From Chryseobacterium daecheongense (GTDB lineage Bacteria; Bacteroidota; Bacteroidia; Flavobacteriales; Weeksellaceae): DNA of 64,000 nucleotides. The position numbers were made by a program, and so were the translations under genes. Below the pieces are notes generated by a model that was not told where the DNA came from, ran no database searches, and saw only the letters and a program-made list of their open reading frames with translations. The stretch covers positions 1,798,001 through 1,862,000 of the forward strand of contig CP115858.1 of the NCBI GenBank assembly GCA_027920525.1, read 5' to 3'. Positions 1 to 64,000 of the stretch are shown here, in pieces (position 1 is the first letter of the stretch; every line of letters begins with the position of its first letter).

Positions 1-1
1 C

Positions 2-748
2 ATTTTAGTCATTAGTGGTGGCGGATATGCTCACATAGAATTAGGAAAAGAAAGTACACCAACTGCGAATTGGTTAGCATCAGAAGGAGTAACTGCCTTT
101 GAACTTATTTATAGATTGCCACAAGAAGGTTGGAAGACGACCAATGTTCCTTTTGAAGATGCACAAAGAGCTATGCGAATAATCAGAAGTTCAGCCAAAA
201 ATTATGGTATAGATCCTCATAAAATTGGCATCTTAGGGTTCTCAGCCGGTGGACATTTAGCCGGAATGATTGCCACGCAACCTAATAAGATGTTTTATAA
301 ACCCGTCGACGATATAGATTCTCTATCTGCAAGACCCGATTTTGTAGGATTGATTTATCCGGTTATTTCAATGCTTCCCCCGAATAATAAAACCCATGCT
401 TTTAAGAGTATTCTTGGGAAAAATCCATCAACTTCCGAGGAAATAGAATTCTCTGTGGAAAGGCAGGTGAATAGTCAAACACCACCAACTTTATTAGCAC
501 AAGCAATTGATGATCCTATTTCTCCTGTGGAGAATAGTATATTAATGGATGATGCATTAAAGAAGGTGAATGTTCCTGTTGAAATGCATTTGTTTAAGAA
601 TGGAGGACATGGTTGGGGATTGGGAAAGAAAGGAAGTGAGGTTGCGGCGTGGCCGGGGATTTTTAGGGAGTGGATAGGAAATGGGAGCTTTAAGATACTT
701 GAACACAACTGCTGTGATTTTAACAAAAAAAAGAGAATATTCTATTAA
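2..748 (+). CDS. Alpha/beta hydrolase (esterase/lipase-like), 5' end outside window
   Basis: The open frame enters from the window edge, so the N-terminus is missing. The visible part starts with an oxyanion-hole-like SGGGYAH segment (HGGG type). It then has the nucleophile elbow GFSAGG, an acid candidate in the DDPISP segment, and a C-terminal GGHGWG that supplies the catalytic His. This is the order found in BD-FAE/acetyl-xylan-esterase-like alpha/beta hydrolases, which deacetylate sugars or cleave small esters. Substrate and localisation cannot be judged without the N-terminus. The last ~17 residues (lysine- and cysteine-containing) do not look like the family and may come from a 3' frameshift or loss of the original stop. 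It converges on the lipoprotein gene at 801-1403. Confidence 0.8.
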   Translation: MLVISGGGYAHIELGKESTPTANWLASEGVTAFELIYRLPQEGWKTTNVPFEDAQRAMRIIRSSAKNYGIDPHKIGILGFSAGGHLAGMIATQPNKMFYKPVDDIDSLSARPDFVGLIYPVISMLPPNNKTHAFKSILGKNPSTSEEIEFSVERQVNSQTPPTLLAQAIDDPISPVENSILMDDALKKVNVPVEMHLFKNGGHGWGLGKKGSEVAAWPGIFREWIGNGSFKILEHNCCDFNKKKRIFY

Positions 749-766
749 GATAGCCTCTTTTTTTTT
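725..766 (+). terminator. Putative terminator of the hydrolase gene
   Basis: An A-rich arm followed by GAG (725-735) pairs with CTC plus a T run (755-766). It overlaps the stop codon of the hydrolase gene. The stem is mostly A-T, so it is weaker than the other hairpins in the window. It lies between convergent genes and could serve both. Confidence 0.45.
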
Positions 767-800
767 GTAATTTATAAAGCCAGTAGCAATAGGTATTTAC

Positions 801-1403
801 TTATGATGTTATCAGCATAAGCTTTTTATAAAACGTCCATTTATCTTTTCTTTTTACAAAAAAATAAATATCTGTTTTTCCTCCATATCTCCCCTTACTA
901 AAATCAGTCTCATCTAATACAATAAATGCCTTTTTTATTGTATGGTCTATATAAATATTTGAAAACTTAAATTGAACATACGCATTCGATTTGATTATAG
1001 ACTCGTTTTGTAAAAATTGAACCTTTTTAAAAGACTTTTTCGAAAAGCTTGTCAAATCAAAAGAAAGGTATTTTGTGTTTTCATTAATATTAAATCCTTC
1101 TTTATTGATTAATTTGTAATAATCTTTTCTACAATTTTCGACAGAATTCAACTCACCCATTCCTATTACAGACTCACAGTGCTCTTTGAAGAAATCGGTC
1201 TGTCCTGCATTTTTTAACAAAAAAATAGGAAATGTACCATTTTTATGGTATTCTAATGGAAGTCCGTAAAGATTAGAAATAAATCTATCCACATTTTCAT
1301 CAATTATTTCTTTAGCAATCGTTTCATCTTTTATTGGATTACTACAATTTATAAAAAAAAATAAAAGAAAAATAATGTTCAAAAGTTTAAAGTTTCCAGC
1401 CAT
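801..1403 (-). CDS. Putative lipoprotein of unknown function, possibly an orphan immunity protein
   Basis: The 200-residue product begins with a hydrophobic stretch ending in INC (about residues 17-20), a usable lipobox, so it is probably a periplasmic or outer-membrane lipoprotein. The rest is lysine-rich and mixed alpha/beta; I recognise no family. Its start overlaps by 17 bases the end of the broken HExxH metallopeptidase fragment at 1387-1665. Such overlap is typical of a toxin tip followed by its immunity gene. I therefore infer, without sequence proof, that it was the immunity partner and has outlived the toxin. The alternative is an unrelated conserved hypothetical. Confidence 0.6.
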   Translation of the reverse strand: MAGNFKLLNIIFLLFFFINCSNPIKDETIAKEIIDENVDRFISNLYGLPLEYHKNGTFPIFLLKNAGQTDFFKEHCESVIGMGELNSVENCRKDYYKLINKEGFNINENTKYLSFDLTSFSKKSFKKVQFLQNESIIKSNAYVQFKFSNIYIDHTIKKAFIVLDETDFSKGRYGGKTDIYFFVKRKDKWTFYKKLMLITS

Positions 1404-1665
1404 ACTTGTATGATAAATTAATTGTTTCTTGGTTTACTCCTGTAACAGTCCCGAAAGTCCGTTGTTCCCAATAATTTTCCATAATCAGTTTCTCCCCATT
1501 TATTATTTGGAGCATCAGAAGGTAGAATATTATATGCTTACCACCAGTGTACAAATTCGTGTAATACTGTAACTGCAAGCAGAAAAGAAGTACCTTGTAT
1601 AAATATAGTACTCCACTTACCATTCCGGTAACCGCAGCCGAAGAAATAGACCTAAAAAAATCCAC
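1387..1665 (-). pseudogene. Frameshifted C-terminal remnant of an HExxH metallopeptidase, probably a polymorphic-toxin tip
   Basis: No single frame makes a sensible protein, but joining frames does. One reads NGKWSTIFIQGTSFLLAV and continues through VTVLHEFVHWW to a stop. A second reads LPSDAPNNKWGETDYGK. A third reads YWEQRTFGTVTGVNQETINL and runs to the stop at 1387. HEFVH is an HExxH zinc motif, and the following GETDYG...(F/Y)(E)x(R)(T/A)FG arrangement resembles metallopeptidase toxin domains found at the ends of Rhs/YD proteins. At least two frameshifts or stops disrupt it, and no upstream shell gene remains. The 92-residue open frame in this interval is therefore not a functional gene. 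Confidence 0.65.
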
Positions 1666-1912
1666 TAACTGTCTTTAATAGATTAATTTTGGCATTGATT
1701 TTCAGAATAATTAGCTCTGATTTTCAATAAAATAGAATGTGCGAATTTAACTTTTTTTTAAGAAAATAAAACATGACTTTTCACAGCTTTAAATGTTTGA
1801 ACTTTTCTTAATTCAATAGCAATCGCAATAAAAGTTAATATTATCAAAAGTTTACTCCCACGTTGGCGGAAATGGTCAGAACTTTTTAAGGATGGACTGG
1901 GTTACAGATAAT

Positions 1913-1939
1913 AAAAGCCATGCTTGAAGCTTGGCTTTT
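1913..1939 (-). terminator. Terminator after the susD-like gene
   Basis: AAAAGCCA and TGGCTTTT form an eight-pair stem with inner GCTT/AAGC pairing. It lies just beyond the SusD stop and is nearly symmetrical, so it could work in both directions. The rest of 1666-1955 shows no gene. Confidence 0.75.
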
Positions 1940-1955
1940 ATTTATTGATAGAAGA

Positions 1956-3422
1956 TTAATATCCTGGATTCTGTTTGAGGTTTGGATTAAGATTAATTGC
2001 TTCCTGTGGAATTGGCAATACAAATCTGTGACTATTTACCGGTAAAGTTTTCAAAGCTCCCGTTGGAGCATCTGTCCCACTACCATTGGCTGCTGAACCG
2101 TAATCTGATCGTACAACCGCCTGCCCTAATCTCTTTATAGTCCAGAACCTATCATTTTCAAAGGCGAGTTCCAACCTTCTCTCCTTGTAAATAGCATTTA
2201 ACAAATCATTCCCTGTTTCAGTACCCGGAACAAATGTTTCATATCTTTGCTCCCTTAATTTATTAAGCAATGTAAGAGCCAGAGCAGGATTTGGTGTCGG
2301 AGATTTCATGTAAGCTTCTGCAACATTCAAATACACTTCCGAAGATCTCAAAAACTTAATATCTACAACCTGTCTTACTGTTGAATTCGCTCTTGTTCTA
2401 TACTTGATAACATGATTATATGGTGTCGTTCCAAAATTAGCAGTAACAACATAGGCCGTTTTCCGAATATCATTATCTGTGTACTTTGTAAATAAATCAT
2501 AATTTACGTTATACTCCGATCTTATTCCCGACACTTCCTGATTATAAGCTACTCCTACCGTAACATTATCCGCAGATATATTAGAATTTAAAATGGTGAA
2601 CAATTCTCCATCATCAGATGCATCCCTCCAAACATTTACAAAACTACTTCTCATTCCTACAGATGGAGACGCTGCTATGCATTGCTCTCCGTATTCAATA
2701 GCCTTACTGTAATTACCCCTATATAAGTATATACGAGATAAAAAACCTAAAACGGATGTTTTATTAAGTCTCCCAACCCCTCCATTGGTAGTATTAATTT
2801 TATTTAAAGCGTCTTCTAAATCAGCTATAATCTTATCATATGTCATACTTACTGAGGTATCCCTTGCTGGTTTCATAGCAGGATTAAAGGTCGTTACATA
2901 GGCAATTCCCATAGAAGAAGATGCATCAGAACTTTGTGTGGGAATTTTTGCATACGCCCGTACCAGATCGAAGTGTGCAATTGCTCTAATCGCTTTAGCC
3001 TCGCCTTCTATGTTTCTCATGTAATTACTATAAGGAACTTTATTTAAATTGTCCAGAACAAGATTAGCTTTAGAAATTACATTATAGGCCGATCCGTAAA
3101 GTGCAGTAACAGCTGTTGATTGTGGAGTGTAAGACCATTCATAGGCTGCTTTATTCGTTTGTCTGCCTTCTGTATTTAATATAAGATTATCGGCTAATAC
3201 ATCCCCAAGTATAATTGAACTTCCAGTATCTCCATTATAATATGTAGGACTTTTAAAAGCATCATATGCACCGTCAACTACTACTCTGTAATTAGATTCA
3301 GAAGTGAAAATGGTTTCCGGAGTATCCTGATTATTGGGAAGTACATTAAATCTATCATCACTACATTGAATAGTAAAAAATGACAGGAGAGATATTATTG
3401 ATATATTTAGTAACTTTTTCAT
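1956..3422 (-). CDS. SusD/RagB-family outer-membrane lipoprotein
   Basis: SusD-like proteins form the surface lid over a SusC channel and capture an oligomeric nutrient. The 488-residue product has a lipoprotein signal (FTIQC lipobox, Cys about 20). It has the SusD pattern: an N-terminal TPR-like region with AKAIRAIAHFDLVRAYA, and a C-terminal region containing ERRLELAFENDRFWTIKRLG and a final PIPQEAINLNPNLKQNPGY. It follows the SusC gene by 11 bases and is co-transcribed with it. No glycosidase or protease gene is linked, so the substrate is unknown. Confidence 0.95.
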   Translation of the reverse strand: MKKLLNISIISLLSFFTIQCSDDRFNVLPNNQDTPETIFTSESNYRVVVDGAYDAFKSPTYYNGDTGSSIILGDVLADNLILNTEGRQTNKAAYEWSYTPQSTAVTALYGSAYNVISKANLVLDNLNKVPYSNYMRNIEGEAKAIRAIAHFDLVRAYAKIPTQSSDASSSMGIAYVTTFNPAMKPARDTSVSMTYDKIIADLEDALNKINTTNGGVGRLNKTSVLGFLSRIYLYRGNYSKAIEYGEQCIAASPSVGMRSSFVNVWRDASDDGELFTILNSNISADNVTVGVAYNQEVSGIRSEYNVNYDLFTKYTDNDIRKTAYVVTANFGTTPYNHVIKYRTRANSTVRQVVDIKFLRSSEVYLNVAEAYMKSPTPNPALALTLLNKLREQRYETFVPGTETGNDLLNAIYKERRLELAFENDRFWTIKRLGQAVVRSDYGSAANGSGTDAPTGALKTLPVNSHRFVLPIPQEAINLNPNLKQNPGY

Positions 3423-3433
3423 GTTTCAATTGT

Positions 3434-6265
3434 TTAAAATTCTATTTCAATTCCAAATAAAAATGTTTTTACAGCAGGATAGCTATACAAAGCAAATGCT
3501 CCATTGATGAATGTCTGTCCGGCACCAGTCTGATTTTCACCTGAACCTACTGACACTTCAGGATCTCCTTGAAATTTTGTCCAAGTAGCAAGATTCTGTC
3601 CTGTTAATGATAATCGTATCTTATTGACTGGTAATGACTCACCAATTGTCCTTTTATCGAATGTATATCCAATACTCACATTTCTTAATCTGATGTATGA
3701 AGCATCTTGTAAGAAACGGTCGGTCGCCTGCAAACCTGTAATACCACCAGGAGCATTAGTTGTATTATTCGGTCTTGGCAATACATTTGTTTGTCCAGGA
3801 GCTGTCCAATAGTTCGCTGCATCAACCCTCATATTGCTTGTAGTACCATTACTATAATTTAACATATTAAGAGCCATATAATTATATGTATAATTTCCAG
3901 ATTTAAAAGTAAAATCAGCCTGTAAATCAAAGCTCTTATAAGATAAACTTGTACCAAATCCTCCGTAAAACTTAGGAAGTGGAGATTTATTTTCGATTAG
4001 TACCGCATCATTAGAATTATAAACTTCTGTGGTGCCCCCATCTTTAGTGTAATATATTTCGTTTCCGTTTGCAGAATTGATTCCGGCACTCCTTACCAGA
4101 AAAAATGAAAATGGCTCATATCCTTCCCTTAGAATATTGATTCCATAAATTCTTTCAGTTTCACCATCTCTTAATTTATTAAGCTTATAGCTCATTATGC
4201 TTGTATTTGCTCTTAAACTCCACAGAAATCCACTAGATTTTATAACATCTGCAGATAAGCTAATCTCTAAACCTTTATTAGAAAGGTTTCCTGCGTTTAT
4301 ATTTGTGGAATAAGCCCCTCCTTCAGAACTGAAATTAGGAACAGATAAAATAAAATCCTTCTTCTGGTCAATAAAATAGTCTACGGTTCCTCTTATTCTA
4401 TTCTTTAAAAACCCAAATTCAGCGCCATAATTTTGTGATTTAGTAACTTCCCATTTTAGGTCGGGATTACCATAATTAGCATTTGTAGTTATGGTAGGAA
4501 AATTTCCATAAACACCACCGGACATTAAAACGTTATTTAAATTAAGTCCAATATTGTTGTAGCCTCTAGTCCCAATTGATGCTCTCAGTTTTAAAAGAGA
4601 TAAAATATTGTTGTTTTTCAAAAAACTCTCATTTGTAACATTCCATGCTCCACTTAAAGACCAAAATGGCTCAGATTTAACATTATTTCTTCCAAATCTT
4701 GAATCTTTATCCTGTCTGACAGAAGCCGTTACAATATATTTTTTTGCATAATCATAGGTAAGAAAAGCTCCATAAGAAAATGTCCTAAATAGTTCATCAT
4801 AGCCTGCTACTGCAAAGGGTGTAGAAGCATTCCCTAATTCACTTAAAGAAGGAGATGAAAAGTTTCTCCCTGTACCGCTTATATAATCATTTCTAAATTC
4901 AGTGTATTCAACTAGTCCCAGTAAGTCAAAATTATGTTCACCAAATGACTTAACGTAATTAAGCGTATTAGAATTAGTATATCTGAAACGATTTTGATTT
5001 TGTTCAACAACACTTCCATTAATTCCTAATATATTATCGAGAAAAGAGCCCCGTAAAACCTTTGATGTTCTTCTGATATTATTAAAATAGCCACCTAATT
5101 GACTTTTAAAATTCAATCCTTCAGCAATTTTATACTGAGCAAATATATTTCCGTCAAAAATCAATGAATTGATGTTTTCAGGGTTATTCTTAAGAGCTTC
5201 TAGTATTGGAAATCCCTGGCGGGTAGGATTATAGCTTCCATCGGCTCTATAAACCGGCTCAAAGCTATTATAATCATACATTGCCCTAAATGGATTTTGA
5301 GTATTATTTCGATCTCTTATTTCTTGGGATGCACTGTAATTAACCCCCATTGATGCACCAAAGCTTAATCTATCGGTGGGATTAGCTTCATATTTCATCC
5401 TCCCAGTATATCTTTTGTAGGCATGAATATTTTGAACAATCCCATTGTCTGAATCATATCCTAATGAGATTGTATATTTAGATTTATCATTACCACCTCT
5501 AATCCCTAGCTGGTACGATTCAATAAATGAAGTTCTTAATATATCCCGCTGCCAATTATGGTCTAATGCGAGTGCAGCACTGGTTGCTTCATTACTCCAT
5601 TGTTTATATCCGGGGATTCCCAAACCAACCATCTTATTCTCATAATCAATTTTTTCTGCCGAATTCATCATCCGAAAATTAATGTCTTTGATTTTTTCAG
5701 AAAATCCCATACGCGAGCTTAATGTAATAACAGGCTTTCCAGATTTTCCACTTTTTGTAGTTAAGACAATAACACCATTTGCCCCCTGTGAACCGTAGAT
5801 AGCTGCCGCTGCAGCATCTTTTAAAACCGAGATATTTTCATAATCACTAGGATTAATTGAATTAAAAACATCTTGTGCTCTTTGATCATTTCCAACAATA
5901 AAACCATCAATAACAAATAATGGATTAGAAGCACCAACTGATGTTGTTATATTTCCTAGTCCTCTAATATTAATGGCAGACCCTCCTCCAGGTTTTCCAT
6001 TCAACGCAGAAATATCCACCCCAGCAGCTTTACCTTGTAACGCATTACTTCCCATTGTTGAAGCAGAAAAGTTGGATAAAGATTTTCCAGATACCACCGT
6101 AATAGCAGAAGTGACCTCATCTTTGCTTTTTTTCTGATATCCGGTTACTACAACCTCTTCAATTTTTGCTTCCTTTAAGGTATCGCTGGCTTTTTTCTGA
6201 GCATGTACAGTTTGTCCCGTAAAAAATAAAACAGCAGTTGTTATCATGCATAATTTTACATTCAT
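3434..6265 (-). CDS. SusC/RagA-family TonB-dependent outer-membrane receptor
   Basis: The 943-residue beta-barrel importer pairs with the SusD lipoprotein downstream. A signal peptide ends at HAQ (about residue 23). It is followed by a TonB-box-like IEEVVVTGYQ, a plug domain (including GKAAGVDISALNGKPGGG, SINPSDYENISVLKDAAAAAIYGSQGANG) and a long barrel ending with an aromatic-containing ...FLFGIEIEF strand. It lacks the N-terminal carboxypeptidase-D-like domain that precedes the plug in many SusC proteins, which makes it shorter than the usual ~1000 residues. It is first in a two-gene operon, with a 425-base AT-rich region upstream. Confidence 0.95.
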   Translation of the reverse strand: MNVKLCMITTAVLFFTGQTVHAQKKASDTLKEAKIEEVVVTGYQKKSKDEVTSAITVVSGKSLSNFSASTMGSNALQGKAAGVDISALNGKPGGGSAINIRGLGNITTSVGASNPLFVIDGFIVGNDQRAQDVFNSINPSDYENISVLKDAAAAAIYGSQGANGVIVLTTKSGKSGKPVITLSSRMGFSEKIKDINFRMMNSAEKIDYENKMVGLGIPGYKQWSNEATSAALALDHNWQRDILRTSFIESYQLGIRGGNDKSKYTISLGYDSDNGIVQNIHAYKRYTGRMKYEANPTDRLSFGASMGVNYSASQEIRDRNNTQNPFRAMYDYNSFEPVYRADGSYNPTRQGFPILEALKNNPENINSLIFDGNIFAQYKIAEGLNFKSQLGGYFNNIRRTSKVLRGSFLDNILGINGSVVEQNQNRFRYTNSNTLNYVKSFGEHNFDLLGLVEYTEFRNDYISGTGRNFSSPSLSELGNASTPFAVAGYDELFRTFSYGAFLTYDYAKKYIVTASVRQDKDSRFGRNNVKSEPFWSLSGAWNVTNESFLKNNNILSLLKLRASIGTRGYNNIGLNLNNVLMSGGVYGNFPTITTNANYGNPDLKWEVTKSQNYGAEFGFLKNRIRGTVDYFIDQKKDFILSVPNFSSEGGAYSTNINAGNLSNKGLEISLSADVIKSSGFLWSLRANTSIMSYKLNKLRDGETERIYGINILREGYEPFSFFLVRSAGINSANGNEIYYTKDGGTTEVYNSNDAVLIENKSPLPKFYGGFGTSLSYKSFDLQADFTFKSGNYTYNYMALNMLNYSNGTTSNMRVDAANYWTAPGQTNVLPRPNNTTNAPGGITGLQATDRFLQDASYIRLRNVSIGYTFDKRTIGESLPVNKIRLSLTGQNLATWTKFQGDPEVSVGSGENQTGAGQTFINGAFALYSYPAVKTFLFGIEIEF

Positions 6266-6633
6266 GTTCTTTTATTTAGTATTATGGCTGTAAATATGTT
6301 AATAAAAATTAACATTAACAAAATTAAAACACTGACAAACAATTAATTACATATAAAAAAAATCACTTTTGTCAACAAAAAAAGCTAATATTATAATCCT
6401 TAAACTTATTATAAGCTTTATATTTTTTAACAAATTAATGTTTAAGTAAAAAAAATAAACATCAATAAGACAAATAAAAACTTCACAACTATTAAGAAAG
6501 AAATCAAATAATATTAAATAAATAAACTTAAAATATTAAAATATTAAATAAAATAAAGACTACTTTAGGCATATTAAAGTAATTTAACACCTATCACACC
6601 CCTTCTTTTTCACCAATTTATGCAGGTAACAAA
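6266..6633. other. Long AT-rich intergenic region upstream of susC
   Basis: This stretch has no open frame worth calling and is very A/T-rich, with repeated ATTAAA/TATTAAA words around 6500-6590. It must carry the susCD promoter and whatever regulates it. No sigma/anti-sigma or hybrid-sensor gene is linked, so the regulator is probably encoded elsewhere. Apart from a -7-like box at 6319-6326 I see no clear operator. Confidence 0.5.
6319..6326 (-). promoter_or_regulatory. -7 box candidate for susCD
   Basis: On the minus strand this reads TAATTTTG, matching the Bacteroidota -7 consensus TAnnTTTG. It lies about 55 bases upstream of the SusC start. No well-placed TTG -33 element was found. Confidence 0.4.
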
Positions 6634-6660
6634 AAAAACATCCCATAAAGAGATGTTTTT
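6634..6660 (-). terminator. Terminator after the HMG-CoA synthase gene
   Basis: AAAAACATC and GATGTTTTT form a nine-pair stem with a nine-base loop, 30 bases past the stop on the minus strand. The U-run is part of the distal arm. Confidence 0.8.
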
Positions 6661-6690
6661 CATGAATTCGTTTTTTAATTTACTCCTATT

Positions 6691-8019
6691 TTATTTCTGA
6701 TATGAATAGTATCTTGCTCCTTTTAGCAATGGATTTTCAAGCTCTATCGAATGCAATCCGAATCCTGCATAATTTTCATTAACAGATTGATCCAGTTGCT
6801 TTCTGTGCAATTTTTCATACGTTTCAAAATTAACAGGTGTTCTTTTCTTTAGGTTGTCAAATAAATTCCATTGAGAAACAACATTCTTCCAGTTTGCGGA
6901 AATCTTACCCGCAAATACCTTGGATTTTGATCCACTTCCATAGCCTAAAAATCCTATTTCCTTGTCCGCTAATTCTTCATTTTCATTGTATGATATCTGT
7001 AATGCGGAAAGCAAAGCCATAAATATGGAAGCAGTATACATATTTCCTATTTCAGAGGATGCCCTTTGGGTTCTTTCTATTTTATTATTGATAAATTGCA
7101 GATATCCTTCAGATTTAGCCACTGTTTTTTGTTCTTCAGGGGTTTCGTAGCTCAATCCATTTTCCAGGCTATAAATCTCTGTGAATACCCTCTTTCCATG
7201 GAAGGCATAAGGCAGATGGAAAACCAGATATCTCCAGTCTTTATAAGGCTTATCCTTACCACTGATTTCTTTATAATGATCATAAGCTTCTCTAATTCGA
7301 TCCTGATAACATTGGTTAGAATATTGTCCGTCAAAAACCGGTTCATCCGTAAAAACCTCTATCTTATCAGAAAAAGAGTCCGGAGCATCTTTCAGATCTT
7401 CTTTTTTGTAGTGACGTCGGGGTTTGAAAAAATCAAAAACACTTTCGGTTGCTACACCCCATTGATTCTCAATCTCCAAAAGGTTGGGTTGGGAAGAGAC
7501 CAATAGGGCAACAGCTCCTCCTCCTTGTGTATATTCACCCGATGAAGCCAGCTCATATTTTGCGTAATCACTCGCTATGACAATTGCTTTTTTTTCAGGG
7601 TTTACCCTCACAAAATCCAGTGAATTATGTAATGCATCGACAGCTCCTACACAAGCAAAGGTCATGTCCACAACATCACAATTTCTAAAACATCGTTCTC
7701 CATATTTTTCCTCTAGCACTTTTTCCACCATCTCCATAGCATAAGATGCTGTCGGTTTTGCGGCATCCAAAGCACTTTCAGTTCCAAGATAAATTCTTGC
7801 AATATCCTTAGGATTGATGTTATAGTCTTTTATCAGTTTAAGTAACGCTTCAGCAGCAAAAGTAGCTGCATCTTCATGGACATCAGGAAAGCCCATTTTA
7901 TGTAAACCCAAGCCTTTTTCTAATTTTGCAGGATCAATTCCCCTTACTTCAGCTAAATCTTTAATTTCCAAATACAAAGAAGGCACATGATAGCTAGCTG
8001 CCTCTATTCCAAAAGTCAT
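6691..8019 (-). CDS. mvaS: Hydroxymethylglutaryl-CoA synthase
   Basis: This enzyme condenses acetyl-CoA with acetoacetyl-CoA to HMG-CoA, the first committed step of the mevalonate route that Flavobacteriia use for isoprenoids. The 442-residue thiolase-fold protein shows the catalytic Glu in GTESALD (Glu81), the acylated Cys in MTFACVGA (Cys123) and the catalytic His region YLVFHLPYAFHGK. The C-terminal GYGSGSKSKVFAGK segment is also typical. Related HMG-ACP synthases act in polyketide beta-branching, but no PKS genes are nearby, so the housekeeping role is preferred. It is a single-gene unit with its own terminator, divergent from the methyltransferase gene. Confidence 0.93.
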   Translation of the reverse strand: MTFGIEAASYHVPSLYLEIKDLAEVRGIDPAKLEKGLGLHKMGFPDVHEDAATFAAEALLKLIKDYNINPKDIARIYLGTESALDAAKPTASYAMEMVEKVLEEKYGERCFRNCDVVDMTFACVGAVDALHNSLDFVRVNPEKKAIVIASDYAKYELASSGEYTQGGGAVALLVSSQPNLLEIENQWGVATESVFDFFKPRRHYKKEDLKDAPDSFSDKIEVFTDEPVFDGQYSNQCYQDRIREAYDHYKEISGKDKPYKDWRYLVFHLPYAFHGKRVFTEIYSLENGLSYETPEEQKTVAKSEGYLQFINNKIERTQRASSEIGNMYTASIFMALLSALQISYNENEELADKEIGFLGYGSGSKSKVFAGKISANWKNVVSQWNLFDNLKKRTPVNFETYEKLHRKQLDQSVNENYAGFGLHSIELENPLLKGARYYSYQK

Positions 8020-8038
8020 ACAGTAAAATTATAAAAGG

Positions 8039-8046
8039 CAAATTTA
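8039..8046 (-). promoter_or_regulatory. -7 box candidate for mvaS
   Basis: The minus strand reads TAAATTTG, an exact TAnnTTTG match, 20 bases upstream of the mvaS start. An upstream TTG is only 14 bases away, so the -33 element is uncertain. Confidence 0.5.
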
Positions 8047-8104
8047 GAAATTATTGATAACAACACCCCTAATTTTCAGATTAATATTATTACTTTGCAT
8101 TCCG

Positions 8105-8836
8105 ATGTACGCTATTGCAAAAAATATTGTAAAAAAAATACTGCCTCAAAAATTTCTTTTTGAAAACGAAATATTTTTCAGAAAAGCTTTGTATCCCCTT
8201 TACAAGGGAAAGGATCATGAATGCAATATCTGCCGTTCCAAACTTAAAGAGTTTGTAAGATTAGAAAACGGAAATCTATTATGTCCTGTTTGCGGAAGCT
8301 TACCAAGATCACGAAGGCTGTATAAAATCCTGATTGAAAATTATCTGAAAGAAGGATTTGCCATTCTAGATTTTTCGCCTTCAAGAGCGATCTTCCGTGC
8401 ATTAAAACATAAAAAGGGCATTGATTATTTTCCAACAGATTATGAAAATGAATTTTTAGCAGATTATCATTTTGATATTACCAAAATCGATATTGAATCC
8501 GAAAAATTTGACCTTATTATATGCTATCACATTCTTGAGCATATTGAAAATGATGGTGCTGCAATGAAAGAATTATACAGGGTTTTAAAAACAGGTAAAA
8601 CACTTTTAATTCAGACTCCGTTTAAAGAAGGTGAAATCTATGAAAACCCCGAAGTTAAAACATCAGAAGAAAGACTTCAACACTTCGGCCAGAAAGACCA
8701 TGTACGAATCTATTCCGTTAATGGATTGGTTCAGCGATTAAAAGATTCCGGATTTCAAACAGAGATAAAGACTTATGAAAAGGATAGCTATTGGGGCTTT
8801 TCTGATCACGAAACCATTATCTTCTGTACGAAATAG
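8105..8836 (+). CDS. Zinc-ribbon class I SAM-dependent methyltransferase
   Basis: The product probably methylates a small molecule or glycan, but its substrate is not predictable. From the first ATG it is 243 residues. An in-frame TTG at 8054 would add 17, but ATG fits better. Near the N-terminus two pairs, CNIC and CPVC, with CGSLPRSRR form a zinc-ribbon-like module. After it comes a Methyltransf_11-type domain with DYFPTDYENEF, DLIICYHILEHIENDGAAMKELYRVLKTGK (motifs for SAM binding and the post-motif helix) and LLIQTPFKEGE. It is divergent from mvaS and convergent with the aminopeptidase gene. Confidence 0.8.
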   Translation: MYAIAKNIVKKILPQKFLFENEIFFRKALYPLYKGKDHECNICRSKLKEFVRLENGNLLCPVCGSLPRSRRLYKILIENYLKEGFAILDFSPSRAIFRALKHKKGIDYFPTDYENEFLADYHFDITKIDIESEKFDLIICYHILEHIENDGAAMKELYRVLKTGKTLLIQTPFKEGEIYENPEVKTSEERLQHFGQKDHVRIYSVNGLVQRLKDSGFQTEIKTYEKDSYWGFSDHETIIFCTK

Positions 8837-8886
8837 ATAAAATTCGTGAAAACCAGGATATTTTTTCTGGTCCGGATAGAAAATAT

Positions 8887-8917
8887 AAAAGGGCTGCTCA
8901 TACTGAGCAGCCCTTAT
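8887..8917. terminator. Bidirectional terminator between convergent genes
   Basis: AAGGGCTGCTCA and TGAGCAGCCCTT form a perfect 12-pair stem with a three-base loop, flanked by A and T tracts. It sits between the methyltransferase (+) and M1 peptidase (-) genes and can end both transcripts. Confidence 0.9.
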
Positions 8918-8921
8918 TTGA

Positions 8922-11432
8922 TTATTTGTAATCCTCGATACTTTTATTCAAGGCATCGATTTGTTTATTAATGCTTGCAGCATTTTGTGGGTTCTGTTTT
9001 AAAAGTTCCATTTTTTTACTAAGACCATCTTTCAACATTTGAGAGATCATCATTTTAGCCTGAGGATTCTGAGCTACCTGACCTTTTGCCTGCGCCAGCA
9101 ACTTGGTAATGCTTTGTGTTGCCGCAATATTGTCGGAGGTCATGATCCAATTGAAACCTTCTTCTGCAGATTTTCCTAATTCAGGATTCTGGAATTTAAT
9201 GAATGGATAAAATGCCGCAATAGGAGCTATATTGGCCATTTGTGAGGAAACCTTATTCTTTACGACAATGGGTAACAATTGTGCCAGAAGTTCATCAGAA
9301 GCTCCTTTTAAATCAATTTTATCTGCTAATGTACCGGCTTTGGAAGGATCAACAGTAAGTATAGCTGACAGGGAATTACCGCGTACAGAATTAGAAACAG
9401 CCCCCACTCCTTTTTCAAAGACCGGAAGATACTTTTTATCTTTTGTTTTTGCTAAAGCAGCAACCGCAGCACCCTGAACTAATGTTTTAGGGTCATTTGT
9501 TGCTAGTTTTTCAACGTCAGCAGCCAAAGCTTTTGCTTGCTCAGGGTTCGAAAGATCCATCAGTTCCAAGGCTTTCATTCTTACTCTGAAATAAGGGTCT
9601 TTCAAAGCAGCAGACAATAATTTTGTAGCTGCAGGGTTTTTACCAACCTGATCTTTAATGGCTTTTAGCGCTGTATATCTGCTCTTAAACTCTTTGGACC
9701 CATTGAATTGTATCAGATTCTGTTCAGGAGTTTTTGTTTCCGTAATTTCTGAAACTAATATTCCGTCAGCATTGATATTAACCAGATCCGGAGTTTTTGA
9801 AACATCAAAATTAAACGTATTCTTTGCTTCAGCATTTACCCACACATTATATCTTTTCGGTTTTCCGTTTTCATAAACATCTATTGCCAATGGAAACTGA
9901 AAAGGCTGTTCCTGGCTTTGACTGATCACCAGGCTGATCTGTTTTTTAACGGGTTCAAAAGTATAAGAATAACTCAATTTGGGATGCCCGCTTCCAAAAT
10001 ACCATTGATTGAAGAACCAATTCAGATCCTTTCCGGAAACCTTTTCAAAAGAAAGTCTTAGCTGATGAGCCTCTCCGTTTTTGTATTCATTCGTTTTCAG
10101 ATAGTCATTCATTCCGGCAAAGAATGCGTCGTCCTCAAGATAGTTCCTCAACATATGAAGGATGCCACCCCCTTTCTGATAAGTTACCAAATCAAAAACA
10201 TCTTCACGGGAATCATAATTAAAACGAACCAGGTTTTTATTAAAATCAGCCGGATTATGAATGTACATATTCACATCGCTCATCTGATGATAGTCCGCCT
10301 GATCTTTACCATATTTATATTCGTTCCATAAGTACTCTGAATAATTGGCAAATGATTCATTTACGGTAAGATTACTCCAGCTTTCCGCAGTTACAAGATC
10401 CCCAAACCAGTGGTGGAATAATTCGTGAGCAATTGTATCTTCCCATTTATTTTCGTCAATTAATTGTCCCGGTTTCTGTAAAATATCGCTTCCATGCAGT
10501 GTTGCTGTCGTATTTTCCATAGCCCCACTTACATAATCCCTTCCGGATATCTGTGCATATTTTGCCCAAGGATAATCGTAACCCATTTTCTTTGAGAAAA
10601 ATTCGATCATTTCAGGAGTATTTCCATAGATCTGCTTTGCATAAGGTTCATATTCTTTTTCAATATAATAATCCACCGGAATATTCTTCCATTTATCTTT
10701 CACGATTGCATAATCCCCCACTCCCATAAAAAACAGATAAGTTGAATGTCTTTTATCCATGACCCAATGATCTGTTCTCAGTCCATTCGCTTCTTTCTGG
10801 GAATCCTTTAATAATCCATTAGAAAGAGTCACATATTTTTCAGGAACCGTCATATAAATTTCCTGCGTTGTCTTTTGATTCGGTTTATCAATGGTTGGAA
10901 ACCAGGCGGAAGAAGATTCGGTTTCACCCTGTGTCCAGATTTGGGTTGGTTTATCCGGATCTTTCCCCTGAGCATTAATGAAATATAAACCTTTTGCATC
11001 ATTGATGGCTGCACTTCCTTCTTGTTTTACTTCATTTGGGCGGGAAGTGTATTTGATGTACACTGTGTAATCCTGATCTTTCTGATATGTTTTATCCAAA
11101 GTAATGGTTAACACATCGTCTTTATATTCATACTTTAAAGGAGATTTCTTACCATTGTTATCTAAAGCGACGTCATGGATCAGCATACTTTTCGCATCAA
11201 GAACCAGCTGATTGGTAGGATAAAAATACGGTGAAGCGGTAAGCCACTCCTCTCCGTTCATCTGTTCTTTCTGGTAGTCAAAATTGACTTTAAGTTTGGT
11301 ATGCTTTAGTTCTGTTACTTTAGTGTGTGTGGCCCTGTAGACTTTTTCTCTCCCTGAAGTTTCAGTTTGTGCTGATACGTTTGCAGAAAAGAAAATCGCT
11401 AGTACCGCAATCGATAAAATGGCTTTTTTCAT
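8922..11432 (-). CDS. M1-family metallopeptidase (aminopeptidase N-like), exported
   Basis: This zinc aminopeptidase trims N-terminal residues from peptides. The 836-residue product has a signal peptide ending near VSAQT. It shows the substrate-binding GAMEN motif (about residue 300) and the zinc motif HELFHHW (about 337) with the second Glu ligand in NESFANYSEYLW. The C-terminal ~250 residues form HEAT-like helical repeats (PDLVN..., ALKDPYFRVRMKALELMD, DPKTLVQGAAVAALAKTKDK). No T9SS sorting domain is present, so periplasmic localisation is likely. It is the last gene of a possible three-gene operon, beginning 2 bases after the 75-residue protein. Confidence 0.95.
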   Translation of the reverse strand: MKKAILSIAVLAIFFSANVSAQTETSGREKVYRATHTKVTELKHTKLKVNFDYQKEQMNGEEWLTASPYFYPTNQLVLDAKSMLIHDVALDNNGKKSPLKYEYKDDVLTITLDKTYQKDQDYTVYIKYTSRPNEVKQEGSAAINDAKGLYFINAQGKDPDKPTQIWTQGETESSSAWFPTIDKPNQKTTQEIYMTVPEKYVTLSNGLLKDSQKEANGLRTDHWVMDKRHSTYLFFMGVGDYAIVKDKWKNIPVDYYIEKEYEPYAKQIYGNTPEMIEFFSKKMGYDYPWAKYAQISGRDYVSGAMENTTATLHGSDILQKPGQLIDENKWEDTIAHELFHHWFGDLVTAESWSNLTVNESFANYSEYLWNEYKYGKDQADYHQMSDVNMYIHNPADFNKNLVRFNYDSREDVFDLVTYQKGGGILHMLRNYLEDDAFFAGMNDYLKTNEYKNGEAHQLRLSFEKVSGKDLNWFFNQWYFGSGHPKLSYSYTFEPVKKQISLVISQSQEQPFQFPLAIDVYENGKPKRYNVWVNAEAKNTFNFDVSKTPDLVNINADGILVSEITETKTPEQNLIQFNGSKEFKSRYTALKAIKDQVGKNPAATKLLSAALKDPYFRVRMKALELMDLSNPEQAKALAADVEKLATNDPKTLVQGAAVAALAKTKDKKYLPVFEKGVGAVSNSVRGNSLSAILTVDPSKAGTLADKIDLKGASDELLAQLLPIVVKNKVSSQMANIAPIAAFYPFIKFQNPELGKSAEEGFNWIMTSDNIAATQSITKLLAQAKGQVAQNPQAKMMISQMLKDGLSKKMELLKQNPQNAASINKQIDALNKSIEDYK

Positions 11433-11434
11433 TA

Positions 11435-11662
11435 TTACTTAGAATTATTTTTAGTTAAAATCTCAAAAATGTCATTGACTAATGTTTCATAATCACCTTT
11501 TTTAAGTTGTTCTTTTGTTTTTGCAAAAGCTTTCTTCAACTCGCTTTCAGGGTTTTCTTCATCAATAATTTCAGCAGAATTCACTCCTTTTAATTGTAGA
11601 ATGGCATTCCTTAGCATTTCGAGATCTGCTTTCTGATCTGTATTTATTTTTATATATTTCAT
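11435..11662 (-). CDS. Small conserved hypothetical protein
   Basis: This 75-residue charged protein has no signal peptide. The N-terminal half (MKYIKINTDQKADLEMLRNA, then GVNSAEIIDEE) suggests a ferredoxin-like/HMA-like alpha-beta start. The C-terminal half is a helix with LKKAFAKTKEQLKKGDYETL. It is embedded between the serine hydrolase (4-base gap) and the M1 peptidase (2-base gap), so it is almost certainly translated within that operon. No function is recognised; an antitoxin-like role is possible but unsupported. Confidence 0.6.
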   Translation of the reverse strand: MKYIKINTDQKADLEMLRNAILQLKGVNSAEIIDEENPESELKKAFAKTKEQLKKGDYETLVNDIFEILTKNNSK

Positions 11663-11666
11663 TATA

Positions 11667-12986
11667 TTATTCTTTAATAAATTTCACTTTATTACCTCCC
11701 TGCAAAATTAGAAGCTGCCTTTTTGTAACATCAAAATCAATAACAATTCCCGCAGCATCAAACTTAAAACTTGTTTGAGAAGTTGCTTCTAAAGGAAAAG
11801 CACCCTGTCCCGTTGCCTGGGCCATTAATACTTTATCTTTAATGAAAATGGTAATTTTCATCGGCATTTGTGCCGCCGCGTATGTTCCGGTAAATTTTTG
11901 AAGATCACTTTCCGGAAGGTTCACTACATTAAAATTCGGAATTTCAAAGCTTTTTCCATAAGCTGCACTTAAAGCGGTGATCGAAATATTATTATTGTCA
12001 AAATTACTTTGATTACTGATCATAGCAAAAGTTTTCTCGCCATCAGGGAAGTAATACAATATAGAGCTAAAATGATCTATTCCTCCGTTATGCCCAAAAC
12101 CTGTTTTTCCCATAAACGGAACTTCGGCCAGGCCAAAACCATAATGGTCTTTAAAATTACGCATTTTATCTAAACTTTCTCTGGAAATCAATTTTCCTGA
12201 AGCCAGTGCATTTATAAAAATAATCAATTCTGAAGGAGTAGAAACCAAATTTCCTGCGCCCAAGGGAACAGACATATCCGTTTCGGCACTTCTTACATAA
12301 TTCCCATTTTCATAAGTGTACGAATGGGCCATGTTTTCTAAAGATTCTATCTTTCCTCCTGCTTTTGTATATTTTAGTTGTAAAGGTTTTGCTATAAACT
12401 CTTCAATAAGCTTTGCGTAAGATTTTTTATAAACTTTTTCCAGAATAAAACCCAGCAAAGAATAATTCGAGTTGCTGTAACTGAATTGAGCGCCAGGTTC
12501 AAAATCCAAGCCTGCCTTTTGAATAATATCGATAAGCTTTTCCTGGGAAACAGGTTGTAAATAGTAGGATGCATACAAGGCATCATCAGTGAAATTATGA
12601 ATCCCGCTCCTATGATTTAAAAGATTTTCTACTTTGATCTTCTCAGCGTTCTTTATTTGAGGAAAGAATTGACTTAATGAAGTGTCCAGTGTTAGCTTTT
12701 TATCCTCTACCGCCTTCATGATCAAAACGGCTGTAAAAGTCTTTGTTATGGAACCGATCCTGTAAACCGTATTAAGAGCTGCTTTTTTCCTAGCCTCAAC
12801 ATCAGAAAATCCAATCGCATTGGAATAAATTATTTTTCCGTGATCTGCAATGGCAAAACTTCCCATCACCTTGTGCTCGCTATCCAGGGCTTTAAAATAA
12901 TTGTCCAGTTTTTCCTTATCAATATTCTGGGCAAAACTGAAACTGAAAACTCCGATGGAAACGCAAAGAAATATCTTTTTTAACAT
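11667..12986 (-). CDS. Serine hydrolase, beta-lactamase/DD-peptidase fold, exported
   Basis: This is a class C beta-lactamase-related protein (PF00144 type), which may act as a D-Ala-directed peptidase or esterase. A signal peptide ends at FSFAQ (about residue 19). The catalytic SxxK is SITK, the tyrosine motif is YSNSNY and the third motif is HNGG, all in normal order. The ~100 residues after the catalytic domain form the usual beta-rich C-terminal extension. True beta-lactamase activity cannot be inferred from these motifs. It is the first gene of the group with the 75-residue protein and the M1 peptidase. Confidence 0.88.
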   Translation of the reverse strand: MLKKIFLCVSIGVFSFSFAQNIDKEKLDNYFKALDSEHKVMGSFAIADHGKIIYSNAIGFSDVEARKKAALNTVYRIGSITKTFTAVLIMKAVEDKKLTLDTSLSQFFPQIKNAEKIKVENLLNHRSGIHNFTDDALYASYYLQPVSQEKLIDIIQKAGLDFEPGAQFSYSNSNYSLLGFILEKVYKKSYAKLIEEFIAKPLQLKYTKAGGKIESLENMAHSYTYENGNYVRSAETDMSVPLGAGNLVSTPSELIIFINALASGKLISRESLDKMRNFKDHYGFGLAEVPFMGKTGFGHNGGIDHFSSILYYFPDGEKTFAMISNQSNFDNNNISITALSAAYGKSFEIPNFNVVNLPESDLQKFTGTYAAAQMPMKITIFIKDKVLMAQATGQGAFPLEATSQTSFKFDAAGIVIDFDVTKRQLLILQGGNKVKFIKE

Positions 12987-13059
12987 ACTAATGACATTTC
13001 ATTAATAGGTCATAAAATATGAAGATTTGTTACATATTCAGTAACGCATGAAAATAGTA

Positions 13060-13854
13060 CTAGATCGCCACAGGTGCCTTAATTCCAGGATGTGGATCAT
13101 AATTCTCCAATGTAAAATCTTCAAAATTAAAGTCGAAAATATCCTTGATTTCAGGATTTAATTTCATTGTCGGAAGAGGTCTTGGGTCTCTCAAAAGTTG
13201 TCTTTGAACCTGTTCGAAATGATTATTATAAATGTGGACATCTCCAAAACTGTGGACGTAATCTCCAACTTCAAGATCGCATACCTGAGCCACCATCATT
13301 AACAACAGAGCATAGCTTGCAATATTAAAAGGAACTCCAAGGAATACATCAGCACTTCTCTGATATAGTTGTAAAGACAATTTCCCGTCAGCAACGTAAA
13401 ATTGAAATAATGCATGGCAAGGTGCTAATGCCATATCAGGAATTTCCGCTACGTTCCACGCAGAAACGATCAATCTTCTGGAATCAGGATTTTTTTTGAT
13501 CTGATCGATCACTTCTGAGATCTGATCAACCACTTTATTATCGGCACCTCTCCAGCTTCTCCACTGCGCTCCGTAAACAGGACCTAAGTCTCCATTTTCA
13601 TCTGCCCATTCATCCCAGATGCTCACTCCGTTATCTTTTAAATACTGGATATTGGTGTCTCCTTTTAAGAACCAAAGCAATTCATAAATTATAGATTTCA
13701 AATGCACTTTCTTGGTGGTTACCAAGGGAAAACCTTTTGACAAATCATATCTCAGCTGATATCCGAAAACGCTTCTTGTTCCGGTTCCTGTTCTATCAGT
13801 TTTATCTGTTCCGTTATCCAGAATATGCTGTAAAAGGTCTAAGTAGTTTTGCAT
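13060..13854 (-). CDS. thyA: Thymidylate synthase
   Basis: This enzyme converts dUMP to dTMP with methylene-tetrahydrofolate. The 264 residues equal the length of the E. coli enzyme. The catalytic Cys146 lies in [11 protein letters not shown], the phosphate-binding arginines are in [11 protein letters not shown], and the C-terminus ends in the expected PGIKAPVAI. The substrate segment [20 protein letters not shown] is intact. It is a single-gene unit. Confidence 0.98.
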
Positions 13855-13899
13855 TGTGAAAGTTTAATTATTGTGCTTTTAGTAAATTCTAACAGATGT

Positions 13900-13907
13900 C
13901 AAAGTTA
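13900..13907 (-). promoter_or_regulatory. -7 box candidate for thyA
   Basis: The minus strand reads TAACTTTG, an exact TAnnTTTG match, 46 bases upstream of the thyA start. The -33 element is not evident. Confidence 0.45.
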
Positions 13908-14020
13908 ATAAAAAAACAGTTGTGAATTTATTTTTCACACTGTTTAACTTTTATTTTTATCCGGCTTACGATTCCCAGATCTCATGACAGGAAATCAATT
14001 TTCAGCCATTCAATAAGTAA

Positions 14021-14659
14021 TTAACGTATAACTACCGCAACATCCTTTGTGTTTCCCTCTACTGATTTGATTTTTCCAAATTTTTTCTTTTCCATTATGG
14101 TATCATTCCAATAATCCAGAGTGACATTTCCAAATTTTATAAGTTTTTTATACTTACTCTGATCTATAATTTCTTTTCCACCAAAGTCTATTGATATATC
14201 TCCAATTGACTTTAATTTTCCAAACTTACTATCATCTATAATATCATGACCCCAATAATCTATAGACAGATTTCCTATCTTTTTTACCTTTCCGTTCTTT
14301 TCCTGATCAAAACGATCCCAGTAATCTATAGCAATATCTCCAATATTTTTTACTTTGCCATCTTTATCTGTATCAAATTGATCATAATAGTCAACTTTAG
14401 AATTTCCTATCTTTTTTATTTTTCCCATTTTCTCCCGGTCGAAATATTGATCATCATAATAGTCGATATTCCCATTTGAAATGGAGTTAAATCCTGCAAT
14501 TGATCCGTCATTATTAATGGTAATAATTATATCTCCCATTGTAATATCCACAGATATGAGATCGTAGGATTTCCCAGAAATATTAGCTCTTACCTGAGCC
14601 AGCAATAAAGAATTTGATATCAGGAATAAAAAGACGAATAGAATGTATTTTAGTTTCAT
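14021..14659 (-). CDS. Secreted repeat protein of unknown function
   Basis: The 212-residue product has a signal peptide ending near LLLAQ. Most of it is built from about six degenerate 23-25-residue repeats of the form GK(I/V)KxIGxxxIDYWDxFDxEK, roughly from residue 55 to 200. The periodic aromatic/acidic pattern suggests stacked beta strands in a small solenoid or propeller-like fold. No catalytic motif is visible. The start is 3 bases past the stop of the GreA-like gene, so the two are probably co-transcribed, an odd pairing of a cytoplasmic transcription-factor-like protein with a secreted one. Similar short IG...IDYW repeats occur in unannotated flavobacterial proteins. Confidence 0.7.
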   Translation of the reverse strand: MKLKYILFVFLFLISNSLLLAQVRANISGKSYDLISVDITMGDIIITINNDGSIAGFNSISNGNIDYYDDQYFDREKMGKIKKIGNSKVDYYDQFDTDKDGKVKNIGDIAIDYWDRFDQEKNGKVKKIGNLSIDYWGHDIIDDSKFGKLKSIGDISIDFGGKEIIDQSKYKKLIKFGNVTLDYWNDTIMEKKKFGKIKSVEGNTKDVAVVIR

Positions 14660-14662
14660 AGC

Positions 14663-15103
14663 TTACCAGATATTTTCAATCGTTTGATGAACATTATTGA
14701 TCTCAAACTTCTCTGCTATTTTCTTGCCAAACATTGCTTTTACTAATGGAGATTCAGCAGAAACGGTCATGATCTTCTGATTTTCAAATGTAATTTCTCC
14801 AATTGAAACCGAAACATAAAACAATCCCTTATTCGTTTTTATTAATGCTCCATTTTGAACTTTAAAAGATGGTTCCGTAACTATTTTTTGAATCAGAGCC
14901 TGTTGATTCAACACTTCATTGAGCTGCCTTTGAAGATGATTAATTTCCTGTTGCAACATCTCACGGCCAGTTTCATATTTATCTCCCATGGAGCTTTTAG
15001 TATCATTATTTGAAGCGCGGGTTTCCGCAATCAGCAATTCAAATTTTTGTGCTCTTTCTGAAAGTTTTTCCTTAATAATATATAGTAGTCCTTCTTTATT
15101 CAT
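14663..15103 (-). CDS. GreA/GreB-like transcription elongation factor homologue
   Basis: GreA/GreB proteins reach into the RNA polymerase secondary channel and stimulate transcript cleavage. The 146-residue product has an N-terminal coiled-coil part (about 1-75) containing GDKYETGREMLQQE, which resembles the acidic tip region of Gre factors. The C-terminal FKBP-like part has SAESPLVKAMFGKKIAEKFE, like the SPLGRALLGK segment of GreA. It is shorter than canonical GreA (~158) and diverged, so it may be a Gre-related regulator and not the main GreA. Confidence 0.72.
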   Translation of the reverse strand: MNKEGLLYIIKEKLSERAQKFELLIAETRASNNDTKSSMGDKYETGREMLQQEINHLQRQLNEVLNQQALIQKIVTEPSFKVQNGALIKTNKGLFYVSVSIGEITFENQKIMTVSAESPLVKAMFGKKIAEKFEINNVHQTIENIW

Positions 15104-15130
15104 ATGAATTAAATGCCGTTATCCGAATTA

Positions 15131-15150
15131 AAAAGCGGACCTTGGCCCGC
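15131..15150 (-). terminator. Terminator after the GH13 gene
   Basis: On the minus strand GCGGGCC-AA-GGTCCGC is followed by TTTTT. The seven-pair stem has one G-T wobble. It ends about 80 bases past the GH13 stop and just before the GreA-like start at 15103. Confidence 0.7.
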
Positions 15151-15229
15151 CTGTGTAAGTATTATTTTTTTTTTAAATATAATAAAAATGTTCTTAGATT
15201 TTAAGCCAGAATCTCAGAGGCTCTGGTCT

Positions 15230-16576
15230 TCATTTTTCAAAAACCACATAATCAGAAACTTTAAAATTAAAATCTTTTCCTGTGGTGAAATCCCTTTTTG
15301 TACCATCAAAAACGTTTCGGAAAACTCCTGACAGATTTTCATCTTGGATGCTGAAACTTACATCTTCTTTAGACATATTCAATACAACAAGAACTTCATC
15401 TTTACCATTTTTCCTGACATAAGCTAAAATTTTGTCATTGGCCGTTGTATTTAAAAGATAAGTTGTTACATGAGTGTCTCCACCTCTTAAGGCAGGATTT
15501 GAAGATTTCAAAGCCAGTAAGGTCTTATAAAAATCTGCCACCTGATAATTGGCAGTCCACTCAATAGGATCTTTTTCAAAGAATTCCAATCGTTTCATAT
15601 TAGGTAATTCCTGTCCGGAATATAACAACGGAACTCCATTCCAGGTCGCCGAAAAAACAGCCATAGGTTTTGTGATGACACCATACTTTTCATATTCTGT
15701 TCCGTTCCAGGAGTTTTCATCATGATTGGTCGTGAACCAGGCTCTCATTGAAGCATCTCCAATGTTGGAATATTTCAATAATAAATCTTTCAGATCTTGT
15801 AATGGCAGGTTCTTTTTATAATAATCTTCAGATTTATGCATCCAGGTCCACGAGTAACTTGCGTCAAAAATTTTCCCGTATTCTGGATTCTCCAATTCGT
15901 CAAATTCGCCTAACCAGAAAAGAGGCTTTAGGGTCTCTACCTCAGGACGGGCCTGCTGCCAGAAATCAACCTCAACCCATGAAGCAAGATCGCACCTGAA
16001 ACCATCAATATTAGTTTCTTTAACCCAGAACTTCATTGCATCAATCATTTCCTTACGCATCTCCTGATTCTTATAATCAAGTTCGATAATATCATCCATT
16101 CCCGATGCAATATGGAATTTTCCATCCGGATCTTTTAAATAAAATTCAGGATGTGTTTTTGTCCAGACATGGTCCCAACCGGTATGGTTCGCCACCCAGT
16201 CGATGATTACCTTAAATCCTAATCTGTGGGCTTCATTTACCATGTGCTTAAAATCATCGAGTGTCCCGAATTCAGGATTAACAGACGTATAATCTGCAGC
16301 AGCATATGGACTTCCCAAGCTTCCTTTTTTATTTTGCTGAGCAATCGGCGTAACCGGCATAAACCAAAGAACTTTTATTCCCATAGACTTTAAACGGGGC
16401 ATCTCTTTTTCAAAAGCTCTAAAAGTCCCTTCTTGTGTATATTGCCTTACATTGACTTCATAAATATTTGCAGAGTGTTTCCAATCTTTAGGTAAATCCA
16501 TAGTCTTATTTGTATTTTGTACAGCACAGGAAACAATTCCCAAGCCAATAATTGCCAAAAAAATTAATTTTTTCAT
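15230..16576 (-). CDS. GH13 alpha-amylase-family lipoprotein
   Basis: This enzyme would hydrolyse alpha-glucans or malto-oligosaccharides at the cell envelope. The ATG at 16576 was chosen because the signal peptide MKKLIFLAIIGLGIVSC then starts normally; the lipobox Cys is residue 17. The upstream ATG at 16594 would add six residues. The (beta/alpha)8 motifs are DWVANHT, GFRCDLASW (nucleophile Asp196), WLGEFDE (acid/base Glu224) and TTNHDENSW (Asp286). A short beta-sandwich domain C ends the ~448-residue protein. It stands alone, not in a starch-utilisation locus. Confidence 0.92.
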   Translation of the reverse strand: MKKLIFLAIIGLGIVSCAVQNTNKTMDLPKDWKHSANIYEVNVRQYTQEGTFRAFEKEMPRLKSMGIKVLWFMPVTPIAQQNKKGSLGSPYAAADYTSVNPEFGTLDDFKHMVNEAHRLGFKVIIDWVANHTGWDHVWTKTHPEFYLKDPDGKFHIASGMDDIIELDYKNQEMRKEMIDAMKFWVKETNIDGFRCDLASWVEVDFWQQARPEVETLKPLFWLGEFDELENPEYGKIFDASYSWTWMHKSEDYYKKNLPLQDLKDLLLKYSNIGDASMRAWFTTNHDENSWNGTEYEKYGVITKPMAVFSATWNGVPLLYSGQELPNMKRLEFFEKDPIEWTANYQVADFYKTLLALKSSNPALRGGDTHVTTYLLNTTANDKILAYVRKNGKDEVLVVLNMSKEDVSFSIQDENLSGVFRNVFDGTKRDFTTGKDFNFKVSDYVVFEK

Positions 16577-16699
16577 TAATTCCGGTTTTAACAAAAGTAA
16601 GGATTGTTTTATGATTAAAAGAGGAAAGATAGAACGGAAAAAGGGCTAAAAGCAAATTTACTTCTAGCTTTTCAGCATTTCCGCCTGGCATAATTTACA

Positions 16700-16730
16700 A
16701 AAAAGCCCCGGACATTAATCCAGGGCTCTA
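16700..16730 (-). terminator. Terminator after the pRiA4b-like gene
   Basis: AGCCC and GGGCT flank a stem with GGA/TCC inside and a short A-T loop. It lies about 20 bases past the stop at 16751 and is followed on the minus strand by a T-rich stretch. Confidence 0.75.
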
Positions 16731-16750
16731 TATTTTTATTGTGTTACCAA

Positions 16751-17347
16751 TTATCTTTCGTCATCGTTGTCATCATCTTCATCGAATACATCGTCATTGT
16801 AGTCTTCTTCTTCCTCATCATCAAAACTGTCGTCTTCATCGGAAAAATTACCTCCGCTTTCGAAATCGTCATCAAAATTAAATTCATCATCGATAAGAGG
16901 CATTGCAGATTTCTTTTTAGATCCACCCCCGTTTCCGCTCTTGCTTGGAGCTTTTAACGGAACGTTTCCAAATCTGTATACTGTTATAGGATAATTAACT
17001 CCTTTGGTTTCCTCGATTACTTCAATTAATTCACAGAAGAATTCCCAAAGATCCAGAAGTCCATATTGAAACTGAGCTTTATTTCCTACACTTGCAAAAG
17101 CTTCATCAATATAAACATCTGACATAATTTCCCCATCACCGTCATCACTCATATCTTCTAATGGAACACTTTTTACTATCGTACCATCTTCTTCCAATAA
17201 ATTAAAAGTTGAAAGCTCATCTCCCTGCAAGCTGAACGCACTCTTAATTCCCAGATGTAAATTCCATAGTGTCTGTTTTCCCTTCACTTCGATATCACGG
17301 AAAATATCTTCTTTCGCATCTAATATTACGCGGATCTTGTAAACCAT
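16751..17347 (-). CDS. Plasmid pRiA4b ORF-3-like protein with very acidic tail
   Basis: The first ~125 residues match the pRiA4b ORF-3 / IS1096 TnpR-like family, with features such as VYKIRVILDAKEDIFRDIEV, TLWNLHLGIKSAF and YDLL-like DLWEFFCELIEV. The family is widespread and its molecular role is unknown. The last ~55 residues are almost only Asp, Glu, Ser and Asn (about 30 acidic residues) and are probably disordered; they could mimic nucleic acid or bind basic partners. There is no signal peptide and no transposase nearby, so despite the family name this is not evidence of a mobile element. Confidence 0.75.
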   Translation of the reverse strand: MVYKIRVILDAKEDIFRDIEVKGKQTLWNLHLGIKSAFSLQGDELSTFNLLEEDGTIVKSVPLEDMSDDGDGEIMSDVYIDEAFASVGNKAQFQYGLLDLWEFFCELIEVIEETKGVNYPITVYRFGNVPLKAPSKSGNGGGSKKKSAMPLIDDEFNFDDDFESGGNFSDEDDSFDDEEEEDYNDDVFDEDDDNDDER

Positions 17348-17480
17348 ATCAGTCTTTAAATTACTTTTTGCCTTTATTTATTATGATAAATTTCTGTTGC
17401 AAATATATAATAAATGACATGTCACAAAAAAATATTTCAAGATTTTTTAAAATATTTTTTTTCCTTACATTTTGCCCAGA

Positions 17481-18512
17481 TTATTTACTTTTTTCAAGCA
17501 TAAAACTGAATTTTGTACCTTCAAGGTACACGCTTTCAACTGTAATATTTTCTTTATGAGCTTCCAGAATATGCTTTACAATAGCCAAACCTAATCCGGA
17601 GCCTCCTTCTCTACGATTCCGGCTGGTTTCTACGCGATAAAACCGCTCAAATATTCTCGGAAGAATTTCTGACTTGATTCCCATACCGTTGTCGATAACT
17701 TCAATTAAAACTTTATTCTTAAGGACGCTGGTTTTCACTACAACCTTTGCTTCCTGCCTGTTAGCATAGTGAATAGCATTAGAGATCAAATTGATAAAAA
17801 CCTGTGAGATTTTTTGCTTATCAGCTTCCACAAAGATCTGGGGATGCAGTGTCTGAATTTGTAATGTAGTATTGTGCTTTTCTGCTTCAAGATCGAGCAG
17901 GTCAAAAACTTCTTTGATTAACAGATTAACATCAAATCTCGAAACCGTAAGATTGATTTCTCCGGCCTCAAGCCTGTTGATCATATCCAGATCGGTAACA
18001 ATAGCAATCAGTCTTTCTACGGATATATCTATTCTTTCAAGATATTTATCGCGAATGGTCAGGTTATCTACTCCCCCATCCCTCAACGTTTCTACATATC
18101 CCTGAATTGAAAACAATGGAGTCTTAAGCTCATGAGAAACATTTCCTATGTACTCTTTACGATAGCTTTCCATTTCCTTCATCATATCAATCTCAGAAAC
18201 TTTTTGCTGATTGAGATCTGAAAATCTCTCTCCTAATTCTTTAATAGTAATATTCTCGTCATTGGTATTTACAATTTCCTGTGGCAGGAGCTGGGAAAGC
18301 CCACGAACCTGTTTTTTACCATAGTAATTGAACAGCAGTTCAAGAACGAGGTAGTTCACAATAAATATAACAACGAGACATATGATCAGCCCTATTTTAA
18401 AAAACGGTGTTTTATAATAAATATCCTTCAGCGAATCAAAGATGATCACCAATAGAAACATCACCAATGTGATAAGACATGATGCTACAAGAGTAAGCCT
18501 GTAAAATTTCAA
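17481..18512 (-). CDS. Sensor histidine kinase, PhoR-like
   Basis: The 343-residue membrane kinase has two transmembrane helices (about 6-26 and 38-62) with almost no periplasmic loop. It then has a HisKA domain with phospho-acceptor His127 (NVSHELKTP), and an HATPase domain with N box (NLISNAIHYA), G1 (DNGMGI), F box and G2 (GGSGLGLAIV). Lack of a periplasmic sensor is typical of PhoR, which reads the state of a phosphate transporter. The start is a TTG at 18512; no ATG or GTG is available upstream before a stop. It follows the response-regulator gene by 45 bases. PhoR identity is an inference from architecture and neighbours. Confidence 0.9.
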   Translation of the reverse strand: MKFYRLTLVASCLITLVMFLLVIIFDSLKDIYYKTPFFKIGLIICLVVIFIVNYLVLELLFNYYGKKQVRGLSQLLPQEIVNTNDENITIKELGERFSDLNQQKVSEIDMMKEMESYRKEYIGNVSHELKTPLFSIQGYVETLRDGGVDNLTIRDKYLERIDISVERLIAIVTDLDMINRLEAGEINLTVSRFDVNLLIKEVFDLLDLEAEKHNTTLQIQTLHPQIFVEADKQKISQVFINLISNAIHYANRQEAKVVVKTSVLKNKVLIEVIDNGMGIKSEILPRIFERFYRVETSRNRREGGSGLGLAIVKHILEAHKENITVESVYLEGTKFSFMLEKSK

Positions 18513-18557
18513 TTTTACAAATTTTTATGGTTATAAGGTAAAGGTAGGCTATTTCGA

Positions 18558-19235
18558 TTAAACGATCAGTTTATACCCTATTCCTTTTAAAGTCTGAATG
18601 GTATTAATTCCTAATTTCTCTCTTAATCTTCTGATATGAACATCAATGGTTCTTTCTCCCACAATCACATCATTTCCCCAGACTTTCTCAAGAATTTCTT
18701 CTCTCTTGAAAACTTTTTCCGTATTGGAGGCTAAAAGATACAGCAGATCAAATTCTTTCTTAGGAAGTAAAAACTGCTGTCCGCTTTTAGAAACCCTGAA
18801 GTTATCCTTATCAATAATCAAGTCTCCAATTTCAATTAGCTTAGCATTGTCTGACACCTGAGATGTTAGCTGTAATAGGGCATTTACTTTAGAAATAAGG
18901 ATTTTCGGTTTGATCAGCTTTACAATATAATCATTGGCTCCGGCCTGGAAACCTGCTAACTGAGAAAACTCTTCACTTCTTGCAGAAAGGAATACAATCA
19001 ATGATTTTTGAAGTTCCTTTACCTTTCGAAGTTCCTGACAAGTTTCGATACCATCTTTTTCAGGCATCATTACGTCTAGTAAAATTAGATCCGGAACAAT
19101 TTCTTTGGCTTTTTCTATCCCTTCGTTACCATTGGTAGCGGTATAAATGTCGTAGCCTTCCTTTTCTAAATTGTAAGACAGAATCTCTAAAATATCGAGT
19201 TCATCGTCTATTAAGAGTATTTTCTTTTGGTTCAT
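18558..19235 (-). CDS. OmpR/PhoB-family response regulator
   Basis: The 225-residue product (ATG at 19235) has a receiver domain with the acidic pair at 10-11, phospho-acceptor Asp54 (LILLDVMMPEKDG) and switch Ser/Thr (VFLSAR). A winged-helix DNA-binding domain follows (LPKKEFDLLYLL, GERTIDVHIRRLREKLG). After the conserved Lys106 the usual cis-Pro is Leu (VKLIKPK), a rare substitution. With the kinase just downstream it forms a two-component system. Three 11-bp-phased TTAA repeats lie in the divergent promoter region (19329-19367), an arrangement PhoB-type dimers recognise. Confidence 0.92.
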   Translation of the reverse strand: MNQKKILLIDDELDILEILSYNLEKEGYDIYTATNGNEGIEKAKEIVPDLILLDVMMPEKDGIETCQELRKVKELQKSLIVFLSARSEEFSQLAGFQAGANDYIVKLIKPKILISKVNALLQLTSQVSDNAKLIEIGDLIIDKDNFRVSKSGQQFLLPKKEFDLLYLLASNTEKVFKREEILEKVWGNDVIVGERTIDVHIRRLREKLGINTIQTLKGIGYKLIV

Positions 19236-19252
19236 TTTCAATTTTTACGTGT

Positions 19253-19260
19253 CAAAGTTA
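19253..19260 (-). promoter_or_regulatory. -7 box candidate for the two-component operon
   Basis: The minus strand reads TAACTTTG, an exact TAnnTTTG match, 18 bases upstream of the response-regulator ATG. Confidence 0.45.
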
Positions 19261-19328
19261 ATAATTTTTGTACCATAGAATAACAAATCATCCATCGTTC
19301 ATATAAAGTTAACAATTATATTGTTTTG

Positions 19329-19367
19329 TTAATGTTTAGTTAAGGAAAAATTAAATTTAACTAAACC
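19329..19367 (+). promoter_or_regulatory. Three 11-bp-phased TTAA direct repeats, Pho-box-like operator
   Basis: TTAATG (19329), TTAAGG (19340) and TTAAAT (19351) are spaced exactly 11 bases apart; a degenerate TAAACC follows at 19362. Direct repeats with 11-bp phasing are the standard layout for PhoB/OmpR-type tandem binding. The array ends about 22 bases before the -7 element of the TonB receptor gene, where it would replace a -33 box. The binding protein is presumably the response regulator encoded next door. Confidence 0.5.
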
Positions 19368-19388
19368 ATATACCCCAATAAACTTTTA

Positions 19389-19396
19389 TTCCTTTG
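19389..19396 (+). promoter_or_regulatory. -7 box candidate for the TonB receptor/lipoprotein operon
   Basis: TTCCTTTG differs from TAnnTTTG by one base. It lies 28 bases upstream of the ATG at 19424. The TTG inside it should not be used as the translation start. Confidence 0.4.
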
Positions 19397-19423
19397 CAGC
19401 GAAAGAATATAGTAAAAAATAAA

Positions 19424-22060
19424 ATGAATTTTACAAAAGTTAGTATAGCGGTTATCTTTTTAACCGCCTCATCGACTGCATTTTATGCTCAAGACACCAG
19501 GCAGGACACCATCAAGAAAGAGAAGAAAATCGAAGGTGTTGTCATCCAGGGAAGTAGCAATAAAAAAACTGAAACTGCTGTATTAGGAGAACAGAAAAAA
19601 GCAATTATCCAGAAGCAGGCTGTAAGTGCTGAGGAAATTTCCAGAAAGGGAATCTCTAACGTAGAACAAGGCCTTACAAAGGTAACCGGAATTACTACAG
19701 TGGAAGGACGAGGGCTTTTCGTAAGAGGTCTGGAGGAAAGATATAATTATCTTTTAATTAACGGTCTTGGCTCTCCTTCCAATAACCCTTTTCAAAAAAT
19801 CATTGCATTAAAGCAATTCCCTACCGATGTTGTGGGTAAACTCAATATCTACAAAACATTCAACTCTAATCTTTACGGAGATTTCGCCGGAGCTACTTTT
19901 GATATCGAAACTTTAACGATTGATAAAGCTTTTTCGAAAATTGAATTCGGAATTGGGATCAATACTTTAAGTACTTTTAAAGATGGATTCAAAATTTCTG
20001 AAGGAGCGAATGATTTTAATGGCTACTTAGGACTCAATTCAAATGATAAAAAGTTGCCTTCAGCAATTAGAAACTCTCGACCAAATAACTACAGATTTTC
20101 ATCAAATGAATCACTATCTCAATTCAAAGACAGCTGGAATGTAGATAATGTAAAGGCTTTACCAAATACAAGTATTGGTTTTACAACCGTACAAAAAATG
20201 AAGGCCGGCGAAACAGGTAATTTAGGCATACTATTCTCGTTAAATCAAAGTTCAGAATATTCTTACAAGGAAGGAGCAAAAAATCAGTTTAAAGATTTTG
20301 GAGGAGTAATCAACCTGAATAATGACTTGCAAAGAAAACAGTACAACTATGAACTAGAATCTTCAGCATTGCTAGGTCTTGGATATAAAAATAAAGGAAC
20401 AGCAATTAACTTAAATGCAATGTATCTTCAAAATGTAAATAACATTGTTGAAGATTACTATGGATACAAAAACAATCAAGTTCAAAATAAAGAAACTGGT
20501 TTTTTCCGTACGAATCAACAGGATTTATCAAGATTCTTAAACCTTCAATTAACTGCTTCACAAAAATTAGGTGATAGACACCAACTGAAAGCTGGAGGAA
20601 GTTATGTAATAAATAATTACCAACAACCGGACAGAAAAATTTTGGAAGGGAGCCGTTTAGGTACTGATGGGAAAAATTTGCCTGATAATCAACTTCTCTT
20701 AGCCTATGGAGGAAACAATATCATCCGTCAATATCTCGATGTAAATTCAAGATTCTATGGTTCAGCGTATGGAGAATATTCTGTTTTCTTAGGAGAGAAG
20801 GGAGATAAAAAAGATTATCCAATGCAATTATCAATTGGGTACAATGGTTTCGCTGATCTTAGAAAAACATCTTACCGGTTTCTCTTTGGAAAGCCAAACG
20901 GTACGGCAGGGCAAACTTTCTTAATTGATAAAGATAGACCTCAAGATAAATTTAATCAAGACTTAGCTAATAACTTATTTTATTTTCAAGAGGAATCTGA
21001 TGTATCTAAGTTTTTTACCAGTATGTATCAGTTTGTAAATGCAGGATATATTAATTTTAACTATAAACCTTCGGAAACTTGGGACTTTTTATTAGGAGCT
21101 CGTTATGAAAATGACATGACTTTGATTCGTTTTTCGCAACAGGGAGCAGCTAATAAAGAAAATAAGGAAAAAATAAGAGATTTATTTCTGCCTTCAGTTT
21201 CTATCAAAAAAGCACTTAACAATAAAAATAATCTAAGGTTTGCGTTCAGTAAAACAGTAACAAGACCTGTTCTTATTGAAACAATGGATATTGATTATAT
21301 CAACCCTGACAATGAAACCATTAGAGGTAATCCAAACATTGAAAACAGCACCAACTATAACTTTGATTTAAAATGGGAATATTTCCCTAGTAATAAGGAA
21401 ATGTTTGCTGTAAACTTATTTGCAAAAAGAATAAACAATGCCATTGAAAGGTCTTTTGTTTCTTCAGGAGACGCAAATGGTGTAACCGTTACTTTTTATA
21501 ATGCAAAAAAGGCCGATCTCGCAGGAATCGAGCTTGAGGGAATTATGAGCTTGGGAAGAATCTCAGACGCACTTGATAAGTTTACTCTAGGAGCAAATGC
21601 AACGTTTATGTACACTGATGTTGAAAGAAGTGAAAATCAGTTAAAGCTTGAACAGCCTAATCCAAATTACTACAAAGGGGGATTACATAAGAGAGGACTT
21701 CAGGGAGCTTCTCCATATACCATCAATGCCGATTTAAAATATGAGATTAAAACTAAAAATAATCTAAGTAGAACATTCTCTCTAGTATATAATGTTTCAG
21801 GATCGAAAATATATGCTGTTGGTACTTCTGGAGCAGATAATTATTATGAAAAACCATTTCATCAATTAGATTTTGTATATCAGGAACAGATTACCAAAAA
21901 CTGGAATGTAAAAGCAGGGGTTCAAAACATTCTCAACAACCGATACAGAATTTTGCTTGGAGATAAGAGCTATTACAATGTTGAAGCTAACGGAATCAAC
22001 ACATATACAGACTACTTCAGAGGAGTAAATTTCAACCTTACTGTAGGGTATACATTTTAA
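19424..22060 (+). CDS. TonB-dependent outer-membrane receptor
   Basis: From the ATG at 19424 the product is 878 residues with a signal peptide ending at FYAQD. It has a TonB-box-like IEGVVIQGS, a plug domain (AVSAEEISRKGISNVEQGL, GRGLFVRGLEERYNYLLING, AGATFDIET) and a beta-barrel ending in GVNFNLTVGYTF. It is not SusC-like: there is no carboxypeptidase-D-like domain and the plug is of the carboxylate/iron-receptor type. The next gene, 35 bases on, is a beta-helix lipoprotein that probably assists at the surface. The divergent PhoBR-like pair and phased repeats suggest expression under phosphate limitation, so the substrate may be a phosphorus compound; that is inference. Confidence 0.9.
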   Translation: MNFTKVSIAVIFLTASSTAFYAQDTRQDTIKKEKKIEGVVIQGSSNKKTETAVLGEQKKAIIQKQAVSAEEISRKGISNVEQGLTKVTGITTVEGRGLFVRGLEERYNYLLINGLGSPSNNPFQKIIALKQFPTDVVGKLNIYKTFNSNLYGDFAGATFDIETLTIDKAFSKIEFGIGINTLSTFKDGFKISEGANDFNGYLGLNSNDKKLPSAIRNSRPNNYRFSSNESLSQFKDSWNVDNVKALPNTSIGFTTVQKMKAGETGNLGILFSLNQSSEYSYKEGAKNQFKDFGGVINLNNDLQRKQYNYELESSALLGLGYKNKGTAINLNAMYLQNVNNIVEDYYGYKNNQVQNKETGFFRTNQQDLSRFLNLQLTASQKLGDRHQLKAGGSYVINNYQQPDRKILEGSRLGTDGKNLPDNQLLLAYGGNNIIRQYLDVNSRFYGSAYGEYSVFLGEKGDKKDYPMQLSIGYNGFADLRKTSYRFLFGKPNGTAGQTFLIDKDRPQDKFNQDLANNLFYFQEESDVSKFFTSMYQFVNAGYINFNYKPSETWDFLLGARYENDMTLIRFSQQGAANKENKEKIRDLFLPSVSIKKALNNKNNLRFAFSKTVTRPVLIETMDIDYINPDNETIRGNPNIENSTNYNFDLKWEYFPSNKEMFAVNLFAKRINNAIERSFVSSGDANGVTVTFYNAKKADLAGIELEGIMSLGRISDALDKFTLGANATFMYTDVERSENQLKLEQPNPNYYKGGLHKRGLQGASPYTINADLKYEIKTKNNLSRTFSLVYNVSGSKIYAVGTSGADNYYEKPFHQLDFVYQEQITKNWNVKAGVQNILNNRYRILLGDKSYYNVEANGINTYTDYFRGVNFNLTVGYTF

Positions 22061-22095
22061 AACAAACTTTTAATAAATAATAAATCATATATAAA

Positions 22096-23295
22096 ATGAA
22101 AAGAAGATTTTTATCATTATTATCGCTAACACTTGTATTAGCAACAGCCTTAAACTCATGTACTATAGAAGTAAATGATGGATTAGGAGATGAAATAGTT
22201 AGTCCTAACCCCGGCACGACTGTACTTACAGGTACAATCAATAAAGACACTACCTTTAAAAAAGGAAATTATACCCTAAAAGGTATTGTAAAAGTAACTG
22301 GCGGAGCGACTTTAACAATTGAAGCAGGTGCTAATTTCACAGTTGATACTTCTGACAATAGTAGCTTAGTTATTCTTCAAGATGGAAAAATCAATGCTGT
22401 TGGTACAGCTAACGAACCAATCGTATTTACAACCACTACAAAAACACCAGGAGATTGGGGTGGAATTACACTATACGGAAATGCTCCTATAAAAGCTATA
22501 AACGGAACAACAAGTGCACAATCGGAAGATGGAAATGCTGTGTACTATGGTGGAAATGATGCTAATTCAAACTCTGGTACAATGAAATTTGTTCGTGTAG
22601 AATATGCAGGTAAAAAAATTGGTGATGGTACATCAGAAACCAATTCTATGACTTTCTACGCTGTAGGAGCTGGAACTACTTTGGAAAATCTTGTTACTTA
22701 TAAAGGAACTGATGACGGATATGAATTTTTTGGAGGAACAGTAAGTGCTAAAAACATTGTATCTTATGGTAATTACGATGACTCTTTTGACTGGCAAGAT
22801 GCTTGGAGCGGACAAAACAACACTAATTGGTATGCATTCCAGACGGGAGTTGGTAACTTTGGAATGGAAATCGAATCATCTGGTAACGTAGACAATACAG
22901 CTCCAAAAATTTCTAATATCACATTAATTAGAGCTGCAAATACAAATCCTGAAGTACCAAACTCAGCAGAAATTTCAGCAATACAGTTCAAAAAGCAGGG
23001 AACGGGAATCTTTAGTAATGTTTATATCAGTGGGTATAAAAATGTTGGTGCCCAAAAAGCGTACGCTGTTCTTATTCAGGATGCTGCTACGGAAAATAGT
23101 CAGGTAAACAATAATAAAGTAAAAGTAGAACCTCTTACCTATTTAAACTCTGACAATGCAGGAGTTTGGGGATATGCATACAATCCAAACGGTGGAAAAA
23201 CTTTCACAAACGCAACAACAGTTACAAAAGTTACATTGGTACCAGGAGCTTGGGCTACGGTAGATGGTGTTAACCTTTTAGCTGGATTACAGTAA
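22096..23295 (+). CDS. Beta-helix surface lipoprotein, partner of the TonB receptor
   Basis: The 399-residue product has a lipoprotein signal (LNSC, Cys22). The bulk is low-complexity in Gly, Asn, Thr and Ala with regularly spaced beta strands (LTIEAGANFTV, GDWGGITLYGNAPI, MKFVRVEYAGKKIGDG, DDGYEFFGGTVSAKNIVSYG, DDSFDWQDAWSGQ). This is the pattern of right-handed parallel beta-helix proteins that follow TonB receptors in Flavobacteriia. The acidic, aromatic DDGYEFFGG and DDSFDW turns are candidates for ligand or calcium binding. It is co-transcribed with the receptor and closed by a strong terminator. Confidence 0.8.
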   Translation: MKRRFLSLLSLTLVLATALNSCTIEVNDGLGDEIVSPNPGTTVLTGTINKDTTFKKGNYTLKGIVKVTGGATLTIEAGANFTVDTSDNSSLVILQDGKINAVGTANEPIVFTTTTKTPGDWGGITLYGNAPIKAINGTTSAQSEDGNAVYYGGNDANSNSGTMKFVRVEYAGKKIGDGTSETNSMTFYAVGAGTTLENLVTYKGTDDGYEFFGGTVSAKNIVSYGNYDDSFDWQDAWSGQNNTNWYAFQTGVGNFGMEIESSGNVDNTAPKISNITLIRAANTNPEVPNSAEISAIQFKKQGTGIFSNVYISGYKNVGAQKAYAVLIQDAATENSQVNNNKVKVEPLTYLNSDNAGVWGYAYNPNGGKTFTNATTVTKVTLVPGAWATVDGVNLLAGLQ

Positions 23296-23323
23296 GCAAG
23301 TAATAGTTTCTCATATCACATTG

Positions 23324-23360
23324 AAAACGCCATCAGAAAATGATTTTCTGATGGCGTTTT
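23324..23360 (+). terminator. Strong terminator, shared by convergent transcripts
   Basis: An 18-pair perfect hairpin (AAAACGCCATCAGAAAAT with its complement) has a one-base gap as drawn and ends in TTTT. It ends the receptor/lipoprotein operon and, read backwards, the Rhs/immunity operon. Confidence 0.95.
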
Positions 23361-23378
23361 ATTAAATTGATTTATATT

Positions 23379-23798
23379 CTAATATTCATATTTATTAAGA
23401 AGTATAACTCTTCTTATCTTATGTCTAAGCTCTTGAGTAAAATCTGTATCATTTTTAGTTTCAATTAAAATTCTTATTATCCTTTCATTTATATAATTCA
23501 TTTCAAGAATAAAATCAATTGCTAAATCCAACCAGTAATTTTGCTTATTGTTAACCATATCCTTCAATATTAATTCTATAGGAAAAATATCTGAAAGAGA
23601 TTTATCATATTTGTAAGCCACAGTTCTCAACTGCTCACTTACTATTTTTATATTCTCAAAAATTATATAAAAAGGATATCCATAAAATGAATTAACATCA
23701 ATATTCTTTGTTTTATTTTCTCTAACAACCCTCCAGCTGTTTTCTGAAAAATAGCATTCATATTGTAGCTCTGGTATAGAAATAATCTTTTTCATCAT
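23379..23798 (-). CDS. Putative immunity protein of the Rhs toxin
   Basis: This small acidic-basic mixed protein (about 139 residues from ATG 23798) has no signal peptide, so it should be cytoplasmic. It is mostly helical, with IPIELILKDMV and ELRHKIRRVILL segments. I recognise no family. It lies 11 bases after the stop of the Rhs protein with a toxin-like C-terminus and is the last gene before the terminator, the standard position for an immunity gene. The assignment rests on this position only. An upstream ATG at 23819 overlaps the toxin stop but gives an unlikely MGIIMYI start. Confidence 0.6.
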   Translation of the reverse strand: MMKKIISIPELQYECYFSENSWRVVRENKTKNIDVNSFYGYPFYIIFENIKIVSEQLRTVAYKYDKSLSDIFPIELILKDMVNNKQNYWLDLAIDFILEMNYINERIIRILIETKNDTDFTQELRHKIRRVILLNKYEY

Positions 23799-23809
23799 AA
23801 TATACATTA

Positions 23810-26800
23810 TTATTCCCACTTTACGTGATTTACCTTTAAGCCTGTTTTATCCTCCATAAATTTTACAAACTGTGTTCTATTTTGATTAGTCCAATTTGTT
23901 CCATAATGTCCTGAAAATTCATTAGTAAATATAGTATTTCCTTTTCTATTGAAAATCCCTCCAACATATTTACTGTTTCCAGCACTTCCAGCCTCTATTG
24001 AAACAGCCAAACTTTCATGCGGTGATCCATATAAACGTCCTTTTGGCTTACCCACGACAAAGATATTTGCCTCAGTATCAAAGACAAACTCAATACCCCC
24101 TTTAGGAAAATAATTCTTAAATTGAGCAATAGATTTTACTCTATTACTAACCTCAAGAACTCCAGCAACTGGTCCAGAACCTGCTAATTTGCCAATCCCT
24201 TTTCCTGCTCCTTCAGTAGCTAGAGCTATAACTGCACCAGCCGCAGCTTCTCCAGTCTGATGACCTACTTCATAATAATTACCATTATAGAGGTTACTGC
24301 CAAAATCCACCAATCCATTGACCTGCCCATAAACACCCATTGTAAGACCATTAATAGTACTGTTTCCAAAATCCTTCCATGTATAATTACCAACTGCATT
24401 ACTTACTCCACTAACTGGGTCACTTAAAAAATTTCCTATCCCTTTAAAAGTATCTACAAAACCATTTCCAACACCTGAAGTAAAGGAATTATTAGTTTTA
24501 AAGGTACCTAAGTCAATACTTTGGATATTTGCCCCTATAGTTCCCCCATTGTTATCCTTCATTAAAGATGAAACTCCACCATCATAACTTAATCCATTAT
24601 AACTAGCACCGTATGTATTGCTATCTTTGTGAATTGGATCAGATTCCAATCCCTCCATCTCTCTCGCATCAATAACCCTGTTTTCTGAAAAACTATAGGT
24701 AGATTGATAGGCATACTCCTCACTTAAAGGATCTGCATTAAAAAATCTGCCTAACTCAGGAATAGCATTTCTCCACTTAAATGAATTCCATCCTGTTTCC
24801 TTTTGTTTTTCTTGTCCCTGAAAACCATATGCATAACTTGGAGTTTGAGTATTTGTGCCATTAAATCCAATATATTCCAATCCAAAAGGATAATAATTGG
24901 TTTCTTTATCTATTATTGCCTGATTATTACTCCCTCGATAATAAGCCAATCTTACATTACCAACCTGGTCTGTGTAATTGTATACATATCTTTTGTTTTT
25001 AAAATCATAATACCCCTCACTTGTTGGAATAAATTGTAAGTTTCTAAATCCACGTTCTTCAAGATACTGAAATCCATCAAGATAATCCGTAGTCTCCTCC
25101 ATCATTGAGCCACTTCTGGGATTAATATAGTTAAAATACTTCTTTAACTTTACCCCGTCTGATCTATAAACAAAGGAAAGCCCAGTCTCAAACAATCCAC
25201 TACTATCTTGTGTAAATTTCACCTTATTGGGCAAATCTAAATAATTATATGAAATACCATAAATCCCTTTATCCACATGATTCAGCATGTTTCCATTCGG
25301 ATCATAATCAATCGTATTTCCTCCTGTAGGATAACCTGAAGGATTATTATTGTTATCAGTAACCTTGATCAACTGATTTCCTTTATAAACACTATAAACC
25401 AAATCATCTATAAGTAATGGGGTATTGCCATTCGGCTGAAACCTTTTCAATGTCTTTATATTACCATTAACATCGTAAGTCAAAGATTCTCCATATCCAT
25501 TTGTTGGAGGAATAGCGACAAAGGGCTCATTATAAGTAGCATCTCTTAACCTTTCTAATTTATCATACTTATAAGAATATCTTTTCAATATATTTCCATT
25601 GGAAGTCTTCCAGTCAAGCTCCGAGATATTACCATTATATTTAGCTGTGGTTATAGCTGGATTGCCAGGATTATTATATTTAAGTTCTAATCCAAACAAT
25701 TTTCCTGCAAAACTAGTAGGATTATTAGGATTATTTATAGAGGTCATCCAACCTCTTATATTATAAGTGTAATCAATTGATTGCAAAGCAGATGTAGATG
25801 TACTATTACCTACTTTTTTATTGATTAGTTCACCGATTTCATTATAGCTGTTTTCTGCTAATAATTCTTCCTGATCGTCATCTACCTGATGGAATTGTTT
25901 TAATAACCTGTTTTGATTATCATAAACAAAACGCTCTTTTATTTTAATTTCAGTGTCTCCCGTTTGTCTAATGTGATAAGTATTAACTTTTTTTGGTGTT
26001 CCGGAAAAATCCAACTCCATTTCCTTTTTGGTATAACCACTTAAATGATTAACGGAGTGAGACCCAATTACTCTACCCTTGGTATCATACCATATAAAAT
26101 CCCTAGTCCAGTTATCATTTTCAATGTTTTTGGCGTAAAAAGCAGTAGGAAGACTTTTTGTACTTTTTGATGAACCTTGAGCATCTTGAGTTAATACACT
26201 CTGCCCAGGAGTGATAATATAAAGTGGAATACTTACTCCTGTAGGAAGTGGAGGATACGTATCGTAATAATTTACTCCCAAAATAGTCATATCCCCTGTT
26301 GTCGGATATGCCGCTTTGGTGTAATACACACCCATCCCGTTTAAAGTAAAAGAAGTACTGCTTCTTTTTTCGTTATTCCATTGTGGGATAGCATTAACTG
26401 CTGTTTGTACTTGTATTCTCGTTGCTGTATTCGCAAAAAATCCATTGTAAACAGATCTTCCAAATTGGTCATATTTGGTAAATAGCCAGCCTCTTTTTCC
26501 AAAGTTATTATTTACTGTTCTTAATACGCCATCTTGGGTTAAAACAAGTCTGCTTTGCTTATCATATATAAAGTATTCCAACCCCTTCCCTGGAAGTTTT
26601 TTCTCAACAAGCCTCTTTTTATTATCATAACGGTATTGATAACATAACTGGTCTATAATTGTTGCTGTTAATGAAACTGAAACAGAGGCTAAAGGAGGAA
26701 TAACATAAGCTAAATGATCATTCGAGTCATAGACATAATACGTGTCAATATTATTAGTACCATCATTTTTCCTAACCAATATAATATGACCATATAGATC

Positions 26801-27439
26801 TTTAAAAACGATCTTCTCATTATTATCCTCATCTTTTACACTAAACTTATAGAGTGTATTTTCATCATAAAAAGCAATTGGTGTCAGTGTGAGTGCCGAG
26901 TTATAAATCTGATTGGCATTATCCCAAGTTGTTGTAACCTGATACTTTTTTACCTTGTCAATCGTAGAATTAGAATCATAAGAATATTTTACGGTGTGAC
27001 CAGCGTTCATCTTCCATTCCTCACCGGGCATAGCTGACTGGAATACTCTACTTAAAGGTGAAGGTTCTAATTCTTTATCCGAAAAAGCGTTTGTAACCCC
27101 ATAATAGGAATTAACTGTACCTTCTGTAACTGAAGCCTGAAGACCGGAGTTAGTAGTAGCAGCAGGAACAGGTAGATAATCTTTTGTCTTACGTCCAAAC
27201 TGATCATAAACAACAGGTATTACCATATCTTTTCCAGAGGGGCTGGACTTTACTGAAATAACCTGTTTAACCCTCCCCAATCCATCTAGGTACTGAACAC
27301 TTTCCAACTGTTTCTGTACAATATCAGTAGGATCTGACAAATATGTTTTCTTATATATATAATTCTCTGAATCCGTAAGATTTTGAGAAAAAGAGTAATT
27401 AAAAATTAATCCTAATATTATAATTAATATTTTCTTCAT
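23810..27439 (-). CDS. Rhs/YD-repeat protein with C-terminal toxin-like domain
   Basis: The 1209-residue exported protein begins with a signal peptide ending at FSQN. The N-terminal region is of the DUF6443 type common at the start of flavobacterial Rhs proteins (QLESVQYLDGLGRVKQVI). YD repeats follow, e.g. YDQFGRKTKDYLP, YDNKKRLVEKKLPG, YDVNGNIKTLKRF. The Rhs core lies near 860-930 with YYPFGLEY, KWRNAIPELGRFFNADPL and YSFSENRVIDAREMEG. After it come a glycine-rich linker and a C-terminal ~125 residues with FVVGKPKGRLYGSPHESL and SGHYGTNWTNQNRTQFVKFM, reminiscent of polymorphic toxin type 43. The Rhs shell would encapsulate this tip. It follows the 1080-residue shell gene by 3 bases. Confidence 0.85.
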   Translation of the reverse strand: MKKILIIILGLIFNYSFSQNLTDSENYIYKKTYLSDPTDIVQKQLESVQYLDGLGRVKQVISVKSSPSGKDMVIPVVYDQFGRKTKDYLPVPAATTNSGLQASVTEGTVNSYYGVTNAFSDKELEPSPLSRVFQSAMPGEEWKMNAGHTVKYSYDSNSTIDKVKKYQVTTTWDNANQIYNSALTLTPIAFYDENTLYKFSVKDEDNNEKIVFKDLYGHIILVRKNDGTNNIDTYYVYDSNDHLAYVIPPLASVSVSLTATIIDQLCYQYRYDNKKRLVEKKLPGKGLEYFIYDKQSRLVLTQDGVLRTVNNNFGKRGWLFTKYDQFGRSVYNGFFANTATRIQVQTAVNAIPQWNNEKRSSTSFTLNGMGVYYTKAAYPTTGDMTILGVNYYDTYPPLPTGVSIPLYIITPGQSVLTQDAQGSSKSTKSLPTAFYAKNIENDNWTRDFIWYDTKGRVIGSHSVNHLSGYTKKEMELDFSGTPKKVNTYHIRQTGDTEIKIKERFVYDNQNRLLKQFHQVDDDQEELLAENSYNEIGELINKKVGNSTSTSALQSIDYTYNIRGWMTSINNPNNPTSFAGKLFGLELKYNNPGNPAITTAKYNGNISELDWKTSNGNILKRYSYKYDKLERLRDATYNEPFVAIPPTNGYGESLTYDVNGNIKTLKRFQPNGNTPLLIDDLVYSVYKGNQLIKVTDNNNNPSGYPTGGNTIDYDPNGNMLNHVDKGIYGISYNYLDLPNKVKFTQDSSGLFETGLSFVYRSDGVKLKKYFNYINPRSGSMMEETTDYLDGFQYLEERGFRNLQFIPTSEGYYDFKNKRYVYNYTDQVGNVRLAYYRGSNNQAIIDKETNYYPFGLEYIGFNGTNTQTPSYAYGFQGQEKQKETGWNSFKWRNAIPELGRFFNADPLSEEYAYQSTYSFSENRVIDAREMEGLESDPIHKDSNTYGASYNGLSYDGGVSSLMKDNNGGTIGANIQSIDLGTFKTNNSFTSGVGNGFVDTFKGIGNFLSDPVSGVSNAVGNYTWKDFGNSTINGLTMGVYGQVNGLVDFGSNLYNGNYYEVGHQTGEAAAGAVIALATEGAGKGIGKLAGSGPVAGVLEVSNRVKSIAQFKNYFPKGGIEFVFDTEANIFVVGKPKGRLYGSPHESLAVSIEAGSAGNSKYVGGIFNRKGNTIFTNEFSGHYGTNWTNQNRTQFVKFMEDKTGLKVNHVKWE

Positions 27440-27442
27440 GAT

Positions 27443-30400
27443 TTAGTTTTTATAATGGTACTTGTACTCTTCTATTAACTTGCCATCAGCATCTACAACC
27501 TTTTCCAGTTTGTTTTGAGCATTATATTTATAGTATTCCCTCAGGCCCTCAGGCCCTGTTATACTAGTAACTCCAACCAAAGGATCATAAGTATAAGTTG
27601 TTATATATTGTTCTTTAAATGCAACATTTCTTCTTAAATCATCTAATAATGAGATCAAAGTGTTTTCTGAAGCAGTATCAATATCTGCATTTGAAGCATT
27701 CTGTAAAGTACTTATGTTAGTACCGGCGGCAACCTGATTATAAGTGGAACCTTTAATCTTAGCAATGGGTTGGGATTTATTATATCCCCAAATGATAGAA
27801 GTTGGAATACCTGATTCATCGGTATATTGCAACACTCTTCCTTCTCCATCGTACATATCATAAGTTACTCTAGTATTTACAAATGAATCCTCTCCATAAC
27901 CAGCCATCCCGGTTTTTATATTTTGTATAGAAATAGGAAGTAATAAATTACTAGTTGAGGAGTTCTTACCATAAATGGTTTCTACTCTAGAAATAGGCTG
28001 TTGAGCCTCGTTATATTTGGTTATAGACAAAGGAATACCAACCATATTTTTAGCTTGTAAATCCGTAAAAGGAGGATCAGATGTTCCAAAGTCTACAGCA
28101 TATTGAAATTTTGTTGTCTTAAACTTAGATAGATCATATGTAAAAGGATATTCTTCTATTTTGTCTATAAGACTGTAGCTGAGATCCAAGGGACTTTGAT
28201 AATAGAACTTCTTAAAATACTGCAAGTTTCTCCCATCTTTAAAAAATTCTGTAGTGAAAATTTCACTAATAAGATTATCTGAGTAATCAATTTCGTAGGG
28301 TGAGGCGTTTGTAATGCAAAATAAACATGGAGGTGGGATTATGTAATTTGTAGGTGGACTGTATGGAATTGATGCATTTGTGGCAAACAGATCATAAGAA
28401 ACACCTCTTCCTAAGAAGATATTTTGTTTTCTGTACCTATAATCTTCTCTTTTAAGTATTTTTTGTGTATTATCATAAAAATCTTTTCTCTTCAAAAGAC
28501 CTCGCTCTAAACTCTTATCATTTTTAATAAGTCCTAAAGCATTGTTATCTGGTAATATGCCTGGATAATAAAGGTCAGGTACATCATTATAGTCATAAAA
28601 ACTATATTGTGTAAATCCTGTATTTTTTTTTTCAAATACAGATGAATATACTACTTCTGCAGGTTCAAATATTGATTTTGAGTTAATACCCGTTATATTA
28701 CCAGTATAGGTATTATGAGGATAAGAAGGTGTAACACCGGAATTGTTTAAAATCCCTACAATTTCTAATGCCTTATTTGAGTTGTCATAATATACCGGTT
28801 CATATACCAAAGTCCCACTTGAAATATTATTATCCATGTCGTCAAAAGAAGTATTATATAAAAACTCTCTAGATTCTTCGGCAGAAATTATACTTCGAAT
28901 CCTTACACCACCACCTGGTAGATTTGTTGCTATAGGGGATCCGTTTTTTGGATTAATCCTCTTTGTGAAACTATTGGATTCCCACTGAAGAGTTGTTTTA
29001 CCACCAGTTGGCCAATAAACCTCCGTAAGAGTTCCATAATATAAATAAGGTATATTGACTTGAAGTTCCCAAAATTTATTATTTTCAAATGGTCTCCAAT
29101 ATGTTCCTGTTTCATTGTCACCATATTGGATTTTATATGGAATATTGTTATAATATCCCCACATGTCAGTTTTATTACTTAGCAGTGGAGGAAGTAAATT
29201 GGCATTATTATAATTGAAGATATATGTTTTTTCATTATTTTTTATACTATATAGAAAAATTCTTTGTGTAGCATTAGAGTATTTAAGTTCTACATTATTA
29301 ATAACTTTTCCTGATGAAGATGTAAGTTTTATACCATCTAATTTTCTTTTTCTAAAGCCGTAAACACCTTCATTGTTTTTTGGAAAAGGAATAGAATTTG
29401 AATAAATAGACCAATTATCTGAAATTATCTGAAGAATATTATTGTATGCCCAATGGTCCTCATATAATGAATTGCCAGAATATGCATTCCCAGAATTATC
29501 AGTATATTCAACATCACTTCTTAAAGAGGAAATAAAATCAATTTTACTTCCAGAAAATGTTCTAACAGACACTGGATAAGACGGTAGGTAAAGTATCCCC
29601 GATGCTGTATAGAAATTTTTAGAAAATGATCCGCTATAATTGGAATGAACTACAGGTGCTGGATTCGTGTAATTACCAACAAAAGGTTCTGAAGGAATTC
29701 TTATATATTTTCTGCTTTCATTAATTAAATAGTGATGTAAATTATTTCCATTTTCATTTTGGAATTCATATAATATCACATCATTAGGATCTGTAACCCT
29801 TACAATATTCCAAGAATTAGCATACACAGGTTCTGCAGAATCAGCTTTATAAAAATTACGTAAATTCATTTCTATATTTCTCACATTATTATCGCCAAAT
29901 GTATATTTAAAGCCTCTATCATCAACAATTGTAAATCGTCCAATGGTCTTTATTCTACATGTAGCAGGATAATTAAAATTCAAAAAATCCTTTAGCCCAT
30001 AAAACATATCTACATTTTTATCAAAAATAATTTTTAAATTACTTTTAGATGCGATTTTCCAAGTTCCATCTTGCCCCATAAAGAAGAATCCAGAGTGTCC
30101 AAAAAAATTAAAATTAAATATATCAGGTTCATAATCTGCTCTAAACCCTAATGCATTTGGAGTAGTTTTGGAAAGAAGTTCCTTTAAATTGTCTGTACTT
30201 TTCCAATTGTCCCCAGCAAGTTTATCACGTGTTAAAAAAAAACCTTTTTGTAGCCCCCTATAATCACCGTACCATGATGAAGGGGGAAAAGGATAGCATT
30301 CACCATCTAATGACCCTTCTAAACCCTCAGCATTTAAATAATCCAACTCGTCAAATTGTAGCCCTCTTACAATTCTGGTAATTTTTCCTAAATTTAGATT

Positions 30401-30685
30401 CCAGTCCTGTCCTGTCCATTGCGAGGGTGTGTTCACTTTTACTCCACCAGATTTGTAATTCAATACAATTTCTAAATTTAATCCTCTTTCACTAAGTGTA
30501 AACAAAGGAATATTAATATTTGGCTGACCACGGTATAAATCAACATCTACCATATCATTACCAAAATTTGGCATACCCTGTGTTGTATTATTATATTCAG
30601 AAATGTGAACCGGAGTTTGAGCTTTTAATATGGATATTGCAAATAAAAAGGATATAATTATTCCGGTTAAAAAAGGCTTTTTCAT
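27443..30685 (-). CDS. Large exported Rhs/YD-like shell protein
   Basis: The 1080-residue product has a signal peptide ending at ILKAQ. The N-terminus has MPNFGNDMVDVDLYRGQPNI, LNLEIVLNYKSGGVKVNTPS and WTGQDWNLNLGKITRIVRG, like the SpvB/TcaC-type entry to Rhs shells. Beta-rich repeats then run to YD-like units at the end (YDMYDGEGRVLQYTDESG, YTYDPLVGVTSITGPEGLRE, YNAQNKLEKVVDADGKLIE). It has no Rhs core and no toxin tip. It lies 3 bases after the T9SS-sorted protein gene and 3 bases before the toxin-bearing shell, so it probably forms a complex with the latter or is the front half of a split shell. Confidence 0.8.
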   Translation of the reverse strand: MKKPFLTGIIISFLFAISILKAQTPVHISEYNNTTQGMPNFGNDMVDVDLYRGQPNINIPLFTLSERGLNLEIVLNYKSGGVKVNTPSQWTGQDWNLNLGKITRIVRGLQFDELDYLNAEGLEGSLDGECYPFPPSSWYGDYRGLQKGFFLTRDKLAGDNWKSTDNLKELLSKTTPNALGFRADYEPDIFNFNFFGHSGFFFMGQDGTWKIASKSNLKIIFDKNVDMFYGLKDFLNFNYPATCRIKTIGRFTIVDDRGFKYTFGDNNVRNIEMNLRNFYKADSAEPVYANSWNIVRVTDPNDVILYEFQNENGNNLHHYLINESRKYIRIPSEPFVGNYTNPAPVVHSNYSGSFSKNFYTASGILYLPSYPVSVRTFSGSKIDFISSLRSDVEYTDNSGNAYSGNSLYEDHWAYNNILQIISDNWSIYSNSIPFPKNNEGVYGFRKRKLDGIKLTSSSGKVINNVELKYSNATQRIFLYSIKNNEKTYIFNYNNANLLPPLLSNKTDMWGYYNNIPYKIQYGDNETGTYWRPFENNKFWELQVNIPYLYYGTLTEVYWPTGGKTTLQWESNSFTKRINPKNGSPIATNLPGGGVRIRSIISAEESREFLYNTSFDDMDNNISSGTLVYEPVYYDNSNKALEIVGILNNSGVTPSYPHNTYTGNITGINSKSIFEPAEVVYSSVFEKKNTGFTQYSFYDYNDVPDLYYPGILPDNNALGLIKNDKSLERGLLKRKDFYDNTQKILKREDYRYRKQNIFLGRGVSYDLFATNASIPYSPPTNYIIPPPCLFCITNASPYEIDYSDNLISEIFTTEFFKDGRNLQYFKKFYYQSPLDLSYSLIDKIEEYPFTYDLSKFKTTKFQYAVDFGTSDPPFTDLQAKNMVGIPLSITKYNEAQQPISRVETIYGKNSSTSNLLLPISIQNIKTGMAGYGEDSFVNTRVTYDMYDGEGRVLQYTDESGIPTSIIWGYNKSQPIAKIKGSTYNQVAAGTNISTLQNASNADIDTASENTLISLLDDLRRNVAFKEQYITTYTYDPLVGVTSITGPEGLREYYKYNAQNKLEKVVDADGKLIEEYKYHYKN

Positions 30686-30688
30686 AAT

Positions 30689-32308
30689 TTACTTCTTAAT
30701 AATTTTAGCACTAGTAGTTTTATTCATCTCTGTTTTTACATTAACCAAATAAACCCCTTGAATCAAATTTTGTGTATTAATTTTAGTTATCTTATTTCTG
30801 GTTTTTAAACTTTGAAGCTGTCTTCCGCCCATATCATATAAGGTAATAGCTGCATCTTTGAAATCAAAGCCAATTTCTACATAAGTATAATCGGATACCG
30901 GATTTGGATAAATTTTAATATCTTTCTTCTCAATCAACTGATCGATTTGTCTATCTCCGAATTTTATGATTTTCCAGTTTTCCTTTCCTAACTCTTCGGC
31001 ACTCGTTCCCGCTAAGACGATTGAACCATCTCTGTTTATTTTTAAATCAGATAATCTCTCTTCATTTTTCCTAGATTCTCCTTTTACATATTTTCTCCAC
31101 TGCTCCAGACCATCCGGATTTAAATAAACCATCCAAAAAGTTTCATCATTAGCTTCTATTTTTCCTTCGGCTTGAGTATAACCTCCAAGTAAAATTCCCT
31201 TAGCAGTTTTATCATCTGCAGAATGAATAACATTCATTCCCGTCAAAACATCCCTGTTTTTTAAATTGTAGGACTTTTGCCATTGTTCGTCTCCTCTTTC
31301 ATTTAAAGAGATTAACCAAATATCTGTTCCTTCCTCAATATCAACAATTTTATTTCCTGACCTTTCAGATCTTGATTCCCCTCCAATAATATAGCCACTA
31401 GAGGTTAATGCCAAGGTTTTTATATGATCATCACCTTGGCCTCCAAAATTCTTTTCCCATTCAACTTTTCCGTCTTTACTTAGTTTTATGATCCAATAGT
31501 CCCCTTCACCAAAGTTCTCAGTTGTTTTAGAGTAACGAGACGCCGATTGCAAATTAGTTGAGCCTTGGCTTTCTGAGCCTGATGTTCGAAACTTTGAACT
31601 TCTTGAATAGATCCCTAATAAAGCCCCACCATCCTTCGTTGGAATCATTTTCTCAACTTCATCTAATCCATCTCCTCCTAACATAAGTTGTGAAATTTCT
31701 TTCCCATTTTTATCTAGTTTGATCATCAGAATATCCTTGGATCCAAAACCTGAAACTCTTTTTTCCTCGGAGGATTCTCTAAACGCAATATTTCCTGCTA
31801 TAAAATATCCTAAATCAGTAGTCTGAATGACAGCTTTTGCTTCTTCCTCGGAAGAAGAACCTAAAGTCTTTTGCCATAACTCATCTCCAAATTCATTGAG
31901 CCTAATTACCCATATATCGGATCCACCTTTAGAGTCTTCTTTTTTATCTAAACCCTTTTCTGAATTAGAAGTGCCTGAAAGAAGGAACCCTCCTTCCTGA
32001 GTGGCAACTGTAGCTGATAGAAAATCATGATCATTACCTGAAAAATATTTCTCCCAAACTTCTTCTCCTTGTTGATTAAGCTTTACCAAATGAAAATCGT
32101 AACCGTTATTTTGATTATTTCCTGTTGGTTGCATTTTAGGCACCCGGATAGAACTTCCCGTAATCAAATACTGCTGATCTATAGTCATCGTAACCTGACT
32201 TAAAACATCTTGTGTAGAGGATTTAATATCTTTTTGCCAAACTATCTCTTGAGCATAACCGTTTGATATCGTAAACATAGCAAGCACACTTATGTAAAAT
32301 TTTCTCAT
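30689..32308 (-). CDS. T9SS-sorted repeat protein, first gene of the Rhs operon
   Basis: From ATG 32308 the product is 539 residues; that start gives a clean signal peptide ending at GYAQE. The body is a beta-propeller-like array of ~55-residue repeats of the type GGxDxWIIKLxxxGxxxWxKxxGG, with long Ser/Glu/Lys-rich loops. The last ~75 residues form a type A T9SS sorting domain (KIYPNPVSDYTYVEI, LYDMGGRQLQSLK, GVYLVNVKT, KIIKK). It should therefore be exported through the type IX system and anchored at the cell surface. Its operon position suggests it carries or docks the Rhs proteins, which lack their own sorting domain. Confidence 0.85.
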   Translation of the reverse strand: MRKFYISVLAMFTISNGYAQEIVWQKDIKSSTQDVLSQVTMTIDQQYLITGSSIRVPKMQPTGNNQNNGYDFHLVKLNQQGEEVWEKYFSGNDHDFLSATVATQEGGFLLSGTSNSEKGLDKKEDSKGGSDIWVIRLNEFGDELWQKTLGSSSEEEAKAVIQTTDLGYFIAGNIAFRESSEEKRVSGFGSKDILMIKLDKNGKEISQLMLGGDGLDEVEKMIPTKDGGALLGIYSRSSKFRTSGSESQGSTNLQSASRYSKTTENFGEGDYWIIKLSKDGKVEWEKNFGGQGDDHIKTLALTSSGYIIGGESRSERSGNKIVDIEEGTDIWLISLNERGDEQWQKSYNLKNRDVLTGMNVIHSADDKTAKGILLGGYTQAEGKIEANDETFWMVYLNPDGLEQWRKYVKGESRKNEERLSDLKINRDGSIVLAGTSAEELGKENWKIIKFGDRQIDQLIEKKDIKIYPNPVSDYTYVEIGFDFKDAAITLYDMGGRQLQSLKTRNKITKINTQNLIQGVYLVNVKTEMNKTTSAKIIKK

Positions 32309-32407
32309 ACTAGGGAATTTAAATGTTTGTAAATTTAACATTTATTATGAAAAATTAATTTAATCTTAAGAAAACTTAATATAATATTTGCCGAAGTACA
32401 CCTATAA

Positions 32408-32442
32408 TAAAAAGGGCATTGAAAATCTTCAATGCCCTTTTA
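32408..32442 (-). terminator. Terminator after the 174-residue hypothetical gene
   Basis: AAAAGGGCATTGAA and TTCAATGCCCTTTT form a 14-pair stem with a four-base loop. It lies about 90 bases past the stop at 32533 and separates this gene from the Rhs operon. Confidence 0.9.
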
Positions 32443-32532
32443 TATAATACCGTTTTCTAGGAAATCACAAGATATATCCTAACATGTTTAAATTAGTAAA
32501 GTTTGGTCATAGTTAATTAGTTTCGTTGTTGA

Positions 32533-33057
32533 TCAGATCGTAAAAAAATCTTTTGGAATTACTTCTTTCATTTCCTTTGTCTTGAGCAGTCGGTTTTGTC
32601 CATAATGCTCTATGGAAATCACCTTCTTCAAATCACTTTTAGTAATTTTAGGTTCCAGAAGTAAGGAGTAAAATTTTGCAATGTCTACCCTTAAACTTTC
32701 AGTCTCTATGCTGTATTTTTCTTCACCCGACTTAAGACATTGATCAAATAATTTTAGCAGCTGATGAAAATGAATCAATTCTTCTTTTGAAAGAGTCGTT
32801 TTTTTGTTGAAAAGCTTAAATTTACCTTTATTGTTCCTGGTCTCTTCCTGGGCAGGAAAGTCGTTAAAATCCCCATCGGGAACATTCAACTTAATCTTCA
32901 GATAGCTAATCATTTGTTCAGGGGATATTCTTTCCTGATAGTAATCGTGGAGTTCTTTAAGGGAAGTCCACCTGCTTCTATCAAGTGATAAATCCACTTG
33001 TCGCAGAAAAGCATAGAAGAAAAGAATTTGTTTGTAATCTACTTCTAATTCATTCAT
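32533..33057 (-). CDS. Hypothetical protein
   Basis: The 174-residue soluble, mostly helical protein has no signal peptide or membrane segment. Visible stretches such as ILFFYAFLRQVDLSLDRSRW, ISPEQMISYLKIKL and LLEPKITKSDLKKVISIEHYG do not point to a family I know. It is a one-gene unit with its own promoter candidate and terminator. Its position beside the Rhs operon could be incidental. Confidence 0.65.
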   Translation of the reverse strand: MNELEVDYKQILFFYAFLRQVDLSLDRSRWTSLKELHDYYQERISPEQMISYLKIKLNVPDGDFNDFPAQEETRNNKGKFKLFNKKTTLSKEELIHFHQLLKLFDQCLKSGEEKYSIETESLRVDIAKFYSLLLEPKITKSDLKKVISIEHYGQNRLLKTKEMKEVIPKDFFTI

Positions 33058-33166
33058 AATATACAGTAATTTATAAGGGCTTTCCCCCTATTAGTAATAA
33101 TGTTGGGAAAGTAAAAAAATAGTTTTTCGTAAAAATATTTGTGTGTAAGGTGTGTATTGTATACTG

Positions 33167-33174
33167 CAAAAGTA
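33167..33174 (-). promoter_or_regulatory. -7 box candidate for the 174-residue hypothetical gene
   Basis: The minus strand reads TACTTTTG, an exact TAnnTTTG match, 110 bases upstream of the ATG. A TTG lies 11 bases upstream of it. The remainder of 33058-33280 holds no convincing gene. Confidence 0.5.
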
Positions 33175-33281
33175 CACGGTAATGACAATGCGAATTTATT
33201 TCATTATTAAATAATAAACATATATTTTTATGTAAAATTAATATTAAAATTACCTTAACTGTATTTTTTTCAACATAAAAT

Positions 33282-33310
33282 AAAAACACCAAAGTAAATT
33301 ACAATGGTGC
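33282..33310 (-). terminator. Terminator after the cytosolic amidohydrolase gene
   Basis: On the minus strand CACCA..GTAA pairs with TTAC..TGGTG and is followed by TTTTTATTTT. The hairpin lies about 35 bases past the stop. Confidence 0.65.
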
Positions 33311-33342
33311 CCGGTTACAAAAACAAGTATTAAAAAATTATA

Positions 33343-34593
33343 TTAAAACTCTTTCCAGAGTAAATGATCCTGGATCAGTAATCCCTCTATTTTAGGGACT
33401 CTTGCTACAGCTTCTGCAGAACAGCTCGCATTTAAAAAGACAGCATTTGCCTGGTCTCCTGCTTTTGGCCACTGCATTTCTCCTTTTTCATTTAGAGGAA
33501 AAACATTTCTCGTCGCAAATCCTAAAGTCCTTGAAAGTTCAAATTCTGTCTCATATCCATATAACTCAGCAATCAAATTAGCCTTCTGAAGCATATTTCC
33601 GGATCCGAAAGTGCTCCAGTGATCCTGGACATTATCATTTCCTACCAGAATATTCACTCCATATTTTTTGAGCGCTGGAACAGGCATAATTGTTCCTCTA
33701 AAAGGAATAGAAGAGGCTATTCCCACCTTAGCATTCGCAAGTCTTTCAGCGATTTCATTTGTTTCCTTCGAAGATAAATGCCCCAGGGTAAAAGCATGGC
33801 TGATGAAAGTTTTTTCCTTAAGAATCGGATTTTCAATAACCTTATCGATCAGATAACTGATGGTTTTCATCCCCGATTCACCTATTTCATGCAAATGAAT
33901 ATCAATTCCTTTCTCATAATCCAGCGCCAGCTGAACGGTGAAATCAATGACCTTTTCAATATTCCCATCAATTGAATAGGGGTCTAAACCACCTATAAAG
34001 CTTACACTTTTTAAGGCAGCCGCTTCTTTCATCAGGTGAGCCGAATCGGTATAATACAATCCATGTTGAGGGAAAGCCACCAGTTCAGCGCTGAAAAAAT
34101 CTTTTTTATGCTCTAATGCTTTTTCTAAGTTTTCCAGGGATTGTAATCCTGAAGTAGGATCGACATTAAAATGAGTCCTCGCAAAAGTGGTTCCGTAAGA
34201 CTGCAATAAAGAGATCAGCTCTCCTCCTCTTTCAACCGATGTCTTTAAAAGCTCAGGAATGATTTCCTGTTCATAAGCAATCATGTTTTTCACTGTTTTT
34301 CTTTTCGGCGATATTGCCTGCCATGGAAGTCCATATAAAGTTTTGTCCAGATGGATATGCATGTCACTAAATGCAGGGAGCATCAGTTTGCCATTTACAT
34401 CAATCCCACCGGAATGTGCATCATCAGGTAGGATATTTTTTATTGTTCCTTTTTCAATTTCAACACAAAACAAATCCGTTTTTGTTCTGATAACGTCTTT
34501 CTCATCGTAATCGAATCCGGTTTCCAGGCGGACGTTTTTCAACAGATAGTTTCCGGAGGCAATAACCTTATAGTCTGGCTGCATACTTCTCAT
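33343..34593 (-). CDS. Amidohydrolase-family protein (cytosine-deaminase-like), cytosolic copy
   Basis: This is a metal-dependent deaminase or hydrolase of the cytosine deaminase/N-isopropylammelide isopropylamidohydrolase branch; the substrate is unknown. The 416-residue product has metal ligands in DMHIHLDK, the third His in DIHLHEIGESG, a further His in FISHAFTLGHLS and the catalytic Asp in LVGNDNVQDHW. No signal peptide is present. It is about 40-50% identical by eye to the exported copy at 35572-36906, for instance in FPQHGLYYTDS, DPYSIDG and NASCSAEAVARV. It follows the AraC gene after 72 bases. Confidence 0.88.
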   Translation of the reverse strand: MRSMQPDYKVIASGNYLLKNVRLETGFDYDEKDVIRTKTDLFCVEIEKGTIKNILPDDAHSGGIDVNGKLMLPAFSDMHIHLDKTLYGLPWQAISPKRKTVKNMIAYEQEIIPELLKTSVERGGELISLLQSYGTTFARTHFNVDPTSGLQSLENLEKALEHKKDFFSAELVAFPQHGLYYTDSAHLMKEAAALKSVSFIGGLDPYSIDGNIEKVIDFTVQLALDYEKGIDIHLHEIGESGMKTISYLIDKVIENPILKEKTFISHAFTLGHLSSKETNEIAERLANAKVGIASSIPFRGTIMPVPALKKYGVNILVGNDNVQDHWSTFGSGNMLQKANLIAELYGYETEFELSRTLGFATRNVFPLNEKGEMQWPKAGDQANAVFLNASCSAEAVARVPKIEGLLIQDHLLWKEF

Positions 34594-34665
34594 TTTATGA
34601 TAACAAAGTTAAGCCCACCATTTCTAAAACAGGTGTACCAATTATATGATGCTTTGTACGGATTA

Positions 34666-35511
34666 TTACTCTCTAAATTGTGAAGGTGTCATTCCGGTTT
34701 GAGCCTTGAAAAATTTTGAAAAACTGGCGTGATCATAAAACCCAAGATCATATACAATATCTTTTACAGACATTGCAGACACTTTCAGCAGACGCTTGGC
34801 CTCAAGCAAAATGCGATCCTGGATCAACGAGGAAGCCGATCTGTTCAGGTTCTTTTTGCATATTATATTTAAATAGTTGGCAGAGATATTTAATTTTTCC
34901 GCATAAAAAGAAACTGAACGTTCTTCTTTAAAATATTGGTCAATAAATGACAAAAATTTAGAAATTACGGGATTGGAATTAAAAATTTCAAAATCATTAA
35001 AAGCTCCTTCTACTGATTTACTGATCAGCAAGCCAATCACTTCTCCTCTTTTTTGAATCAGTTCCCAAAATACAGGCTTATTATTTAAAGAATCTTTAAT
35101 AGCCTTAAATTCGTACAAGAGCTGCTGAAAGATTTCCTCAGAGACATCAATCACGGGATGATTCTGATAATAAGATGCTGAAAACCGTAATACCGGAAGA
35201 AAATTCTCAAACCACTCACGGCTGATCATCAGCTGATATCCTATTGTCTCTTTCTCTATTACCCATTGATGGACCTGTCCGGGAAAAACCAGGTGAATCT
35301 GACTATTTTCAACTTTGTACTCCACAAAATCAATCGTATGAAAACCTTTACCTATTTCAAAAAGGTTAATAATGAAAAAATCATGCTTATGAGGCTCATC
35401 GATTGATCTTTCACCATGCAACTCATTAAACAGCAGATGACAACCTTTTGACTGGTCCTCACTGAATTCATGAATACCTAAGACGGGAAAATAATCTGAC
35501 TGATGGCTCAT
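34666..35511 (-). CDS. AraC-family transcriptional regulator
   Basis: The 281-residue product has an N-terminal cupin-like sensor region (EPHKHDFFIINLFEIGKGFHTIDF) and a C-terminal double helix-turn-helix (about 185-281) with FYAEKLNISANYLNIICKKN and MSVKDIVYDLGFYDHASFSK, ending in TGMTPSQFRE. It is flanked by two paralogous amidohydrolase genes on the same strand, so it probably controls one or both in response to their substrate. The word C(A/T)GGTGTA occurs upstream of both targets. Confidence 0.92.
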   Translation of the reverse strand: MSHQSDYFPVLGIHEFSEDQSKGCHLLFNELHGERSIDEPHKHDFFIINLFEIGKGFHTIDFVEYKVENSQIHLVFPGQVHQWVIEKETIGYQLMISREWFENFLPVLRFSASYYQNHPVIDVSEEIFQQLLYEFKAIKDSLNNKPVFWELIQKRGEVIGLLISKSVEGAFNDFEIFNSNPVISKFLSFIDQYFKEERSVSFYAEKLNISANYLNIICKKNLNRSASSLIQDRILLEAKRLLKVSAMSVKDIVYDLGFYDHASFSKFFKAQTGMTPSQFRE

Positions 35512-35571
35512 TCCGCTTTTAATTTACTCTCTAAAATAAGTAAATTCTGCCAGAATAGATCATAACCTTTA

Positions 35572-36906
35572 TCAAAAAACAATCGTGCCCTGATGAACGA
35601 GAGATTCGATAAGGGAAATTCTTGAAACCGCCTCAGCAGAACAGCTCGCATTTACAAACACCATATTGGCATCATCCCCCTTTTTAGGCCATTGCTGATT
35701 TCCTTTATCATCCAGCGGAAGTACATTTCCTGTTGCCAGTTTTAAACTCCTTGATAGTAAAAATTCTGTTGAATATCCATACAATTGCGCCATCAGATTT
35801 GCTTTCTGCAATACGCTTCCTGAGCCGAAAGTATTCCAGTGATCAACAATACTGTCATTACCAGTCAGAACTGTTACACCATATTGATACAATAATGGAA
35901 TCGGCATAACAAGGCCTCCGAAAGGAATGGTAGAAACAATTCCTATTTTAGCGGCAGCCAGCTTTTCTGCAATTGCTTCCTGTTTTGGTTTTTCAAGCTT
36001 CCCCAAAACAAAGCAGTGGCTCAAATAGGTTCTTCCTTTGAGAGATGGGTTTTCATTCACTTTATTAATAAGATACTCTACTGTTTTTAAGCCGGATTCT
36101 CCGGACTCGTGCAAATGAATATCAATTCCTTTGTCGTGATCCAAGGCAAGCTGAACTGTAAAATCAATTGTTTTTTCAATAGCTCCGTCAATCGTATAAG
36201 GATCTACCCCTCCTATAAAATCAATATCCATAGCAGCTACTTCTTTAAGATAAGGCACCGAATCCGTATAAAAAACACCATGCTGAGGAAAAGCAACCAA
36301 CTCCGCTCCAAATGTTTTCTTTTTATTCTCCAATGCTCTTTGAAGGTTTTTCAGGGAATCCAGTTTGGATGTAGGCTCAATATTGACATGGCTTCGCGCA
36401 AAAGAAGTTCCTTTAGATTGTAAGAGCTCAATCATTTTTTCTGCTTTAAAAGCTGAATTCTTCAACATTTCCGGAAGTATCTTCTGCTCCAGGGCAATCA
36501 TTCCCTTTACTCCGCCTGTTCTTTTCCTTACAGCCTGCCAATGATCTCCATAATATGTTTTGTCTAAATGAATATGCATATCTTTAAATGCAGGCAGCAT
36601 TAAAAATCCCTTTGCATCAATCGCTTTAGCATTAGGCTGGTTTGGAGTAATGCTTTTTATTTTTCCATTTTCTATATCAACACAAAACAGATGGGTCTGC
36701 GTAGAAATCACCTCCCCTTCTTGATATTGAAAACCGGTTTCCAACCGAACATTTTTAAAGCTCAGTTTTCCATTACTTAAAGTTTCATTTTCAAAAAGCA
36801 GGCTTGCAGCATTCATTGTTCCGGATGTTAATGTTGTTAAACCTGCCATTGCCAAGGCAGAGCTTTTAATGAAGTCTTTACGGGTTATATTGCCTGAGGT
36901 GTTCAT
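35572..36906 (-). CDS. Amidohydrolase-family protein, exported paralogue
   Basis: From ATG 36906 the product is 444 residues; the longer TTG-initiated version would put 25 odd residues before the signal. It has the same metal motifs as its paralogue: DMHIHLDK, DIHLHESGESG, LSHCFVLGKL and LTGNDSIVDHW. The N-terminus (NITRKDFIKSSALAMAGL) resembles a twin-arginine signal with RK instead of RR, so Tat-type export of a folded metalloenzyme is plausible. With the cytosolic copy it may process the same compound on both sides of the membrane. Its stop is 60 bases before the AraC start. Confidence 0.85.
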   Translation of the reverse strand: MNTSGNITRKDFIKSSALAMAGLTTLTSGTMNAASLLFENETLSNGKLSFKNVRLETGFQYQEGEVISTQTHLFCVDIENGKIKSITPNQPNAKAIDAKGFLMLPAFKDMHIHLDKTYYGDHWQAVRKRTGGVKGMIALEQKILPEMLKNSAFKAEKMIELLQSKGTSFARSHVNIEPTSKLDSLKNLQRALENKKKTFGAELVAFPQHGVFYTDSVPYLKEVAAMDIDFIGGVDPYTIDGAIEKTIDFTVQLALDHDKGIDIHLHESGESGLKTVEYLINKVNENPSLKGRTYLSHCFVLGKLEKPKQEAIAEKLAAAKIGIVSTIPFGGLVMPIPLLYQYGVTVLTGNDSIVDHWNTFGSGSVLQKANLMAQLYGYSTEFLLSRSLKLATGNVLPLDDKGNQQWPKKGDDANMVFVNASCSAEAVSRISLIESLVHQGTIVF

Positions 36907-37017
36907 ATCCAATCTATTTATTACAAAAATAAATATAACAGAGATGAAGGACAGGTATAGTTTATAACAATGTCTGTACAATTTATTGTGAAACTCATTT
37001 TGCGGAAAATTTTATGT

Positions 37018-37035
37018 ATACCGGTATCTGGTGTA
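37018..37035 (-). promoter_or_regulatory. Palindrome plus C(A/T)GGTGTA word, operator candidate
   Basis: ATACCGGTAT is a perfect 10-base palindrome (37018-37027), followed directly by CTGGTGTA (37028-37035). It lies about 110-130 bases upstream of the exported amidohydrolase gene. A related CAGGTGTA occurs at 34630-34637 upstream of the paralogue. Confidence 0.3.
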
Positions 37036-37044
37036 TTTAAAAAC

Positions 37045-37080
37045 AAAAAGGACAAGATTGATAAATCCTGTCCTTTTTTA
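37045..37080 (-). terminator. Terminator after hemL
   Basis: AAAAAGGACA and TGTCCTTTTT form a ten-pair stem with partial inner pairing (GAT/ATC), 18 bases past the hemL stop. Confidence 0.85.
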
Positions 37081-37097
37081 TTTTTGTTTCTATTGAG

Positions 37098-38381
37098 TTA
37101 AGAATACTCAAATTTCCTTACAGCTTCCAGCGTCATATCGATTTCCTTCTCTTTGATCGCATCACTGATAAAATACGTTTCATAACCGCTTGGCGGAAGG
37201 TAAATTCCATTGGTTAGCATTTGATGGAAAAAGTTATTGAACAAGGAATGATTCGCTTCCTGCGCTTCATCAAAGTTTGACACTCTGTTGATATGAAAGA
37301 AAACAGACATCATAGAACCTTTTCTGTTGATTTTATGAGCAATCCCTTTTTCATTTAAAATTTTTCCAATTTCAAAATCTAAAGTTTCCGTAGTTCTATT
37401 AATTCTTTCAAAAAAGTTCGGATCATTTTTAATCAGCTGAAGTGTTTTTAATCCGGCTCTCATAGCTAAAGGATTTCCGCTCAGTGTTCCAGCCTGATAC
37501 ACTCCTCCTTTCGGAGCCAGGTGATCCATGATCTCATTTCTTCCCGCAAAGGCTCCTACAGGAAGTCCTCCTCCGATTACTTTTCCGTAGGTAACCAGAT
37601 CTGCTTTTACATTGAACAACTCCTGAGCACCGCCAAAAGCTAATCTGAAGCCGGTCATTACCTCATCAAAAATTAATAAAGCTCCATTTTCATCACAGAT
37701 TTTTCTTAAATTCTGTAGGAAATTATTTTCAGGTAAAACACATCCCATATTTCCGGCAACCGGTTCTATGATTACGGCAGCTATTTCTCCCTGGTTATGA
37801 CGGAACAGATCTTCTACCTGCTCAAAATCATTGTAGCGGGCCAAAAGAGTATCTTTAGCAGTTCCCTGAGTTACACCGGGTGAATTTGGGTTACCAAAAG
37901 TAGCAGCTCCACTTCCGGCTTTGATCAAAAATGAATCTGAATGTCCGTGATAGCATCCTTCAAATTTTACAATCTTATCTCTTCCCGTGTATCCTCTTGC
38001 CAGCCTGATTGCACTCATACAAGCTTCAGTTCCAGAAGAAACCATCCTGATCTGATCAATGTTCGGAACATTTTCTACGATGAATTTTGCAATTTCCGTT
38101 TCCAGCTCTGTAGGAGCACCAAAGGAAAAACCTTTTTCTGCCTGTAATTTAAGTTCTTCCAATACCTCAGGATGGGTGTGTCCAAGAATAGCGGGTCCCC
38201 ATGAATTAATGTAATCCACATAGGTGTTGTTATCCTCATCTGTAAGATATGCACCTTTTGCAGACTTCATAAAAACGGGAACACCTCCCACTGATTTGAA
38301 TGCCCGTACCGGAGAATTTACTCCGCCCGGAATGTATTGATATGCTTCATTGAATAAAGCTGAACTTCTTTGATATCTCAT
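37098..38381 (-). CDS. hemL: Glutamate-1-semialdehyde 2,1-aminomutase
   Basis: This PLP enzyme turns glutamate-1-semialdehyde into 5-aminolevulinate, the C5 route to heme. The 427-residue protein has the family's start ([19 protein letters not shown]), the cofactor segment [16 protein letters not shown], the Asp in [10 protein letters not shown] and the PLP lysine in [15 protein letters not shown]. The gating loop [16 protein letters not shown] is intact. It lies 45 bases after the glucosaminidase gene and closes that gene group. Confidence 0.97.
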
Positions 38382-38426
38382 GTTACGTAAAGAAATGCGC
38401 CTCTCGGCGCATATATATTTTATTAT

Positions 38427-39479
38427 TTAATTTCTCGGCTTTTTATCTATCAGATAAATCAACTGTCCAGGCGAAGGTTGTTGTCCTTCATCCATTCTGT
38501 TTTTTGCGTATAGCTTGTGTAGTTTGATCCCGAATTTCTGCGCGATGTCGTGCATATCTTCACCAGACTCGGCTTTATACACGGCCGTATTTCCTGTGGA
38601 ATTTTTAGATTCAAGAAATACGATATCATTTTTCTTTAAAGCAGTTCCTTCTAATTCGTTCCATTTGATCAATCTGCCTTCGCTAACCTTAAATTTGTTG
38701 GCAATGTATTTTACATCTGTATCCTCTGGAATAACGATATATTTCAGTCCGTCATTAGGATGGCTTTTTATCAGTATAGAATTAAGGATTTCAGCTTTTG
38801 TTTTAATTCTTTCTACCCTTTTCTGCTGTTGTGCATAAGAAGTCTGTTTATAAGGTACATTCACTGTAACAGGATCTTTTTTTGCGACTTTAGAAGGTTC
38901 TAATTGTGCCATGAAAGTTCTGTCATCCTTAAGGTTCGGATATAAGCTTAGTACGGCATAAAGAACCTCTTTGGAATTGGTATTGTCAAACTCATACAGT
39001 TTATATCTTTCAATTTTACCAATAAGAATGGAAGCATAACGCGGATTGGTTGCATATCCTGCTTTTTTTAATCCGTACGCCCATGCTCTGTAATCTTTCA
39101 TATCCAGCTTGAAAAGATTGGTGTAGTACTTTCTTGTTGAAAGGAATATGGAATGATCTTCATAAGACTGCCTTGGATCTTCATACACACGGAAACATTC
39201 GTTCGGAGCATCATCCGTATGCTTCATTGTTTTCCCTGTCCAGTCTTCTTTGCATTTTATCCCAAAATGATTTTTCCCTTCCAGAGCCAATCTGCTTTGC
39301 CCTCCCCCTGTTTCCAGAAGCCCCTGAGCAAGCGTAATAGAAGCAGGAATTTTATATTTTTCCATTTCTTCTACTGCATATTGTGCAAATTTCTGGATGT
39401 ATTGGTCTTCAGTAGCCCAGGTCTGAGCTGAGAATTTTGATAAAACTAAAAGGCTTACGAGTAAGAAAAGTCTTTTCAT
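38427..39479 (-). CDS. Exported glucosaminidase with LysM repeats
   Basis: This is a peptidoglycan hydrolase of the GH73 type, cleaving the glycan next to GlcNAc. The ATG at 39479 gives a signal peptide ending at KFSAQ. The glucosaminidase domain (about 25-165) shows ITLAQGLLETGGGQSRLA with the catalytic Glu, NHFGIKC, and YATNPRYASILIGKIERYKL. Two LysM-like modules follow, around DTDVKYIANKFKVSEGRLIKWN and ESGEDMHDIAQKFGIKLHKLYAKN. It probably acts in cell separation or wall turnover. Confidence 0.93.
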   Translation of the reverse strand: MKRLFLLVSLLVLSKFSAQTWATEDQYIQKFAQYAVEEMEKYKIPASITLAQGLLETGGGQSRLALEGKNHFGIKCKEDWTGKTMKHTDDAPNECFRVYEDPRQSYEDHSIFLSTRKYYTNLFKLDMKDYRAWAYGLKKAGYATNPRYASILIGKIERYKLYEFDNTNSKEVLYAVLSLYPNLKDDRTFMAQLEPSKVAKKDPVTVNVPYKQTSYAQQQKRVERIKTKAEILNSILIKSHPNDGLKYIVIPEDTDVKYIANKFKVSEGRLIKWNELEGTALKKNDIVFLESKNSTGNTAVYKAESGEDMHDIAQKFGIKLHKLYAKNRMDEGQQPSPGQLIYLIDKKPRN

Positions 39480-39496
39480 GTTTTTCAATTTTTACT

Positions 39497-40405
39497 TTAT
39501 ATAATTAATTTTCTATTTTGTTTTTCTAAAAGCAAATTTGCGCCTTCAATTCCCTGCAAACCGCCGGTATGGAAGCATAAAATTCTACTATTCTCAGGAA
39601 AATATCCATCATCTATCAGTTCAAAAACCTTCTGCATCATTTTCCCTGTATAAATCGGCTCCAGCGGAATCTGGTATTTCTCTTTAAAATCATTTATAAA
39701 ACGGATATTCTCATCCGTTATTTTCCCATAACCTCCAAAATCAGAATCTATTAGATGATAATTTTTCTTCAAGGTTAATTGGGCTATGGTATCCTCCAAT
39801 GAAGAATCACCAACCACCTTAAATCCTATAACCTGCTGATTATCTTCACAAAAATTAGAGATCCCGGCAATTGTTCCTCCGGTTCCAACTGCGGTGCAAA
39901 GATAATCAAAATCTTTTGTTTCATGATTTAGCATCATTTTCACGCCACGAACGGCATCTTCATTGGTACCTCCTTCGGGAATGATTAGGGCATCCGGAAA
40001 TTCATGCTGCAAAAACTCAGATAATTTTTCTTTATTACGATATTCCTCACGCGAAACAAATTTCAGATTCATTCCATTCCTGAATGCAAAGAGAAGTGTT
40101 GGATTATCACGCCATTTTTTAGAGAGTTCTTCTCCTCTTATAATTCCAACTGTACGAACTCCTGCTAACTTCCCTATCGCTGAAACTGCTGAAATATGAT
40201 TAGAATAAGCACCGCCAAAAGTGATGATGAGTGGATTTTCAATTGGTTTTTGAAGATAGGTATTAACATTATGAAAAAGTTTCCAATACTTATTCCCCGA
40301 AATCAGTGGGTGGACAAGATCTTCTCTCTTAAGAAAAAGACTGATATTCTTATCCATCTTTATTTCATCAATCGGAATAGGCTCTGCTGGAATCTGTAAA
40401 ATCAT
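39497..40405 (-). CDS. PLP-dependent ACC deaminase/D-cysteine desulfhydrase-family enzyme
   Basis: The 302-residue fold-type II PLP enzyme probably deaminates D-cysteine or a similar D-amino acid. It has the lysine loop LISGNKYWKL, the FGGAYSNHISAVSAIGK segment, glycine-rich phosphate loop (CTAVGTGGTIAGIS) and a final CFHTGGLQGIEG. It is shorter than typical ACC deaminase (~338), and sequence alone does not separate ACC deaminase from D-cysteine desulfhydrase. It is in line with the glucosaminidase gene (17-base gap). Confidence 0.88.
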   Translation of the reverse strand: MILQIPAEPIPIDEIKMDKNISLFLKREDLVHPLISGNKYWKLFHNVNTYLQKPIENPLIITFGGAYSNHISAVSAIGKLAGVRTVGIIRGEELSKKWRDNPTLLFAFRNGMNLKFVSREEYRNKEKLSEFLQHEFPDALIIPEGGTNEDAVRGVKMMLNHETKDFDYLCTAVGTGGTIAGISNFCEDNQQVIGFKVVGDSSLEDTIAQLTLKKNYHLIDSDFGGYGKITDENIRFINDFKEKYQIPLEPIYTGKMMQKVFELIDDGYFPENSRILCFHTGGLQGIEGANLLLEKQNRKLII

Positions 40406-40459
40406 TTTGTTTTAAAGTAAGACTGAACTAAGGGCAAAATTACCATTTTTAAATCTTAT

Positions 40460-40786
40460 CTATCTGTACTTCCAAAAACTCCAAAGTTTTCTGCTCTTAA
40501 GATAACCTCCATCATCTTCCATAGCATAGGCTTCTTTTTCAAATGAAATACTCCGGTAAGCCAGATAAGCATCTTTTAACCTGAAAAAGTGATAGTAATA
40601 TTCTATAACATAAAAGATATAAAAGAAAATAATCAACAGTTCCAGTTGTTGTCTTAAATGAATTTTTTCGTGATTGATCAATACATTATTTTCCTTATCT
40701 TCGGGTTTTCTTACGAAGATAAAAGGAAAAAGAGCAATACCATTAATTTTTAATTTTTTTAATGGTTTTTGGCACACAATTATCAT
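40460..40786 (-). CDS. Small membrane-associated HExxH protein
   Basis: The 108-residue product has NHEKIHLRQQLELL, an HExxH zinc-binding motif, followed by a hydrophobic helix (LIIFFYIFYVIEYYYHFF) and then FEKEAYAMEDD, where Glu could be the third ligand. The order HExxH-helix-(F)EKEA resembles the core of integral membrane M48/M56 peptidases, but it is far shorter. It may be a minimal peptidase or a structural zinc protein. It is divergent from the DUF5522 gene, with only 38 bases between starts. Confidence 0.65.
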   Translation of the reverse strand: MIIVCQKPLKKLKINGIALFPFIFVRKPEDKENNVLINHEKIHLRQQLELLIIFFYIFYVIEYYYHFFRLKDAYLAYRSISFEKEAYAMEDDGGYLKSRKLWSFWKYR

Positions 40787-40821
40787 AATAACAAATATAA
40801 AAGTTTTTGATCAAGATTTAA

Positions 40822-41007
<186 letters not shown>

Positions 41008-41008
41008 A

Positions 41009-41536
41009 ATGAAAAAATATATTTTTATTTTGTTAGCCGCGGCTACTTTAGGTTTAACCTCCTGCAGCCCTTTTCAGGTTCGTTCTGACTATGCCGAAAC
41101 TGCTAATTTCACTTCTTATAAAACATACAAAATAAGAATTGATGATTTGAAACTTAACGATATTGATAAAGACAGGGTTTTGAATGAATTATCAAAACAG
41201 CTGCAGAGCAAAGGTCTTTCATCGGGAGAAAATCCGGATCTTATTGTTAATGTAAAAGCTAATCATAAAAAAGTAACGGATATCAACAGTTATTCACCAT
41301 ACGGAATGTGGGGATGGGGAGGACCTTTTGGATGGGGTATCGGAATGAACAGAACATGGACCAGTAACTATAATGAAGGAGCATTAATTGTAGACCTGGT
41401 AGATACGAAAAGCAATAAGCTGGTTTGGCAAGGTATAGGAAGCGGAATATCTGTAGACTCCCCAAGAGCTAAACAAAGACAGATCCCTGAAATTATGGCG
41501 GAAATTATGAAGAACTATCCTCCACAAAGAAAATAA
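41009..41536 (+). CDS. DUF4136-family lipoprotein
   Basis: From ATG 41009 the product is 175 residues with a lipoprotein signal (GLTSC, Cys19). The DUF4136 hallmarks are visible: SDYAETANFTSYKTYKI at the start, then PDLIVNVKA, and EGALIVDLVDTKSNKLVWQG near the end. A glycine/tryptophan-rich loop (GMWGWGGPFGWGIGM) lies in the middle. Function is unknown. A longer reading that overlaps the DUF5522 gene was rejected because it hides the signal peptide. Confidence 0.88.
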   Translation: MKKYIFILLAAATLGLTSCSPFQVRSDYAETANFTSYKTYKIRIDDLKLNDIDKDRVLNELSKQLQSKGLSSGENPDLIVNVKANHKKVTDINSYSPYGMWGWGGPFGWGIGMNRTWTSNYNEGALIVDLVDTKSNKLVWQGIGSGISVDSPRAKQRQIPEIMAEIMKNYPPQRK

Positions 41537-41561
41537 AGATTATTTTAAATCAATTATACTG

Positions 41562-41590
41562 AGCCAATGCATGATTTTGCATTGGCTTTT
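41562..41590 (+). terminator. Terminator after the DUF4136 gene
   Basis: AGCCAATGCA and TGCATTGGCT form a ten-pair stem followed by T7. Confidence 0.92.
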
Positions 41591-41729
41591 TTTATTAATT
41601 TGTAGTTCATCACGGTAGTTATCTTATCAAATATATACCATACATAATATAAACGGCCAAAATTAACAGAAATGTAATTTTTCATTTCATAAAAATGTAG
41701 TAATCTTACACCCTAAATTTTTATTAAAT

Positions 41730-43532
41730 ATGAAAAAAATTATCTTATTTCTTGCTTTAGCAGGTATTGCTAAAGCTCAGGCTCCTGCAGGATACTATTC
41801 TTCTGCCAATGGATTAACAGGGGCTGCTTTGAAAACAGAACTCAGTTCCATTATTACGAATGGTCACCAGGACAAAGGTTATGGAGGACTTTGGACCGGA
41901 TATAAAACTACCGATATTGATAAAACTTATGAAAACGACGGATCTATCATGGATATTTATTCCGAGAAGCCCAATGGTGCGGATCCGTACAACTATACTC
42001 CGGTGACGAATCAATGCGGAACTTATTCAGTAGAAGGAAATTGCTATAACCGTGAACATATTGTACCACAAAGCTTGTTTAATGAAGCATCACCGATGGT
42101 TTCGGATATCAACTTCATCAGAGCTACCGATGGTAAAGTAAACGGAATGAGATCCAATTATCCTTTCGGAAAAGTAGGAACAGCAACATTTACATCCAAA
42201 AATGGATCAAAATTAGGGAACTCCGTATCTTCAGGGTATTCGGGAACAGTTTTCGAGCCAATTGATGAATTCAAAGGGGATGTGGCCAGAATGATCTTTT
42301 ATTTTGTAACGCGTTATCAAAGTAAGCTTTCTTCTTTCTCTTCAGGTAATATGCTAGGAAACACAGCTTTTCCGGGGTTACAAACCTGGGAGCTTAATGT
42401 TCTTTTAGCATGGCATAATCAGGATCCTGTTTCTCAGGCAGAAATCTTAAGAAATAATGCTTCTTATACTTATCAGGGCAATAGAAATCCTTTTATTGAC
42501 AATCCTGCTTATGTAGATCAGATCTGGGGATCTCAACAACCATCAAACGATACTCAGGCACCTACAACAGTTACGGGCCTAAGTGTTTCAGGTAAAACAT
42601 CAAGTAGTGTATCTCTTTCATGGACTGCCTCAACGGATAATGTTGGCGTTTCCTCTTACGACGTTTATATGAACGGAAGCTTAAAAACCAATGTAGCTTC
42701 AACTTCTGCAACAATTTCAGGATTGAGTTCATCCACAACTTATACTTTTTATGTAGTAGCTAAGGATGCGGCTGGAAATACATCTTCCGACAGCTCAACA
42801 GTTTCTGCAACTACAGAATCCGGAGGAACAACGAATCCAGGTACAGATTGTGTCAATGAAAATTTTGAAACCATTCCTACGGGAAGTTCATCAAGCTATT
42901 CTACAAGAACATGGACCAATGGTGGAATTACCTGGACCGCAACTGATGCAAGAACCGATCAGACGATTTCCAATAAGGCGATTACTGTTCGTGATGGTTC
43001 TTTAAAATCGAGCAGCTCAGCTAATGGTATTGGATCATTAACGGTAACTACTCAATTAAAATTCAGCGGAAGCGCAGGAACGTTTAATGTTTTGGTAAAC
43101 GGAGTACAGGTGGGAACAATTCCTTACAGTGCAACAACTGCAACCACAACAATCAATAATATTAATGTTTCCGGAAATGTAGTAGTGACATTGGATAATA
43201 ATTCATCAAGCAATCGTGTAGCTCTTGACAACCTGAGCTGGACTTGCTACTCAGGGACAGGAAAGCAAAGCAAGAGTATCTCTTCTGATGTTCAGCCTGA
43301 GTCAAAAGATTTACAGGTTTATCCTAATCCCATTTCAAATCAGGAGATTTTCATAAAAGGAGAAACTCAGAATATTAAAAAAGCTGAGATCTATAATTTG
43401 CAAGGGAAAATAATGCAAACAATTAACAGCCCCTTCAAAAACAGCAGGAATTCAATTAAAATTAAAAATCTTGAGGAAGGTATCTATATCTTAAAACTGG
43501 ATAATTCCAGTCTTAAGTTTATCGTTAAATAA
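41730..43532 (+). CDS. T9SS-secreted endonuclease I with fibronectin type III domain
   Basis: This is an extracellular nuclease, probably for nutrient or phosphate release from DNA. The 600-residue product has a signal peptide ending at IAKAQ. The EndA/endonuclease I domain (about 20-265) has the His-metal finger NREHIVPQSLFNE and the SDINFIRATDGKVNGMRSNY segment. A fibronectin III domain (about 275-362) follows, then a beta-sandwich domain from CVNENFETIP to LDNLSWTCY, and a type A T9SS sorting domain (LQVYPNPISNQEIFIKGE... GIYILKLDNSSLKFIVK). It is a single-gene unit. Confidence 0.94.
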   Translation: MKKIILFLALAGIAKAQAPAGYYSSANGLTGAALKTELSSIITNGHQDKGYGGLWTGYKTTDIDKTYENDGSIMDIYSEKPNGADPYNYTPVTNQCGTYSVEGNCYNREHIVPQSLFNEASPMVSDINFIRATDGKVNGMRSNYPFGKVGTATFTSKNGSKLGNSVSSGYSGTVFEPIDEFKGDVARMIFYFVTRYQSKLSSFSSGNMLGNTAFPGLQTWELNVLLAWHNQDPVSQAEILRNNASYTYQGNRNPFIDNPAYVDQIWGSQQPSNDTQAPTTVTGLSVSGKTSSSVSLSWTASTDNVGVSSYDVYMNGSLKTNVASTSATISGLSSSTTYTFYVVAKDAAGNTSSDSSTVSATTESGGTTNPGTDCVNENFETIPTGSSSSYSTRTWTNGGITWTATDARTDQTISNKAITVRDGSLKSSSSANGIGSLTVTTQLKFSGSAGTFNVLVNGVQVGTIPYSATTATTTINNINVSGNVVVTLDNNSSSNRVALDNLSWTCYSGTGKQSKSISSDVQPESKDLQVYPNPISNQEIFIKGETQNIKKAEIYNLQGKIMQTINSPFKNSRNSIKIKNLEEGIYILKLDNSSLKFIVK

Positions 43533-43555
43533 GCTTTCAGGATTTTATTTTAAAT

Positions 43556-43592
43556 AAAAAAAGCCTTCTCTTTATTAAGAGAAGGCTTTTTA
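43556..43592. terminator. Bidirectional terminator between convergent genes
   Basis: AAAAAGCCTTCTCTT and AAGAGAAGGCTTTTT form a 15-pair stem with a four-base loop, between the endonuclease (+) and alcohol dehydrogenase (-) genes. Confidence 0.95.
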
Positions 43593-43607
43593 TTGGTAGT
43601 TTAAATA

Positions 43608-44633
43608 TCAGGGAATCAAGACCGCTCTGCCTTTGATTTTCCCTTCTCTTAGCCGGTCATAAACCTCATTAGCCTGATCGAGCTTATATTTTTCAATTTC
43701 AATATGGATTTTCTTTTGTCTGGCAAGTCCTACAACCTCCATCAGTTCCACCCGGGAGCCCCAGTAAGGATTAGTCATACTTACCCCAAATGGCAATCCG
43801 GACATATTGTATTGATAATGTCCTCCTCCCAATCCTACAATGGTAAGGTCTCCGTCAAGGCTTACAATCTTAGTTCCCAACTCAATGGTCGAAGTTGCTC
43901 CAACAAAATCCAATACTACTTTAGCCTTTTTTATTCCGGTAATCTTTTTGATCTGTTCTGCAGCATCGGCATCTTTGGAATTAATGGTGTAAGAAGCTCC
44001 AAGCTCTCTGGCAAAGGCCAGCTTATCTTCAGTGACATCACATGCAATAATTTCAGCTCCGCTGATCTCCCGTAAAATCTGAAGTGCAACATGCCCTAAT
44101 CCCCCAACACCGATTACCACCACATACTCATCTGCCATCAACTTATCCAGTGACCTTTTGATCGCTGAATACGGGGTTAAAGCAGCATCGGTAAGTGGTG
44201 CAGCTATAACGGGATCGAGATCATAAATAGGAACCAATAAACGGGACGATGGAACAAGCATATATTCTGCCATCCCGCCATTCAGTCCTAATCCTCCACC
44301 ATACGCCATTTCTGACTGATGGTCACAATAGTTCTCTTTTGATTGCTGACAGGGTTTACAATGCCCGCAGCCCCAAGGTCCATAGACTAAGACAGCATCC
44401 CCTTTTTTATATCCTTTGACATCTGAACCGATTTCTTCAATCCATCCCGCATTCTCATGTCCCAAAGTAAAAACAGAACCTGAAACTGTACCTTCATCTA
44501 TAATATGCAAATCCGAATGACAAACACCTGCACCTCCAATCTTTAATAATACTTCTTCTCCTGATGGTTTTGGGATTTCCATATCATTTACAACACGGAC
44601 ATCTTTGTGTCCGAAAAAACGTACTGCTTTCAT
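43608..44633 (-). CDS. Zinc-dependent NAD(P)-alcohol dehydrogenase (MDR family)
   Basis: The 341-residue enzyme oxidises alcohols or reduces aldehydes. Catalytic zinc ligands are in GVCHSDLH and GHENAGWIEE, structural zinc is held by CGHCKPCQQSKENYC, and the Rossmann motif is VVIGVGGLGHVALQ. All residues for a zinc ADH are present. Substrate is not predictable. It stands alone. Confidence 0.94.
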   Translation of the reverse strand: MKAVRFFGHKDVRVVNDMEIPKPSGEEVLLKIGGAGVCHSDLHIIDEGTVSGSVFTLGHENAGWIEEIGSDVKGYKKGDAVLVYGPWGCGHCKPCQQSKENYCDHQSEMAYGGGLGLNGGMAEYMLVPSSRLLVPIYDLDPVIAAPLTDAALTPYSAIKRSLDKLMADEYVVVIGVGGLGHVALQILREISGAEIIACDVTEDKLAFARELGASYTINSKDADAAEQIKKITGIKKAKVVLDFVGATSTIELGTKIVSLDGDLTIVGLGGGHYQYNMSGLPFGVSMTNPYWGSRVELMEVVGLARQKKIHIEIEKYKLDQANEVYDRLREGKIKGRAVLIP

Positions 44634-44780
44634 ACAATTAATATTTGAAATTTATATACTTCAATTTACTAATAACATACTGGTTTACATGAATAAATAC
44701 CATTAAATAAATCATGTTTCCGATAAAATTTCCTATATACGTATTACATTAAAGAAAATTACAAACAACCCACCAACAAA

Positions 44781-44806
44781 AAATGACCGCAAAATTGCGG
44801 TCATTC
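44781..44806 (-). terminator. Terminator after the CCC-motif protein gene
   Basis: AATGACCGCAA and TTGCGGTCATT form an 11-pair stem just past the stop at 44828, with A/T tracts around it. Confidence 0.85.
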
Positions 44807-44827
44807 AGTTCGATCATATCATTAAAG

Positions 44828-45148
44828 TTATTTTCCCATATTTTTAAGCTGATTAATCTGCTCCATATATCCGTCCCAGCCGACAGTAGAAAGGACAAAG
44901 ATCATATAGGCAAGACTCAGAACTCCTATAATCAGACCAATGATACATAATATTCTTCCTGTTTTAAGGTTATCATAGTCTGAATATACTCCCGGATTCT
45001 GAAGATACAGCGTATTATCCTTATTGTACAGATTCATTCCGATTAATCCACAGATTACACCTACAATCCCGTTACAACAACAGCTTCCGAGGATAGCGAC
45101 GATTCCTAGTACTAGTACAGTTGTCGCGTTTGGTAATTTTTGATTCAT
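44828..45148 (-). CDS. CCC-motif membrane protein
   Basis: The 106-residue protein has two to three hydrophobic segments. The first contains ILGSCCCNGIVGVICGLIG, with the diagnostic three adjacent cysteines, then a polar loop (YNKDNTLYLQNPGVYSDYDN) and a second membrane segment. It resembles DUF4190-type membrane proteins of unknown function. It is 19 bases after the DUF2752 gene, a pairing that suggests joint action. Confidence 0.82.
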   Translation of the reverse strand: MNQKLPNATTVLVLGIVAILGSCCCNGIVGVICGLIGMNLYNKDNTLYLQNPGVYSDYDNLKTGRILCIIGLIIGVLSLAYMIFVLSTVGWDGYMEQINQLKNMGK

Positions 45149-45167
45149 AGTTAGTTATTTTAATAAT

Positions 45168-45458
45168 TTAATGTAATGTTAAAGGATGTTTATAAAAATA
45201 AGAAACCACCATGATAATTGAATTAATAATGGCTAAAAAAACCAGTATATTACCATAGCTTCTTTTTTTATCAATAAAGTTCACTCCTACCATAAACAAA
45301 AAAAGAAGTAAGGTGTAGACCGCAGGAAACATATGAAAAGCCTCTGAAAATTTTCCTTCAAAGACTAAAACAATTGCCCTTTGGGTACCACAACCAAAAC
45401 ATTCAATTCCTAAGAATTTTTTGCTTGGACAAGGTAGCATAAAATCTTCAATCTTCAT
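45168..45458 (-). CDS. DUF2752 membrane protein
   Basis: The 96-residue protein shows the DUF2752 signature CPSKKFLGIECFGCGTQRA, with cysteines and a GTQRA-like turn. Two to three membrane helices follow. Function is unknown. It lies 29 bases after the old-yellow-enzyme gene. Confidence 0.88.
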   Translation of the reverse strand: MKIEDFMLPCPSKKFLGIECFGCGTQRAIVLVFEGKFSEAFHMFPAVYTLLLFLFMVGVNFIDKKRSYGNILVFLAIINSIIMVVSYFYKHPLTLH

Positions 45459-45487
45459 TTCCTGAACTTTTATTTTGGTTTCTAAAA

Positions 45488-46540
45488 TTAAGAAGAAATT
45501 TTAGCTCTTAGATATTGATGTGGGAAAAAACAGTTTTCATTCATTTCAAAGGATCCCTGAACTGCAATATATGGATTTCTAAGAATTTCCCTGGCTACAA
45601 AAATAAGATCGGCATCACCCTTCTGTAAAATATCCTCAGCCTGCTCTATTTTTGTGATCAAACCTACTGCTCCCGTCTTCACTTCAGCTTTATTTTTTAC
45701 CTGTGATGATAAGGGGACCTGATAACCGTCAAAGACAGCAATCTTTGCTCCATGAATATTCCCACCACTTGAAACGTCCACTAAATCCACCTTATGCTGC
45801 TTCAGTATTTTTGCAAGCTCTACACTGCTTTCGATATCCCATCCATTTTCAGCATATTCTGTTCCTGAGATTCTCACAAACAATGCAGTATTATCATTCA
45901 GTTCCTCGTTTACCGCATCTACTATTTCTATTAAAAATCGTATTCTGTTTTCGAAGCTGCCTCCATATTCATCTGTTCGTATATTCGAAAGCGGAGATAA
46001 AAACTGATGAACTAAATATCCATGCGCTCCGTGGATCTCTATAATGTCAAATCCTGCTTTCACAGCTCTTCTTGCTGCTTCTTTAAAATTCTGAACCTGA
46101 GTTTTGATTTCTTCCAGCGTCAGAGCGTGTGGAATTCTTTCTGTAGGATGATAAGGAATCGGGCTAGGTGCCAGGGTTTCCCACCCCTCTTCCACTGGAA
46201 TTTGAATATTATTCCAGGTAGAGCCTTTCCTTCCGGCATGTGCCAGCTGGATTCCGATTTTACTCTCAGAATTGGAGTGGACAAAGTTGACAATCTGCTG
46301 AAGTTTTTCAGCCTGTTCGTCATTCCATATTCCCATACATTTATTAGTGATCCTTCCCCGGGGTTCAACACCCGTTGCTTCAATCATTATCAGTCCGGTA
46401 CCACCTTGTGATCTGCTTCCGTAATGTACGAAATGAAAGTCATTAGCCATTCCGCTTTCACTTGAATACATACACATAGGTGACATAACCCATCGGTTAG
46501 AGAGTTCAATATTTCTGAATTGTATCGGAGTATATAACAT
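45488..46540 (-). CDS. Old yellow enzyme, NADH:flavin oxidoreductase (YqjM/NamA type)
   Basis: This FMN enzyme reduces activated C=C bonds. The 350-residue barrel has WVMSPMCMYSSESGM with the Cys that tunes FMN in YqjM-type enzymes, the substrate pair in IQLAHAGRKGS, and GFDIIEIHGAHGYLVHQFLSPLSN plus RTDEYGGSFENR. FMN phosphate binding is in ADLIFVAREILRNPY. The physiological substrate is unknown. It is divergent from cytidine deaminase. Confidence 0.93.
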   Translation of the reverse strand: MLYTPIQFRNIELSNRWVMSPMCMYSSESGMANDFHFVHYGSRSQGGTGLIMIEATGVEPRGRITNKCMGIWNDEQAEKLQQIVNFVHSNSESKIGIQLAHAGRKGSTWNNIQIPVEEGWETLAPSPIPYHPTERIPHALTLEEIKTQVQNFKEAARRAVKAGFDIIEIHGAHGYLVHQFLSPLSNIRTDEYGGSFENRIRFLIEIVDAVNEELNDNTALFVRISGTEYAENGWDIESSVELAKILKQHKVDLVDVSSGGNIHGAKIAVFDGYQVPLSSQVKNKAEVKTGAVGLITKIEQAEDILQKGDADLIFVAREILRNPYIAVQGSFEMNENCFFPHQYLRAKISS

Positions 46541-46647
46541 TTTCTATTAATTTTTGAATTTTACTAATGAAGAGGAAATAATCCCGGGTTGCCCACGTGA
46601 TTAAAAAGAACTAATTTTACCTCCCCTTTTTAGGCTCCAATAAATAT

Positions 46648-47130
46648 ATGAAAAAAGATATACAGATCGGCTACGAATATTTTAAAAATAGCTCTGAACT
46701 GAACGATATAGAAAAAAGACTTTTCGAAAGAGCAAAACAAGCCCGCGAAAATGCTTATGCCCCTTATTCCCAATTTTTGGTCGGGTGCTCCGTATTACTT
46801 GAAAACGGAGAAATATTTTCCGGTAACAATCAGGAAAATGCAGCTTTTCCATCCGGACTTTGTGCTGAAAGAACAGCTCTATTCTGGATAGGTGCAAATT
46901 TCCCTGAGGAAAAGATCAAAAAGATTTTTATCGTAGGAGGCCCTAAAGAATCTTCTGAAAAAACACCACCGATTCCCCCGTGTGGCGCCTGCAGACAAAG
47001 TCTTATTGAATACGAAACAAAACAAAAAGAAAATATTGATCTTTATTTTTCCAGTATGAATGATGAAATCGTTAAGGTAAATTCGATTAAAGATCTATTG
47101 CCATTTTACTTTGACGCGACGTTCTTGTAA
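46648..47130 (+). CDS. cdd: Cytidine deaminase
   Basis: This enzyme deaminates cytidine and deoxycytidine to uridine forms for pyrimidine salvage. The 160-residue protein has NAYAPYSQFLVG and the zinc motifs GLCAERTAL (Cys ligand and catalytic Glu) and PPCGACRQSL (two Cys ligands). It is divergent from the OYE gene. Confidence 0.95.
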   Translation: MKKDIQIGYEYFKNSSELNDIEKRLFERAKQARENAYAPYSQFLVGCSVLLENGEIFSGNNQENAAFPSGLCAERTALFWIGANFPEEKIKKIFIVGGPKESSEKTPPIPPCGACRQSLIEYETKQKENIDLYFSSMNDEIVKVNSIKDLLPFYFDATFL

Positions 47131-47234
47131 TCGTGAAACTCTCAATTCTGAGGTTCTGGGAATCGTTATTTTTCTGCAGACCATTGTTTTGATTACAAAT
47201 TAACAGATACGACTGAGATTTCTTTTTAAAAACT

Positions 47235-47242
47235 TATCTTTG
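47235..47242 (+). promoter_or_regulatory. -7 box of the B12 uptake operon
   Basis: TATCTTTG matches TAnnTTTG exactly. It ends 8 bases before the start of the riboswitch, so transcription would begin at its 5' edge. Confidence 0.6.
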
Positions 47243-47250
47243 CAAAAATT

Positions 47251-47394
47251 TTGGTTTTCAAGCTATTGAAATAATAGGGAATTGGGTGAAAATCCCAGAC
47301 TGTCCCCGCAACTGTAGATCGCAATTAAAATTTCTATAAGAAACCACTGTGAAAACGGGAAGGTATAGAAATGCGAAAGTCAGGAGACCTGCCA
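47251..47394 (+). promoter_or_regulatory. Cobalamin riboswitch
   Basis: The conserved elements appear in order: GGGAATTGGGTGAAAATCCC, then AGACTGTCCCCGCAACTGTA, a variable arm, CACTGTGAAAACGGGAAGGT, and the B12 box AGTCAGGAGACCTGCC near 47379-47393. It sits in the leader of the btuB-like gene, with the start codon 50 bases later. In this class cobalamin binding turns expression off, probably by hiding the start region. Confidence 0.95.
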
Positions 47395-47443
47395 AAATGA
47401 TAATATCAAAAATATATTGCTTTCGGTGGAAAAGTAAAATAGT

Positions 47444-49291
47444 ATGAAAAAAACCTTAGTACTGCTTTTATCGTCATCTGCTTATTTTCTTTGTCTGGGA
47501 CAAGAGAAAGCAATCGATACCGTTTATATTTTTGACAACCAGATGAACAAGGTAAAACTTTTTCATAAGGTTACTCCAATTACTCCTCAGGATGCTGAAA
47601 AGAATTCCACGAATCTTTCAGAACTTTTACGTTTCCAATCCAGTATTTATATCAAGGAAAACGGACGAGGTGCAGTTTCTTCGCCTTCGTTCAGAGGAAC
47701 CTCTGCTCCACAGACAGCCTTTGTTTGGAATGGAATCAATATCAATTCGATATTTCTTGGTCAGGGAGACATTAATAATATTCCTCTTTTCGGATATGAT
47801 GAGATCGGAGTGAAAGCCGGTGGCGGAAGTGTAATATACGGAAGTGGTGCAATCGGCGGAAGTATACATCTCAATAATAATCTGGATTTCAATAAAGGTT
47901 TTAAAGCCTCCCTGTATTCTGAGGGTGGATCATTTGGTACTTTTAATAATTTCGGAACGGCCTCCTACAGCAATGAAAAGCTGAGTTTTAAAGTCTCAGG
48001 AAATCATTCGATCAGTCAGAATGATTATAAAGTGGAAGAAAAAAACTATATTAATAGAAACGGCAAATACTTTAACAGTACGTTTAATGTTGGAATCTCC
48101 TATAAAATTGCGAGACATCAGACGATCTCATGGCAAAGTCAATTTTTTGACTCGACACAGAATTATCCGATTTTTGTAGAGAATGGCAACCGTACAAAAT
48201 ACGAGACACAAAGCACCAGAAGCTTACTTTCCTGGGATATTACTAAAAATAAATTTTCAAATAGCTTAAAAGCTGCTTACACAGAAGAAAATTTCCAATA
48301 TTTTGGCAATTACAATGCTCCGAAGACCAGTGGTTCAACAGGGAAAAATTATATCTTTAAAAATGATTTTAATTATTTCATCGTACCTGAACTTAATGTC
48401 AACATCATCACCGAATTCCAGGTAAACAAAGGTGAGGGGTATCAGCCTGATCTCCAAGGTGTAAAAACTGAAGGAATTGGTAATGTAAGTAGAAATGTAG
48501 GCTCTTTAGCGGGGTTAATACGATATTTTCCGACGAAAGATCTGCGTTTTGAAGCTGGTGTTAAAAAGGATTTTGTAGAGAATATAAGTTCGCCATTGCT
48601 TTACTCATTCTCGGGAAAATGGAGTCCGGTACAATGGTATAATCTTGGAGTAAATGTATCCAGAAATTTCAGATTTCCAACATTCAATGATCTGTATTGG
48701 AATCCCGGAGGAAATCCAAACCTAAAACCGGAAAGGTCTTACCAGATGGATATGGACCATGAGTTTAAATGGGGTAATATTAAACTTGCATTAAGTCCGT
48801 ATTATCTTTATATATCGGATAATATAGTGTGGTTGCCGACAGCTTACGGATATTGGTCCCCAGTTAATATCAATAAAGTGAAGTCTTATGGTTTAGAATC
48901 ACAGATTACTTTTGATAAACAGCTTAAAGAACACCATTTTAGATTTAATATAGGATATACACTTGCAAAATCCATCAATCAGGAAACTAAAAAGCAAATG
49001 ATGTATGTCCCTCTCCATAAGGTTTTTGGAAATTTTGATTATCAGTATTCTTTCCTAAAACTTTATGTTCAGGGAGTTTTTAATGGTCTTACATACACTA
49101 CAACAGATGAAAAAAGAGAAGATGCTATAGATTCTTATTTCGTCATGAACACGGGTGTATCAGCAACGATCTTAAAAAAATATGTCTTAGGTTTTAAAAT
49201 CAATAATTTAACCAATACTGTTTATGAAACGGTGTCTTATTATCCGATGCCAAAACGTAATTACAGTATTTCCGCAACGATAAATTTTTAA
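47444..49291 (+). CDS. btuB: TonB-dependent receptor for cobalamin (BtuB-like)
   Basis: This receptor imports vitamin B12 or cobinamides across the outer membrane. The 615-residue product has a signal peptide ending near CLGQE. The plug has SELLRFQSSIYIKENGRGAV, SFRGTSAPQTAFVWNGININ and GGGSVIYGSGAIGGSIHLNN, and the barrel ends YSISATINF. Assignment to cobalamin rests on the riboswitch in its leader and the BtuG-like partner 11 bases downstream. Confidence 0.92.
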   Translation: MKKTLVLLLSSSAYFLCLGQEKAIDTVYIFDNQMNKVKLFHKVTPITPQDAEKNSTNLSELLRFQSSIYIKENGRGAVSSPSFRGTSAPQTAFVWNGININSIFLGQGDINNIPLFGYDEIGVKAGGGSVIYGSGAIGGSIHLNNNLDFNKGFKASLYSEGGSFGTFNNFGTASYSNEKLSFKVSGNHSISQNDYKVEEKNYINRNGKYFNSTFNVGISYKIARHQTISWQSQFFDSTQNYPIFVENGNRTKYETQSTRSLLSWDITKNKFSNSLKAAYTEENFQYFGNYNAPKTSGSTGKNYIFKNDFNYFIVPELNVNIITEFQVNKGEGYQPDLQGVKTEGIGNVSRNVGSLAGLIRYFPTKDLRFEAGVKKDFVENISSPLLYSFSGKWSPVQWYNLGVNVSRNFRFPTFNDLYWNPGGNPNLKPERSYQMDMDHEFKWGNIKLALSPYYLYISDNIVWLPTAYGYWSPVNINKVKSYGLESQITFDKQLKEHHFRFNIGYTLAKSINQETKKQMMYVPLHKVFGNFDYQYSFLKLYVQGVFNGLTYTTTDEKREDAIDSYFVMNTGVSATILKKYVLGFKINNLTNTVYETVSYYPMPKRNYSISATINF

Positions 49292-49302
49292 TAAAAAATA
49301 AC

Positions 49303-50343
49303 ATGAAAATAACTAGACTTTTACAACTTTTATTTGCTGTAGTACTACTTTTCAATATTTCCTGTAGTACTGATAGCGATAATACTTTGCCTGTAGTAAC
49401 TTATGAAAACGGATATTTAATTTCGAACGAAGGAAATTTCGGAAAGCCAAATGCAGAAGTAACTTTCGTTTCAAGAGACTTAACTTTTAGTCAAAACAGC
49501 ATCTTTTCCAAAAATAATAATGGAAACCAATTGGGTGATGTTTTACAAGCTATGGCATTCAACGGGGATAAAGCATATCTCTTGTTAAACAACTCAAATA
49601 AAATCCAGGTAGTAAATCGATATACTTTTAAAAGTGCAGGTGAAATTACAAATCAAATAGATAATCCCCGTTATGTTGCAGTTGCCAATAATAATATCTA
49701 TGTAACCAATGATAAATATCAGGGAGCTAAATATGTAAGTATTTATAAAAATTCAGATCTATCTTTTGTTAAGAAAATTACATTCACAGATAACGTTGAA
49801 AGAATTGTTGAAGCAGGAGGAAATATTTTTGTTCAAAATGCAAGCTTTGGATTCGGAAACAAAATAACTTACATCAATACTTCGAATAATGATGTACAAT
49901 CTGTAATTACATTGCCCAATGTAAACATCAACAAAACAATTTCCTATAATGGTAATGTATACGTTATTGCTACAGGAACTACAGACTCTTATATTTATCA
50001 AATTTCAAGTACCGGAAGCATTACGAAAACAACAACGTTGATAGGTATTCCTAATGCAACCAATCTTCAGATTGATGGTGGAAGATATTTCTTCTCTTCA
50101 GCAAATAAAGTATACTCAATGGTTATGGCAGCAACTACTCCTCCTACAACTCCTATTATTACTGCTGTAGACGGAGGACAATACTATACACTTTACGGAT
50201 TCAGTGTTGTAGATGGAAAGATCTTTACGTCTGATGTGAAGAACTTTACTGAAGACAGTGAAGTTACAGTATATACTACTTCAGGATCAAAAATCAAATC
50301 CTTTACAACAGGTAAGGGGACTAATGGCGTGTATTTAAATTAA
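49303..50343 (+). CDS. BtuG-like surface beta-propeller lipoprotein (DUF5074/YncE-like)
   Basis: In Bacteroides, BtuG is a seven-bladed beta-propeller lipoprotein that covers BtuB and binds cobalamin very tightly. The 346-residue product has a lipoprotein signal (LFNISC, Cys21), the entry strand YENGYLISNEGNFGKPNAEV and repeated blade-like units such as NDKYQGAKYVSIYK, and ends in GTNGVYLN. It is in the btuB operon under the B12 riboswitch. Homology is judged from the DUF5074/YncE-like pattern, and function from context. Confidence 0.82.
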   Translation: MKITRLLQLLFAVVLLFNISCSTDSDNTLPVVTYENGYLISNEGNFGKPNAEVTFVSRDLTFSQNSIFSKNNNGNQLGDVLQAMAFNGDKAYLLLNNSNKIQVVNRYTFKSAGEITNQIDNPRYVAVANNNIYVTNDKYQGAKYVSIYKNSDLSFVKKITFTDNVERIVEAGGNIFVQNASFGFGNKITYINTSNNDVQSVITLPNVNINKTISYNGNVYVIATGTTDSYIYQISSTGSITKTTTLIGIPNATNLQIDGGRYFFSSANKVYSMVMAATTPPTTPIITAVDGGQYYTLYGFSVVDGKIFTSDVKNFTEDSEVTVYTTSGSKIKSFTTGKGTNGVYLN

Positions 50344-50403
50344 GAAGTTTCTACTTTTTAATAGACTAATAAATTTTATTTTTTTTTCATCATTTGTGTT
50401 TTT

Positions 50404-50429
50404 TCCGGGCTGCCTAAGGCAGCCCGGAT
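50404..50429 (+). terminator. Terminator of the btuB-btuG operon
   Basis: TCCGGGCTGCC and GGCAGCCCGGA form an 11-pair stem with a three- to four-base loop, followed by TTTCTTTT. Confidence 0.93.
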
Positions 50430-50461
50430 TTCTTTTACAGAAACCAGACAACATCCAAATA

Positions 50462-50497
50462 AAAAAGATCCGGAAATGAAATCTCCGGATCTTTTTC
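50462..50497 (-). terminator. Terminator after cca
   Basis: AAAAAGATCCGGA and TCCGGATCTTTTT form a 13-pair stem, 25 bases past the cca stop on the minus strand. Confidence 0.9.
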
Positions 50498-50520
50498 TTT
50501 TTCAATTGATAGTTTTGGAC

Positions 50521-51939
50521 TCAGATGATCAATCCTAACTTTTCAGCTTCTGCAATAACATACTTTTTTGCTTCTTCATGATCATTCTGGATTTCACCTT
50601 CAAGAATAGCTTCTTTAACCTTCTCTTTCAGAATTCCAATTTCACGTCCCGGCTTCAGCTGAAACATCTCCATGATTTCTTCTCCGGATATAGGTGGCTG
50701 AAAGTTCCTTACCTGGTCCTTTTCCTCAACTTCTTTTATCTTTACCGCTACATATTCGAAGTTCCTCTTGAACTTTTCCTGTTTTTTTGAATTTTTCGTG
50801 GTGATATCCGCCTTACAAAGCGTAAACAGATCTTCAAGATCTTCACCAGTGTCGAATAAAAGTCTTCTTAGAGCAGAATCAGAAGCATCATCCGTAATCA
50901 AAGCGATCGGGCGGGATGAAAGTTTGACCATTTTCTGTACATACTTCATATCTGGCCCTAAGGGAAGTTTAAGCTTTTGGAAAAGGGTTTTCACCATTTT
51001 CGAGCCCAAAAATTCATGACCATGGAAAGTCCAGCCGGTTCCTTCAACAAATTTTTTAGTGGGTGCTTTTCCAATATCATGAAGTAATGCTGCCCAACGT
51101 AACCAAAGTTTGTCTGTATTGACGGAAATATTATCTACAACCTCCAAAGTGTGGTAAAAGTTATCTTTATGGGTCTGTCCTTCCACCTCTTCTACCCCTT
51201 TCAGTTCAATCAATTCAGGAATGATGTATTTTAAAAGACCGGTTTGTTCCAGCAGGCTTAATCCAATAGACGGCTTTTCAGAAAGCATAATCTTATTGAA
51301 TTCTACCATAACCCTCTCCTTCGAAACAATTTTAATCCTTTCTACCTCCTGGCTGATTGCGGATAACGAGTTTTCCTCTATCGTAAACTGTAATGTAGAA
51401 GCAAAACGAACCGCCCTCATCATTCTCAGGGGATCATCAGAATACGTCTGTGCAGGTTCTAAAGGGGTTCTTAATATTCCTTTTTCTAAATCTTCTACTC
51501 CATTAAACGGGTCTATAAGTTCCCCAAAATTATCTTTATTTAAAGAAATTGCCATTGCATTGATCGTGAAATCCCTTCTCTTCTGGTCATCTTCCAATGT
51601 TCCCCCTTCCACTTCCGGCTTTCGGCTGTTTTCATTATAGCTTTCCTTTCTTGCTCCCACAAATTCCAGCTCAAGATCTTTATATTTGATCATTGCGGTT
51701 CCATAGGTTTTGAACACGGAAACCTTCATTTTCGGATCAATTTCCGCAGCCACGCTTTGTGCAAGCTCTATTCCGCTTTGTTCAGTAACAAAATCAATAT
51801 CTGTAGACGCTTTTCTTTTCATCAGTAAATCCCGCACGTATCCGCCAACAATATATACTGATTGATTATTCCGGGCTGCAACCTCCGAAATGATTTTAAA
51901 AAGCTTTAGATTTTTATTTTGATTGAGATTAATGAACAT
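50521..51939 (-). CDS. cca: CCA-adding tRNA nucleotidyltransferase with HD domain
   Basis: This enzyme adds or repairs the 3' CCA of tRNA. The 472-residue protein has the class II nucleotidyltransferase motif GGYVRDLLMKR...TDIDFV, RRDFTINAMAISL, a DDPLRMMRAVRFA segment and an HD domain WAALLHDIGKAPTK. CCA-adding and poly(A) polymerases of this class look alike; a single copy with HD domain favours the CCA enzyme. Its promoter candidate is at 52053-52060, just past tsaC. Confidence 0.93.
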   Translation of the reverse strand: MFINLNQNKNLKLFKIISEVAARNNQSVYIVGGYVRDLLMKRKASTDIDFVTEQSGIELAQSVAAEIDPKMKVSVFKTYGTAMIKYKDLELEFVGARKESYNENSRKPEVEGGTLEDDQKRRDFTINAMAISLNKDNFGELIDPFNGVEDLEKGILRTPLEPAQTYSDDPLRMMRAVRFASTLQFTIEENSLSAISQEVERIKIVSKERVMVEFNKIMLSEKPSIGLSLLEQTGLLKYIIPELIELKGVEEVEGQTHKDNFYHTLEVVDNISVNTDKLWLRWAALLHDIGKAPTKKFVEGTGWTFHGHEFLGSKMVKTLFQKLKLPLGPDMKYVQKMVKLSSRPIALITDDASDSALRRLLFDTGEDLEDLFTLCKADITTKNSKKQEKFKRNFEYVAVKIKEVEEKDQVRNFQPPISGEEIMEMFQLKPGREIGILKEKVKEAILEGEIQNDHEEAKKYVIAEAEKLGLII

Positions 51940-52052
51940 ATTTATTATTTAATGTAAAACCATTAAGAAACCAGGTTATTGGACTTATTTAAAATTCCAT
52001 GCATTTTAAACAGACTCCACCTCCCACTCTCTTAATGGTTATAATGATTTTG

Positions 52053-52060
52053 CAAAGATA
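52053..52060 (-). promoter_or_regulatory. -7 box candidate for cca
   Basis: The minus strand reads TATCTTTG, an exact TAnnTTTG match, about 115 bases upstream of the cca ATG and 17 bases past the tsaC stop. Confidence 0.5.
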
Positions 52061-52076
52061 ATTAAAATCTTGTTTT

Positions 52077-52625
52077 CTACTCCCGAAGTACCTTGATTCT
52101 ATTATCACTCCAGATTTTGATAACTGAAGATCCGGAATACTTGGAAACCTTTTCCCTGTCTTCTTCCACTGCATAATCAATCATGTTAATGATCTCCGGA
52201 GAGATATCCGAAAATTTTAACGGACTCTTGTCTCCGCTAAAATTTGCTGAAGTAGAAACCAACGGTTTATTCAGTTTTGTGATGAGTTTTTTACAAAAAT
52301 CATTTTTTACTAACCGAATTCCAATACTCCCATCTTCTGCCAACAGTTCTTCAGGTAAGCCTCTTGGATTTTCATAAACAATAGTTACCGGTTTTTCACT
52401 TAAATCAATAATTTCCCAGGCCATTTCCGGAACATCAACCAAGTCCTGAAGTCTTTTTTCAGATTCCACCAAAATGATCATCGACTTGTTTTTTTCGCGC
52501 TTCTTAATCTCAAAGATCTTATTAACAGCCTCTATATTAGTAGCGTCGCAACCAATTCCCCAAATTGTATCTGTAGGATAAAGAATAGTTCCACCGGATT
52601 TTAATATATTGATAATGTTTTCCAT
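52077..52625 (-). CDS. tsaC: L-threonylcarbamoyladenylate synthase (Sua5/YciO/YrdC)
   Basis: This enzyme makes threonylcarbamoyl-AMP for the t6A modification of tRNAs. The 182-residue YrdC-domain protein has the substrate loop ILYPTDTIWGIGCDA, KKREKNKSM, the segment GSIGIRLVKND, and PLVSTSANFSGDKSP. It lacks the C-terminal Sua5 domain, as in TsaC. It is upstream of cca, another tRNA-maturation gene. Confidence 0.92.
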   Translation of the reverse strand: MENIINILKSGGTILYPTDTIWGIGCDATNIEAVNKIFEIKKREKNKSMIILVESEKRLQDLVDVPEMAWEIIDLSEKPVTIVYENPRGLPEELLAEDGSIGIRLVKNDFCKKLITKLNKPLVSTSANFSGDKSPLKFSDISPEIINMIDYAVEEDREKVSKYSGSSVIKIWSDNRIKVLRE

Positions 52626-52730
52626 TTTTAATATTTAGAATTATGAGAAAAATGAAAGAGAAAGAATCTCTTATATACAATTTTTCAAATTGAATTTACA
52701 TGTCAAAAATACGGATTTTCCGTTAGGTTT

Positions 52731-52862
52731 TGGCTGAAGCCGTTGGAATTAAAAAACACATAAAATGTGAAACGGGCTAAAGCCCTTTTCTATTGATGTA
52801 TATCATCAATACAATTTTATAACAAGAGCATATAATCAATAAAGGTGGGCTAAAGCCCACCC
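52731..52862. repeat. GGCT(A/G)AAGCC palindromic repeat cluster
   Basis: Three copies of a short palindrome occur in 130 bases: TGGCTGAAGCCG (52731), CGGGCTAAAGCCC (52773) and GTGGGCTAAAGCCCAC (52845). Each can form a GC-rich hairpin in otherwise A/T-rich sequence. They resemble REP-like elements scattered in some Chryseobacterium genomes. The last two could also serve as weak terminators after dinB. Confidence 0.7.
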
Positions 52863-52886
52863 AAAAAATGATAAAAAAATATCATT

Positions 52887-53396
52887 CTATTTTTTCAAAT
52901 TTGGTAAATACCTCTCTTCAATTACATTCAGATGGTGATAATTGTGTCCTACAATCAACTTACCTACTGTCTCTGCTGAAATAGAATTTCCGTTAGCCTT
53001 TCCTACCGTAGCCAAAGCATCAGGCTGTAAACTTCCAAGGAGGATCTGAGAAGATTTTCTTACCAGCTGATACTCATCCAGTAAAGATTTCAGGCTTCTG
53101 TCATTAGCATGAGAATTATTTGCGTATTCATTTTCATCAAAACCTGGTAAATCTTTCTGCTCGCCTCTGGCGATCGCCAAAATCCTGTATTGAAAAACTC
53201 TTTCCGTATCGGAAAGGTGTAATAATAATTCCTTCAAGGTCCATTTTCCTTCTGCGTACGCAAAATGAGATTGCTCTTCAGAAAGGGCGGAGTAAATATT
53301 GGTTGTCTTTTCTTCTGATCTTTGTATTTCTTCCTGCCATTTTCCGGAAGGAATAAGATCGAGGTATCTTTGAATGTATTTTTGAAATTCAGTCAT
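52887..53396 (-). CDS. DinB-family (YfiT-like) metal-binding protein
   Basis: The 169-residue four-helix-bundle protein has the DinB ligand pattern: EGKWTLKELLLHLSDTERVF with a first His, and IVGHNYHHLNVIEER with two more. Members are metal-dependent transferases of thiols such as bacillithiol, or of unknown function. It has no signal peptide and is a one-gene unit. Confidence 0.88.
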   Translation of the reverse strand: MTEFQKYIQRYLDLIPSGKWQEEIQRSEEKTTNIYSALSEEQSHFAYAEGKWTLKELLLHLSDTERVFQYRILAIARGEQKDLPGFDENEYANNSHANDRSLKSLLDEYQLVRKSSQILLGSLQPDALATVGKANGNSISAETVGKLIVGHNYHHLNVIEERYLPNLKK

Positions 53397-53493
53397 ATGT
53401 GAGTGATTATGGGTTATTGATGATAATTGATGTGTGATGAGTGATAAATGATGAAATTTAGACCAATGTTTATATGATGTTTATTACATCAAA

Positions 53494-53561
53494 TCTTGAT
53501 CCCTGGCTCTTGGTTCTTGATTCCTGGCTCTTGATTCTTGGTTCTTGGTTCTTGGTTCCTA
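53494..53561. repeat. TTGGTTC/TTGATTC/CTGGCTC tandem repeat
   Basis: Seven-base units of the form (C/T)TGGTTC, TTGATTC and CTGGCTC run for about 68 bases. Immediately upstream (53399-53460) is a second low-complexity run rich in TGAT/TGATG. Both lie in the gap between dinB and the acetyltransferase gene. Copy number may vary among strains. No gene is seen here. Confidence 0.85.
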
Positions 53562-53579
53562 AATCTTTCCCTCCTCCTT

Positions 53580-54032
53580 CTATTCTTCCGGATTACTCCA
53601 TTCATAGAAATTAACAGAATCGTAGAGCTTAAAACCACAAGCCGGATATAATTGATTTCCTATGTCATTGCTTTTTCCCGTTTCCAATAACATTCCGCAG
53701 GCATTTGAGGATTTGCAAAGCTCCTTTGCTTCTTCTATCAACTGTTTTGAATAGCCCTTTCCTCGATATTGGTCATTAACATAAAGATCATTGAGTAACC
53801 AATAGCGTTTCATTCTGGTTGAGGAAAAAATAGGATATAACTGAACAAAACCAATTAATTTATCTTCTTCCTGAGCAACAAAAATTTCAGAATCCTGATT
53901 CAGGATCCTTTCTTTTAAAAAGTTTTCAGCAGCCGGGATATCAGATACCTTATGGTAGAAAATCCTGTATTGATCAAACAATCCGGATAACTCTTCTATA
54001 TCCGAAATATTTGCTTTTCTTGTATTTTTCAT
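53580..54032 (-). CDS. GNAT-family N-acetyltransferase
   Basis: The 150-residue protein has the GNAT fold with KLIGFVQLYP, the acetyl-CoA loop VNDQYRGKGYSKQLIEEAKE (Q/RxxGxG/A pattern) and GNQLYPACGFKLYDSVNFYEW. Substrate is unknown. It follows an NTF2-like gene by 12 bases on the same strand. Confidence 0.9.
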   Translation of the reverse strand: MKNTRKANISDIEELSGLFDQYRIFYHKVSDIPAAENFLKERILNQDSEIFVAQEEDKLIGFVQLYPIFSSTRMKRYWLLNDLYVNDQYRGKGYSKQLIEEAKELCKSSNACGMLLETGKSNDIGNQLYPACGFKLYDSVNFYEWSNPEE

Positions 54033-54044
54033 ATGATATAATGC

Positions 54045-54524
54045 TTATCGGTGATCATAGCTCAGCACCCGCTTGAGTTTCCACTGGTTATGGTCGAAGA
54101 TCCACAAGTGGGTAAATTTTGCTTTTCCGGTCCTATTCCATTTCCCATTGTTGTTTTCGAAAAACTCATGGTCACCTTCCTGTATAAATCCATATAAGGT
54201 TTTATTATTATACAGAGGATACACTTTCATACTTCCGGGAACAAGTTCTCTTTTTATTTTACCGGGAATGCTGCAGATGTTATTTTTTACAGAAGCTATA
54301 AACGCTTCTTTACCAAGAGTAATACCTCCAATATCATGATAGAACTCAAGGTCATTACTTATGATATCATTATAGTGGGAAGGATTACATTTATTAAATC
54401 CTTCTTTGAAAACCAAACTATCCAATTTCATGGCGGTTTGAAAGAGTTCATCAGTAGATTTAACCTGTGCATATAATAGCTGGTTAAAAATACTCAGGAT
54501 AAAAATAATTGTAATCCTTCTCAC
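54045..54524 (-). CDS. Exported NTF2/SnoaL-like protein
   Basis: The 159-residue product starts with GTG at 54524 and a signal peptide ending at LLYAQ. Family features are YNDIISNDLEFYHDIGGITL, GKEAFIASVKNNIC and a final AKFTHLWIFDHNQWKLKRVLSYDHR, as in DUF4440-type domains. Most are small-ligand binders of unknown role. It lies 16 bases after the metB-like gene. Confidence 0.82.
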   Translation of the reverse strand: MRRITIIFILSIFNQLLYAQVKSTDELFQTAMKLDSLVFKEGFNKCNPSHYNDIISNDLEFYHDIGGITLGKEAFIASVKNNICSIPGKIKRELVPGSMKVYPLYNNKTLYGFIQEGDHEFFENNNGKWNRTGKAKFTHLWIFDHNQWKLKRVLSYDHR

Positions 54525-54540
54525 TACTATATTATCTCAA

Positions 54541-55680
54541 TTAAGAAAAAGCTCTTTCCAGGTCAGCGATAAGATCTTCAGCATCTTCAATTCCAACGCT
54601 TAGACGAACCAAATCATCCGTGATGCCTAATTCAGCTCTTTTTTCAGCAGGAATGGAAGCGTGAGTCATCAATGCCGGGTGATTAGCAAGAGATTCTACT
54701 CCACCTAAAGATTCAGCAAGGGTGAAGACTTTTACTCTTTCCAGGAATTTGATGGCATCTTCTTTCTTTCCGGATTTAAAAGTAAATGAAACCATTCCTC
54801 CAGCTTCCTTCATTTGGGATTTTGCTAATTCATACTGTGGATGAGATTCCAATCCCGGATAGATTACCTTATCAACTGCAGGGTGGGTTTCAAGATATTT
54901 AGCGACTTCCAGTCCGTTATCCGAATGTCTCTGCATTCTTAATGCCAGGGTTTTAATCCCTCTAAGAACCAGATAAGAATCATGTGGTCCTAAGATACCT
55001 CCACTTGCAAATTGGATGAAATGTAGTTTCTCTCCCAATTCTGCATCTTTAGCAATAAGAGCTCCTGCAATAACGTCAGAATGTCCTCCTAAATATTTTG
55101 TTGCGGAGTGCATAACAATGTCAGCTCCCAGATCGATAGGTCTTTGTAAATAAGGCGTTGCAAAAGTATTATCTACGGCTACCAAAATATCTTTTCCTTT
55201 AGCGATATCAACAACAGCTTTGATGTCCACTAATTTCATCAGAGGATTCGTAGGTGTTTCTACCCAGATCAGCTTTGTTTTATCTGTAATAAATTCTGAA
55301 ATTTTAGAAACATCATCAAAATTCACGAAAGTAAATTTCAATTGGTATTTCTCAAAAAGTCTTGTAAACATTCTGTATGTTCCACCATACAAATCATCAA
55401 CAGCTATTACCTCATCTCCCGGGTTCAGTAACTTCAAAACACAATCGATCGCTGCAAGACCTGAACCGAAAGCAAGACCTCTTGCTCCATTTTCAATACT
55501 TGCCAAAGAATCTTCTAAAGCCTGTCTTGTAGGATTGGCAGCTCTCGAATATTCGTAACCGGAGTGAACACCCGGACTTTTTTGTGCAAAAGTAGAAGTT
55601 AAAAATACAGGAACATTTACGGAACCTGTTGCAGATTCATGGTGCTGGCCACCGTGAATAACTTTTGTATTAAAATTCAT
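54541..55680 (-). CDS. Cystathionine gamma-synthase-like PLP enzyme
   Basis: This fold-type I PLP enzyme links O-acyl-homoserine and cysteine, or cleaves cystathionine. The ATG at 55680 gives 379 residues and the usual start MNFNTKVIHGGQ. Cofactor features are SGLAAIDCVLKLLNPGD, YGGTYRMF, and the lysine in MHSATKYLGGHSD. The C-terminal SLGGVESLANHPALMTHAS loop is typical. Synthase and lyase forms cannot be separated by eye. An inverted repeat lies upstream (55707-55748). Confidence 0.92.
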   Translation of the reverse strand: MNFNTKVIHGGQHHESATGSVNVPVFLTSTFAQKSPGVHSGYEYSRAANPTRQALEDSLASIENGARGLAFGSGLAAIDCVLKLLNPGDEVIAVDDLYGGTYRMFTRLFEKYQLKFTFVNFDDVSKISEFITDKTKLIWVETPTNPLMKLVDIKAVVDIAKGKDILVAVDNTFATPYLQRPIDLGADIVMHSATKYLGGHSDVIAGALIAKDAELGEKLHFIQFASGGILGPHDSYLVLRGIKTLALRMQRHSDNGLEVAKYLETHPAVDKVIYPGLESHPQYELAKSQMKEAGGMVSFTFKSGKKEDAIKFLERVKVFTLAESLGGVESLANHPALMTHASIPAEKRAELGITDDLVRLSVGIEDAEDLIADLERAFS

Positions 55681-55706
55681 AATATTTTTTTTAATCCAAC
55701 AATCCA

Positions 55707-55748
55707 ATAGTGTAATTATTTAAAAATGCTATTGATGCATTACACTAT
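55707..55748. promoter_or_regulatory. 10-base inverted repeat upstream of the cystathionine synthase gene
   Basis: ATAGTGTAAT (55707-55716) and ATTACACTAT (55739-55748) are perfect inverted copies separated by 22 bases. It lies between gldC and the metB-like start, in the metB leader. It is not followed by a T run, so an operator or leader hairpin is more likely than a terminator. Confidence 0.35.
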
Positions 55749-55772
55749 AAGATTGATATATTAGTAATTGGT

Positions 55773-56099
55773 TTACATTTTTATCGCAGATTTTACTGCA
55801 AATTCTTCTGCCATTTGTTCGATCCACTGCGCCACATCTTCTTCTCCTGTCGCTCTCTGATAGGTATTCCCTAATGAAACTAAAATCTGGTGAATGAACA
55901 TTTTCATCTGATCCACAGGCATTTCTTTTGTCCAAAGATCAATTCTTAATGCTTCCATTGCTTTTTCATCCCAAACAGAAATCATCGTTGCCTTAGTTTC
56001 CTCTTTTTCAATTCCTCCATCCTGAGCATTCCATGTTATGGTTTCCGGAATGTGATTTTCATCTAATTCAACGTCTATCGTTATCTGAGTCTTTCTCAT
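55773..56099 (-). CDS. gldC: Gliding motility protein GldC
   Basis: GldC is a small protein required for efficient gliding and T9SS function in Flavobacteriia. The 108 residues match the family: ITIDVELDENHIPETITWNA, TKATMISVWDEKAMEALRID and WTKEMPVDQMKMFIHQILVS. There is no signal peptide. In Flavobacterium gldB and gldC are adjacent; here an ABC transporter locus of 3.1 kb lies between them. Confidence 0.95.
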   Translation of the reverse strand: MRKTQITIDVELDENHIPETITWNAQDGGIEKEETKATMISVWDEKAMEALRIDLWTKEMPVDQMKMFIHQILVSLGNTYQRATGEEDVAQWIEQMAEEFAVKSAIKM

Positions 56100-56123
56100 A
56101 TCAATTTTAAATTTTTCACAAAG

Positions 56124-58322
56124 TTAATACTTCTTGAGCTTATCTAAAATTTCTACGAAATTATCTTCATCAGGAAAAGGGCTGTTCATGTTAAAAACTT
56201 TTCCATCAGGATCTATAATAATAAATCTGGGAATAGTTTGAATTTTATACCTGCTCATAAACTCCTGAGCATCCGCCAGCCAGTATTGAGGTACTTTGGA
56301 TGGTTTTGTTTTTAGATAATTCAGCCATTTTGATTTATCCTGGTCAAGACTTATCGAAATAAACTGAATATTACTATAGTATTGATATTTAATACTTCTC
56401 ATGTCAAATATCGGCCGGATCTGTTTACAAGGACCACACCATGTTGCCCATAAATCAATGATCACATATTTTCCACGGTATTGCGAAAGCTGATGCGACT
56501 TCCCTTTGTTATCCAGAAATTTTAAATCTACAAATGCGGCTCCTTTTTGAGAGATGTTCAGCTGTTCATATTTCGATGTTGCCAGCTTTTTATAATCATT
56601 ATCTCCTAACATCCGGAATTCTCTTTCAAAAAGCTGCTTCCTTAAAGTACTATCCGATTCCAGCTCCATGGTCTTTATAAGATGTTTGCTGACCAAACGG
56701 TCTTTATCGATATTACCAGGTAACGCATTTAATTTCACAAAAAGAATACTGTCAGGATTGGACAACCGGTCCCTGTCGGTAAGCATTTTATCCAATCTGT
56801 ATTGTAAGTAATCATCATTTTTACTTAACAGAACCGTCGGATTTTTAATTTTAGAATTCAGTTCGTTTAAAAATTCTTTCGGAGCAGCAAATTTAGGGTC
56901 ATCCCAGGAAGTCATTTTCCGATAGTTATTAATCTCGTTCAAATACTGAATGGCAAGAAGCTGCTTCCTGTAAGATTTATATTCATCAGATAAGGCATTA
57001 TTTTCGGCATCTGTATAATGTTCCAATCTCTTAATATTTTTATTCCAATCGGATTGCGCTAGCTGATAGAACTCTGAAGGATTATCATTGTATTTCTGTT
57101 GCTCGACAGCATATGAGAATTCATATCCGAATCCATCTTCTTCTGTATTATACTGCTGTTCGGCAGACCTGTTGGAGATTAGAAAATATTGAATTTTTAA
57201 AGGATTACAACGGATGTCAAAATCAAAACGGTCTCCGCTTCCCATCATGAAATCGATTCTTTTGGTTCCAAATTCAAGACTATATTGATCAAATGGAATC
57301 TGTTGACGGGTTTCCCACAGGAATGATCCGTTTTTTACAATGGCACTTCCTACCTGCTTATGAAAATCCTTAGAGAATATTTTTACAGAATCAATCTTTA
57401 GATCAGTATATAATGTACCTTTGATAACAACCCCTGCACCTTTACTTTTGTAATCTTTAGGTTGCTGTATAATGAAAAATATTCCTGCTGAAACTATAAT
57501 AAAAACAGATGAAAGTATTATCTGCTTTTTATGACGTAGAAATGCAGATTTAAATCCTTTTCCTCTGTACCAGAAATAACCTATAATAAAAAATACAATG
57601 GCCCAGAATATACTTAGATATTCACTGTAAGTGATAAAATAATTCAGGTTTCTTACATTAGGTGTTTTGGACAGAATATACATAGAGTTGTAGGGGCAAA
57701 AAGGAAATGCTGCTCTTTGTACCAGAGAATAGGTATTGACTATAAGCCCTAAAATACCCACCAAAAAAGCCCATATAAAACCTGGAAAAGCTACTGATAT
57801 GCAGAGCTGAACAGCTGCCACACCCAATACTCCGATGCATAATCTTATGAACATCTTAAGCATCCAGATTGTATCGAAGCTTAACAATTTTGTTGTACTT
57901 GGGTGAATATAATAATCCAGAAATGAAAAGATATTACTGAATGTAAAATAAGAAGCAATACATAAGAAACTTAGTAATAACAATACCACATATTTTGCGA
58001 GATACAATTGCAGTTTGCTGATGGGCTGAGTTTCCATGAGCTGCCATCCATTATTTTTATGATCTACCTGAGCGATCCTGTTGGCCGCAATAACGATATA
58101 AAGCAAAAGAAAAAAGATGGAAAAGGCTTTAAAACTATCCGTTATAGAGCTTTCAAAAACAGAAAGAGGAAGCTCTTCCTCTGTAATAAATCGGGGATTA
58201 AAGGTATTGGTCAAAAAAGCAAGAAGAGGAATCAGCATACCAAGTACTATTGCTAAATAAACCAATCCCAAACCTTTTATTTTAAGCCATTCCGTATTGA
58301 TGAGTGTTGTTAACTTTTTCAT
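56124..58322 (-). CDS. ABC-2-type permease fused to a TlpA-like thioredoxin domain
   Basis: From ATG 58322 the product is 732 residues. The N-terminal ~280 residues form an ABC-2 permease with about six membrane helices and a WQLMETQPISKLQLYLAKY coupling-type segment, resembling lantibiotic/bacteriocin immunity permeases. A further helix (about 270-290) is followed by ~300 residues of helical DUF4369/AhpC-linked region (GVVIKGTLYTDLKIDSVKIF). The C-terminus (about 590-732) is a TlpA-like domain with the redox motif WCGPC near 627 and TIPRFIIIDPDGKV. The thioredoxin part should be periplasmic. The ATPase gene is 11 bases upstream. Such a fusion is unusual. Confidence 0.88.
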   Translation of the reverse strand: MKKLTTLINTEWLKIKGLGLVYLAIVLGMLIPLLAFLTNTFNPRFITEEELPLSVFESSITDSFKAFSIFFLLLYIVIAANRIAQVDHKNNGWQLMETQPISKLQLYLAKYVVLLLLSFLCIASYFTFSNIFSFLDYYIHPSTTKLLSFDTIWMLKMFIRLCIGVLGVAAVQLCISVAFPGFIWAFLVGILGLIVNTYSLVQRAAFPFCPYNSMYILSKTPNVRNLNYFITYSEYLSIFWAIVFFIIGYFWYRGKGFKSAFLRHKKQIILSSVFIIVSAGIFFIIQQPKDYKSKGAGVVIKGTLYTDLKIDSVKIFSKDFHKQVGSAIVKNGSFLWETRQQIPFDQYSLEFGTKRIDFMMGSGDRFDFDIRCNPLKIQYFLISNRSAEQQYNTEEDGFGYEFSYAVEQQKYNDNPSEFYQLAQSDWNKNIKRLEHYTDAENNALSDEYKSYRKQLLAIQYLNEINNYRKMTSWDDPKFAAPKEFLNELNSKIKNPTVLLSKNDDYLQYRLDKMLTDRDRLSNPDSILFVKLNALPGNIDKDRLVSKHLIKTMELESDSTLRKQLFEREFRMLGDNDYKKLATSKYEQLNISQKGAAFVDLKFLDNKGKSHQLSQYRGKYVIIDLWATWCGPCKQIRPIFDMRSIKYQYYSNIQFISISLDQDKSKWLNYLKTKPSKVPQYWLADAQEFMSRYKIQTIPRFIIIDPDGKVFNMNSPFPDEDNFVEILDKLKKY

Positions 58323-58333
58323 TTGTGCTGTTT

Positions 58334-59236
58334 TTAATTTTTTGTTATTTCCATGAACCAATCTTCCAATCCCGCACTATTTTTGATTTCAAAAATCTCG
58401 GCTTCATTTACAACCAGTTTCTTGGTAAGTCTGATGATGTCTTCCCTTGATTGCACGGTAATTTCTAAAGTATGATCATCAATTATCTCAGGGGCATAAT
58501 ATTCAGGAATATGTTGTAAAAATTGAGGTGCATTATTGAGTCCTATCCTCATATGGTTATGGCGGTAATGCGTGTTAAGCTCTTCAACACTTCCGGAAAA
58601 TTTGATGGCTCCATGCGATATAATAGCAAGGTGGGTGACCATTTTTTCCACTTCCTGCAACAAATGACTTGAAATGAATATCGTGATACCCTGTTCTTTG
58701 TTGAGTTTAAGCAATAGTTCTCTGATCTCTAACATCCCGTTAGGATCAAGACCATTCACGGGCTCGTCGAGGATCAGAAGTTCGGGATTTCCAAGAAGTG
58801 TCATAGCGATTGCAAGCCTTTGCTTCATCCCTAGTGAATATTTCTTCATTTTCATTTTCCTGCTGTCCCAGAGATCTACCAGATTCAAAACTCTTTCACA
58901 CTCAGAATCAGGGAGGTTTCTTAATTTGGAAAGAATAGTAAGATTATCCCAGCCGGACAAATGATCATAAAAGGCAGGGCTGTCTATAAGGCTTCCGATC
59001 CTTTGAAACCCATCAGGATAAAGTTCAGGTAATTTCTGACTAAAAATTTCAATGGTATTGTTTTCATCGGGAATACTGCCCAGCATAAGCTTCATGGTCG
59101 TTGATTTACCCGCTCCGTTAGCTCCCAGGAACCCAAAAACACTTCCTTTCGGAACTGAAAGGCTCACATTTTTAAGAATAAGTTTATTTTTTGAAAATCC
59201 GTAACTGAGGTCCCGGATTGTAATCAGATTTTCCAT
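58334..59236 (-). CDS. ABC transporter ATP-binding protein
   Basis: The 300-residue ATPase has Walker A GANGAGKST, the signature YSLGMKQRLAIA, Walker B ELLILDEPVNGLDP and switch His in IFISSHLLQEVEK. The C-terminal ~80 residues are of the bacitracin/lantibiotic (BcrA/LanF) type. It pairs with the downstream permease-thioredoxin fusion, and a terminator separates it from gldB. Confidence 0.95.
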   Translation of the reverse strand: MENLITIRDLSYGFSKNKLILKNVSLSVPKGSVFGFLGANGAGKSTTMKLMLGSIPDENNTIEIFSQKLPELYPDGFQRIGSLIDSPAFYDHLSGWDNLTILSKLRNLPDSECERVLNLVDLWDSRKMKMKKYSLGMKQRLAIAMTLLGNPELLILDEPVNGLDPNGMLEIRELLLKLNKEQGITIFISSHLLQEVEKMVTHLAIISHGAIKFSGSVEELNTHYRHNHMRIGLNNAPQFLQHIPEYYAPEIIDDHTLEITVQSREDIIRLTKKLVVNEAEIFEIKNSAGLEDWFMEITKN

Positions 59237-59271
59237 ACATAGGTATTTTTGATTAGTGTCTAAAAAATAGA

Positions 59272-59302
59272 AAAGACCTTTTGTTCTTCACAAAAGGTCT
59301 TA
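59272..59302 (-). terminator. Terminator between gldB and the ABC transporter
   Basis: AAGACCTTTTGT and ACAAAAGGTCTT form a 12-pair stem with a five-base loop, 20 bases past the gldB stop. It uncouples gldB from the transporter genes and gldC. Confidence 0.88.
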
Positions 59303-59321
59303 TATAGGTCTTAAAAATAAT

Positions 59322-60308
59322 CTATTTTGTTACAGCGGGTTTATAACCAGATTGGTTAAAAATTTCAGTTGCATCCATTTTAAGAAAATCTGTAAGCTTT
59401 ACCTCAGGCTTTTCTTTCAGATATTTTTTACAGATCTGCCATCCTGTATAAATACCGATTTGCGGAGACGATTCATTGTCAATATCTGTATAAAATTTAG
59501 AAAAAGGTCCCGGAGAGATAAAACGCTCCTCCAGTCTGTGATCATCCCCAAACAATAAATTATTCTCGACAAAATAATTCCAGATGTTGCCTTCATTGCT
59601 TACTGCCCACTCATACTGCTGTTTCGTATAATTCATTTTAAGGTAATCAGGAGTATCCGGAAGAAATGCGTCCTGGAGGATCATTACTTTTCCGTTATAT
59701 ATCAGCTGGTCAATAAACTTTTGATGATCTGTAGAGAAAGGAACAATGTTTTCGGCAAACATCCTTGATACTTTAGGGACAATATTGTTTGGATTCATGG
59801 ATTTCTGGAAATACAATTCCAGTCCTTTGTAATTTGGGTTTTTGTCTCCCATGAACCCGGTAATATCTATAAACAAAAGGTTTCCTTTTTCATCATAAAA
59901 AACCGGATCCTGAATCATCTGCAACGCTGATGAAAAAAGATACACTTTAGGGCTTTTAAATTTCGGGAAATAATGCCTGATATGTGAAAACAGGTCCTGA
60001 AGCTCTTTTTGGAGTTTCTTCTGATCAATTTTTGCAACGGCCTCTCTATAAATCTTTATTTCTTCTGCGTCAGCTCTTCTCTTTCCAAAATCTTCATCAG
60101 AAACAGTACCCTGAAACCAAGGAAACTCCGATTTAAATTTTTCCAGAGGGATATTCTGGTCGTAGAATTGACTGGAAATATCTGTCATCTCCACTTTTTC
60201 GGCAGGTTCCTTTAATTCTACTTTCCATACATTGTCCGGTTCTTTCTTGCAGGAATACAATCCTAAAACTAATATAGAAGAAAGCGCTATAGTTCTAAAA
60301 ATCTTCAT
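59322..60308 (-). CDS. gldB: Gliding motility lipoprotein GldB
   Basis: GldB is a lipoprotein needed for gliding and T9SS in Flavobacteriia. The 328-residue product has a lipoprotein signal (GLYSC, Cys20) and family features such as PWFQGTVSDEDFGKRRADAEE, FSHIRHYFPKFKSPKVYLFSS, DITGFMGDKNPNYKG and IGIYTGWQICKKYL. It is divergent from the acetyltransferase-nadE group, the gldB/nadE neighbourhood seen in Flavobacterium. Confidence 0.95.
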   Translation of the reverse strand: MKIFRTIALSSILVLGLYSCKKEPDNVWKVELKEPAEKVEMTDISSQFYDQNIPLEKFKSEFPWFQGTVSDEDFGKRRADAEEIKIYREAVAKIDQKKLQKELQDLFSHIRHYFPKFKSPKVYLFSSALQMIQDPVFYDEKGNLLFIDITGFMGDKNPNYKGLELYFQKSMNPNNIVPKVSRMFAENIVPFSTDHQKFIDQLIYNGKVMILQDAFLPDTPDYLKMNYTKQQYEWAVSNEGNIWNYFVENNLLFGDDHRLEERFISPGPFSKFYTDIDNESSPQIGIYTGWQICKKYLKEKPEVKLTDFLKMDATEIFNQSGYKPAVTK

Positions 60309-60473
60309 TATTTTTACAGAAATTTAAGGTTACGAAAATACGGATTTAAACATAATATCATGATGAAAATAAAATAAAATAAAACAGCTTGCTTTGCTGC
60401 AATGTTTTCCTTTTTTCATGATTTAAAATACCCATTCCATTTCGAAATCTGTTATTGATTAAAAAATAAACAT

Positions 60474-61007
60474 ATGCAACTGGAAACTGAAAGACTGATT
60501 CTAAGAAAATTCGAAGCTGATGATGCCGAGCGTCTTTTCCTTCTGGATTCCGATCCGGAAGTGGTAAAGTATGTATGTACTCCCCCGGCAAAAGATATCA
60601 GTGAATCTGAAAATGTTATTAAAATGATTCAACAGCAATACGAGGATAATGGTGTGGGAAGATTTGCAGTGATTGAAAAGAAGAGCAATCTTTTAATCGG
60701 ATGGAGCGGTTTAAAATTCATCACTACAGAAATAAATGGCTACAAGAACATTTACGATCTCGGTTATCGTTTTATTCCTGAATTTTGGGGTAAGGGATAT
60801 GCGATTGAATCTGCAAAAGCTTCTTTGGATTTTGGGTTTTATAATCTTGATCTCCCCATTATATATGCCTGTGCGCATTCTGAGAACAATGGTTCCAATC
60901 ATATACTGAGTAAGTTAGGATTTGAAAATAAAGGGGAATTTGAAGAACCGGACGGTATATGCTTTTGGTATGAACTGAAACGTGAAAAATACAATTCAAA
61001 AAAATGA
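60474..61007 (+). CDS. GNAT N-acetyltransferase, RimJ/RimL type
   Basis: The 177-residue protein has LETERLILRKFEADDAERLF, YDLGYRFIPEFWGKGYAIESA (acetyl-CoA loop) and ENNGSNHILSKLGFENKGEF. These fit the RimJ/RimL branch that acetylates N-termini or small amines. It overlaps the next acetyltransferase gene by 4 bases (ATGA), so they are translationally coupled. Confidence 0.92.
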   Translation: MQLETERLILRKFEADDAERLFLLDSDPEVVKYVCTPPAKDISESENVIKMIQQQYEDNGVGRFAVIEKKSNLLIGWSGLKFITTEINGYKNIYDLGYRFIPEFWGKGYAIESAKASLDFGFYNLDLPIIYACAHSENNGSNHILSKLGFENKGEFEEPDGICFWYELKREKYNSKK

Positions 61008-61531
61008 TTGTAAGACAGGAACTGGAAAAAGATTATCCACAGGTTTTTGAATTGGTGGAACAGGCATTTAAAAATGCGGAACACAGCGACCATCAGGAAC
61101 AGTTTTTAGTAGAAAAGCTAAGAAAATCGGATGCTTTCATTCCAGAATTATCCATTGTCGCCGAAATAGAAAACGAAATTGTCGGCCATATACTTTTTAC
61201 CAGGCTGTCCGTTAAAAATAATGACAAAGCCTTCAATTCATTGGCTCTGGCTCCTGTTTCCGTGAAACCGCAACATCAGGGACAAGGAATAGGTAGTCAA
61301 CTGATCAGTTATGGACATAAAATTGCCAGGGAATTGGGTTATGAATCAGTGATTTTAATAGGCCATGAAAAGTATTATCCGAGATTTGGATATAAAAAAA
61401 CAAGTAATTTTGGAATATCATTTCCTTTTGACCTTCCGGAAGAAAATGGGATGGCTATAGAATTGATACCCGATGCTTTAAAAAATGTAACCGGGATTGT
61501 AACATATCCTAAAGAATTTGGAATAGATTAA
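61004..61531 (+). CDS. GNAT N-acetyltransferase, YhbS type
   Basis: The 175-residue protein has IVGHILFTRLSVKNN, LAPVSVKPQHQGQGIGSQLI (acetyl-CoA loop) and GHEKYYPRFGYKKTSNFGI, as in YhbS. Substrate is unknown. It follows the RimJ-like gene with a 4-base overlap and precedes nadE by 14 bases. Confidence 0.92.
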   Translation: MIVRQELEKDYPQVFELVEQAFKNAEHSDHQEQFLVEKLRKSDAFIPELSIVAEIENEIVGHILFTRLSVKNNDKAFNSLALAPVSVKPQHQGQGIGSQLISYGHKIARELGYESVILIGHEKYYPRFGYKKTSNFGISFPFDLPEENGMAIELIPDALKNVTGIVTYPKEFGID

Positions 61532-61545
61532 AAATATCATATATA

Positions 61546-62337
61546 ATGCAGACACAAAAAGTAATTGATCATATTGTAAGCTGGTTAAAAAATTACGCAG
61601 AAAAATCAAAAGTAAACGGATATGTGATTGGAGTATCGGGAGGTGTTGACTCCGGAGTAGTATCAACACTAGCAGCTATGACCGGTCTGAAGACTTTATT
61701 AATAGAAATGCCGATCCGTCAGAAAGAAGATCAGGTAAATCGTGCATGGGAGCACATGAATGATCTTAAGTCAAGATTTCCTAATGTAGAAGCCATGTCT
61801 GTTAATCTGACTCCTGCTTTTGAAGAACTGTACAAGACTTTCGATGTAAAGGATGATTTGTATCCGAATGAAAAATTAGCTTTTGCCAATACAAGGTCAC
61901 GTTTGCGTATGCTTACCTTATATTATTATGGACAGCTTAACGGCTTATTGGTTTGTGGAACCGGAAATAAGGTCGAGGATTTCGGAATCGGATTTTACAC
62001 CAAATATGGAGACGGAGGTGTTGATGTTTCCCCTATTGCAGACCTTTATAAAACAGAAGTTTATACACTTGCAAGAGCCTTGAACCTTGTTAAAAATATC
62101 CAGGAAGCCATTCCTACAGATGGACTTTGGGATGTAGAAAGAACTGACGAGCAACAAATTGGTGCCACCTATCCGGAACTTGAAAAGATCCAGAAGGAAT
62201 ATGGTTCTAAAACTGCAGAAGATTATGAGGGACGTGATCGCGAGGTATTCTTAATATTTGACAGAATGCATAAAGCAGCCCAGCATAAAATGAATCCTAT
62301 TCCTGTTTGTGATATTCCTGAAGAATGGAGATCATAA
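61546..62337 (+). CDS. nadE: NAD(+) synthase
   Basis: This enzyme amidates nicotinate adenine dinucleotide to NAD, the last step of synthesis. The 263-residue, ammonia-dependent form lacks the glutaminase domain. The PP-loop is GVSGGVDSGVVST, followed by the substrate segments NTRSRLRMLTLYYYGQ, GTGNKVEDFGIGFYTKYGDG, SPIADLYKTEVY and PTDGLW. It is the last gene before the barnase locus, 75 bases downstream of which the ribonuclease gene begins. Confidence 0.97.
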   Translation: MQTQKVIDHIVSWLKNYAEKSKVNGYVIGVSGGVDSGVVSTLAAMTGLKTLLIEMPIRQKEDQVNRAWEHMNDLKSRFPNVEAMSVNLTPAFEELYKTFDVKDDLYPNEKLAFANTRSRLRMLTLYYYGQLNGLLVCGTGNKVEDFGIGFYTKYGDGGVDVSPIADLYKTEVYTLARALNLVKNIQEAIPTDGLWDVERTDEQQIGATYPELEKIQKEYGSKTAEDYEGRDREVFLIFDRMHKAAQHKMNPIPVCDIPEEWRS

Positions 62338-62412
62338 AATAATCAGTATGCTAATATCACCGTCTCGGTAAAATTGGTAGATTGTTTATATTGGTAAAGT
62401 ATATAATAGAGT

Positions 62413-62895
62413 ATGAATAGTAAAATGAGACCCGTATTTTTTGCCTGCATCGGCCTTCTGTTTGGAATGTTCGTGATGTATATTTTCAATAAGTTTTCTG
62501 GTACAGAAAAAGATATTCAGAATCCAAAAGCTGAATACAACACAACTGCCGGTACAGCAAATCAACAATCTATCGATCAGCTTACCGCAGAAAAAACGGT
62601 AATGATTTATGTAAAGGAACATCATCAGTTACCTGATTATTACATTACAAAAAATGAAGCCAGAAAGCTTGGCTGGAATCCTTCGAAGGGAAATCTTTGC
62701 GATGTTCTCCCCGGACGTGCCATAGGAGGAGACCGCTTCGGAAACAGAGAAAGAAGTCTTCCGCAAGGGAATCAATACTATGAAGCTGATGTAAATTACA
62801 GTTGTGGAAGTAGAAATGCCGACCGCATTATTTTCACAAAAGATGGGGATGTATATCTTACCAAAAATCATTATAAAAGTTTTGAAAAACAGTAG
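62413..62895 (+). CDS. Membrane-anchored barnase-family ribonuclease
   Basis: The 160-residue product has an N-terminal membrane anchor (about 7-25) and a polar linker to residue 55. The C-terminal ~105 residues align along their length with Bacillus barnase: LPDYYITKNEARKLGWNPSK, GGDRFGNRE, YYEADVNY, SRNADRII and LTKNHYKSF. Catalytic residues are present: Glu124 (barnase Glu73), Arg134 (Arg83), Arg138 (Arg87), His153 (His102) and Lys80 (Lys27). Two cysteines absent in barnase, Cys96 and Cys131, could form a disulfide outside the cytoplasm. It is first of three overlapping genes ending with a barstar homologue. Confidence 0.93.
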   Translation: MNSKMRPVFFACIGLLFGMFVMYIFNKFSGTEKDIQNPKAEYNTTAGTANQQSIDQLTAEKTVMIYVKEHHQLPDYYITKNEARKLGWNPSKGNLCDVLPGRAIGGDRFGNRERSLPQGNQYYEADVNYSCGSRNADRIIFTKDGDVYLTKNHYKSFEKQ

Positions 62896-63502
62896 CTGCT
62901 TAATCAGTATTCTGATGCTGATGCTTATTCTATTTTCCTGTTCAGATAAATCGCATAAGCTGACAATGGAAAATAAAGGATTGATAGTATTGGTTCAGCC
63001 ATTTAATGATTTAAAACCTGAAAGTGTAAAATTCGTAAGCAATGAGATCAGGAAAATATATCCGGATATAAAAATTCTGAATGCTATAGATTTACCGAAA
63101 GAGGCTTATTATCCGGAGAGAAAACGCTACAAGGCTGATTCTGTTATCAGATTTTTAAATAACAGAACCGACAGAGGTTATGTCACAATCGGCTTAACAT
63201 CAAAAGATATAAGCACCACTAAGGGTAAAATAAAAGACTTTGGTATAATGGGACTCGGTTATAGACCCGGAAAAGCATGCGTAGCATCAAATTTCAGATT
63301 AAATAAAGCAAAAGCTGATGAACAGCTTTTTAAAATTGCCATTCATGAACTTGGTCACACACAGGGATTGGAGCATTGCCCTGAAAAAACATGTTTTATG
63401 AGGAGCGCAGAAGGTAAAAATCCCACAGATGAAGAGGTGGATTTTTGCAAAAAATGCAAAGCCTTTTTAATAAATAAAAATTGGAAATTCAATTCAATAT
63501 GA
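62882..63502 (+). CDS. Archaemetzincin-type zinc protease, lipoprotein
   Basis: The TTG at 62882 gives a classic lipoprotein signal (LILFSC, Cys20), and the gene overlaps the barnase stop by 14 bases; later ATGs would remove the signal. The 206-residue product has the archaemetzincin signature: HELGHTQGLEH (155-165), Cys166, Cys171, Met173, and CKKC (189-192). The spacing before CxxC is 15 residues instead of the usual 17. Archaemetzincins are zinc proteases with a second, cysteine-bound zinc. The stop overlaps the barstar ATG (ATGA). A role in processing the ribonuclease is inferred from position. Confidence 0.9.
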   Translation: MKNSSCLISILMLMLILFSCSDKSHKLTMENKGLIVLVQPFNDLKPESVKFVSNEIRKIYPDIKILNAIDLPKEAYYPERKRYKADSVIRFLNNRTDRGYVTIGLTSKDISTTKGKIKDFGIMGLGYRPGKACVASNFRLNKAKADEQLFKIAIHELGHTQGLEHCPEKTCFMRSAEGKNPTDEEVDFCKKCKAFLINKNWKFNSI

Positions 63503-63807
63503 AAACAGTATATATAGATTTTACAGATATAGGAGATTATGAAGATTTCTATAGCCAGTTGAAAGAGAAAATCAGTCTTCCGGAACATTTTGGGGACAAT
63601 CTTGATGCCCTTTATGATGTTATTACGGGTGACCTGGAAATGCCTCTGCATCTTGAGTTTGTTAATTTAACGGTAGATCAGCTGGAATTATTTGAGGACC
63701 TGCTCACCACCCTGGAGGATGCAGAAGAAGAGCTTGAGGGTTTTACTTTCAGCTATTACCTGGAGCAGTATGAAGATGATGACGAAGAAGCTTCCGAAGA
63801 AGACTAA
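63499..63807 (+). CDS. Barstar-family ribonuclease inhibitor
   Basis: Barstar blocks barnase by plugging its active site. The 102-residue product aligns with barstar: LKEKISLPEHFGDNLDALYD, ITGDLEMPLHLEF and a helix with TTLEDAEEELEGF. Barnase-contacting Asp35 and Asp39 of barstar correspond to Asp36 and Asp40. The C-terminus is a 15-residue acidic extension (EDDDEEASEED) not found in barstar. No signal peptide: cytoplasmic. It shares ATGA with the metalloprotease gene. Confidence 0.93.
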   Translation: MKTVYIDFTDIGDYEDFYSQLKEKISLPEHFGDNLDALYDVITGDLEMPLHLEFVNLTVDQLELFEDLLTTLEDAEEELEGFTFSYYLEQYEDDDEEASEED

Positions 63808-63829
63808 ACTTAAATCCCATCAAAAAAAT

Positions 63830-63860
63830 AAAACTCGCAGATGTATCTGCGAGTTTTTTT
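63830..63860 (+). terminator. Terminator of the barnase-barstar operon
   Basis: AAACTCGCAGAT and ATCTGCGAGTTT form a 12-pair stem with a two-base loop, followed by T5. Also positioned for the convergent T9SS gene. Confidence 0.93.
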
Positions 63861-63893
63861 GGCCTGAGTCAAATAAAAGTGTCCAATTTTTAT

Positions 63894-64000
63894 CTACTGT
63901 TTAATGAATTTTAGACTTTGTAAAATTTCCCCCTTCACAAAAATCTGCAGTATGTAATTCCCTGTCGACAATGAGGAAACATTAATCTGATTTCCTGCAG
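63894..64000 (-). CDS. C-terminal end of a T9SS-sorted protein, 5' end outside window
   Basis: Thirty-four codons and a stop are visible on the minus strand: ...NQINVSSLSTGNYILQIFVK, then GEILQSLKFIKQ. The order NxxxLxxGxYxLxI...LKFIK is the end of a type A T9SS sorting domain, so the protein should be secreted or surface-anchored. The rest of the protein lies beyond the window. Confidence 0.85.
   Translation of the reverse strand, partial: AGNQINVSSLSTGNYILQIFVKGEILQSLKFIKQ

Follow-up and report, generated by a model that had tools for sequence, protein, structure and literature searches.

Why would a protease gene lie between the genes for a ribonuclease and its inhibitor? The question is raised by three genes near the end of the window, which is the whole 64,000-nucleotide stretch of Chryseobacterium daecheongense DNA that was analyzed. 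An earlier note described them as encoding an anchored barnase, an archaemetzincin with a lipoprotein signal, and a protective barstar, with overlaps of 14 bases and ATGA, and proposed that the protease releases or activates the ribonuclease, or that the products form a weapon. The coordinates and frames agree with the gene order and with both overlaps. The locus carries the following features:

61546..62337, + strand: nadE, the upstream neighbor, 75 bases 5′ of the barnase gene (PF02540)
62413..62895, + strand: barnase-type ribonuclease, predicted to be membrane-anchored (ORF of 160 aa; PF00545, 1bne match, AF2 model)
62698..62700, + strand: Cys96 codon, at the position of barnase residue 43 (invariant in 124/124 barnases; aligns with a Cys of 1bne)
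62803..62805, + strand: Cys131 codon, at the position of barnase residue 80 (invariant in 124/124 barnases; aligns with a Cys of 1bne)
62882..63502, + strand: lipoprotein archaemetzincin (M54) of 206 aa (TTG start, LFSC lipobox, HELGHTQGLEHC active-site motif, PF07998)
63499..63807, + strand: barstar-type inhibitor of 102 aa (ATG start, PF01337, alignment)
63830..63857, no strand assigned: inverted repeat with flanking T/A runs, a likely terminator between convergent genes (terminator scan and sequence)

The three overlapping genes and their products

The barnase stop codon, TAG, occupies 62893-62895, so the overlap with the archaemetzincin frame is 14 bases; the archaemetzincin/barstar junction at 63499-63502 reads ATGA, a four-base overlap. 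The three genes probably form one operon. The terminator scanner reported the inverted repeat on the minus strand only, and inspection by eye of the sequence 5′ of the barnase gene revealed no Bacteroidota-type promoter. In most loci read, nadE adjoins the barnase gene. Near nadE in the window is gldB (PF25594; 59322-60308, minus strand), and in several relatives a gldB-sized gene and a 108-aa gene, presumably gldB and gldC, lie divergent beside nadE. The ribonuclease pair thus adjoins gliding-motility genes.

The ribonuclease matches PF00545 with 61.3 bits in a Pfam scan (cut-off 24), and a PDB search aligned it with the barnase structure 1bne across residues 63-159 (118 bits). In the AF2 model a helix (residues 6-29) is followed by a low-confidence stretch (30-50) and a confident RNase domain (about 51-160). 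PF00545 is the sole domain in the 160 residues, and there is no N-terminal trafficking or repeat domain. The equivalents of the barnase catalytic residues K27, R59, E73, R83, R87, and H102 are present here and invariant in all 124 distinct barnases compared (proteins longer than 130 aa; one shorter protein was left out). Judged by these residues, the ribonuclease is predicted to be active, and the inactive enzyme that the earlier note had allowed for is not what the residues indicate.

Two further residues, Cys96 and Cys131, share this invariance, and the domain has almost no other cysteine. In the alignment they fall exactly on the two cysteines of 1bne. Both are also present in 6pqk and 7mrx; all three entries outscore wild-type barnase in the PDB search. 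From the alignment and the barnase numbering, we take these entries to be A43C/S80C disulfide variants. The anchored, cysteine-paired barnase is in this respect a natural counterpart of the engineered disulfide enzyme. Two Firmicutes relatives lack the cysteine pair. A hydrophobic N-terminal segment is found in 121 of the 124 barnases, and together with the conserved cysteine pair it argues for export, which suggests that the barnase domain works outside the cytoplasm.

The archaemetzincin scores 36.6 bits against PF07998 (Pfam M54 cut-off 24.4) and falls below the cut-off of NCBIfam NF033823 (116.4 versus 145 bits). It matches 4axq and 3zvs by sequence and fold, with a model TM score of 0.89, by target, to 3zvs. 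The published archaemetzincin consensus is HEXXHXXGXXHCX4CXMX17CXXC (PMC3427221); the motif here, HELGHTQGLEHC-X4-CFM-X15-CKKC, fits it except that the spacer is 15 and not 17. In a set of 97 distinct archaemetzincins (92 linked to both partners, five to neither), the active-site motif is kept in 94, and 93 are longer than 185 aa. The strict lipobox pattern is met by 81 of the 97; most of the non-fitting proteins listed keep a cysteine after a hydrophobic stretch, and this cysteine is nearly invariant in the alignment. The residues CSEK or CSDK, common from the lipoprotein cysteine onward, do not fit the published surface export consensus, C-X-K-(D/E)2 or SDDFE (PMC5080379). For moderately diverged pairs, the median dN/dS is 0.105 for the archaemetzincin, 0.111 for the barnase, 0.077 for the barstar, and 0.062 for nadE.

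The inhibitor matches PF01337 with 72 bits (cut-off 23.4). It carries D36 and D40, and among the 19 aligned barstars D40 is present in all and D36 in 17; in barstar, the two aspartates that plug the barnase active site are D35 and D39. No signal peptide was seen in the protein, and its acidic C-terminal tail has a variable end. The lack of an export signal fits the proposed role of the barstar as the likely protector of the producer. It is also the best conserved of the three proteins, with a mean column identity of 76% against 55% for the barnase and 50% for the archaemetzincin, the alignment rows differing among the three.

A fixed ribonuclease pair with an optional protease

A protein search found the barnase in 147 of 148 Chryseobacterium genomes, and the sole miss is a genome that is 73% complete. 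A PF00545 family search had pointed to a patchy ribonuclease (57/148 genomes); this picture was rejected as an undercount. PF01337 (barstar) is present in 148/148 genomes, and by coordinates every one of the 147 barnases is followed on its own strand by a barstar, within 1086 bases. Archaemetzincin sequence is found at 85 of these loci and is placed between barnase and barstar in 85/85; among the matches listed for the 148 genomes, no close copy lies anywhere else. The four-base archaemetzincin/barstar overlap fits the match coordinates in 71 of the 85 loci. At the barnase/archaemetzincin junction, 39 loci show overlapping matches, 26 have a gap of 0-110 bases, and 20 have a longer one.

The count of 85 takes in two remnants of 25-28 residues beside barstar (G096 and G108). 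Among the other 83, at least three are visibly damaged: G009 by stops, G105 by a split, and G087, where the match covers residues 114-205 only. The other flagged stops seem to fall at the match end, and frames that were read (e.g., G072, L059) are full length. Archaemetzincin matches occur in 105/148 genomes overall; the weak ones elsewhere share about 26-38% identity, usually within frames of about 290-350 aa, and were taken to be a different metzincin and not counted in the 85. Many genomes of the genus hold, among the matches listed, a second, larger metzincin-like protein elsewhere that is about 30% identical to the archaemetzincin (e.g., G008:C4:40416-40976 and G094:C1:1687110-1687694).

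The remaining 62 of the 147 loci have no counted archaemetzincin, and some hold remnants: 3′ remnants (E<0.001), one of them barely at this threshold, in six of 62 distinct protease-less loci document loss. On the barnase-barstar tree protease presence is patchy, with 39 changes against a mean of 48 and a minimum of 41 for shuffled labels; since the tree is short and noisy, the 39 changes should not be read as the number of losses. Most copies of the protease are intact and its sequence is conserved, yet it is dispensable, because it is missing in 62/147 loci while the barnase stays conserved.

The barnase has one orthologous place in 146 of the 147 genomes, the two matches in G063 being fragments of a single barnase. 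The exception is G134, whose additional barnase (L001:1321-1794, contig 14) starts with a lipoprotein-like segment; the 1.5 kb downstream of it contain no barstar. In several relatives a GIY-YIG nuclease gene lies between the barnase gene and the next gene. It was scanned as PF01541 at L133:4632-4940 and L148:4624-4932, and was recognized by eye in L114, L139, L143, and L144:3947-4343; in L144, inverted repeats (16 and 23 bases) flank it. This insert looks like a small mobile element splitting the operon; the genome to which the window belongs gave no match to an exact pattern of the element end.

A family-rank sample of 197 genomes from 33 genera gave the barnase in 160 genomes of 25 genera and the archaemetzincin in 49 genomes of 12 genera. 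Of the barnase-bearing genomes, 50 belong to Chryseobacterium and 110 to other genera; among the 50, the archaemetzincin is linked by coordinates in 30, and a further genome has a remnant. The barnase-archaemetzincin-barstar order recurs in 13 of the 110, spread over seven genera (L181-L193), and the other 97 have no linked archaemetzincin. In another five genomes of the family, an archaemetzincin (38-51% identity) is present and the stretch fetched contains no barnase. In genus g9, no nadE match lies beside the barnase at any of 14 loci, and the archaemetzincin is inside the pair in four, which are among the 13 above. Barstar was seen in 12 of the 14 and was absent within 1.5-1.8 kb downstream in L218 (G212) and L260 (G241); with L001, these loci indicate that, away from the genus locus, a barnase can lack a neighboring inhibitor.

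At order rank (246 genomes, with part of the first-look candidates scored in many of them), the barnase profile matched at least 37 genomes, all in the window's family. The archaemetzincin profile also matched at least 37, including 16 in other families, none of them among the barnase matches; at 11 of these 16 loci the neighboring frames were read by eye and none was barnase-like. The phylum-rank sample (257 genomes) gave only four barnase matches, all of the genus.

Collectively, the three-gene arrangement is real, recurrent, and optional in the window's family, and its recurrence across the genus makes it more than a product of chance. The search of relatives for co-occurrence and gene order that the earlier note had called for finds the same layout in 85/147 genus loci and in 13/110 genomes outside, so that the three families are linked in the genus and seven other genera and not in one genome only. 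Whether the protease is missing from most related barnase-barstar loci has a divided answer: within the genus it is present at most loci, whereas outside the genus it is linked at only a few.

The fixed place of the locus also bears on two readings in which the ribonuclease is a toxin. In the first, rival bacteria are the target of the ribonuclease, which may be delivered together with the protease, and the barstar confers immunity, a notion lent some color by the barnase-barstar cassettes known in polymorphic toxins (PMC3482391). One orthologous locus serves the 147/147 genomes with a match, no delivery domain accompanies PF00545, and none of the families in the PADLOC anti-phage defense models matches the three proteins. 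The single locus throughout the genus and the missing delivery domain leave the weapon suggested by the earlier note unsupported, and we consider it decidedly unlikely. The second reading, in which the genes serve as a toxin-antitoxin or abortive-infection module inside the cytoplasm of the producer itself, would account for a ribonuclease beside its own inhibitor in one probable operon. It is at odds with the hydrophobic N-terminus and the cysteine pair, which point outside the cytoplasm, with the fixed place in the genus, and with the PADLOC result. Moreover, a phage search with the protease, the only one of the pair of enzymes so searched, gave no match. We regard such a module as scarcely credible here.

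Possible roles of the protease

The explanation that we propose is an envelope ribonuclease module. The barnase catalytic domain would be tethered to the cytoplasmic membrane and work outside it, and the barstar would neutralize any barnase folding inside the cytoplasm. As an optional lipoprotein partner, the archaemetzincin would share the compartment of the barnase domain. Its likeliest task, and the weakest step of the proposal, might be to cut the floppy linker, thereby shedding or turning over the tethered ribonuclease. We give the whole statement, shedding included, a probability of about 0.35. The layout and the exported ribonuclease are very probable, and shedding by the archaemetzincin, taken separately, is doubtful.

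No conserved cleavage site was seen in the linker, with or without the protease, and the linker is highly variable; its length is no different with and without the protease (91 versus 31 proteins, p 0.23; 11 independent pairs were uninformative). Release of the ribonuclease by the protease, as the earlier note had it, is for these reasons possible and unproven. It is not supported so far, and it stays the leading idea for the protease. Further points against the proposed module are the 62/147 genus loci and the 97/110 genomes of other genera with no linked archaemetzincin, the three barnase stretches with no barstar close by, and the archaemetzincins of other families in barnase-free genomes, which indicate that the protein family has work without the barnase.

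A seemingly weaker constraint on the barnase where the protease is missing (median dN/dS 0.188 versus 0.111) was rejected with nadE as control. Within the genus, the dN/dS of nadE shifts alike (0.076 without the protease, 0.047 with it), and for the catalytic part of the barnase the difference is smaller (0.085 versus 0.069), so that a relaxed constraint on the barnase is not clear. Across 77 four-gene loci, barnase and archaemetzincin distances correlate with r 0.78, or 0.63 after allowing for nadE; the values for barnase and barstar are 0.50 and 0.31. The stronger correlation with the archaemetzincin could reflect linkage and co-inheritance, which fit as well as interaction does.

In a rival reading, neither enzyme acts on the other. 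The ribonuclease and the protease may both degrade RNA-protein material in the envelope as a source of nutrients, with the barstar only protecting the producer. A barnase that is present in 147/148 genus genomes and is under purifying selection suits such housekeeping, the protease is optional, and the constraint on the barnase looks independent of it. However, scavenging gives no reason for the invariable position of the genus protease, when there is one, between the other two genes; we consider it possible at well under even odds.

Inherited gene order would explain that position in another way. An independent lipoprotein archaemetzincin could have landed in the operon of an ancestor, to be kept by gene order and repeatedly lost, as the 3′ remnants and the patchy presence on the noisy tree would lead one to expect. 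Close relatives of the archaemetzincin also exist in barnase-free genomes of other Flavobacteriales (11 loci looked at). A passenger of this kind should not, however, still be under purifying selection, nor would one expect to meet it within the pair at another chromosomal site, as in genus g9, or to see no close copy elsewhere among the matches listed for the 148 genomes. Hitch-hiking is in our judgment rather unlikely.

Within the envelope ribonuclease module, a stronger version would make the archaemetzincin a dedicated sheddase that times the release of the membrane-bound barnase. This version is improbable; if it were true, it would be a new control layer on barnase-barstar and, to our knowledge, the first defined substrate and role for any bacterial archaemetzincin. 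An exported ribonuclease and its inhibitor as recurrent partners offer a concrete and cheap test of the role of a bacterial archaemetzincin, and the sister species that differ in having or lacking the protease at one locus are a ready-made natural experiment.

Comparison with known systems

Classical Bacillus barnase is a secreted form. According to PMC3482391, simple barnase-barstar pairs are widely distributed and without notable polymorphism. The locus here shares with these pairs, including those of Bacillus, the protein families, the toxin-first order, the catalytic residues, and the signal-less inhibitor. It differs in the membrane anchor, which looks uncleaved, in the cysteine pair, and in the protease gene that lies between the two in many relatives, an addition to the known simple pair. 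A pair in the gammaproteobacterium Proteus mirabilis (L280, a record labelled plasmid though it is 4.08 Mb) likewise has an N-terminal hydrophobic segment, the same two cysteines, and an adjacent, overlapping barstar (by one base; stop and start share an A), but no archaemetzincin lies between.

In a full-text literature search, no paper combined archaemetzincin and barstar, which is weak evidence as most subscription journals fall outside its scope; archaemetzincin with barnase gave only apparently unrelated work, and barstar with Chryseobacterium only a broad review. Of the biological importance of archaemetzincins "very little is known," and, as a point against the proposed module, the structures of an archaeal relative have occluded active sites, with no activity on a variety of substrates (PMC3427221). 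The protein here has in common with the M54 family and AfAmzA (3zvs/4axq) the fold, the HEXXHXXGXXHC motif, and four cysteines; its lipoprotein signal, its operon partners, and a score below the NCBIfam subfamily cut-off set it apart.

The nearest parallel for a metallopeptidase that accompanies a toxin is found in polymorphic toxins with barnase-like tips, where PVC-metallopeptidase domains are thought to release the toxins (PMC3482391). In those toxins, the peptidase domain is built into the toxin protein and has an HExxHxxQ-E motif, whereas at this locus it is a separate metzincin lipoprotein and the ribonuclease has no delivery domain.
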